A model generated the notes under the pieces. That model ran no database searches. It was given only the letters and a program-made list of their open reading frames with translations, and was not told the DNA's origin. The translations under genes and the position numbers were made by a program. Shown here piece by piece: positions 1 through 35,732 of a stretch of 35,732 bases of DNA (the first letter of the stretch is position 1; each line of letters begins with the position of its first letter). The stretch is from Candidatus Brocadiaceae bacterium (GTDB lineage Bacteria; Planctomycetota; Brocadiia; SM23-32), in assembly GCA_012728835.1 (NCBI GenBank), contig JAAYEJ010000049.1, forward strand, positions 1-35,732, in the 5' to 3' direction.

Positions 1-321
1 AGACGCCCGGGCAACTCGATCCGGTCGGCATCGGACCGTCCGGACCGGCCGGCGGCGCGCCGTTGCGTCGGCCGCCACCCGTGCGCCCGTGTCGGGCGGC
101 GTGTGCGCGGGACGGCTCGGGGGGCGGAGGCCGGCGAATTCCCGTGCGAGACGCCCGAACGCGACAGCGGGCGCGGGCGGCCGGCCGGGGGCGGCCTGCG
201 GCATGGAGGGTGCGCTGCGGCGTGCGGCGGCCCGGCGGCGGGGGCACGTCAGCCGGCCGGCCGGTCGGTCTCCCGGGGACGGGGCCGGAGCCGAGCGGGC
301 GGTGGCATGGCCTTTGCTTCC
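1..321. other. GC-rich stretch without a supportable gene
   Basis: Extremely GC-rich sequence. All three + frames stay open for long distances, but the translations are Arg/Gly/Pro-rich with no recognisable motif, signal or domain, and no frame ends before the structured element that follows. No minus-strand gene with a start and ribosome binding site is visible either. It could hold the end of a gene that begins outside the window, but the sequence does not show this. Confidence 0.4.
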
Positions 322-443
322 TATGGGGCGGACCCATTGACGGGATGGGGAGGCTTGAGGGACCCAGCGTTTGCACCGGCGGCGCACCACACCCCCTCCA
401 CCGCCTCAAGCGCACCAAGGGCTTTCCCATTCCACGCCCTATG
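322..443 (+). ncRNA. candidate structured RNA (nested rod-like hairpin)
   Basis: Three long complementary segments nest inside one another. Positions 322-330 pair with 435-443 (9 bp, two wobbles). Positions 342-351 pair with 424-433 (10 bp, two wobbles). Positions 353-360 pair with 404-411 (8 bp, perfect). An apical hairpin forms from 372-386. The 5' side carries an 11-nt bulge (331-341). An intrinsic terminator of the same strand follows 16 nt later. No protein is evident here. It does not match the conserved cores I know of SRP RNA, RNase P RNA, tmRNA, or the SAM, THF and cobalamin riboswitches. It could be a free small RNA (a rod with a bulge recalls 6S RNA) or the leader of the methylene-THF reductase operon that begins at 621. 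Pairing is seen; function is inferred. Confidence 0.35.
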
Positions 444-459
444 CCTCTCATTAGGGCCC

Positions 460-503
460 AGGCCCCTGCGCGGTGCAACGCCACGCAGGGGCCTGTCTTT
501 TTT
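460..503 (+). terminator. intrinsic terminator
   Basis: A perfect 11-bp stem (460-470 with 484-494), extended by four more pairs past one mismatch, is followed by a run of six T (498-503). The T-run lies only on the + strand side, so it ends + strand transcription coming from the candidate RNA region. Because a gene starts 118 bp further on in the same direction, it could also act as an attenuator. Confidence 0.8.
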
Positions 504-530
504 GGCCGCGGCTCGGCGGCGGGGGGGAGT

Positions 531-560
531 TTGACGCCTTTGCCGAGCCCGTGGTAGCAT
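531..560 (+). promoter_or_regulatory. sigma70-type promoter for the methylene-THF reductase operon
   Basis: TTGACG (531-536), 18-bp spacer, TAGCAT (555-560). It lies after the terminator and about 60 bp before the ATG at 621, so the operon can be transcribed independently of the upstream RNA. Confidence 0.6.
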
Positions 561-620
561 TGACGACTCTGACGGCCCCTGCCGGCCGTTCCCGACTGCC
601 GCCGCACGTGGAAGTGGCAC

Positions 621-2609
621 ATGGGCGATCGCGACGACTCTGGGCATCCGGTCCCGCTGCGGGAGGTCTGCGCCACCTGCCGGGCGGCCTGCCCCGTGCA
701 CACCGACACGCAGGCGTACGTGCAGCTTATCACCCAGGGCCGCTATGAGGAGGCGTTCGAGAAGATCCGGGAGTTCAACCCCTTCCCGTCCGTCTGCAGC
801 CTCATCTGCCATCACCCGTGCGAACAGGCCTGCCGGCGCGGCGACGTCGACGATCCCGTGGCGCTGCGGCATCTGAAGCGCTTCGCCGTCGAACAGGCGC
901 GGCCGTACAGGGAGCGCCGCCGCCGCCGGGCGCCCATCACGCAGCCGCAGACGGTCGGGGTGATCGGCGCGGGGCCCGCCGGTCTGACGGCCGCGCATGA
1001 CTGCGTGGCGGCCGGTTACGCGGCGACCGTCTACGACGCGCACGACCGCCCGGGCGGCCTGCTGGCCCATGCGGTGCCCGCCTACCGGCTGCCGCCGGAC
1101 GTGCTGGAGCTGGATCTGGACGACATCCGCGCGCTGGGAGTCCAGGTCGTCTGCGGCACGGCCGTGGGCCGCGATGTGTCCCTGGACGAGGTCCGTGCGC
1201 GGCACGACGCGGTGGTTCTGGCGGTGGGCCTGTCGCGCAGCCGCACGCTGCCGCTCACGAACGGCGACCACCCGGACGTCCTGGGCGCGCTGGAGTTCCT
1301 GCAGGCCGTGGCCGCAGGCGCGCGCCCGGCGGTGCCGGCGGACGTGCTGGTGGTCGGAGGCGGCAACGTAGCGGTGGACGCGGCGCGCACCGCCCTGCGG
1401 CTCGGCGCGCAGGCTGTGCGGATGGTCTGTCTGGAGGATGAGTCCGAGATGCCGGCCTGGGACTGGGAGTGCCGCGAGGCGCTCGAAGAAGGCATCGGGA
1501 TCGTCCACCGGCGCGGGCCCACGGAGGTGGTCGTCCGTGGCGGCGCGGTGGCGGGGCTGGTCGTGCGGGAGGTGGAGCGCGTCTTCGACGACGACGGCCG
1601 ATTCGCACCGACCTACTTCGACGACCGCCGCAGCACGATCGACGGGCAGATGGTGATCCTGGCCGTCGGGCAGCAGGCGGACCTGGGCCTGCTGGACGGG
1701 ACCGAGGTCGAGCGGCAGGGGGCCGGGCGCATCCGCTTCGACCGGGCGACCATGGCGGCCTCCGTGCCGGGCGTCTTTGCCTGCGGGGAGGTTGTGGCGG
1801 GGCCCGGAAGTGCAATCGAGGCCGTCGCCGACGGGCACCGGGCCGCCCGCGCCGTGCTCCGGTACCTTCGGACGGGCCGGGTGGAGCCGGTGGCCGAGGA
1901 GGAGGCCGGCGAGGAGGTCGGCCCGCTGACCGAGGACCTGATCCGGCACCTCCGGCGCGCCGAGCGCGTCGCGATGCCGACACTCTCGGCCGAGGCGCGG
2001 CGGAGGAGCTTCGCCCGGCTGGAACTCGGGTACTCCGAGCGCGATGCGCTCCGCGAGGCCTGGCGCTGCCTCTCGTGCACGGCGGGCGCACAGGTGGACG
2101 AGGCGAAGTGCGCCGCCTGCCTGACGTGCCTGCGGGTCTGCCCCTTCGGCGTGCCGATGGTGGACGACGTGGCCCTGATGACGTCGGACATCTGCCAGGC
2201 CTGCGGGCTGTGCGTCGCGGAGTGCCCGGCCGGCGCCATCCGCATCGGCCGACACGCCGTGGGCGACATCGCCGGGCGCATCGCGGAGCTGCTGAAGCGT
2301 GCCGACCGCCCCGTCACGTGCGTGGAGATCGCGTGCGCGCGGGGGGCGGAGTCGCGCGTCGCGCTGCAGGACCACGTGCACGCCCGCAACGGCGACGAGG
2401 TCGGTCACATTGCGGTGGCCTGCGCGGCCCTGGCGGACGAAGTGGACATGATGAAGCCGTTCGAGTTCGGGGTGCGCGAGGTCGTCGTGCGCATGTGCGA
2501 CGACTGCCGCTATCGGGGGGCCGGCGACCGCCTCTCGAAGCGCGTGGAGCGAACGAAGCGGTTGCTGGACGCCGCGGGGGTCGGCGGCGAGCGCCTCCGC
2601 CTTCTCTGA
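621..2609 (+). CDS. GltD-like FAD/NAD(P) oxidoreductase fused to 2x[4Fe-4S] ferredoxin and FlpD-like domain
   Basis: A 662-residue cytoplasmic flavoprotein with four modules. Residues about 15-100 form the cysteine-rich Fer4_20 module of glutamate-synthase small chains (CATCRAACPVH; CSLICHHPCEQAC). Residues about 110-440 are the two-dinucleotide oxidoreductase: FAD motif VGVIGAGPAGL, NAD(P)H motif VLVVGGGNVAVDAARTA, and a closing VFACGEV...GSAIEAVADG motif. Residues about 495-545 carry two classic CxxCxxCxxxCP clusters. The last 100 residues resemble the FlpD/MvhD domain that passes electrons to heterodisulfide-reductase-type proteins (CDDCRYRG, then a KRVERTKRLL helix). Start ATG has GGAAG 6 nt upstream. 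It is followed 24 bp later by metV and then metF, so it most likely feeds NAD(P)H electrons to methylene-THF reductase. It is not glutamate synthase: no large subunit is nearby. The exact electron path is inferred. Confidence 0.85.
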   Translation: MGDRDDSGHPVPLREVCATCRAACPVHTDTQAYVQLITQGRYEEAFEKIREFNPFPSVCSLICHHPCEQACRRGDVDDPVALRHLKRFAVEQARPYRERRRRRAPITQPQTVGVIGAGPAGLTAAHDCVAAGYAATVYDAHDRPGGLLAHAVPAYRLPPDVLELDLDDIRALGVQVVCGTAVGRDVSLDEVRARHDAVVLAVGLSRSRTLPLTNGDHPDVLGALEFLQAVAAGARPAVPADVLVVGGGNVAVDAARTALRLGAQAVRMVCLEDESEMPAWDWECREALEEGIGIVHRRGPTEVVVRGGAVAGLVVREVERVFDDDGRFAPTYFDDRRSTIDGQMVILAVGQQADLGLLDGTEVERQGAGRIRFDRATMAASVPGVFACGEVVAGPGSAIEAVADGHRAARAVLRYLRTGRVEPVAEEEAGEEVGPLTEDLIRHLRRAERVAMPTLSAEARRRSFARLELGYSERDALREAWRCLSCTAGAQVDEAKCAACLTCLRVCPFGVPMVDDVALMTSDICQACGLCVAECPAGAIRIGRHAVGDIAGRIAELLKRADRPVTCVEIACARGAESRVALQDHVHARNGDEVGHIAVACAALADEVDMMKPFEFGVREVVVRMCDDCRYRGAGDRLSKRVERTKRLLDAAGVGGERLRLL

Positions 2610-2633
2610 CGCCGTGCAGCGGGAGTGAAACGC

Positions 2634-3341
2634 ATGATCGTAGCCGACGCCAAGCCACTGGAAGAGGTTTTCGGCTTCATCGCGGATTGCCGCAGGGTTC
2701 TGGTGCTGGGCTGCGGTGAGTGCGTGACGGTCTGCCAGGTGGGCGGCGAGAAGGAGGTGGCCGTCCTGGCACAGGCGCTGCGCCTGAAGGCGCGCACGGA
2801 GGGCAGGGAGATCCGGTTCGACGAGAACACGGTGCAGCGGCAGTGCGAGCCGGAGTTTGTGGACCCGATTCTGGGTTCGCTGTCGGACTACGACGCGGTG
2901 GTGTCGCTGGCCTGCGGCGTCGGGGTGAACTTCCTGGCGGACCGCAAGGCGAGCCGGCCGGTCTTCCCCGCCGTCAACACGACGTTCATGGGCGCCACCG
3001 TCGAACACGGGGAGTGGCAGGAGCGCTGCGCCGGCTGCGGGGAGTGCATCCTGCACCTGACCGGCGGCATCTGCCCGGTCGCCCGCTGCGCCAAGTCCAT
3101 CCTCAACGGCCCCTGCGGGGGCACCCGCGACGGGATGTGCGAGATCAGCACGCCGGAGGACCCCATCCCGTGTGCATGGTCCCTGATCATCGAGCGGTGC
3201 CGGGAGTTGGGCAGCCTGGACCGGCTCCGGGAAGTGATGGCGCCGAAGGACTGGTCGGTCGCCCGCGACGGCGGGCCGCGTCGCCGCGTGCGTGCGGATC
3301 TGAAGATCACACCGGCCGAAGAGGGCACCGAACCCGCCTGA
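2634..3341 (+). CDS. metV: MetV-like methylene-THF reductase zinc/Fe-S subunit
   Basis: A 235-residue protein of the methylene-tetrahydrofolate reductase C-terminal family, the small partner of MetF in acetogens. Cysteine motifs include LGCGECVTVCQVGG near the N-terminus, a CAGCGECILHLTGGICPVA segment (about residues 125-145), and NGPCGG about 20 residues later, all typical of MetV. In acetogens this subunit links MetF to its electron donor. The ATG at 2634 is preferred over an in-frame GTG at 2625 because GGGAG (2621-2625) lies 8 nt before it. It sits between the flavoprotein (24-bp gap) and metF (34-bp gap) in one operon. No electron-bifurcating HdrABC genes are visible, which suggests the upstream fused flavoprotein is the partner. 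Confidence 0.85.
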   Translation: MIVADAKPLEEVFGFIADCRRVLVLGCGECVTVCQVGGEKEVAVLAQALRLKARTEGREIRFDENTVQRQCEPEFVDPILGSLSDYDAVVSLACGVGVNFLADRKASRPVFPAVNTTFMGATVEHGEWQERCAGCGECILHLTGGICPVARCAKSILNGPCGGTRDGMCEISTPEDPIPCAWSLIIERCRELGSLDRLREVMAPKDWSVARDGGPRRRVRADLKITPAEEGTEPA

Positions 3342-3375
3342 GACGGGGGCGACCGGTGCCGAGGAGGCATGACGG

Positions 3376-4353
3376 GTGAAGAGCGGAAGCAACCTGGAAC
3401 GCGTTCTGGCGGCCGGCCATTTCGCCGTGACGGCCGAGCTGGGCCCCCCCATGGGCGCGGGGGGCGAGGAGGTCGCGCGCAGGATCGAGCTTCTGCGCGG
3501 CGCCGCCGATGCCTACAACGTGACCGACTGCCAGACGGCCGTCGTGCGCATGTCGTCGGTCGCCGGGGCCGCGCTGCTGCTGCGCGCGGGCATGGAGCCG
3601 GTGATGCAGATGACCACGCGCGACCGGAACCGCATCGCCATCCAGTCGGACGTGCTCGGGGCGGCGGCGCTCGGCGTGCGCAACTGCCTGTGCATTGCCG
3701 GCGACCATCAGTCCTTCAGTGCCGCCGGGCGCCTGAACGGCCACCCCGGCGCTCGGAACGTCTACGACGTCGACTCCATCCAACTCGTCTCCATCCTGAG
3801 ACGGATGCGGGACGATCACGTGCAGCAGGGAGGCGACCCGGTCGACCCGGCGCCGCGGCTGTTCCTGGGGGCGGCCTGGACGCCGATGGCCGACCCGGTG
3901 GACTGGCGCCTGGTGCGGCTGGCCAAGAAGGTGGCGGCCGGGGCGGACTTCATCCAGACGCAGGGGGTTTACGACGTTGCGCAGTTCGCCGAGGTGATGG
4001 CGAAGGTCCGCAACGAGGGCTTGCACGAGAAGACGGCGATCCTGGCCGGCGTGATCGTGCCGAAGAGCGCGGGCATGCTGCGCTACATGAACTCCTCGGT
4101 CGCCGGCGTGCGCGTGCCGGAGGAACTGATCAAGCGCTTCCCGGTGGTCAGGAAGGCCGACCCTCCCGAGAAGAAGAAGGAGGCGCAGCGCCTGGGGCTG
4201 GAGATCGGCCGGCAGGTCGCCGTAGAACTGATCGGGCGGTTGCGGGCGATCGAGGGCGTTCGCGGCGTCCACCTGCAGGCGATCGAGTGGGAGGAGGCCG
4301 TCCCGCAGATCTGTGCGGCGGCCGGCCTGCTCCCGCGGCCCTGCATGGACTGA
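3376..4353 (+). CDS. metF: methylenetetrahydrofolate reductase
   Basis: A 325-residue TIM-barrel flavoprotein that reduces methylene-THF to methyl-THF, for methionine synthesis or the methyl branch of the Wood-Ljungdahl pathway. Visible family features are the N-terminal VTAELGPPMG strand with the catalytic-type Glu, the FAD-binding segment around residues 70-120 (MQMTTRDRNR, then CIAGDHQS with the conserved Asp), and IQTQGVYD with the substrate Gln. The start is GTG with GAGGAGG 8 nt upstream. An ATG at 3369 is out of frame. It is the last gene of the operon and is convergent with uspA, 26 bp away. The MetV and flavoprotein partners point to the acetogen-type multi-subunit enzyme rather than the stand-alone NADH enzyme of enterobacteria. 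Confidence 0.92.
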   Translation: MKSGSNLERVLAAGHFAVTAELGPPMGAGGEEVARRIELLRGAADAYNVTDCQTAVVRMSSVAGAALLLRAGMEPVMQMTTRDRNRIAIQSDVLGAAALGVRNCLCIAGDHQSFSAAGRLNGHPGARNVYDVDSIQLVSILRRMRDDHVQQGGDPVDPAPRLFLGAAWTPMADPVDWRLVRLAKKVAAGADFIQTQGVYDVAQFAEVMAKVRNEGLHEKTAILAGVIVPKSAGMLRYMNSSVAGVRVPEELIKRFPVVRKADPPEKKKEAQRLGLEIGRQVAVELIGRLRAIEGVRGVHLQAIEWEEAVPQICAAAGLLPRPCMD

Positions 4354-4379
4354 GAGGCGCGCCGGGCGCGCCGGGGCCG

Positions 4380-4850
4380 TCACGGCGGCGAGAAGCTGTG
4401 GTCCGGGTGCTTGACCGACAGGACGGGGCAGGGCGCCTTGCGCACGACCTTCTCGGCCACGCTGCCGATCAGCATGTGGCTCAGGCCCGTGCGGCCGTGC
4501 GTGCCGACGACGATCAGGTCGGCCTCGGTTTCGCGGGCGCAGTTGATGATCTCGACGAACGGGGACCCCGTGCGCAGGATTCCTTCGGTGTCGGCGTGCA
4601 CCGCGCGGCACGCCTCGACGGCTTGCTGGAGGTGCTTGCGCGCGGCATCCTCGACCTCTTCGATGGGCAGCGCCAGGTTCGGCACGCCGGCCAGCGAGTA
4701 GGTGGGCAGGAAGGGCGGCTCAACCACGTGCAGGATGCGCAGTTCCGCGTCGAAGACCTCCGCCAGGCCAACCGCGTAGCGCTGTGCGTGGTCCGAGCTG
4801 TCGGAGAAGTCGACGGCGCAGACGATCCGTCTGATGCTGATTCCGTCCAT
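4380..4850 (-). CDS. universal stress protein, UspA family
   Basis: A 156-residue single-domain Usp. The N-terminal strand RRIVCAVDFSDSSDHA is typical. The ATP-binding signature G-2x-G-9x-G-S is intact in GTHGRTGLSHMLIGS near residues 117-131, so it belongs to the nucleotide-binding subgroup. The ATG is preceded by a GGAAGGGGGA stretch. It lies 30 bp after tsaB and is probably the last gene of the lipoprotein-tsaB-uspA operon. Such proteins bind ATP under stress or starvation; its specific role is unknown. Confidence 0.9.
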   Translation of the reverse strand: MDGISIRRIVCAVDFSDSSDHAQRYAVGLAEVFDAELRILHVVEPPFLPTYSLAGVPNLALPIEEVEDAARKHLQQAVEACRAVHADTEGILRTGSPFVEIINCARETEADLIVVGTHGRTGLSHMLIGSVAEKVVRKAPCPVLSVKHPDHSFSPP

Positions 4851-4880
4851 CGTCCCATCCCCCTTCCAGATGAGTGAGTG

Positions 4881-5573
4881 TCACCCCGCGTCGGCCTGCA
4901 GGCGCTCCTCGACCTCGGTCAGCCGATGGTAGCGAGGCCGGACGGTGTCCGGGTCGTCCGGGCCGCGCGTGAGGATCCGCCGGCGGCCGAGCCGGGCCAC
5001 GTTCTCCGCGCAGCCGGTTCCCCATGCGGCGGGGCCGAGGACGAACCTCTCCCGGCGAAACGCATCCGGGCAGGCGTCCACGCCCGATCCGAACACGATG
5101 GTGCCTTCCGGAAGGCGCGCGGCCAGGTCCTGCGGCGGCAGCAGGAGCACCCCCGTCGTGTCGAGCCAGTCGTCCCGGTTCTCACGCCGGAAGAGCGTTC
5201 CGTACACCCTGTCCCGGCGCGCGTCGCGGATCGGGCAGGCCGCGGCGACCTCGGCGGTCGTCGCGACATTCCGTACGAGCACCTCCAGCGACGGCACCCC
5301 CACGCACTGCCAGCCCAGCGCGAAGGAGAGCGTCCGGGCGCAGACGACGCCGATGCGCAGGCCCGTGAACGAACCGGGGCCTTCGCTGACGGCGACCGCG
5401 TCGACCCGGCGTCTGCCGAGGCCGGCGCGCTGCAGGACGTCGTCGACCGCCGGCAGCAGGTTGCGCGCGTGGCGCGGGCCTGCCGGGAAGACGTGGCTTG
5501 CGCGGACGTCGTCATCCTCGCAGACGGCGACGCTGCCGACGGACCCGCTGGTCTCGATGCCCAGAACGATCAT
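4881..5573 (-). CDS. tsaB: tRNA threonylcarbamoyladenosine biosynthesis protein TsaB
   Basis: A 230-residue protein of the ASKHA fold, partner of TsaD in making t6A37 of ANN-decoding tRNAs. Diagnostic segments are the N-terminal MIVLGIETSGSVGSVAV, the EGPGSFTGLRIGV loop at about residues 68-80, and a C-terminal PRYHRLTEVEERL. The length is normal. The start ATG overlaps the stop of the upstream lipoprotein gene as ATGA (5570-5573), so translation is probably coupled. No tsaD, tsaC or tsaE is in the window. Confidence 0.93.
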   Translation of the reverse strand: MIVLGIETSGSVGSVAVCEDDDVRASHVFPAGPRHARNLLPAVDDVLQRAGLGRRRVDAVAVSEGPGSFTGLRIGVVCARTLSFALGWQCVGVPSLEVLVRNVATTAEVAAACPIRDARRDRVYGTLFRRENRDDWLDTTGVLLLPPQDLAARLPEGTIVFGSGVDACPDAFRRERFVLGPAAWGTGCAENVARLGRRRILTRGPDDPDTVRPRYHRLTEVEERLQADAG

Positions 5574-6241
5574 GGCGATGCGTCCTCGGCCGGGGGCGTT
5601 GGGTCCGCCGGGGCGTTGTCCTTGAGTCGGCGGAACGCCTCGGTGCAGGCCAGGCGGGCGACCTCCCCATCGGTCAGGCGGGGGGCTCGTCGGAACACGT
5701 GCACGTTCCAGAGTTCCCGGCCGTCCGCCGCGTCGTAGCAGGTGAGACGGAACTCGATCGTCGCAGCGGCCGTCACGAACACGTAGCTGCACTGCCAGCG
5801 GATCAGCTCGGCCGACAGAAACGATGCGCAGCCGGCGGCCCGGACGGCCTCCTGCAGGAGCGCCGGGTCGGGCTGGAGGCCGGTGGGCAGGCCCGCGGCC
5901 TTCAGCGCCCCGGCCATCTTGAACGGCGGCGGCACGTCCAGCCCCGCGTCCTCACGGGCGGAGTGCGCCAGGATCTCGGCGAAGCGGACGTCCGGGTTCT
6001 GCGTGCGGACGACGCCCCAGTCCATGCCGCGCGCGCTGATGCTGGTGTCCTGGGGGATGGTCACCTGCAGGACCGGGCAGGGGCCGGGGGGGGTGGAGTC
6101 GAGGCGGCCGTTGGCGGTGATGGAGCCGGTGCCGCGCACCGTGCAGCCGCAGAGCGCGAATCCCACGGCGAGCCAGAGGACCGTTCCGGCGTTTCTGCGC
6201 GTGCCGATGTCCGTCTCCCTTCCGCACTTCGGATACCCCAT
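5570..6241 (-). CDS. putative lipoprotein, DUF799/GNA1162-like
   Basis: About 212-223 residues. A short signal sequence (GTVLWLAVGFALCGC) ends in a lipobox-like LCGC, so the mature protein should be lipid-anchored. The body contains a FVTAAATIEFRL strand followed by YDAADGRELWNV, a pattern I associate with GNA1162-type putative lipoproteins. The start is uncertain. The only canonical in-frame ATG (6241) overlaps a TATAAT box (6240-6245) that would serve as the -10 element. The first codon after a good ribosome site (GGAAGGGAG) is an ATC at 6206-6208, which would give a well-proportioned signal peptide. The ATG is listed by convention. It overlaps tsaB by 4 bp and heads the operon. Confidence 0.7.
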   Translation of the reverse strand: MGYPKCGRETDIGTRRNAGTVLWLAVGFALCGCTVRGTGSITANGRLDSTPPGPCPVLQVTIPQDTSISARGMDWGVVRTQNPDVRFAEILAHSAREDAGLDVPPPFKMAGALKAAGLPTGLQPDPALLQEAVRAAGCASFLSAELIRWQCSYVFVTAAATIEFRLTCYDAADGRELWNVHVFRRAPRLTDGEVARLACTEAFRRLKDNAPADPTPPAEDASP

Positions 6242-6268
6242 TATAGGCGGGGCGGGGTGCCCGAAAAA
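6240..6268 (-). promoter_or_regulatory. putative promoter of lipoprotein-tsaB-uspA
   Basis: On the minus strand a perfect TATAAT (complement of 6240-6245) is preceded 17 bp upstream by TTTTTC (6263-6268), a weak -35 box. It overlaps the annotated ATG of the lipoprotein gene, which bears on the start choice. Confidence 0.4.
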
Positions 6269-6551
6269 AGGACCGTCTATGGCTTCCCGACCGGGCACCG
6301 GCGGCCCCTCTTCGATTCATGTGCAGCTTCCGGCGAAGACATGACGGATTCCCAGCAAGGGCAAGGGATGGAATCCCGCGGCAGATTGCCGGACAGGCGG
6401 CTGCGTGATCTACGGAGACCGCAGTTCGTTCGTCCAGGCTGAACGTTAATCGCTGGGAGTACAGCGCATGTCGCATGCCGGCGGCATTCCTGCCAGGTAT
6501 CGCGAGCTGTTGTCCGGACTGCATCGGACCTTCCCGGGGCGCACATGAGCC
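6269..6551. other. intergenic stretch with one doubtful micro-ORF
   Basis: The gap between the lipoprotein promoter and the ppdK terminator is less GC-rich than its surroundings. On the + strand a 26-codon frame (6468-6548) begins with ATG 9 nt after GGGAG and reads SHAGGIPARYRELLSGL..., which could be the start of a truncated gene. I see no promoter or domain that would confirm it. Confidence 0.3.
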
Positions 6552-6592
6552 AAAAAGAGGAGCCCGGAAGGCGGTTGCTGCCTCCCGGGCTC
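6552..6592 (-). terminator. intrinsic terminator of ppdK
   Basis: On the minus strand a stem (6585-6592 with 6560-6567, extended inward by the complement of 6570-6572 with 6580-6582) is followed by five T (complement of 6552-6556). It lies 35 bp after the ppdK stop codon. Confidence 0.8.
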
Positions 6593-6626
6593 TTGCCGGC
6601 TTTCCGCCCCTGAGGGGCGGTTGGCT

Positions 6627-9479
<2,853 letters not shown>

Positions 9480-9645
9480 TCCGGCAACTCCTTATTCTGA
9501 CGACTCGGGCTCAGGACCTCGATGCGGCCGCGCGGCGGCGGCGACGCGCGACACAGTGGGAGGGACAGCCCCGCCGGACTCCCCACACTCCCGACCATTC
9601 GACGGCAGGGCGCCCGACACGGTGCCTTCCACGGACGGAACCCTC

Positions 9646-9674
9646 AGGTTAGCACAACGCGGGGAGCCATTCAA
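9646..9674 (-). promoter_or_regulatory. promoter of ppdK
   Basis: Minus-strand TTGAAT (complement of 9669-9674), 17-bp spacer, TAACCT (complement of 9646-9651). The -35 box overlaps the stop codon of the upstream kinase gene. The predicted leader to the ppdK ATG is about 160 nt, in which I see no obvious riboswitch core. Confidence 0.5.
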
Positions 9675-11209
9675 ATCGATCGGTCCAGCCATGAAGGCGT
9701 GCGATGCGGCAGGGCCGCGAGCCGGTGCGTCAGGTCCCGTGTGGCCGCATAGGCGTCCGCGTAGACCCGGTACACCTCCGCGTAGGCGGCCGTGCGGGCC
9801 GGGTCGGGTTCGAACGTGTGCACGTCCACGAGCGCCTCCGCGCACGCAACGGCTTCCCCGAAGGAACCGTAGACGCCCGCCGCCATGCCCCCGAGCAGAG
9901 CGGCCCCGAGGGCGCCCGTCTCCTGCAACGCCGCCACGCCCAGCGGACGGGCCAGCACGTCGGCCTTCAACTGGTTCAGGAAGGCGTTCGCCGTCGGCCC
10001 GCCGACCGCTCGGATGTGCCGGAGGGGCGCCGGCGCGATCGCGTCCGCACACTCCACCAGTTGCCGGAGTGCGAACGCGACCCCCTCGAAGATTGCCCGG
10101 GCGATGTCTGCGCGGGTCGTGGACGAGGTCAGGCCGAGCAGGGCGCCCCGCGCCAGCGGGTCCCAGACGGGCGTCCGTTCCCCCTGGAGGTAGGGCAGGA
10201 ACACGACGCCGCCGGCCCCCGGGGCGGCCGAGTCCGCCAGGGACGTCATCTCCTCCAATGCGAGGCCCGAGACTTCCCGGGCCGCCCACGCAGCGGCCGC
10301 CCCGCTGGAGGTCGTCGTGCCGATGCTCAGCCACGCCTCGCGCGGCACATACGCGGAGTTCGCGCACCGGGGCTCCTCGGCGGGCCGGCGGGTGGGCAGG
10401 GCGGTGCAGTCGGTCGTGCCGGCGATGTAGATGAGCGTGTCGGCCGAATGCCCGCCCGCGCCCAGGACGCCGGCGGGCACATCGCCGGCGCCGCACGCGA
10501 CCGGCGTGCCGGGCCGCAGACCGGTGGCGTCCGCCGCCTTACGCGTCACTGCGCCGGCGGCCTCTCCGGAGCCGAGGATGGGCGGAAGGCGTGCGACGTC
10601 CACGCGCAGGAGCGCGCAGAGGTCATCCGACCACCTCCACGGATCGCGGATGTCCGTCAGCCCCGAGATGGCCGCGTGGCTCGGGTCGGTGAAGAAGCGG
10701 CCGGTCAGGCGGGCCGTCACGAACGTGTTGGCGAAGCCGAGCGTGTGGGCGCGTCGATACGCGTCCGTCCGTTCGTCCCGCAGCCACATCAGGCTCGTTG
10801 CGGCGCAGGTGCCGGGCACGAGCCTGTTGCCGGTCATCCGCTCATAGAGGCGTCGGCCGACGGCCCGTTCGACGGCGTGGACCTGGCGGGTGCTCCGGAG
10901 GTCGGAGTAGAGGATGGCCGGATGGAGCGCCCGCCCGGCGGCGTCGAGCGGGACGACGCACGGGAAGAGCGTCCCGAGGCCGACCGCAGCGAGTTCGTCC
11001 GGCCGGACCGAGGCCGCCGCACAGGCCGCGTGCAGGGCCGCCACGACGCCGTGCCACCAGTCCTGCGGCTTGCACTGCGTCCAGCCGGGCGCCGGGGATT
11101 GCACCGCGTGCCCCGCGCGGCCCAGCCCGAGCAGCCGTCCGGAGTCTGTGAAGACCCCGGCCTTGACGGCGGACGTGCCGACGTCCAGACCGAGCAGCAG
11201 TGGCGCCAT
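9671..11209 (-). CDS. xylB: FGGY-family carbohydrate kinase, xylulokinase-like
   Basis: A 512-residue two-lobed sugar kinase. The N-terminal phosphate-binding motif is LLGLDVGTSAVKAGVF. The substrate-lobe segment GWTQCKPQDWW fits xylulokinases. The C-terminal lobe has IAGTTDCTALP, FLPYLQGERTPVWDP and AVGGPTANAFLNQLKADV, where the FGGY nucleotide site lies. The start is the ATG at 11209, with GGGAG 6 nt upstream. It has its own promoter and is divergent from the aldo/keto reductase. No xylose isomerase is present, so the substrate (xylulose, ribulose or another ketose) is inferred from similarity only. Confidence 0.88.
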   Translation of the reverse strand: MAPLLLGLDVGTSAVKAGVFTDSGRLLGLGRAGHAVQSPAPGWTQCKPQDWWHGVVAALHAACAAASVRPDELAAVGLGTLFPCVVPLDAAGRALHPAILYSDLRSTRQVHAVERAVGRRLYERMTGNRLVPGTCAATSLMWLRDERTDAYRRAHTLGFANTFVTARLTGRFFTDPSHAAISGLTDIRDPWRWSDDLCALLRVDVARLPPILGSGEAAGAVTRKAADATGLRPGTPVACGAGDVPAGVLGAGGHSADTLIYIAGTTDCTALPTRRPAEEPRCANSAYVPREAWLSIGTTTSSGAAAAWAAREVSGLALEEMTSLADSAAPGAGGVVFLPYLQGERTPVWDPLARGALLGLTSSTTRADIARAIFEGVAFALRQLVECADAIAPAPLRHIRAVGGPTANAFLNQLKADVLARPLGVAALQETGALGAALLGGMAAGVYGSFGEAVACAEALVDVHTFEPDPARTAAYAEVYRVYADAYAATRDLTHRLAALPHRTPSWLDRSI

Positions 11210-11254
11210 GACGCACTCCCGGCGGGAGCCTCCGAGGCAAAGCACTCGGCGGCG

Positions 11255-11282
11255 AGTATATCCGGAGCCGGGGTCGTTTCAA
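11255..11282 (-). promoter_or_regulatory. promoter of the FGGY kinase
   Basis: Minus-strand TTGAAA (complement of 11277-11282), 16-bp spacer, TATACT (complement of 11255-11260), with about 40 nt to the ATG. Confidence 0.55.
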
Positions 11283-11316
11283 GCGATGTCCGTCGCGCCT
11301 GCCCCCACGGCCGCTC

Positions 11317-11344
11317 TTGCTTGCATCGGGGGGCGGCCTATAAT
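11317..11344 (+). promoter_or_regulatory. promoter of the aldo/keto reductase unit
   Basis: TTGCTT (11317-11322), 16-bp spacer, perfect TATAAT (11339-11344). Its -35 box is about 35 bp from that of the divergent kinase promoter, so one regulator could serve both. Confidence 0.5.
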
Positions 11345-11386
11345 GGCCAGGCGGTGAGGAACATCGAACAGGGAGGCAGCGGAACG

Positions 11387-11479
11387 ATGACGTGCGGGAC
11401 GCGCGATGCCGCACCCGGCACGTTCGAACTGGGCGGCATATACAGAAGCCTCTGGCATGAACTGGTCATCGGCGCATAG
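11387..11479 (+). CDS. possible 30-residue leader peptide
   Basis: An ATG with GGGAGG 10 nt upstream (11371-11376) opens a 30-codon frame ending in TAG, 24 bp before the aldo/keto reductase start and in the same frame as it. The peptide has no run of one amino acid that would suggest classical attenuation and no signal sequence. It lies in the transcribed leader predicted from the upstream TATAAT. It could be a real small protein, a regulatory upstream ORF, or chance. Confidence 0.3.
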   Translation: MTCGTRDAAPGTFELGGIYRSLWHELVIGA

Positions 11480-11503
11480 ACGGACCAGGGAAAGGCAAGG
11501 ACC

Positions 11504-12466
11504 GTGCAGTACAGAAGACTGAGCGGGACGGAACTGGATGTCTCGGTGATCTGCTTCGGGGGCATGACGGCGGGTTCGTACGGCACCTTCGGACACCAGG
11601 ATGACGAGGCGTCCATGCAGGCCGTGCGGGCGGCGCTCGAGGAGGGCATCAACTTCTTCGATACCGCGGAGGGCTACGGCGACGGCCACTCCGAGGACGT
11701 GCTCGGGCGCGCGCTGCAGGGCCGCCGGGAACAGGTGGTGATCGGCACCAAGGTCTCGCAGCGCCACCTGGACCGGGACCAGATGGCACGGGCGTGCAAC
11801 CGGAGCCTGCGGCTGCTGCGCACGGACTACCTGGACATCTACCACGTTCACTGGCCCAACCACGACGTCCCGTTTGCCGACGTCGTGGAACGGCTGGAGA
11901 GGTTGCGCGAGGCCGGCAAGGTGCGCTACTGGGGTGTGTCCAACTTCGGCCGTCAGGACCTGACCGATCTGCTGGCATGCGGCCGTCCCGCCGTCAACCA
12001 GGTGCCCTACAGCCTCCTGTGGCGGATTATCGAGCACGAGGTGCGGCCGCTCTGCATCGAGAACGGCGTGAGCATCATCTGCTACAGCCCGCTGGCCCAG
12101 GGGCTGCTGACCGGCAAGTTCGGCCGTCCGGACGAGGTGCCGCCGGAGCGGGCGCGCGCCCGCTACATGGCCGAAGCGGCGGAGCGTTCGTTCAAGGTGA
12201 TCGGCCTGCTGCGGGAGGTCAGCGACGAACTCGGCCAGCCGATGGCCGACGTGGCGCTGGCGTGGGCGCTGGCGCAGCCGGGCATCGCGTCCGTGCTGAC
12301 CGGGGTGCGGAGCGACGAGCAGGTCCGGCAGAACGCCCGCGCGGCCGACCTGACGCTGCCCGCCGCCGCCCTCGAGCGCCTCACGCAGGGCTCGGAGGCG
12401 CTCAGACAGGAGCTGGGCACGGACCCGGACATGTGGAACGCCGGGGAACGGTCGCGGTATCGCTGA
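11504..12466 (+). CDS. aldo/keto reductase
   Basis: A 320-residue NAD(P)H-dependent (alpha/beta)8 oxidoreductase. The catalytic tetrad is visible: Asp53 and Tyr58 (FFDTAEGYGDG), Lys83 (VIGTKVS) and His116 (IYHVHWP). The cofactor-binding C-terminal part includes YSPLAQGLLTGKF and a VLTGVRSDEQVRQN segment. The start is GTG with AAAGG about 8 nt upstream. It is followed 35 bp later by a Gfo/Idh/MocA oxidoreductase, which suggests a joint role in modifying a sugar or polyol. The substrate is unknown. Confidence 0.92.
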   Translation: MQYRRLSGTELDVSVICFGGMTAGSYGTFGHQDDEASMQAVRAALEEGINFFDTAEGYGDGHSEDVLGRALQGRREQVVIGTKVSQRHLDRDQMARACNRSLRLLRTDYLDIYHVHWPNHDVPFADVVERLERLREAGKVRYWGVSNFGRQDLTDLLACGRPAVNQVPYSLLWRIIEHEVRPLCIENGVSIICYSPLAQGLLTGKFGRPDEVPPERARARYMAEAAERSFKVIGLLREVSDELGQPMADVALAWALAQPGIASVLTGVRSDEQVRQNARAADLTLPAAALERLTQGSEALRQELGTDPDMWNAGERSRYR

Positions 12467-12501
12467 GGGCCCCGGTCACGGGGGCCGGGAGGAGGCGGCG
12501 C

Positions 12502-13575
12502 ATGGGTGTGCCGAGGATCGCGCTGGTCGGCGGGGGGACGTTCGGCCTGATGCACCTGCGGGCGTTCCGCCAGTTCCAGCACGATGGGCGTTGTGAGTTC
12601 CTCGCGCTGGCGGATGTGAACGAGCGCCTCCTGGAGGAGCGCGCCCGGGAGTTCGGGATGCGCGCCTACGCCGACTACCGGGAGATGCTCGAACGCGAGC
12701 GGCCGGACGCGGTCGCCGTCGCCACGCCGGACCACCTGCACCGCGAGATCGCCCTCGCCGCCCTTGCGCAGGGCGCCCACGTGTTCGTCGAGAAGCCCAT
12801 GGACACGACGGTGGAGGGCTGCACCGCCATGATCGAGGCCGGGCGGGACGCCGGCGTCCTCCTTCAGGTGGATTTCCACAAGCGGTACGACCCCTATCAT
12901 GCCGAACTTCGGCGGAGTGCCCGGCAGGGGAAGCTCGGCGAGATCGAGTATGCGTATGCCTGGATGGAGGACCGGATCGAGGTCCCCCGCTCATGGCTTG
13001 CGGCCTGGGCGGGCGAGTCCTCGCCGGCCTGGTTCCTCGGCATCCACATGGTGGACCTGGTCTGCTGGATCACCGGGTGCGGGGGGAGGCGGGTGCATGC
13101 GACGGGCGTGCGCAAGAAGCTCCGTTCGCTCGGGATCGACGCCTGGGACTCGGTCTGCTTCTCGGTGGAGATGGACCGGGACGTCACGTTCCAGTGCCAG
13201 ACCTCCTGGGTGCTGCCCGACGCATTCGAGGGGATCGTCAACCAGGGCATCCGCGTGGTGGGCACCGAGGGCCTCATGGAGGTCGACTCGCAGGACCGCG
13301 GCGCGCGGTGCTGCTTCGCCGCCGACGGGCGCATGGCCACCCCCAATCCGGGTTTCTTCCGCGAGGGGCGCGACCCGTGTGGCCGCGCCGTCTACGGTGG
13401 ATACGGCATCGACGCGATCCGGCATTTTGTCGACAACGTGTCGTTCCTGATGGACGGCGGGGCGCTGTCGGACCTGGCGGGGACCTACCCGAGCGGCGAA
13501 GACGGTCGGGAGGCGACCCGCATCGTGGCGGGCGTCCATGACGCCCTGCAGCGGCACGCAGCCGTGGACCTGTAG
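12502..13575 (+). CDS. Gfo/Idh/MocA family oxidoreductase
   Basis: A 357-residue NAD(P)-dependent sugar or inositol dehydrogenase-like protein. The N-terminal Rossmann fold opens with IALVGGGTFGLMHLRAF. The family EKP motif appears as VFVEKPMD at about residue 97, after AVATPDHLHREIALAAL. The C-terminal alpha/beta domain contains an HMVDLVCW helix with the His usually near the active site. GGGAGGAGG precedes the ATG by about 6 nt. It is probably co-transcribed with the aldo/keto reductase and runs up to the convergent GHMP kinase gene, 11 bp away. The substrate is unknown. Confidence 0.9.
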   Translation: MGVPRIALVGGGTFGLMHLRAFRQFQHDGRCEFLALADVNERLLEERAREFGMRAYADYREMLERERPDAVAVATPDHLHREIALAALAQGAHVFVEKPMDTTVEGCTAMIEAGRDAGVLLQVDFHKRYDPYHAELRRSARQGKLGEIEYAYAWMEDRIEVPRSWLAAWAGESSPAWFLGIHMVDLVCWITGCGGRRVHATGVRKKLRSLGIDAWDSVCFSVEMDRDVTFQCQTSWVLPDAFEGIVNQGIRVVGTEGLMEVDSQDRGARCCFAADGRMATPNPGFFREGRDPCGRAVYGGYGIDAIRHFVDNVSFLMDGGALSDLAGTYPSGEDGREATRIVAGVHDALQRHAAVDL

Positions 13576-13586
13576 CGCCGGGGCGG

Positions 13587-15239
13587 CTACTGCGGCATCA
13601 GCAGGCCCGCGCCTCCGACGGGGCTCACGGTCTGAGCCGCCGCCGGCAGGCCGCGCGGTTCGTAGTAGCCGCGTTCCAGGTGTCGGACGAGGTTCGCCGC
13701 CGCCGCCTTCTCGACGACGGCCACGATGCAGCCGCCGAGCCCCGCGCCGACCAGCCCGGCGCCCATCACCCCGTCCGTCTCCAGGGCCAGGTCCACCAGG
13801 ATGTCCAGCTCCTCGATGCTGGCTCCGTAGCCGCCGGGCTGCCGCCAGAGCCGGGCGCGCTCCGTGCGGTCGGACTCGCCCGAGTCCGCGTCGGCGATCA
13901 GGTCGTCCAACATCCGGTCGGAGACGGAGTTGTCGTAGGCGACCCGGCCGCTGCCGGCCCGCCGGGTGACGCGGTCGCCGTCGTGCGAGATGGTCATCAT
14001 CTGGCCGAAGGCCGCGACGTCGCCGCGGTTCAGCACGTCGGGGGCCATGGCAGCACGCGCGCACTCGCTGACGCCGTAGAGGCAGACGCCGCGCAGCGGG
14101 TATCCGCCGGCCGGTTCGGCGTGGCTTCCGAAGGTGCGTTCGAGAGCCGGGCGATCGTCGGGGAGCATCCGGAGGATCTCGCCTCGCGTCACGCGTTCGG
14201 GAACGGCCTGGAGCATGCGGTAGATGTCGGCCTCGCCCACGCCGAGGCGGGCGGGGTTCAGGTCGCGCAGGTGCTCCAGGCGGGGCGCCATCTCGGGGAA
14301 GCGCCTGCGGACCATCAGGAAGCCGATCACGTAGGACGACACGAGCTGGTTGAACATGTCGCGCACGGCCGAGGACTTCTCCGCCTTGCGGCCGCAGTTG
14401 GCCATGACGACGACGTAGTCGGAGGGGAAGGGCACCCAGTCCACGGAGAACGGGTGGGAGCCGATGTGCATGATGTGTCCGAGCCGGCCGAACTTGATCG
14501 CCGAGTGGTCGCCGCTGCCGCCGCGCGTGCCGATGTACCATTCGGCCAGCCCGCAGACGTCCACCAGGTCGCGGTCGGCGATCGGGAGGCCGTTGATGTG
14601 CCTGCATGCCTCGGCGGCGGCGACGACGAGCGCGGAGGAACTGCTCAATCCGGCGGCCGGCGGGATCAGGCCGTGGACGACGACGTTCATCCCGCGCAGA
14701 GGCGGATCGAATCGGCCTTCGTCCGTCGTGTTCAGGTGCTGAAGGTAGAGCACGGCGGACCTGACGTAGTCGGACCACGCGCCCGCACGGCCGGCACGGC
14801 GCCGCTCCTGCGCGCGCGCCTGCGTCCAGGCGTCCCAGTCGGGGATCTTCGTCCGGGGCAGTTCGTCGCCGATCGCGAAGGCGTCGTCCGGGTACCGGGC
14901 CGGGTCCGTGTTGGCCAGGACCACGCGGTCGTCGTCCCGGGGCTCGGCGATCAGGAGCAGTTCGCTGATGGCGATGGGGTTGACGTGACCGCCCCGGTGA
15001 TCGACGTGCATGCCGAGCAGGTTGACGCGGCCCGCGGAGCGCACGACCAGCGCGGGGGCCGCCGTCCCGTACGCGGCGGCGAACGCCTCCAGCGCCCGGC
15101 GGAACTCGGCCGCCTTCCCGGCCAGCAGGGCCTCGTCATCGCCGTACAGGTCGCGCAGTGCGCCGAGACATCCCCCGCCCGAAGTCCCCAGAGCGGCCAG
15201 CCACTCCGACACCGTCCGAACGCCCGTGATCCGCTTCAA
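13587..15239 (-). CDS. galactokinase-like GHMP kinase
   Basis: A 550-residue GHMP-superfamily sugar kinase, longer than typical GalK (about 390). It has the three GHMP motifs: GRVNLLGMHVDHRGGHVN (galactokinase signature), PPAAGLSSSSALVVAAA (phosphate-binding loop) and GAGLGGCIVAVV near the C-terminus. The conserved Glu of the GEHTDY signature is Met (GMHVDH). That residue touches the sugar in galactokinases, so the substrate may not be galactose. The catalytic-type Asp is kept in GSGDHSAIKFG. The start is a TTG with GGGGG 7 nt upstream; no ATG fits. It lies 117 bp after nagA in one operon, so an amino sugar such as GalNAc or GlcNAc is a reasonable guess. Confidence 0.82.
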   Translation of the reverse strand: MKRITGVRTVSEWLAALGTSGGGCLGALRDLYGDDEALLAGKAAEFRRALEAFAAAYGTAAPALVVRSAGRVNLLGMHVDHRGGHVNPIAISELLLIAEPRDDDRVVLANTDPARYPDDAFAIGDELPRTKIPDWDAWTQARAQERRRAGRAGAWSDYVRSAVLYLQHLNTTDEGRFDPPLRGMNVVVHGLIPPAAGLSSSSALVVAAAEACRHINGLPIADRDLVDVCGLAEWYIGTRGGSGDHSAIKFGRLGHIMHIGSHPFSVDWVPFPSDYVVVMANCGRKAEKSSAVRDMFNQLVSSYVIGFLMVRRRFPEMAPRLEHLRDLNPARLGVGEADIYRMLQAVPERVTRGEILRMLPDDRPALERTFGSHAEPAGGYPLRGVCLYGVSECARAAMAPDVLNRGDVAAFGQMMTISHDGDRVTRRAGSGRVAYDNSVSDRMLDDLIADADSGESDRTERARLWRQPGGYGASIEELDILVDLALETDGVMGAGLVGAGLGGCIVAVVEKAAAANLVRHLERGYYEPRGLPAAAQTVSPVGGAGLLMPQ

Positions 15240-15356
15240 CGGCGTGCCCCCTGATGCACGTGGGAGAGAGGGTCCAACCGGCCTGACACACGCAGCATGC
15301 GTCCTCCACAGGTTCCGCCGAGCCGGCGGCGCCCCGCAGGGCGTCCGCACGTCCGC

Positions 15357-16541
15357 TCAGCGGCCGTTCCCTTGCTCGAAGACGGTACGGCCCTGCAGGA
15401 TGGTCCTGACGACCTCGATGCGGGCGGCCGCCTCGTCCCAGCGGAACAGGAGCAGGTCGGCGTCCTTGCCGGGCTCGATGGATCCGTAGCGGTCGTCGAT
15501 GCCCAGAAGGCGGGCCGGGTTGAGGGTGGCCATCCGCACGGCCTCGGCCAGCGAGACCTCCCCCAGGCGCACGGCGTTGGCGACGCCCCGGGCCAGTTCC
15601 AGCGAGGAACCGGCCAGGAACGGGGTGCCCTTGAGCTGGATCTTCCCCGCCGGCGTCAGCACGACGGGACGGCCCGCGAACTCGTACTCCCCTGCGGGCA
15701 GGCCGGCGATGTTGACGGCGTCGCTGACCAGGATCGTGCGCGCGACCTGCTTGCCGCGGATCATGCACTTGAGCACGTACCCCGGCAGGTGGTGGCCGTC
15801 CGGGATGACGCTGGCCCACAGCCGGTCCTCGGCCATCTGGCGCCAGATGTAGTTCTCATGCCGCGGCAGCAGGGCATGTGACCCGTTGCCCAGGTGCGTC
15901 GACAGGCGGGCGCCCGCCTCTACCGCGCGGTCTACGTCCGCCGGCGATGCGTTCGTGTGGCCGATGGCCGGCACGATCCCGGCCTCGCTCAGGCGTTCGA
16001 TGAACGCCGTCGCACCCGGGAGTTCGGGCGCCAGCGTCACGATGCCGATGCGTCCGCCGGAGGCGTCCTGCAGGCGGCGGAACTCGTCCCACTCCGGCGG
16101 GCGCACGTGGTCCTGCGGATGCGCCCCGCGCGGGCCTTCGTCGGGCGAGATGCAGGGGCCTTCCACGTGGACGGCGGGGATGGCCGCGGCGACCGCTTCG
16201 TCCGCGCATGCCGCGTTGACCGCGCGCAGGCAGGCGGCCATGTGGTCGAACGACGCCGTCACGACCGTGGGGCAGCAGAGTGCAACGCCGGCGCTGCCGA
16301 GCGCCCGCACGACCGCTGCGGCCTCCTCGGGGCCTGCGTCCGGCCGGTTGAAGTCGTGCCCCGCGAACCCGTTCACCTGCACGTCCAGCAGGGCCGGGGC
16401 GAGCATGAACTCCGGGCCGCCCAGAACGTCTCCCTCGAGCGCGGCGCCCTCTGCCCGGGGCGCCACTGACCGAATCCGGCTGCCCTCGGTCTCGACGACC
16501 TGAACGCCCTCCCGACCGACAACACGACCGACGATCCGCAT
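15357..16541 (-). CDS. nagA: N-acetylglucosamine-6-phosphate deacetylase
   Basis: A 394-residue amidohydrolase removing acetate from GlcNAc-6-P. Metal and substrate motifs are in order: DVQVNGFAGHDFN, HVEGPCISPDEGPRGAH (HxEGP metal ligands), GHTNAS, STHLGNGSH, IPDGHHLP and the catalytic Asp in VSDAVN. The N- and C-terminal small beta domain is complete (SIEPGKDADLLLF). The start is the ATG at 16541, with GGGAGG close upstream. It is first in an operon with the GHMP kinase. No nagB or PTS gene is present, so the phosphorylated sugar must be made elsewhere, perhaps by a kinase. Confidence 0.9.
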   Translation of the reverse strand: MRIVGRVVGREGVQVVETEGSRIRSVAPRAEGAALEGDVLGGPEFMLAPALLDVQVNGFAGHDFNRPDAGPEEAAAVVRALGSAGVALCCPTVVTASFDHMAACLRAVNAACADEAVAAAIPAVHVEGPCISPDEGPRGAHPQDHVRPPEWDEFRRLQDASGGRIGIVTLAPELPGATAFIERLSEAGIVPAIGHTNASPADVDRAVEAGARLSTHLGNGSHALLPRHENYIWRQMAEDRLWASVIPDGHHLPGYVLKCMIRGKQVARTILVSDAVNIAGLPAGEYEFAGRPVVLTPAGKIQLKGTPFLAGSSLELARGVANAVRLGEVSLAEAVRMATLNPARLLGIDDRYGSIEPGKDADLLLFRWDEAAARIEVVRTILQGRTVFEQGNGR

Positions 16542-16582
16542 GACGCCTCCCGTTCCATCCATGGCAGGTAAACGACCGCTTC

Positions 16583-16611
16583 AGGCTACCGCCCGGGGCG
16601 GCGGCTGTCAA
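16583..16611 (-). promoter_or_regulatory. promoter of the nagA-GHMP kinase operon
   Basis: Minus-strand TTGACA (complement of 16606-16611), 17-bp spacer, TAGCCT (complement of 16583-16588), about 40 nt before the nagA ATG. Its -35 box is only 7 bp from the -35 box of the divergent tRNA promoter. Confidence 0.65.
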
Positions 16612-16618
16612 CCGCGCC

Positions 16619-16648
16619 TTGACACCGGACCGGCCCAGCCGATAGAAT
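16619..16648 (+). promoter_or_regulatory. promoter of tRNA-Val
   Basis: TTGACA (16619-16624), 18-bp spacer, TAGAAT (16643-16648), ending 11 bp before the mature tRNA 5' end. Confidence 0.75.
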
Positions 16649-16659
16649 CGCCGGTCCCT

Positions 16660-16736
16660 GGGCGGTTAGCTCAGTTGGTTAGAGCGCCAGCTCGACAAGC
16701 TGGAGGCCACTGGTTCGAGTCCAGTACCGCCCACCA
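16660..16736 (+). tRNA. tRNA-Val (GAC), with encoded CCA
   Basis: A full cloverleaf of 77 nt: acceptor stem GGGCGGT/ACCGCCC, D arm GCTC/GAGC, anticodon stem CCAGC/GCTGG, T arm ACTGG-TTCGAGT-CCAGT, discriminator A and encoded CCA. The anticodon loop reads TCGACAA, giving anticodon GAC for valine codons GUC/GUU. The base before the anticodon (position 33) is C, whereas nearly all elongator tRNAs have U. All stems are fully paired, so a degenerate gene seems unlikely. Confidence 0.95.
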
Positions 16737-16781
16737 TCCCTGCCGTTTCCCCCCCTCAGATTCCCGCTCCCGGTGCGTCGC

Positions 16782-16811
16782 TTGACCCCGCGCGGGCCCG
16801 GTGCCTACCAT
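16782..16811 (+). promoter_or_regulatory. promoter of lon-like gene, predicting a leaderless mRNA
   Basis: TTGACC (16782-16787), 18-bp spacer, TACCAT (16806-16811). A transcription start 7 bp after the -10 box falls at 16818, the A of the ATG chosen for the Lon homologue. No Shine-Dalgarno sequence precedes that ATG. Confidence 0.5.
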
Positions 16812-16817
16812 GCTGGT

Positions 16818-19148
16818 ATGACCGCCCAGAAGGCCCGGACAGAGGTGCTTCCCGTGCTGGCGCTGCGGGGAACGGTGGTGTTCCCCGGCGCATCCGTGCG
16901 CCTGCGCGTGGGGCGCCGGCGCTCCCTGGCGGCATTGGAGGCGGCCGCCGCCGGCGACGGCCGCGTGGTCCTGGTGGCCCAGCGTCGCGCGGAGACCGAG
17001 GCGCCTTCGCTGGACGACCTTCATCCGGTCGGCGTCATCGCCGCTGTGCGGCCCGGGCCCGAACTCGAAGGCGGGAAGGTCCGCCTGATCATCGCCGACG
17101 GTCTGGCGCGGTGTCGCCTCTGCGCGCCGGCCCGGGAAGAGCCCTTTCTGGCCGCCCGTGTCGAGTCCCTCGCGGGGGCGTCGGCGGAGGTCTCCTCATC
17201 CCTCGCCGGGGAGGTGCGGACGCTGTTCCTCTCCGGCCCGCACCGGGAGGAGCGCACGGCGCTGCTCAGCGTGTTCCCCGAGGCGGCCGACGTCGGCTTC
17301 CTCATCGCGTCGCAACTGGATCTGTCGCCGGATGACGCACAGGCCCTGCTGTCCGAACCCGACGCCGGGAACCGCTACCGCATGCTGCTGCCCGTCCTGC
17401 GTGCCGAAGAGCAGATCGCCCGCGTGGGCCGCGACCTGTGGAAGCAGGCCGTGGCCCGCGCGGCGGGCGGCCGCGAGCGGCATCTGCGCGAGCGAAAGGC
17501 CGCCATCGAGCGCGAACTGGGCGAACTGAGCGGCCGGGGGGCCGACCTGCAGGAACTGCGCGAACGTGTGGCGGCGGCCGGTCTGTCCGAAGAAGCCCGC
17601 GCCGAGGCCGAACGCGAACTGGCGCGGATGGAGAGGACGGCGCCCGGGCAGCCCGAATACGGCGTGGCCGAGGACTACCTGGAGTGGCTGACATCCCTGC
17701 CCTGGCGGCGGACCGAGACTGCCGAACCGGACCTGCGCCGGGCCCGCCGGATCCTGGATCGCGATCACCACGACCGGGACGAGGTGAAGGAACGGGTGCT
17801 GGAGTACCTGAGCGTCCGCCGGCTCCGGCGGGGGCGGCAGGGGGCGTTGCTCTGCCTGGTGGGTCCGCCCGGCGTGGGCAAGACGAGCATGGGCCGCTCG
17901 ATCGCCGAGGCGACCGGCCGCCGGTTCTACCGCGTGGCCCTGGGCGGCCTCCGCGACGAGGCGGAGGTCCGCGGCCACCGCCGCACCTACCTGGGCGCCC
18001 ACCCCGGCGCCATCCTTCGGGCGATGCGGCGCGTCGGCGTCTCCAACCCCGTCATCATGCTCGATGAGGTCGACAAGCTCGGCGAGGGGCCGATGGGAGA
18101 CCCTGCCGGAGCGCTGCTGGAGGTGCTGGACCCGGACCAGAACGCCGCCTTCGTCGACCGTTACCTCGCCGTGGGCTTCGACCTCTCGGACGTCCTGTTC
18201 ATCGGCACGGCGAACACGGCCCTGACGATTCCCGGACCGCTCCTGGACCGCCTGGAGGTGATCGAGCTGCCGGGGTACACGACCGAGGAGAAGGCGGTGA
18301 TCGCGCGGGGCTACCTGGTGCCGCGCCAGGTCGAGGAGACCGGGCTGGACCCCGCCGGCGTCGCGTTCGACGACGAGGCCGTCGAGCTGCTGATCACGCA
18401 CTACACGCGTGAGGCCGGCGTGCGCGAGCTGGAGCGGCAGATCGCGGCGGTCTGCCGCAAGCTCGTGCGGCGAGGCGAGGGGCGCGCGAGCTGCCCGGCG
18501 CGGGTGAGGCGGCGGCTGGTGGCCGACCTGCTGGGGCCGCCGCCGTACCTGGCCGAGGACTGGGACCGCGCCTGTCGGCCGGGAGTCTGCGCCACGCTGG
18601 CCGTCGGAGACGGCGGCGCCGAGCTGATGTTCATCGAGGTCCTGCGCGTGGACGGCTCGGGCCGCCTGGCGGTGACCGGACGGGTGGGGGCGGTGCTCAG
18701 AGAGAGCGCCTCCCTGGCGCTCGGCTACTGGAAGGCGCGGGGGGAGCGGTTCGGGCTGGCCGGCGACCGCTTTGCGCAGGGCGACTTCCACGTGCATCTG
18801 CCCGGTGGCTCAGCGCCGAAGGACGGCCCGGCCGCCGGCCTGCCGCTGGCGCTGGCGTTCGCGTCCCGGCTGTTCGACCGGAGCCTGCCGCCGGGACTGG
18901 CCGCACTGGGCGAGATCACCCTGCACGGCCGCGTCCTGCCCGTCGGCCGGATCGGCGAGCGGCTCGCCGGCGCCCGGCGGGCGGGGATCTCGCACGTGCT
19001 CCTGCCGGAGCGGAACCGCGTCGAGGTCGAGTCGTGCCGGGATCGCCGGCCGCCGGAGGGCCTGGAGATCACCTACGTCTCATCCGTGGAAGAGGCGCTC
19101 GAGACCGCCCTGGCGGTCGTTCCCCAGGGCCGGCCCGCCCCGGCCTGA
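16818..19148 (+). CDS. lon: Lon-family AAA+ protein lacking the protease Ser-Lys dyad
   Basis: A 776-residue homologue with complete Lon architecture: N-terminal LON substrate-binding domain (LPVLALRGTVVFPGASVRL, residues about 8-190), coiled-coil linker, AAA+ module with Walker A GPPGVGKTSMGRS, Walker B VIMLDEVDKL and an LLDRLEVIELPGYT segment, and a Lon protease domain (residues about 580-765). In the protease domain the usual PKDGPSAG is PKDGPAAG: the nucleophile Ser is Ala672. The usual GG(L/I)KEK is GRIGER: the catalytic Lys is Arg715. Their 43-residue spacing equals that of Ser679/Lys722 in E. coli Lon, so the alignment is firm. It should still bind and unfold proteins using ATP but not cut peptide bonds by the known mechanism. 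The ATG at 16818 fits the promoter; an upstream ATG (16773) lies before the -35 box. rdgB follows 24 bp later. Confidence 0.93.
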   Translation: MTAQKARTEVLPVLALRGTVVFPGASVRLRVGRRRSLAALEAAAAGDGRVVLVAQRRAETEAPSLDDLHPVGVIAAVRPGPELEGGKVRLIIADGLARCRLCAPAREEPFLAARVESLAGASAEVSSSLAGEVRTLFLSGPHREERTALLSVFPEAADVGFLIASQLDLSPDDAQALLSEPDAGNRYRMLLPVLRAEEQIARVGRDLWKQAVARAAGGRERHLRERKAAIERELGELSGRGADLQELRERVAAAGLSEEARAEAERELARMERTAPGQPEYGVAEDYLEWLTSLPWRRTETAEPDLRRARRILDRDHHDRDEVKERVLEYLSVRRLRRGRQGALLCLVGPPGVGKTSMGRSIAEATGRRFYRVALGGLRDEAEVRGHRRTYLGAHPGAILRAMRRVGVSNPVIMLDEVDKLGEGPMGDPAGALLEVLDPDQNAAFVDRYLAVGFDLSDVLFIGTANTALTIPGPLLDRLEVIELPGYTTEEKAVIARGYLVPRQVEETGLDPAGVAFDDEAVELLITHYTREAGVRELERQIAAVCRKLVRRGEGRASCPARVRRRLVADLLGPPPYLAEDWDRACRPGVCATLAVGDGGAELMFIEVLRVDGSGRLAVTGRVGAVLRESASLALGYWKARGERFGLAGDRFAQGDFHVHLPGGSAPKDGPAAGLPLALAFASRLFDRSLPPGLAALGEITLHGRVLPVGRIGERLAGARRAGISHVLLPERNRVEVESCRDRRPPEGLEITYVSSVEEALETALAVVPQGRPAPA

Positions 19149-19172
19149 CCGTCCGGAAAGGAGACTGCTGCA

Positions 19173-19784
19173 ATGCGTCTGCTGCTCGCGACGAGGAACC
19201 CGCACAAGCAGAGGGAGTTGGGCGAACTCCTTGCCGACCTGCCCGTGGAGGTCCGCACGCTGGCCGACTGCCCCCACGCGCCCGACGTGGATGAGGACTG
19301 TCCGACCCTGGAGGAGAACGCCGCCAAGAAGGCCTCCGAGGTCGCCGCGGCCTGCGGCGGGTTCGCCATGGCCGACGACTCCGGGCTGTTCGTCGACGCG
19401 CTGGACGGGCGCCCCGGCGTCCTGAGCGCCCGGTACGCCGGCCCCAATCCGACCTCGGCTCGCCTCTGCGCACGGCTCGTGGCCGAACTGCAGGATGTGC
19501 CGGACCAGGCCCGGACCGCCCGCTTCCGGTGCTGCATTGCCATGGCGGACCCGGACGGGCGGATCATACTGACCGCTTCGGGGCACGTCGGCGGGCGCAT
19601 CCTGCGGGAGATGCGCGGGACCGGGGGGTTCGGCTACGATCCCGTCTTTCTCTACGAGCCCTGGGGCCGCACGTTCGCCGAGGTCCCGCCCGCCGAGAAG
19701 AACGCCGTCAGCCACCGTGCGCAGGCGTTGCGTGCGTTTCGGGACGGGCTGGAGCGGTGGCTGCGGGGCGGCAACGGGCGTTGA
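19173..19784 (+). CDS. rdgB: XTP/dITP diphosphatase (HAM1/RdgB)
   Basis: A 203-residue house-cleaning pyrophosphatase that removes dITP, dXTP and XTP from the nucleotide pool. Family motifs are LLLATRNPHKQRELGELL at the N-terminus, FAMADDSGLFVDALDGRPG (metal-binding Asp pair), SARYAG, GTGGFGYDPVF and a C-terminal KNAVSHRAQALRAF. AAAGGAGA lies about 8 nt before the ATG. The 24-bp gap from the Lon homologue suggests one transcript. Confidence 0.95.
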   Translation: MRLLLATRNPHKQRELGELLADLPVEVRTLADCPHAPDVDEDCPTLEENAAKKASEVAAACGGFAMADDSGLFVDALDGRPGVLSARYAGPNPTSARLCARLVAELQDVPDQARTARFRCCIAMADPDGRIILTASGHVGGRILREMRGTGGFGYDPVFLYEPWGRTFAEVPPAEKNAVSHRAQALRAFRDGLERWLRGGNGR

Positions 19785-19795
19785 GGGCCGTTCCG

Positions 19796-21073
19796 TCAGC
19801 GTTGCGCGATCCGGGCGCCCAGCGCTCTCATCAACGGCGCGAACGAGGGGAAGGTGATCGCCGCCGCCTCCGCCGTGCCGACGGTGGTCGTCCCCTCGGC
19901 CGCCAGACCGGCCACCGCCAGGGCCATGACGACCCGGTGGTCGCCGTGCCCGTCCACTGCCGTCCCGCGCAGGCGCGAGCGCCTCAGGGTCAGCCCGTCG
20001 GGCAGTTCCTCGACGTCGGCGCCCAGGGCGCGGAGTTCGCGGGCCATGACGGCCAGGCGGTCCGTCTCCTTCACGCGCGCCTGCGGCACGTTCACCAGGT
20101 GCGTCTCGCCGTCGGCCAGGCAGCCGACGACGGCCATCGCCGGCAGGGCGTCGGGGGTGGCGTTCAGGTCGAACGTCCCGCCCGACAGTGACGCCGGGCC
20201 CTCGATCCGCACCCCGTCGGCGTCCGCCTCCACGGCGCATCCCATCTGCCGGAGCATGTCCACGACGGCCTTGTCGCCCTGCGTGTCGGCCATGTCCAGC
20301 CCGCGCAGGAACAGGGAGGACCCGGTGATCGCGGCGGCCGCCAGGAAGAAGGTGGCGCTGGAGAAGTCGCCCGGCACCGCCCGCTCGAATGCGCGGTATC
20401 TCCGGTTCCCCGGCACCTCGAAGCGGCTGTAGTCCTCGGCGGCCTGCGGGCGCACGCCCAGGCGGTCCATCCAGTCGAGCGTCATGGTGACGTACGGTCG
20501 CTCGTTCAGCAGCGGCACGTCGATGGTCGTGTCGCCGGAGGCGAGCGGGCAGGCGATCAGCAGGCTCGAGAGGTACTGGCTGGTGGGGCACTCGATGGCG
20601 ACGCGGCCGCCGCGCAGGCCCCCCCCGACCACCAGCGGCACGCACCCGTTTCCCGCGCGCGAGCGGGCCGTGGCGCCCAGGGCCGCCAGGGCCTCCAGGA
20701 GCGGACCGGCCGAACGCCGCTGCGTCTGTTCGTCCCCGATGAACTCCGTCAGCCCCTCGCCGAGGGCGGCTGCCGACAGGGCCAGGAACAGGGTCGTTCC
20801 GGAGTTGCCCACGTCGACGGGCGCGGCGGGGGCCGTGGGGCGCCCGCCCGTGCCGTGCACGACCCAGACGTCGTGCGCAGAGGCGTCCACGGCGGCTCCG
20901 AGCGCACGGCAGGCGGCCGCGCAACTGCGCGTGTCGTCGGATTCCAGGGGCCGCACCAGCCGGGAGGTGCCGTCGGCGAGTGCGCCGAGGATCAGCCCGC
21001 GGATCGTGTGCGACTTGCTGCCGGGAATCGTCGCGCTGCCGGTCAGGGCGCTTCTTCCGACGACGAATTCCAT
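19796..21073 (-). CDS. aroA: 3-phosphoshikimate 1-carboxyvinyltransferase (EPSP synthase)
   Basis: A 425-residue shikimate-pathway enzyme joining shikimate-3-P and PEP. Active-site segments are present: PGSKSHTIRGLIL (PEP/S3P lysine), DVGNSGTTLF, PTSQYLSSLL, NERPYVTMTLDWM, DLNATPDALPAMAVV (catalytic Asp), VKETDRLAVMA (catalytic Glu) and DHRVVMALAVAGL. The start is the ATG at 21073. An in-frame ATG at 21124 lies inside the -10 box and would precede the transcript. The gene is convergent with rdgB (11 bp) and divergent from the PD40/TPR protein. Confidence 0.96.
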   Translation of the reverse strand: MEFVVGRSALTGSATIPGSKSHTIRGLILGALADGTSRLVRPLESDDTRSCAAACRALGAAVDASAHDVWVVHGTGGRPTAPAAPVDVGNSGTTLFLALSAAALGEGLTEFIGDEQTQRRSAGPLLEALAALGATARSRAGNGCVPLVVGGGLRGGRVAIECPTSQYLSSLLIACPLASGDTTIDVPLLNERPYVTMTLDWMDRLGVRPQAAEDYSRFEVPGNRRYRAFERAVPGDFSSATFFLAAAAITGSSLFLRGLDMADTQGDKAVVDMLRQMGCAVEADADGVRIEGPASLSGGTFDLNATPDALPAMAVVGCLADGETHLVNVPQARVKETDRLAVMARELRALGADVEELPDGLTLRRSRLRGTAVDGHGDHRVVMALAVAGLAAEGTTTVGTAEAAAITFPSFAPLMRALGARIAQR

Positions 21074-21122
21074 AGGTGCACTCTGGGGCGATGGGGGAAC
21101 GAAAGAAACGCTCTCGGGCGCC

Positions 21123-21152
21123 ATTGTAGGGCCGCAGCGGCCCGACGGTCAA
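21123..21152 (-). promoter_or_regulatory. promoter of aroA
   Basis: Minus-strand TTGACC (complement of 21147-21152), 18-bp spacer, TACAAT (complement of 21123-21128), about 50 bp before the aroA ATG. Confidence 0.65.
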
Positions 21153-21173
21153 GGGCGGGGGGGGTACGGCGGC

Positions 21174-21202
21174 TTGACACGCGCGTCCGTGGCGCACATA
21201 AT
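21174..21202 (+). promoter_or_regulatory. promoter of the PD40/TPR gene
   Basis: TTGACA (21174-21179), 17-bp spacer, CATAAT (21197-21202). It is back-to-back with the aroA promoter, the -35 boxes being 21 bp apart. Confidence 0.7.
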
Positions 21203-21242
21203 CGCGCCTGTCTGATCTGCCGGGTTGTCAGGGGTTGTCTTT

Positions 21243-23774
21243 ATGAGGATGCCCCTCATGAAGCATCCGCGGACGCGGATCGTCTGGTTCGTTCTGGCCG
21301 CCGCCGTCGTCGGCGCCGCAGGGTTCGGGCTGTTCCGGGTGGTGTCGCGCAGGCCCGCCACGGGTGCCGACGCGATCCTGGCCGCGTATGACGGGCGTGC
21401 GCCGGTCGGGGGGTTGGCGATCTCGTACCCTCTGGACGAGACGGTCTTCCCGCCTGAGATTCCCGCCCCCACGTTCGAGTGGACCGACGAGCAGTCGGGG
21501 GCGGACACCTGGCTGGTGCACGTCGAATGCACGGACGGCGGAGAGGCCGTGCAGGCCCTCACCCATGTGCCGCGCTGGGTGCCGTCCGATCGCGAGTGGG
21601 AGGCGGTCAAGGACCGCACGTGCGAGCGCGATGCCCGGGTGACCGTCCTGGGCGTCCGGCGTGCCTCGCCGAACAGGATCCGGTCGGCGGCGTCCATGAC
21701 CTTCCGCACGTCCGAGCATGAAGTGGGCGCGCCGCTGTTCTACCGGGAGATCAACCTGCCGTTCATCGACGCGGTCAAGGACCCGTCGCTCATCCGCTGG
21801 CGCTTTGCCGACATCGCCGACAGGGAGCCCCCCGTCGTGCTGGAGGGGCTGCCCGTCTGCGGCAACTGCCATTCGTTCTCGGCCGACGGCCGCGTCCTGG
21901 GGATGGACGTGGACTACGCCAACGACAAGGGATCCTACGCGATCGCCGAGGTTCGGGACGAGATCGTGTTCGATCACGGCAACATCATCACGTGGAGCGA
22001 CTACGATCGGCAGGAGGACGCGGTCACCTTCGGCCTGCTCTCGCAGGTCTCGCCCTGCGGCCGCTACGCGGTGAGCACGGTCAAGGACTGGTCGGTGTTC
22101 GTGCCCACGCCCGGGCTGGAGTTCAGCCAACTCTTCTTCCCGGTCAAGGGCATCCTGGTTGTCTATGACCGGGAGACCCAGACCTTCCGGGCACTGCCGG
22201 GTGCAGACGATCCCCGGTACGTGCAGAGCAACCCCTGCTGGAGCCCGGACGGGAAGCACATCGTGTTCGCCCGGACCGAGCAGTACACCCTCCGAGCCCC
22301 GCGCGGCAAGGTGCTGATGACCGCCGATGACTGCCGCGAGTTCCTGGTCGAGGGCAAGACATTCCTGTTCGACCTCTACCGGATTCCGTTCAACGAGGGC
22401 AGGGGAGGCGTGCCCGAGCCGCTGCCGGGCGCGTCTCGGAACGGCATGAGCAACTACTTCGCCCGCTTCTCGCCGGACGGACGGTGGATCGTCTTCTGCA
22501 AGTCCCGCAGCTTCATGCTCCTGCAGCCGGACAGCGAACTCTACATCATGCCCGCCGAGGGCGGCGAGCCCCGGCGCATGCGCTGCAACACGAGCCGCAT
22601 GAACTCGTGGCACTGCTGGTCGCCCAACGGCCGGTGGCTCGTCTTTTCCTCCAAGCGGAACGGCCCCTACACGCAGCTCTTCCTGACGCACGTCGACGAG
22701 GACGGAAACGACAGCCCTCCGGTGCTGCTCGCCCACCTGACCGCCCCCGACCGGGCCGCCAACATCCCCGAGTTCGTCAACGCGAGTCCCACGGCGATCC
22801 GCGCGATGCGCGAGGACTTCCTGGACAAGGAGTCCTTCCTGCGGGCGGGCGCTCAGCTTGTTCAGACCGGGGACTACGCCATGGCGGAGTCCGCGTTCCG
22901 CAGGGCCCTCCAGTTCGACTCCGCCGACCTCGACGCGCTGGTGTCCCTGGGGCTTGCGCTGACCAGCCAGGGCCGATTCGAGGAGGGTGTCGAGTACCTG
23001 GAAAGGGCACTGCGGCAGGACCCCGGCAGCGTGGAGGCCTGCACGAACCTGGGCGCCGCGTTCGTCGATCAGGGCGACATCGAACGGGGCCTGCAGTACT
23101 ACCGTCGGGCCGCCGAACTCGCCCCCGATGAGGCCCGCAGCCATCATAACCTGGCGCTGGTCCTGGACATGCAGGGCGAGCACGAGGAGGCGCTGGCCGC
23201 GTTCCGCGAGGCCCTTCGGCGCAAGCCCGGTTACGCGCTCGTGCACAATAACTACGGCATCGCCCTGGCGCGCGCCGGCCGGCTGGACGAGGCCCTCACG
23301 CACCACAAGACGGCGTGTGAGCTGGAGCCCCGATCGGCGGCCATCCGCTACAACCTGGGCGCCCTGCTCATGCGCCTCGGCCGTAGCGCCGAGGCTCTGC
23401 CCGAGCTGCAGCAGACCGTCGGGCTGGACCCCGCCCACGCGGGCGCGCACGCGGCACTGGCCGAGATCCACTGCTCACAGGGCCGGTTGGACGAGGCGCT
23501 GGAGCATCGCCGGGCCGTCGTCAAGACCCAGCCGAAGTCGGCGTCGGCCCGCCATCTGCTCGCCGTCGACCTGGCCGCCGCCGGCCGGCTGGACGACGCC
23601 GCCGCCGAGTATCGGGAGGCCATCCGCCTCGATGCCGGCCACGTCGATGCCCGCTTCGGCCTCGCCGCCCTTCTGCGCAAGCAGGGGAAGCTGGACGAGG
23701 CCCTGGCTCAATACGAGGCCGCACTCGCGATCCAGACCGGCGACGGCGCCGGAGCGGGCCTGGCCCCTCAGTAG
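21243..23774 (+). CDS. membrane-anchored PD40 (TolB-like) / TPR protein with a CxxCH motif
   Basis: An 843-residue protein. One N-terminal hydrophobic segment (TRIVWFVLAAAVVGAAGFGLF) anchors it, with the rest probably outside the cytoplasm. Residues about 30-525 contain beta-propeller PD40 repeats (NPCWSPDGKHIVFAR; FSPDGRWIVFCKS; WSPNGRWLVFSS). Within this part CGNCH (Cys206, Cys209, His210) matches a c-type heme attachment site. Residues about 532-835 are eight or so TPR repeats. The ATG at 21243 has AGGGG 8 nt upstream; an ATG at 21258 is also possible, and a TTG at 21225 is less likely. Similar proteins occur in Planctomycetes and relatives, with unknown function; a role in protein interaction at the membrane is inferred. 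It overlaps the convergent thioredoxin gene by 7 bp. Confidence 0.82.
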   Translation: MRMPLMKHPRTRIVWFVLAAAVVGAAGFGLFRVVSRRPATGADAILAAYDGRAPVGGLAISYPLDETVFPPEIPAPTFEWTDEQSGADTWLVHVECTDGGEAVQALTHVPRWVPSDREWEAVKDRTCERDARVTVLGVRRASPNRIRSAASMTFRTSEHEVGAPLFYREINLPFIDAVKDPSLIRWRFADIADREPPVVLEGLPVCGNCHSFSADGRVLGMDVDYANDKGSYAIAEVRDEIVFDHGNIITWSDYDRQEDAVTFGLLSQVSPCGRYAVSTVKDWSVFVPTPGLEFSQLFFPVKGILVVYDRETQTFRALPGADDPRYVQSNPCWSPDGKHIVFARTEQYTLRAPRGKVLMTADDCREFLVEGKTFLFDLYRIPFNEGRGGVPEPLPGASRNGMSNYFARFSPDGRWIVFCKSRSFMLLQPDSELYIMPAEGGEPRRMRCNTSRMNSWHCWSPNGRWLVFSSKRNGPYTQLFLTHVDEDGNDSPPVLLAHLTAPDRAANIPEFVNASPTAIRAMREDFLDKESFLRAGAQLVQTGDYAMAESAFRRALQFDSADLDALVSLGLALTSQGRFEEGVEYLERALRQDPGSVEACTNLGAAFVDQGDIERGLQYYRRAAELAPDEARSHHNLALVLDMQGEHEEALAAFREALRRKPGYALVHNNYGIALARAGRLDEALTHHKTACELEPRSAAIRYNLGALLMRLGRSAEALPELQQTVGLDPAHAGAHAALAEIHCSQGRLDEALEHRRAVVKTQPKSASARHLLAVDLAAAGRLDDAAAEYREAIRLDAGHVDARFGLAALLRKQGKLDEALAQYEAALAIQTGDGAGAGLAPQ

Positions 23775-24631
23775 AGCACGGTGGCCAGCTTGCGGCGGTA
23801 GGCGTTGGCGAGTTCGCTGCGGGGGCCCGCCAGGGCGAAGACGCGCAGCACCGCCTCCCGGGCCGCCCCGTCGCCGTGGTTCTTGTCCGCCGACAGCACG
23901 GTGAGCAGCTCGTCGAGGGCACCCTCGTAGTCCTCCCGGACGACCAGGCAGCAGGCCAGGTCGTAGCGTGCCCCCAGGTCGTCGGGGTCGGCCTCCACCG
24001 CCCGGCGGCAGGCCGCCTCGCCGCCCCGTCGCCGGCAGTTCGCCTCGAACTCGAACCGCGCCAGCACGGCCCGGGCCGCCTCGTACTCCTCGGCGTCCTC
24101 CTCGATGCGGCCCAGAAGGGCACGCGCCTCGTCCGGGCGCCCCTGCTCGGCCGCGGCGGTGCCCAGTCGCAGCAGGGCGCCGGTGTGGTGCGGGTCCTCC
24201 CGGAGTGCCTTCTCGTAGTTCTCGGCCGCCGCCTCGGCCTTGCCCGTTTCGAGTCGGCGGTCGCCCTCGGCCACCAGTTCGTCGGCAACGGACGGCACGG
24301 CCGCCGCGACGATTCGCGCCACCTCCGCCTCCGGCAGGGCGCCCATGAACTCGCCCACGATCTGCCCGCCGCGGAATATCTTGACCGTCGGGATGCTCTG
24401 GATGCCGAGGCGCATCGCCGCCTCGCGGTCCTGGTCGATGTTCACCTTCGCCAGCACGACCCTGCCGCCGTAACCGACGACGACGCGTTCCAGGATCGGC
24501 CCGAGCGAGCGACACGGCCCGCACCACTCGGCCCAGAAGTCCACGACAACGGTCAGGTCCGCCGGCGCGTCCAGCACCCGGCTGTCGAACTGCCCCGGCG
24601 GCACGTCAAAGACTGCCTCACGCGTGCGCAT
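23768..24631 (-). CDS. cnoX: thioredoxin-TPR protein, CnoX/YbbN-like
   Basis: A 287-residue protein with an N-terminal thioredoxin domain (residues about 10-112; active site WCGPC with Cys37 and Cys40; SIPTVKIF with the cis-Pro) and a C-terminal TPR region (about 115-285; AAENYEKALREDPHHTGALLRLG). This is the layout of the chaperedoxin CnoX/YbbN, which protects substrates and hands them to GroEL or DnaK. E. coli CnoX lost its CxxC; this one keeps a full redox-active site, so it may also reduce disulfides. The ribosome site before the ATG is weak. The gene has an unusual promoter with an 18-bp palindrome. Confidence 0.9.
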   Translation of the reverse strand: MRTREAVFDVPPGQFDSRVLDAPADLTVVVDFWAEWCGPCRSLGPILERVVVGYGGRVVLAKVNIDQDREAAMRLGIQSIPTVKIFRGGQIVGEFMGALPEAEVARIVAAAVPSVADELVAEGDRRLETGKAEAAAENYEKALREDPHHTGALLRLGTAAAEQGRPDEARALLGRIEEDAEEYEAARAVLARFEFEANCRRRGGEAACRRAVEADPDDLGARYDLACCLVVREDYEGALDELLTVLSADKNHGDGAAREAVLRVFALAGPRSELANAYRRKLATVLY

Positions 24632-24693
24632 GTCTCTGTTCTCTCATCGAGGTCACGGGCGGCCGGCGCGTCCGTCTGCCGGGTGGATTGTCC

Positions 24694-24728
24694 ATTCTAC
24701 CGTCCGGCGGTGCACGTGCGCACGTGCA
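24694..24728 (-). promoter_or_regulatory. cnoX promoter with an 18-bp perfect palindrome in the -35 region
   Basis: Minus-strand TAGAAT (complement of 24694-24699) is a good -10 box about 65 bp before the cnoX ATG. Where a -35 box should lie there is no TTGACA-like sequence. Instead a perfect palindrome, TGCACGTGCGCACGTGCA (24711-24728), built of two CACGTG cores, covers this spot. This is the layout of an activator or repressor site; the protein that binds is unknown. Confidence 0.45.
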
Positions 24729-24835
24729 TGCGCGCGGTGTGGCGGGCGGGGCCGCTGCGTTCGCCGGTGTCCGGCCTGATCGCGCTCGCCGCGATGTCTC
24801 TCCCGGCATGGACTCGGGAATTTGCGGATCGACCC

Positions 24836-24864
24836 TTGCACCGGGCATCCGGATCGTGTAACAT
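24836..24864 (+). promoter_or_regulatory. promoter of the cold-shock gene
   Basis: TTGCAC (24836-24841), 17-bp spacer, TAACAT (24859-24864). It predicts a transcript beginning near 24871. Confidence 0.55.
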
Positions 24865-24870
24865 GCCTCT

Positions 24871-25165
24871 ATGAAGGACGCTCCCTTGACGCCCTGTGGG
24901 GTCATGGCGATGCCATGCGGGGCAGCCTGAAACTCGTTCGACAACTTCCGTGGGCCTCTCGGCTCTCTGTGTCCTCGAGGATCTCCCTCCTCCCGGGACC
25001 GCAGGTGCCGGTCAGGTGCTCTTCGGCGGTTCTGGGCGATGCTTCCGTCTGCTCACAGATCAGCAAGCGTGTGAGGCGGGGCGACTTCCGCAACTGCGGG
25101 CGCATTCCGCGCATTGAGGCGCGGCGTTCGCAGAAGAGCATCATCAGCAACAAGAGGTTACGTAG
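24871..25165 (+). promoter_or_regulatory. long structured 5' leader of the cold-shock mRNA
   Basis: About 295 nt separate the predicted transcription start from the csp ATG, and no convincing protein is encoded here. Hairpins are visible: 24903-24908 with 24912-24917 (6 bp, 3-nt loop), 25088-25091 with 25096-25099, and 25107-25112 with 25119-25124. Long leaders that refold at low temperature are known for cspA-family mRNAs; that this one does so is an inference. Confidence 0.5.
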
Positions 25166-25369
25166 ATGGCTCAAGGGAAAGTGAAGTGGTTCAGTGATCA
25201 GAAGGGCTTCGGGTTCATTACGCCGGACGACGGCAGCAAGGACGTCTTCGTCCACCACAGCTCGATTCAGGGCGGTGGTTTCCGGAGCCTGGCCGAGAAC
25301 GACGCCGTGACCTACGAGGTGGAGCAGGGCCCCAAGGGCGCCCGGGCCGCCAACGTGGTCAAGCTCTAA
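25166..25369 (+). CDS. cold-shock domain protein
   Basis: A 67-residue single-stranded nucleic-acid binding protein of the CspA family. The RNA-binding motifs RNP1 (KGFGFI) and RNP2 (VFVHHS) are intact in the order [19 protein letters not shown]...DVFVHHS. The C-terminus ends [13 protein letters not shown] as in typical Csp proteins. An AAGAGG element precedes the ATG. It is a single-gene unit with a long leader and its own terminator. It probably melts RNA structure and may or may not be cold-induced. Confidence 0.97.
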
Positions 25370-25396
25370 GCGCTGATCGCTGAGCCGGCGAATCGC

Positions 25397-25433
25397 GGCG
25401 CCGCCGTGCGGAGGGACACGGCGGCGCCTTCTT
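25397..25433 (+). terminator. intrinsic terminator of the cold-shock gene
   Basis: A perfect 12-bp GC-rich stem (25397-25408 with 25417-25428), an 8-nt loop, then a TTCTTCTT tract. Confidence 0.9.
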
Positions 25434-25517
25434 CTTGTACCTGCCCCGCGGGGGGGCGCCTCCGATGCACCGGACCGTCGCGTCCTGCGGGCAGCCCACG
25501 GGTTCGCGCGGTTTCGG

Positions 25518-25546
25518 TTGCCGCCCACGGCGCAGGGGTGTACACT
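25518..25546 (+). promoter_or_regulatory. promoter of the large lipoprotein gene
   Basis: TTGCCG (25518-25523), 17-bp spacer, TACACT (25541-25546), giving a leader of about 25 nt before the GTG start. Confidence 0.55.
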
Positions 25547-25577
25547 CGGCGTGTCCTTCACCGAGGAGGGTCCGGCT

Positions 25578-28500
25578 GTGGGGATGCGCGCGCTTGTCGC
25601 CATGGTGGCCTGGGTCGGGTTGGCGGCGTTGTTGTCCGGTTGCGTGGAGCCGGCGGGCCGCCCGCCGACGTCCGTCTCCTCGGGCAGCCGTCTGAAGCCC
25701 TCGGGCAGCCGCCTCAAGCCGGGCGCAACGGGCCAGCTGCGCGGCCGGCGGCGCTTCCCGGACGGGCAGCAGGGGGGCGTTCCCTACAGCCCCACGCCCT
25801 ACGGCCTGGTGGACCAGGAGAGCCACGACGAACTGGCCCATGCCCTCGCCCGGGTCGACCACCGGCCGGCGGCCTCCATGCGGCGCCGCCTGGAGGAGTT
25901 CAACGTCCTCAAATACGCCTTCGTCGACCCGCAGACGGGCGAGGTCGTGCTCCTGGGCGAGTACGATCCCCGCTACGCCACCGGGCCGATCCCTTACCGG
26001 GACCTCCTGGCCGATGCCCTGCGCGATCCCTACCCGACGTTCTCGCTGGCCTACGAGCCGGACAATCCCGACAACATGCGCATCGCCCGCATGCTGGACG
26101 CGGACCTGACGCGCGTCAGCCGGGACGACGCGTTCGGGCTGGAGTGGATGCAGCGGCTCTTCTGGCCGGTCATGGACTCGCGCGCGCAGACGGTCGAGCG
26201 CCGGCTCCTGGAGAAGCGTCTGAAGGAGGAGTTCGACGTCACGGCCGATGACTTCGCCCTGCACTGGGGCCGCGTGCGGCGCAAGGCGACCAACTTCGCC
26301 AGCGAGGAGGAGTACCGCACGGTCCGCCGCGTCGTCGCCAATCTGATGGCCAGAGGCGGCATCCCTTCCGCCATCGGCAACGGGTTCATCGCGGTCAAGT
26401 GGATGCAGGAGAACCCGACCCCGGAGGCGGCCGTCGAGGGCTACGGGCTGCTCGGGACGCTCGACAAGTACAACGACATCTACAGCAGGGCACACGCGGG
26501 GCAGATCGACCTGGACACGGCCACGCTGCTGCTGGCGGCGGCGGCCCACGAACCGATCCTCCGCGCGCTCGGAGTGCCCGAGCCGGAGATCCGGCGCCTC
26601 ATGGACGGGCTGCTGATCCCGCCCCGCCAATCGGGGCACGTGCCGCAGTCCTATGTGCGCGACCTCATCAACGAGAAGTGGAACGACGTGGCCACGCGGA
26701 CGCTGATCAGGCACGTCTTCCACGGCTTCCGGTTCTCCAACGGCTACCTGAGCGCCATGTACTCCGTGCCGCCCGTCACCTCGGGCGTCCGGCTCGGCGG
26801 CAATCCGCCCGACTCCCCGCTGATGCGCGCGTTCTTCGACGCGGACTACGCGCTCAAGTACATCACCTCCGCCGCCCCGGGCGGGGAGGCGCTGCCCGAC
26901 GACATGAGCTTCCATCAGTACCTGGCCGATCGGGCCGCTGCCGCCGGGCGAGTCGGGCGGCTCCCGGCGGCGGGCGTCAACCGTTATTGGATCGGCCCCG
27001 GGCGGGTCGTGATGGACGACCTGGGCGCCTCCACCGGCGTGCGTTTCCGGTCCGCCGACGTGCGGATCATGGCCGAGCCGCTGGAGAGCCGGGGCTCGGA
27101 CGCCGCCGGCGACGGGTTCTTCCGGCAGGCGCTGGACGGCTATGCCGGCGCTCTGACCTCCGCCTATGACGACTGTGCCCGCCAGTACCCGTCTCTGCAC
27201 GTTCTGCGGGAGTCCGAGAAGGTCCTGGCCCTTGCACGCTGGGTCCGCCGCGGCGGCCTCCGCGTCGACCTCGGTGCCACCGGCCGGGCCGCACGCCCCG
27301 TGCCCGAGCGGGTCGAGGGGTTCTGGGGCCTGACCTACCTCGTCGCTCCCGCGGGGGACACCGATACGATGGTGTTCTGGATGCAGGGCGGCATCACCTT
27401 CGACGAGGAGCAGGGCGAGGGGTGGATCGTCCTCGAACCCGCCCCGGCGGTTGAACGCGACGTCCTGCAGTGCCTGGCGGCGAGCACGGTGCTGGCGGAG
27501 CAGGCCTCGGCCGCCGCCCTGGGGGGCGACCTGGAGGCCGCGCGCGACCTGGCGGAGAAGAGCGCGCAGGCGATGATCGGCAACATCGACCTGGCCGCTC
27601 TGCCCGTCCCGGTTGCCGTGCCGGTCGGGGTGGAGAGGCCGGCCGATGCGCCGTCCGCCGCCCAGCAGGCCGCCGTGACCTCGGCGGCCATCGGCACCGT
27701 GGAGGCCCACGTCGCGTCGGCAGGCGAGGCCCGGACCGAACTGGCCGCCGCGCAGGCCCGGCGGGACCAGGACCCCGCCGGCTACCAGCGGGCGCTCGAA
27801 GCCTCCCGGGCTTCGGAGGAGAGCGCACGGCGGAATCTGGAGCGGCTGAACGACCTCCTGGACGCCTACCGCAGCGAGCCCGTCAGCCTGCCCGACCTGC
27901 CTGCCCGTATCGCTGCCCTGCAGCCGGGCACCGTTCCCGCAGCCGCAGCCGCAGCCGCAGCCGCAGCCGAGCCTGCGGCCGCAGCCGAGCCCGCAGCCGT
28001 GGAGGACTGGACGGCCCGGCAGGCCCGCCTGGTGGCCGAACTGGAGCGGACTGAGCGGGAGATCGCCGCCACGCAGCAGGCCCTCATGCGACTGAACGAC
28101 TCCATCATGGCCGATCGCGCGCAGTTCGCCGAGTGGGAGGCGGCCGCCGGCGACGGCTTCGACCGATGCGTGCGCATGGCGGCCGACACGGCCATCGACT
28201 TCGGAGCGGGCGCCCTGGCCGACCGCTACCGGGAGATCGAGGATCTGGCCCGCAAGCTGCCCGACCGGCCCGAGACGCTGATCGAACGGTATCGTCTCCT
28301 GGCGTCGCTGTCGAGGCGGCTGACCGAGGCGAAGGCGGCCTCCGACCTGGCCGGGCTGGCCGAACGCGAGGACACCACCGTGGCGGAGATGTTCGAGACG
28401 CTCCGCGACGGAATCGGGCAGATATCGGGTCTGCTGGGCCTTGATCGAACCGTGCCGGGGGCGTTCTGGAAGTACACCTCACTGGCCGCGGACATGGCCT

Positions 28501-28676
28501 ACAACCTGACGGAACTCCGCCTCGGCTGGCAGAACGTCGGCCGGCTGGAGGAGAGCAACGTCCGATATGCCGAGGCCGTCCGTACGCTCGGCGAACGCAT
28601 GCGCAGCCTCGTGGAGCGGCACAGAGAGCTGCGCAGGAGGATCGAGGAGGGGGAGGCGGTGGAGTTCGGCGGGTAG
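25578..28676 (+). CDS. large lipoprotein of unknown function
   Basis: A 1032-residue protein that I do not recognise. The N-terminus is a lipoprotein signal (MRALVAMVAWVGLAALLSGC), so it should be anchored to a membrane facing the periplasm. A 7-residue tandem repeat (SGSRLKP twice) follows. Residues about 80-640 look globular, with conserved-looking segments such as SYVRDLINEKWNDVATRTLIRH in two parts (SYVRDLINEKW; VATRTLIRH) and YPSLHVLRESEKVLALARWV. Residues about 640-1030 are helical and charged, probably coiled coil, interrupted by an Ala/Glu/Pro-rich low-complexity linker (about 785-810). GTG 25578 is chosen because GAGGAGGG lies 7 nt upstream; ATG 25584 is the alternative. It stands alone, with the ABC operon convergent 5 bp after it. 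A cell-envelope or structural role is only a guess. Confidence 0.8.
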   Translation: MGMRALVAMVAWVGLAALLSGCVEPAGRPPTSVSSGSRLKPSGSRLKPGATGQLRGRRRFPDGQQGGVPYSPTPYGLVDQESHDELAHALARVDHRPAASMRRRLEEFNVLKYAFVDPQTGEVVLLGEYDPRYATGPIPYRDLLADALRDPYPTFSLAYEPDNPDNMRIARMLDADLTRVSRDDAFGLEWMQRLFWPVMDSRAQTVERRLLEKRLKEEFDVTADDFALHWGRVRRKATNFASEEEYRTVRRVVANLMARGGIPSAIGNGFIAVKWMQENPTPEAAVEGYGLLGTLDKYNDIYSRAHAGQIDLDTATLLLAAAAHEPILRALGVPEPEIRRLMDGLLIPPRQSGHVPQSYVRDLINEKWNDVATRTLIRHVFHGFRFSNGYLSAMYSVPPVTSGVRLGGNPPDSPLMRAFFDADYALKYITSAAPGGEALPDDMSFHQYLADRAAAAGRVGRLPAAGVNRYWIGPGRVVMDDLGASTGVRFRSADVRIMAEPLESRGSDAAGDGFFRQALDGYAGALTSAYDDCARQYPSLHVLRESEKVLALARWVRRGGLRVDLGATGRAARPVPERVEGFWGLTYLVAPAGDTDTMVFWMQGGITFDEEQGEGWIVLEPAPAVERDVLQCLAASTVLAEQASAAALGGDLEAARDLAEKSAQAMIGNIDLAALPVPVAVPVGVERPADAPSAAQQAAVTSAAIGTVEAHVASAGEARTELAAAQARRDQDPAGYQRALEASRASEESARRNLERLNDLLDAYRSEPVSLPDLPARIAALQPGTVPAAAAAAAAAAEPAAAAEPAAVEDWTARQARLVAELERTEREIAATQQALMRLNDSIMADRAQFAEWEAAAGDGFDRCVRMAADTAIDFGAGALADRYREIEDLARKLPDRPETLIERYRLLASLSRRLTEAKAASDLAGLAEREDTTVAEMFETLRDGIGQISGLLGLDRTVPGAFWKYTSLAADMAYNLTELRLGWQNVGRLEESNVRYAEAVRTLGERMRSLVERHRELRRRIEEGEAVEFGG
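25680..25721 (+). repeat. 21-bp tandem duplication
   Basis: Two adjacent 21-bp copies (25680-25700, 25701-25721) differ at three positions and encode SGSRLKP twice, just after the lipobox of the large lipoprotein. Confidence 0.85.
27939..27998 (+). repeat. GCAGCC simple repeat encoding an Ala/Glu/Pro linker
   Basis: Five perfect GCAGCC hexamers (27939-27968) are followed by degenerate copies broken by GAG and CCC codons. They encode a polyalanine stretch and AEPAAAAEPAA between helical parts of the large lipoprotein. Hexamer repeats of this kind can change length by slippage without shifting the frame. Confidence 0.85.
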
Positions 28677-28681
28677 GTCGC

Positions 28682-29449
28682 TCAGTGGAACTCGGCCCGC
28701 ACGCCGCTGCGGTCGTGCCACGACACGTCCATGCGGCAGCCGAACACGGCCGCGATCGCGTCGGCCGTCAGGACGTCCCCGGGGCGACCCTCGGCGACGA
28801 CCGTGCCCTCGTTCAGGAGCACGGCGTGGTCCACGAACATGGGCGCCACGAGGATGTCGTGGGCGATGATCAGGATGGCCTGGCCGCGCCGGGCCCAGGT
28901 GCGGGTCAGGCGGTAGAGTTCCAACTGGTGGGCCACGTCCAGATGCGTGGCCGGCTCGTCCAGAAGGAACACGCGGCCCTGCTGGGCCAGTGCGCGCGCG
29001 ATGACCACCCGCCGGCGTTCGCCGCCGCTGAGTTGGTCGAACCGGCGGTCCGCCAGATGGGAGGCGCCGACCTCGGCCAGGGCGGCGGCGGCGATGCGCC
29101 GATCCTCATCCGACTCTCCGCCCCAGAGGCCGCCGTGCGCGTAGCGGCCCAGCAGCACCACCTCGCCGGCCGTGAACGGCACGGCCGAGGAGGAATCCTG
29201 CGGCACGACCGCCACGTGGCGCGCGACCTCGCGCGGCGGCATGTCGCGGATCGGCCGGCCGTCCAGGCACACGCGGCCTGACTGCGGCCGCAGTGCCCCG
29301 TTCATGCAGCGGAGCAGCGTGCTCTTGCCGCCGCCGTTCGGCCCGAACAGCCCCGTGACGACACCGGGCCGCAGTTCGACGGTCACGCCTCGGAGGGTCG
29401 GCGCCGAACGGTCGTAGGCGAATGTAATGCTCTCCGCCCGCAGGATCAT
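28682..29449 (-). CDS. ABC transporter ATPase, FecE/BtuD type
   Basis: A 255-residue nucleotide-binding protein for metal-chelate or corrinoid import. Walker A is GPNGGGKSTLLR, the Q-loop is VVPQDSS, the signature is QLSGGERRRVVIARAL, Walker B is VFLLDEPATHLD, and the switch His is in IIAHD. Its ATG overlaps the permease stop as ATGA (29446-29449), so the two are translationally coupled. It is the last gene of the five-gene operon. The cargo is not fixed by sequence: B12, heme, siderophores and molybdate use the same transporter class. Confidence 0.94.
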   Translation of the reverse strand: MILRAESITFAYDRSAPTLRGVTVELRPGVVTGLFGPNGGGKSTLLRCMNGALRPQSGRVCLDGRPIRDMPPREVARHVAVVPQDSSSAVPFTAGEVVLLGRYAHGGLWGGESDEDRRIAAAALAEVGASHLADRRFDQLSGGERRRVVIARALAQQGRVFLLDEPATHLDVAHQLELYRLTRTWARRGQAILIIAHDILVAPMFVDHAVLLNEGTVVAEGRPGDVLTADAIAAVFGCRMDVSWHDRSGVRAEFH

Positions 29450-30471
29450 GCCCCCGACCTCCCGGCGGCGCGCCGCTGCAGGATCCACAGGAACACGGGC
29501 GCGCCGACCAGCGAGGTCAGTATGCCCACGGGCACCTCCGTCGGCGCGGCCACCGTGCGGGCCAGGGTGTCCGCCGCCACCAGCAGGAGCGCGCCCCCGA
29601 CGGCGGCCAGGGGCACCAGGCGGCGGTGGTCCCCGCCCACGGCCCGCCTCAGCACGTGCGGCACCACCAGCCCCACGAACCCGATCACCCCCGCGATGCT
29701 GACCGCCACGGCGGTGCTGACGGCGATGGTGGCGAGCAGGACGGCCTGGAGACGCCGCACCCGCACGCCGAGGTCATGGGCCGAGCGTTCGCCCAGCAGG
29801 GCCACGTTCATGGCCGGCGCCAGTGCCAGCAGCGTCATCAGCGTGGCCGCCGCCACCGGCAGCATGAGCAGCACGTCGCGCCGGCCCGCACGCCAGAAGC
29901 CGCCCATGAGCCAGAACACGAGCGTCTGAAGCCGCTCGCCGGCCAGGTAGAGCGAGCCGGACGTCAGGGACGAGCAGAGGGCGCCGATCGCGATCCCGGC
30001 CAGCAGCAGGCTGTGCCCGAAGCTGTCGCCGCGCCGGCCCAGGGCAAAGACGATGCCCGTCACCGCCAGGCCGGTCGCGATGCTGAACGCCGGCAGGGCG
30101 GCATAGGGCACCGCCGGGAACCGTCCGATCAGCAGCATGCCGGCCACCGCCCCGAGCGCCGAGCCGCTCGATATGCCCGCCACGTAGGGGCTGGCCAGCG
30201 GGTTGCGGAAGAGTGTCTGCGCGGCCAGCCCCGCCAGGGCCAGCGTCGCTCCCACCGCGGCCGCTACCAGCACGCGGGGCAGCCGCGAGCCGAGCAGGAT
30301 GCGGTCCACAAAGTCCCCGCTCGGCCCCCGCCACAGCGCGCGGGCGCAGCGCGAGAGCACCTCGCCCGGCCCGATGGCCACGCTGCCCGTGCACAACGCG
30401 TGCAGCACGGCCGCGCCGAGCAGAACGAGCAGGATGGCTAACAGCCGCCGTGAGGCCGCCGAGGGGCGCAT
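29446..30471 (-). CDS. FecCD/BtuC-type ABC transporter permease
   Basis: A 341-residue inner-membrane protein with about ten hydrophobic segments, as usual for type II importers. Diagnostic segments are LGSRLPRVLVAAAVGATLAL, QTLFRNPLASPYVAGISSG, GVIGFVGLVVPHVLRRAVG (coupling helix to the ATPase) and EVPVGILTSLVGAPVFLWIL at the C-terminus. GGAGA precedes the ATG by 7 nt. It lies 21 bp after the radical SAM gene. Confidence 0.95.
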   Translation of the reverse strand: MRPSAASRRLLAILLVLLGAAVLHALCTGSVAIGPGEVLSRCARALWRGPSGDFVDRILLGSRLPRVLVAAAVGATLALAGLAAQTLFRNPLASPYVAGISSGSALGAVAGMLLIGRFPAVPYAALPAFSIATGLAVTGIVFALGRRGDSFGHSLLLAGIAIGALCSSLTSGSLYLAGERLQTLVFWLMGGFWRAGRRDVLLMLPVAAATLMTLLALAPAMNVALLGERSAHDLGVRVRRLQAVLLATIAVSTAVAVSIAGVIGFVGLVVPHVLRRAVGGDHRRLVPLAAVGGALLLVAADTLARTVAAPTEVPVGILTSLVGAPVFLWILQRRAAGRSGA

Positions 30472-30492
30472 GGACCGTCTCCGAAGGGCGTT

Positions 30493-31230
30493 CTACGCGA
30501 TGCGCCGCACGTCGAACCGGTCGTCGCGCTTCGAGAGACTCAGGGCCTCCGAGCTGTCCAGCCGCGAGGATGCGACGTTCGCCAGGTGCCTGCGCGACGC
30601 CGCGACCGCCCGGTCGACCTGCTCGGCCGTGGGGCGGGCATACGGCTGCCCGGGCACGGGGATGTAGCCCATGATGTGGAACGGGATCTCCGGGCTGAGG
30701 CCCGCCAGCCAGGCCGCGATGGCCTCGACCTGGTCGACGTCCACCAGGCCGGGCACGAACACGACGTTGGCCCGCATGTCCAGCCCCGCATCGACGGCCG
30801 CCGCGAAGTTGTCGAAGATCAGCGCCTTCGGCCGCCCGGTGTACTGCAGGTGCACCCCCTCATCCCAGGCCTTCAGGCCCACGTTGGCGGCGTCCAGGTT
30901 GGGCAGCGGCAGCCGGCTGCCGTTCGTGTGCCCCAGGGCGGTGCGCACTCCCAGCGTCCGCCGGGCGAACTCCAGAACGGCCGGCAGGTCCGGGGCCACC
31001 GTGGGCTCGCCGCCCATGAAGTTCACGCGGTCCACGTCCACACTCGAAAGGGCGTTGCAGACCTCCTCCAGGGACAGGAAGCGCTCCGGCGCCGGATACG
31101 CGTGCCCGGGCCGGCCGTCGGGGCCGCTGCGCAGCTTGTAGCTGCAGATCGGGCAGCGGAAGGTGCAGCCGTAGTTGTGTACCGTGGCGAACCGGTGCTT
31201 CTCGTTGTGCGTGATCTTGTAGAATGCCAA
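30493..31230 (-). CDS. radical SAM protein
   Basis: A 245-residue single-domain radical SAM enzyme. The [4Fe-4S] motif is CTFRCPIC (CxxxCxxC) near residues 22-29, preceded by a conserved-looking aromatic/His stretch (FATVHNYG). NFMGGEPTVAPDL is the GGE SAM-binding motif. There is no SPASM or B12-binding domain. A GYIPVPGQPYARP segment near the C-terminus is reminiscent of pyruvate formate-lyase activase-like proteins. The start is a TTG, 7 bp after the binding-protein stop, with GGAAAGG upstream; there is no suitable ATG. Its place inside an importer operon suggests it modifies the imported compound or the prepilin-like protein. The reaction is unknown. Confidence 0.88.
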   Translation of the reverse strand: MAFYKITHNEKHRFATVHNYGCTFRCPICSYKLRSGPDGRPGHAYPAPERFLSLEEVCNALSSVDVDRVNFMGGEPTVAPDLPAVLEFARRTLGVRTALGHTNGSRLPLPNLDAANVGLKAWDEGVHLQYTGRPKALIFDNFAAAVDAGLDMRANVVFVPGLVDVDQVEAIAAWLAGLSPEIPFHIMGYIPVPGQPYARPTAEQVDRAVAASRRHLANVASSRLDSSEALSLSKRDDRFDVRRIA

Positions 31231-31237
31231 TCTTCCG

Positions 31238-32146
31238 TTACCTTTCCGGGAGAGCCCCGTCGTGGATGATGGCCCGCAGTCCCGCGACGGACTCGGGCAG
31301 CCCGCCGCCGGCCACAAGCCAGTAGCGGGGGATGGGGTGGACGCGGCCCGAACGGACCGCGGAGATCGCCTCCATGCCGTTGCGGCGGCGGAGCGACTCG
31401 ACCGTGGCGAACTCGTCGACGAACAGGATCACGTCCGGGTCCGCCCCGATCAGGTGCTCGGGCGAGAGCAGCGATCCCCCGCCCGCCGCGGCGGCCACGT
31501 TGGCGCCGCCGGCCAGCGCCAGCAGGTCGTCCATGTAGCTGCCGGCCCCCGCCGTCTTGAACGGGCCGTAGAGTTCCAGGTAGACCGACGGGGCCGGTTC
31601 CGCCGGCCTCTCCTGCGCCTGCCGCAGGTAGCCGGTCACCCGGTCCGCAAGCCCGGCAGCCTCCTGCTCGCGCGCGATGCACCGCCCGATCAACGTGATC
31701 ACGGCCGGCACGTCGGCCGCCCGGCCGCTGGTGATCCGCACCGCCGGCACGCCCAGCCTGTCCAGGACCGCCGCCACGTCGTCCTGATACCACCAGATGA
31801 ACGCCAGGTCGACGCCCCGGGCGACGACGTGCTCCGGCGAGATCGCGCTGCCGCGCCCCATGACGACGGCGTCCGCCGTGCCGGGCACGATGCGGCTGTA
31901 CTCGTCGATGCCCGCCAGCGAAGCGCCGGCGCCCAGCCGGACGATGGCGTCCGTGGCCGACGTGCACAGGCTCAGTATCCGCTCCGGCCGGGCGGGGATG
32001 GAGACGGTCCGCCCCGTCATGTCCACAATGGGTCGGCGTTCCCGCACTGCCGGTGCGGGCTCGGGCCGGGCGGCCAGGCGGACGCCGGCGGCCGTCAGCA
32101 GCAGGGCGGCCGCTGCGACGAGGCTGATCTGGGCCCGGCTGCTCAT
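31238..32146 (-). CDS. periplasmic binding protein, BtuF/FecB type
   Basis: A 302-residue type III (helical-backbone) binding protein. An N-terminal hydrophobic segment (ISLVAAAALLLTAAGV) acts as signal or anchor. The mature part starts with IVDMTGRTVSIPARPERILSL, the usual opening of this family. It goes on with LAGIDEYSR, ISPEHVVARGVDLAFIW, the long helix containing DRVTGYLRQAQ, and LIGADPDVILFVDEF. Its ATG overlaps the stop of the prepilin-like gene as ATGA (32143-32146). It delivers substrate to the permease further down the operon. The ligand is unknown. Confidence 0.92.
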   Translation of the reverse strand: MSSRAQISLVAAAALLLTAAGVRLAARPEPAPAVRERRPIVDMTGRTVSIPARPERILSLCTSATDAIVRLGAGASLAGIDEYSRIVPGTADAVVMGRGSAISPEHVVARGVDLAFIWWYQDDVAAVLDRLGVPAVRITSGRAADVPAVITLIGRCIAREQEAAGLADRVTGYLRQAQERPAEPAPSVYLELYGPFKTAGAGSYMDDLLALAGGANVAAAAGGGSLLSPEHLIGADPDVILFVDEFATVESLRRRNGMEAISAVRSGRVHPIPRYWLVAGGGLPESVAGLRAIIHDGALPER

Positions 32147-32799
32147 TCCTCTTCGTCCGGATCCTCTTCGGGAGGCGAACTCATCGACACGTCCCAGTCG
32201 AACTGCGTGGTGATCGTCTTGCGCGCGACGTGTCCGTCGCAGAACAGAGCGTTGAAGCTGTCCCCCGCGTGGCGATAGTCCACGTACTGGACCGGGTGCT
32301 GGAAGCTCGATCCGCTCCCGACGTAGTAGTGGCCCGGCGTGCAGTCGGCGAGCAGTATCTTCGCGGAAGCCGCGCGGACCTTCGGCAGCCTCACGCCGTA
32401 CCAGAAGCAGTAGGCCTTGCCCGCGAAGTTGTACGTGTTCATGCCGAAGCTCAGCTTGATGCTCGGATCCCAGGTCAGAGGAATCTGCTCGGGGTCCTCG
32501 GGGCACATGAAGACACCGAGCTGGTCATCCACGTACGGCTTCACGATGTCCATCCACCGGCGCGTCGAGCTGACCCAGATCCGCGGGTAGGTCCCGCGGT
32601 CCGCCACGTGCATCACCATGCCGACGCCCAACTGGCGCTGGTTGCTCGCACATTGCGTCTGCAGAGCGCGCCGCCGTCCGCTCACCAGGGCCGGGACCAG
32701 CAGGCCGACCAGGATCGCGATGATCGCGATGACGACCATGAGTTCGATCAGGGTGAACGCGGCGATGGCTCTGGCCGGCCGACTCATCGGGGAACGCAT
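32143..32799 (-). CDS. prepilin-type N-terminal methylation domain protein
   Basis: A 218-residue type IV pilin/pseudopilin-like protein. The N-terminus is the class III signal AFTLIELMVVIAIIAILVG, with Ala instead of Gly before the Phe, followed by a body with YPRIWV and a C-terminal FCDGHVA motif. This layout resembles the DUF1559-type (H-X9-DG) secretion proteins abundant in Planctomycetes and Lentisphaerae. The tail is acidic (PEEDPDEEE). The ATG has AGGAG 6 nt upstream. It is the first gene of the importer operon and is translationally coupled to the binding protein. Its link to transport is not understood. Confidence 0.9.
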   Translation of the reverse strand: MRSPMSRPARAIAAFTLIELMVVIAIIAILVGLLVPALVSGRRRALQTQCASNQRQLGVGMVMHVADRGTYPRIWVSSTRRWMDIVKPYVDDQLGVFMCPEDPEQIPLTWDPSIKLSFGMNTYNFAGKAYCFWYGVRLPKVRAASAKILLADCTPGHYYVGSGSSFQHPVQYVDYRHAGDSFNALFCDGHVARKTITTQFDWDVSMSSPPEEDPDEEE

Positions 32800-32880
32800 C
32801 AGTGACTCCTCATTGGGGCACGAACCGGCGGCCGCTTCGGGCGAGGACGCCCGTGCGTGCGTAGCATGATCTTCAAAAAC

Positions 32881-32909
32881 ATGATACGCATCGGCCGGCC
32901 CGTCGTCAA
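32881..32909 (-). promoter_or_regulatory. promoter of the prepilin-ABC-radical SAM operon
   Basis: Minus-strand TTGACG (complement of 32904-32909), 17-bp spacer, TATCAT (complement of 32881-32886). The leader to the first ATG is only about 75 nt, too short for a cobalamin riboswitch. It does contain a small hairpin (near 32839-32851). Confidence 0.65.
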
Positions 32910-33104
32910 ATGCACCGGGGTCTTTTGTGGCGGGCGGGGACACGCCACCCTCTCGGAGGGCAGCGCCGGCCGGGCTGCTCGTGCAGGCTCTGAGCCGCGT
33001 GCGGTGGCAGCCCATGAACAGCGTTGCAGGGAACCGAGAACGCCCTCCCTGGGCGGGTGCCCGGTGTGGTGACGACAGGGGGGCCTTGCGGTTGCCTTTG
33101 TGGA

Positions 33105-33134
33105 TTGGACACGGCAGGCCGTTGCGCGCATAAT
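33105..33134 (+). promoter_or_regulatory. promoter of the FGE-like gene
   Basis: TTGGAC (33105-33110), 18-bp spacer, CATAAT (33129-33134). The predicted start near 33141 supports the ATG at 33163 as the first codon. Confidence 0.55.
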
Positions 33135-33162
33135 GGCTTCACACTATCGAGAGGACGTCGCC

Positions 33163-34188
33163 ATGGTCCTTCGCCTGGTCGGGTCTGCTGCGCTCGTGAT
33201 TCTGGCTCTGGCGCTCCTCTGTCCGGGAGCCGTTTGGGCCGATGACGGTCCGCCTGGCTCTGATCTGACGGGAGTGGACGCTTCCGCAGTGGAGCGGGCG
33301 GCCCTGCGGGAGCAGATCACCGGGAGCCAGGCCGGCGCCAAGGTGGTCAACGGCCCGCAGACGCGGCGAGCGCCCATCGAGGAGATGCGCATACCGGCGG
33401 GCTTCCGTGCGGCGGCGGAGACGGCGGCGGAGCCGTACACGGACACCGGCTGGGCGAAGGAGATCGTGCACGAGGCGACCGGCATCGAGTTGGCCTTCAT
33501 CCCGGTGGGCGAGTTCATGATGGGCAGCCGGATAGACGAAGCGGACAGGTACGACGACGAAGGCCCTCAGCACCGTGTGCGGATCACGAAGCCGTTCTAC
33601 ATGGGCAAGTACGAGGTGACGCAGACCCAGTGGCAGCAGGTGATGGGCAACAACCCGAGCAACTTCAAGGACGATGGGCGGTTGCCGGTGGAGACGGTCT
33701 CCTGGGACGACATCCAGGGCTTCCTGAGCAGGGCGGGGGACGGGTTGCGGCTGCCGACGGAGGCGGAGTGGGAGTACGCCTGCCGGGCGGGGACGCCCAC
33801 GCCCTTCCACTTCGGCAGCACGATCAGCACGAGCCAGGCGAACTACGACGGCGACTACGCCTACCGCTCCCGTTCGAGGGGCGTGTACCGCGAGAAGACG
33901 ATGCCTGTCGGCAGCTTCTCACCGAACGCCTGGGGCCTCTACGACATGCATGGGAACGTCTGGGAGTGGTGTGCGGACTGGTACGGAGAGAGCTACTACG
34001 GCCAGAGGCGGCGGGCGGACCTGCAGGGCCCCGCGAGCGGGCAGTATCGCGTGTTGCGGGGCGGGTCGTGGTGCGACCTCCCGAACTGCGTGCGTTCGGC
34101 GGTCCGCAACAGGAACGTCCCCACGCTCCGGCGCTCGTACTTCGGATTCCGTGTTGTCCTGGTCCCCGAGCAGTCCGTCGTTCCGTGA
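33163..34188 (+). CDS. secreted formylglycine-generating-enzyme (SUMF1)-domain protein
   Basis: A 341-residue protein with a cleavable signal peptide (MVLRLVGSAALVILALALL...AVWADD). The FGE-sulfatase domain covers residues about 100-338: FIPVGEFMMGS, KPFYMGKYEVTQTQW, RLPTEAEWEYACRAG, GLYDMHGNVWEWCADWY, and VLRGGSWCDLPNCVRSAVRN ending in FGFRVV. Two cysteines, Cys304 and Cys309, are four residues apart in the segment where true FGE has its catalytic pair, but shifted by one residue. Most non-catalytic members keep only the second. The ATG at 33163 has GAGAGGA 7 nt upstream. No sulfatase is nearby. It may be an FGE, a kinase-linked sensor domain, or a structural copy; the function is open. Confidence 0.9.
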   Translation: MVLRLVGSAALVILALALLCPGAVWADDGPPGSDLTGVDASAVERAALREQITGSQAGAKVVNGPQTRRAPIEEMRIPAGFRAAAETAAEPYTDTGWAKEIVHEATGIELAFIPVGEFMMGSRIDEADRYDDEGPQHRVRITKPFYMGKYEVTQTQWQQVMGNNPSNFKDDGRLPVETVSWDDIQGFLSRAGDGLRLPTEAEWEYACRAGTPTPFHFGSTISTSQANYDGDYAYRSRSRGVYREKTMPVGSFSPNAWGLYDMHGNVWEWCADWYGESYYGQRRRADLQGPASGQYRVLRGGSWCDLPNCVRSAVRNRNVPTLRRSYFGFRVVLVPEQSVVP

Positions 34189-34242
34189 GTCCGAGCGCAC
34201 TGCCGGCCGTGCGTCTGCGGTCGGCAACGCGCTCGCACGTGA

Positions 34243-34519
34243 ACTGCGCAAGGCTCGGCGCTCATTGCCAGGCTCTCGGAAACCTGGCATGACCGCCAAG
34301 CGCCCTTCACACAAGAGGCCCTGGACGCCTGGACCCGCGACGTGCTCGGCACCGTCGACCTGGCTGACCCGCTGTCGGCGGAACCCGAGAGGCAATCCGG
34401 CGGAAAAGGCTGTCGTGTTCGCACTGGGCGCGACTGCCGACGGGGAGCAAGCTTACCGCCCCGGCGAAACAGAGCTTGACTTCCCATCGTACGGATGGTA
34501 CAAGACGTACGTTACGTAA
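34243..34519 (+). pseudogene. frameshifted 3' remnant of an unidentified gene
   Basis: Protein-like sequence runs in one frame from about 34243 to 34400 (ALIARLSETWHDRQAPFTQE, then ALDAWTRDVLGTVDLADPL) without a start codon and directly after a stop. It then appears to continue in another frame (AVVFALGATADGEQAYRPGE, then LDFPSYGWYKTYVT) to a TAA at 34519. The two pieces read like one C-terminal domain broken by a single frameshift and lacking its front. I do not recognise the family. The end overlaps the toxin-antitoxin promoter and repeats. Confidence 0.3.
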
Positions 34520-34523
34520 GGAT
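34476..34523 (+). promoter_or_regulatory. toxin-antitoxin promoter with four 9-bp repeats
   Basis: TTGACT (34476-34481), 17-bp spacer, TACAAG (34499-34504). Four consecutive 9-bp units begin at 34488, 34497, 34506 and 34515: CGTACGGAT, GGTACAAGA, CGTACGTTA, CGTAAGGAT, each with GTAC or GTAA at the same place. They cover the -10 box and the transcription start and end just before the antitoxin ribosome site. This fits an operator for autoregulation by the antitoxin. Confidence 0.5.
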
Positions 34524-34536
34524 AGGAGCATTTGCC

Positions 34537-34779
34537 GTGACCCGACTACCGATTACCGAAGCGCGCGATCACCTGGCCGACCTGGGCAACCGCGTCGCCC
34601 TGCGCGGCGAGCGCATCGTTGTTGAGCGCCGGGGCAGGAGCCTCTTCGCCCTGGTGCCCATGGAAGACGTGGACCTCCTGGAGCGGATGGAAGACGAGTG
34701 GGACCTTGAAGCCGTCCGCGAGCGGCTGAACGAGCCTGCGCGCCCCTTCGCCAGGGTCAAGAAGGAACTCGGCCTGTAG
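34537..34779 (+). CDS. antitoxin, Phd/YefM-like
   Basis: An 80-residue protein. The N-terminal VTRLPITEARDHLADLGNRV and ERIVVERRGRSLFALVPMED follow the Phd/YefM pattern: a DNA-binding beta-alpha unit in which the antitoxin dimerises. The charged C-terminus (DEWDLEAVRERLNEPARPF) would wrap the toxin. The start is a GTG with AGGAG 8 nt upstream; an ATG at 34495 is less likely because it lies before the predicted transcript start. The stop codon directly touches the toxin ATG. Confidence 0.88.
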   Translation: MTRLPITEARDHLADLGNRVALRGERIVVERRGRSLFALVPMEDVDLLERMEDEWDLEAVRERLNEPARPFARVKKELGL

Positions 34780-35043
34780 ATGGCCTACCGCGTCGAGATC
34801 AAGGCTTCCGCCATCAAGGAGATTGCGGCGCTGCCCAAACGCGAGCGACGCCGCGTCATTTCCGCCATTGAAGCCCTGGCCGACGACCCCCGCCCCGAAG
34901 GCACCCGCAAGCTCACCGGCGCCGAAGACGCCTATCGCGTGCGCGTCGGCGACTACCGCATTGTCTATCTGATACGTGACGACGTGCTGACAGTCTTCGT
35001 TGTCCGCGTAAGGCACCGCAGAGACGTTTACCGTCGAAGGTAG
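34780..35043 (+). CDS. toxin, RelE/ParE superfamily
   Basis: An 87-residue basic protein. YRVEIKASAIKEIAALPKRER is the typical first strand and helix. KLTGAEDAYRVRVGDYRIVYLI and FVVRVRHRRDVYRR form the core sheet with the Arg and Tyr residues used by RelE-type mRNA interferases at the ribosome. It starts immediately after the antitoxin stop (TAGATG), so translation is coupled. RelE-type mRNA cleavage is more likely than ParE-type gyrase inhibition given the RVRHRRDVY ending, but this is not proven. Confidence 0.9.
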   Translation: MAYRVEIKASAIKEIAALPKRERRRVISAIEALADDPRPEGTRKLTGAEDAYRVRVGDYRIVYLIRDDVLTVFVVRVRHRRDVYRRR

Positions 35044-35462
35044 CCCACGCCCTCCCGCTTGAGAACCGGCCCCGCGTTCCGTATCATCCTGTCACGTTCC
35101 GGCACGTCCGGGTGGCCGGCGTCAAACCGCCTCGGCGCCTGCCGTGTCCGGGCCGAGTTACGCCCGGTCGAGGGGAAGGCAACATGCCCGACCGAAGCGC
35201 AATCCTGGCGGCACTGAAGAACTTAGCCGCCGTCGCCGCAGAGCCGTTAAGCTGAAGCAAGGAACCCATGCGGACGAGCTGTTGCTGTGCCGATTCCTTG
35301 AGTCGAAGTGTGTCTCCGGGCCACTGTAGAAGTCACCGACGCAGACGAGCGGTCGCCTCTGTTCTGGCCCCCGCACGGGGAGTGATAGGATGGTCTTGAA
35401 AATGAGCAAAGAAAGGAAAGACTCTGAGCGTTTTCCGCTGCACGCTGTGGGCGGGCTACACG
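35044..35462. other. gene-free stretch before the insertion sequence
   Basis: No complete gene is supportable here. Two very short + strand frames have plausible ribosome sites: 35184-35255 (23 codons, MPDRSAILAALKNLAAVAAE) and 35390-35476 (28 codons, MVLKMSKERKDSERFPLHAV). The second ends inside the insertion-sequence terminus, as if a gene had been interrupted. Base composition is more mixed than in the surrounding genes, which fits an accessory junction. Confidence 0.35.
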
Positions 35463-35732
35463 TAGCAGCCCGCTGAAAAAGCCGCTTGACAGTGGCGGTA
35501 TAATAACGGTGGCTCGAGAAAGGATTGCACAGAATGTCGATGCGCAAGCGAAGCGGGCAGCGGCAGCAGGACCTGTGGGTCCCCACCGCGAAGATGCCGC
35601 AAGCACCCGGCCACCCGTTCTACCGCAAGCTCAATCAGCTCCTGGCCCGGCATGGATTCGACGACTTCGTCGAAGGGCTGTGCGCGAAGTTCTACCACGA
35701 CTCGCTCGGCCGGCCTTCGATCCCCCCGGGCG
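35463..35732 (+). mobile_element. left part of an IS1182-like insertion sequence
   Basis: The transposase start at 35534 and its upstream terminal region mark the left side of an insertion sequence whose right end lies beyond the window. The left boundary (AGCAGCCCGCTGAAAAAG around 35464) is a guess, because the matching inverted repeat cannot be seen. TTGACA (35486-35491) and TATAAT (35499-35504) both occur but only 7 bp apart. Confidence 0.55.
35534..35732 (+). CDS. IS1182-like transposase, N-terminal part (cut by window end)
   Basis: 66 codons are visible, still open at the window end. The segment HPFYRKLNQLLARHGFDDFV followed by CAKFYHDSLGRPSIPPG matches the N-terminal (DUF772) region of IS1182/IS5-related transposases. 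The catalytic DDE residues lie outside the window. The ATG at 35534 is listed; ATG 35540 is an alternative. No strong ribosome site is seen, which is common for transposases. Confidence 0.8.
   Translation, partial: MSMRKRSGQRQQDLWVPTAKMPQAPGHPFYRKLNQLLARHGFDDFVEGLCAKFYHDSLGRPSIPPG

Follow-up and report, generated by a model that had tools for sequence, protein, structure and literature searches.

A candidate lineage-specific Lon pseudoprotease in Planctomycetota with an apparently ordered loss of its protease site and a RadA-like dead site, probably a remodelling ring or a Lon regulatory subunit

Introduction

The gene lon2, which lies in the 35,732-nucleotide stretch of DNA analyzed here (hereafter "the window"), raises the question of what a Lon protein does if it can no longer cut. 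An initial annotation, made from the sequence alone, described a Lon that had lost both residues of its catalytic dyad while keeping the LON domain, the ATPase motifs and the rest of the protease fold, and suggested selection for a new role rather than decay. Most work on chaperone roles of Lon that do not depend on proteolysis has used engineered Ser-to-Ala mutants. A clade that is naturally without the cutter but has kept the motor would separate both Lon jobs within one family, and would reveal which functions of Lon repay retention once proteolysis is gone. Lon homologues that are not peptidases form an established class (PMC9569914); we found no description of a full-length LonA paralogue clade in which the motor is kept and the site replaced, in a search that covered little of the subscription literature.

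Results

A full-length LonA paralogue with a conserved motor

The gene and its two terminal domains occupy these positions of the window:

16818-19148 (+): lon2, a full-length LonA paralogue of 776 aa, predicted to be protease-dead (open reading frame, translation, HMMER, TIGR00763)
16845-17399 (+): LON substrate-binding N domain, aa 10-194 (Pfam PF02190, 97.7 bits)
18504-19112 (+): Lon_C (S16) protease-type P domain, aa 563-765, catalytically degenerate (Pfam PF05362, 161 bits)

The 776-aa reading spans positions 16818-19145. E. coli Lon (6u5z) aligns with it from end to end (574 bits, HMMER), the TIGR00763 model "lon" (endopeptidase La) scores 670 bits against a cut-off of 608, and the LonA domain set is found in one chain, with LON, AAA, Lon_lid and Lon_C (PF02190, PF00004, PF22667, and PF05362) all exceeding their Pfam cut-offs.

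Three orthologues, 53-59% identical, were identified within the same family of uncultured Planctomycetota, in Planctomycetota bacterium CSMAG_1167 (G006), Planctomycetes bacterium SM23_32 (G003) and Candidatus Brocadiaceae bacterium B1Sed10_231 (G005). Every member comes from a metagenome-assembled genome, that of the window (G000) comprising 3.07 Mb in 82 contigs at 96.9% completeness. The four copies (here called dead) were compared residue by residue with 39 canonical Lons. Within the motor, the following residues are conserved:

17862-17885 (+): Walker A GPPGVGKT, aa 349-356, with K355 and T356 invariant in dead and canonical Lons
17988-17990 (+): pore loop-1 Tyr391 (E. coli Tyr398), Tyr in 4/4 dead and 39/39 canonical Lons
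18063-18068 (+): Walker B Asp416-Glu417, invariant in the four dead and 39 canonical Lons
18213-18215 (+): sensor-1 Asn466 (E. coli Asn473), invariant (role per PMC9569914)
18249-18251 (+): arginine finger Arg478 (E. coli Arg484), invariant (role per PMC9569914)
18423-18425 (+): sensor-2 Arg536 (E. coli Arg542), invariant (role per PMC9569914)

The Pfam matches and the invariant Walker residues thus agree with the earlier reading that the LON domain, Walker A and Walker B are kept, and conservation of this kind supports an ATPase that is intact in its residues. In pore loop-2, the Phe is replaced by Pro in the window copy.

A protease site replaced beyond the dyad

Counterparts of Ser679 and Lys722 were placed by residue counting in the 6u5z alignment. 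This confirmed that the nucleophile is Ala672 and the catalytic lysine Arg715, as first proposed, and added three replacements that had not been mentioned, at T704, G718, and G600:

18831-18833 (+): Ala672 for nucleophile Ser679, codon GCC, A/S/A/S among the orthologues
18960-18962 (+): Arg715 for catalytic Lys722, codon CGG, Arg in 4/4 dead and Lys in 39/39 canonical Lons
18906-18908 (+): Leu697 for active-site Thr704, L/L/V/V in the dead clade and Thr in 39/39 canonical Lons
18948-18950 (+): Arg711 for Gly718, Arg in 4/4 dead and Gly in 39/39 canonical Lons
18594-18596 (+): Thr593 for Gly600 in the first P-domain strand, Thr in 4/4 dead and Gly in 38/39 canonical Lons

Sequence error is very unlikely, since the three independently assembled orthologues share Arg722 and likewise differ from canonical Lons at 704, 718, and 600. 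Lys722 is the second K of GGLKEK, so an alternative assignment to the first one, which would pair the catalytic lysine with Gly713, was rejected.

The other Lon P domains that were read, 93 distinct sequences, all have Ser, Thr, and Lys at positions 679, 704, and 722. Thr470 of B. subtilis LonBA adjoins the catalytic Ser (PMC9569914), and from the constant 25-residue spacing we infer that Thr704 is its counterpart. The first P-domain strand of Lon contributes to the ligand-binding site (PMC9569914). Around the nucleophile, Asp676 is changed to Glu and Pro678 to Thr in three of the four dead copies; the residue preceding the Ser679 position is thus Pro671 in the window copy and Thr in the three orthologues, a Pro directly before the catalytic Ser being a mark of the LonA-type P domain (PMC9569914). 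None of the dead copies has changed at His665, His667, Glu614, or Glu706 (E. coli numbering). Given the residues now at its active site, the lon2 protein should be protease-dead.

The claim that the rest of the protease fold is well kept is borne out only in part. Canonical Lons have 38 invariant positions in the protease domain; the dead copies all keep 24 of these, and at least one copy departs at each of the remaining 14, which lie mostly near the active site. Of the 67 such positions in the AAA core, 61 are kept and six changed (Fisher p = 0.0013). In an AlphaFold2 model built from a 28-sequence alignment, most 10-residue blocks of the P domain have pLDDT values of 74-95, the low spots being 661-670 (55), which is the loop preceding the nucleophile position, and 741-750 (63). 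Lon structures rank best among the PDB matches to the model; the whole-chain TM-scores are low (about 0.45-0.57), which fits the uncertain domain arrangement of the model (pTM 0.54). The model indicates that the fold of the P domain is retained.

Distribution and coexistence with a normal Lon

lon2 is present in four of the nine family genomes examined and was not found in the other five (G001, G002, G004, G007, and G008), nor in one examined genome from the other family of the order. Four of these five (G002, G004, G007, and G008) carry rdgB, the gene that follows lon2 (see below), without an adjoining lon2; rdgB itself was not found in G001, and a full-length Lon was not found in G002 (82% complete). 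A wider distribution was rejected, as no further member appeared in a draw of 392 Planctomycetota genomes and two conserved dead-P-domain peptide patterns, scanned against 84,980 GTDB genomes, recovered only the three known orthologues and canonical Lons. A DNA pattern for PKDGPAAG matched one other of the 392 genomes (G273, contig C159); this candidate for a second S679A Lon in the phylum was dismissed as a chance match, since the sole Lon match of that genome sits on contig C82.

The genome of the window also encodes a normal Lon with a Ser/Lys dyad, located on contig C51 (lon2 is on C49), and intact-dyad Lons are likewise encoded in G003 and G005. A normal Lon was not found in G006, which is only 70% complete. 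Replacement of the normal Lon by lon2 was rejected because G000, G003, and G005 carry both. Identity between the two paralogues is 43-46% over the whole protein, rising to 61% in the AAA core and falling to 27% in the N domain. In the tree, the four lon2 copies group together with 100% support, as a single clade whose stem is long (0.6 changes per site).

Probable order of active-site loss

At positions 679, 704, and 722 the window copy reads A/L/R, G006 S/L/R, G003 A/V/R and G005 S/V/R. The Ala/Arg pair, with which a search for orthologues had been suggested, therefore is no shared signature of the clade: Arg722 is found in all four copies, but Ala679 only in the window and G003. Nor was a close relative with an intact dyad found, every orthologue being without Lys722 and Thr704.

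Arg722, Arg718, Thr600, and Leu/Val704 are common to all four copies, so these changes are probably ancestral, and Lys722 and Thr704 were probably replaced in the common ancestor of the lon2 copies. Ser679 is kept in G006 and G005, and the sisters G006 and G003 (support 91) differ at this position; the Ser was thus most simply lost twice, and looks to have been lost later than the other residues. This A/S/A/S pattern makes the loss of the dyad look ordered, without a joint two-residue event. Two independent dyad losses had been proposed; the residues are better described by an ancestral loss of Lys and Thr, after which Ser679 varied freely. The root of the four-copy clade has a support of 20. 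PKDGP precedes the lost Ser only in the window copy (18816-18838), with EGT in the other three, and canonical Lons place G005 as the outgroup, in conflict with this PKDGP/EGT signal on the root of the dead clade.

Selection on lon2

We estimated dN/dS by the Nei-Gojobori method (NG86), the ratios being approximate due to GC-rich codon bias. Values for the AAA core, the P domain and the overall protein were 0.19, 0.34, and 0.31 for lon2 of G006 versus G003, 0.35, 0.39, and 0.45 for lon2 of the window versus G006, and 0.09, 0.28, and 0.27 for the canonical Lons of G000 versus G003. The estimated ratio is below 1 in every lon2 domain. Compared with canonical Lon in matched genome pairs, lon2 has three to four times the dN in the AAA core, which indicates a looser constraint on the lon2 motor, and two to three times the dN in the P domain. 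Correspondingly, identities among dead orthologues are 74-83% in the AAA domain and 49-70% in the P domain, versus 90-94% and 74-82% among canonical pairs. The faster evolution affects the whole lon2 protein and is not peculiar to the P domain. Ratios below 1 together with a dN that is raised throughout point to purifying selection on the whole protein, weaker but real. The G003 copy has lost about 35 codons and is frameshifted past the Arg722 helix, near the C-terminus (L037:2600-2950), and its expected C-terminal residues resume in another frame; this lesion is either decay or an assembly error.

Genomic context and a promoter-like element

The immediate surroundings of lon2 contain:

16660-16736 (+): tRNA-Val(GAC), directly upstream of lon2
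16782-16811 (+): promoter-like TTGACC-N18-TACCAT, sigma-70-like, ending 6 nt before the lon2 ATG (16818)
19173-19784 (+): rdgB/HAM1 (XTP/dITP diphosphatase), the next gene after a 24-nt gap (TIGR00042 160 bits, PF01725)

The tRNA-Val(GAC) precedes lon2 in two genomes, that of the window and G006. G006 also has a counterpart of the promoter-like element, TTGACC-N18-TAAGAT, at an equal distance from the ATG (L036:4883-4919). An element 6 nt from the ATG in two genomes suggests that lon2 has its own promoter and a leaderless transcript, and a leaderless start is likely from these sequences. rdgB directly follows lon2 in 4/4 orthologue genomes. The neighbors of lon2 with matches are the tRNA-Val, rdgB, an EPSP synthase and an amidohydrolase; no BREX genes were found among the annotated neighbors.

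Discussion

Comparison with known systems

lon2 shares with the LonA protease (MEROPS S16, TIGR00763) full-length homology, domain order and identical AAA+ motor residues, but differs in the replacement of Ser679, Lys722, and Thr704 and in the changes of Gly718 to Arg and Gly600 to Thr. The closest likeness of its active site is to RadA, which also has a Lon-type P domain without the dyad. In the pneumococcal protein, Ala365 and Arg408 stand at the Ser679 and Lys722 positions, matching Ala672 and Arg715, and its P domain serves to scaffold the hexamer (PMC5512693). In the genomes that carry lon2, RadA proteins are encoded by separate genes with KNRFG, and their residues at the equivalents of 679, 704, and 722 are Ala, Val, and Arg. 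RadA differs from lon2 in having a RecA/DnaB-type motor, a C4 zinc finger and KNRFG, where lon2 has a LonA AAA+ motor and a LON domain. Descent of the lon2 P domain from a RadA-like one was considered and rejected: a RadA P-domain profile scores 33-49 bits on dead and 28-50 bits on canonical Lons and so fails to separate them, which makes the resemblance local to the active site. A RadA-style reversal of chamber charge was also rejected, as the net charge of the lon2 P domain shows no consistent shift. The parallel with RadA suggests that there may be a preferred route from a Lon-type active site to a purely structural one.

Other families have parted with one of two activities or with the protease motif. 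LonC, like lon2, is a Lon relative missing one of two activities, but there the ATPase is the activity that was lost and the protease the one retained (PMC9569914), the reverse of lon2. The FtsHi proteins of plant chloroplasts are AAA+ protease paralogues with the ATPase kept and the protease motif mutated, were selectively retained and take part in protein import (PMC8197885); unlike lon2 they belong to a zinc metalloprotease family, are membrane-bound and function in a eukaryotic organelle, so the analogy is functional only. BrxL of BREX phage defense, likewise an AAA+ protein, has a C-terminal domain of Lon type that lacks the protease active-site motif of Lon (PMC10164562), but its similarity to lon2 amounts to only 45-55 bits and is confined to the P domain; the BrxL model TIGR02653 gives 44.8 bits on lon2, against a cut-off of 628, over aa 587-739.

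A probable role without proteolysis and its alternatives

We consider it probable that lon2 is a pseudoprotease LonA paralogue retained as an ATP-driven unfoldase or chaperone, with the P domain as ring scaffold. According to this model, lon2 would be a duplicate kept alongside the normal Lon, with peptide-bond hydrolysis lost. Substrate would be bound via the LON domain and threaded through the pore with ATP, and the polypeptide would be released or held uncut, giving a remodelled product and no peptides; the P domain would act mainly as the base on which the ring forms, much like that of RadA. What we infer for lon2 is that it forms hexamers, hydrolyzes ATP, unfolds substrates and has a chaperone-like role. 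Engineered Lons behave in a comparable way: Borrelia Lon-1 S714A keeps ATPase and ATP-dependent anti-aggregation activity (PMC2777506), and aggregation is prevented by human LONP1 S855A but not by a Walker A mutant, so that ATP hydrolysis is needed and protease activity is not (PMC8368198). By analogy, lon2 looks like a natural equivalent of these Ser-less Lons. More broadly, we favor a lineage-specific bacterial Lon pseudoprotease with an ordered loss and a RadA-like dead site that serves either as a remodelling ring or as a regulatory subunit of Lon; if so, it would be a bacterial Lon counterpart of plant FtsHi and a mirror image of LonC.

The second of these roles, in which lon2 and the normal Lon assemble into mixed hexamers so that proteolysis is reduced or redirected, is less likely on its own but the main alternative. 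It is in keeping with the co-occurrence of both proteins in G000, G003, and G005 and with their identity, highest in the AAA core. Inactive subunits are known beside active ones in FtsHi/FtsH and ClpR/ClpP (PMC8197885, PMC7966870), and LONP1 S855A is dominant negative for TFAM degradation (PMC8368198). The location of the two genes on separate contigs and the 27% identity of the N domains argue against it. We regard as unlikely that lon2 is a relaxed duplicate becoming a pseudogene, with the dead site as the first damage. Its faster evolution compared with canonical Lon, the deletion and frameshift in G003 and its absence from five of nine family genomes would fit such a fate, but frames of about 770-780 aa have remained open in three of the four lineages despite the divergence of the orthologues, the ATPase residues are all kept and dN/dS stays below 1 in every domain. 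Moreover, positions 600, 718, and 722 are each fixed to one new residue in all four copies, a pattern not expected from drift, and the promoter-like element and the rdgB linkage are shared. The orthologues argue for selection over decay, as the initial annotation had held.

A cryptic or altered protease, relying on Arg715 or another residue of a rebuilt site, or on slow Ser-Arg hydrolysis in the orthologues with Ser679, is very unlikely. Retention of Ser679 in G006 and G005 makes weak Ser-Arg hydrolysis compatible with those two sequences, the kept His665, His667, Glu614, and Glu706 could belong to such a site, and in one paper the dyad appears as "S679, K/R722" (PMC1560137). At the nucleophile position, however, the window copy carries no Ser; every copy has replaced Thr704 and Gly600, and three of them Asp676 and Pro678. 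Also very unlikely, and the least probable reading, is a DNA- or nucleoid-acting motor like RadA or BrxL, or a protein tied to the adjacent nucleotide-cleansing enzyme RdgB. RadA and BrxL do act on DNA and have Lon-type C-terminal domains without a protease site (PMC5512693, PMC10164562), and lon2 adjoins rdgB in all four genomes, but gene adjacency by itself is weak. Outside the P domain, lon2 is a LonA protein, down to its N domain and its pore-loop Tyr. The P domain shows no shift to a strongly positive net charge, and its overall similarity to RadA lies within the range of canonical Lons.

Other genes of the window

Also near lon2, a Gfo/Idh-type dehydrogenase is encoded at 11794-13575 (+), and a 68% identical homologue lies near lon2 in G006. 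On the opposite strand to this dehydrogenase, 13587-15350 (-) encodes a GHMP/galactokinase-like kinase of about 587 aa. The product of 621-2609 (+) combines a glutamate-synthase-small-subunit-like NAD(P)-binding module, fused to 4Fe-4S and FlpD-type domains, with a C-terminal similarity to HdrA2.
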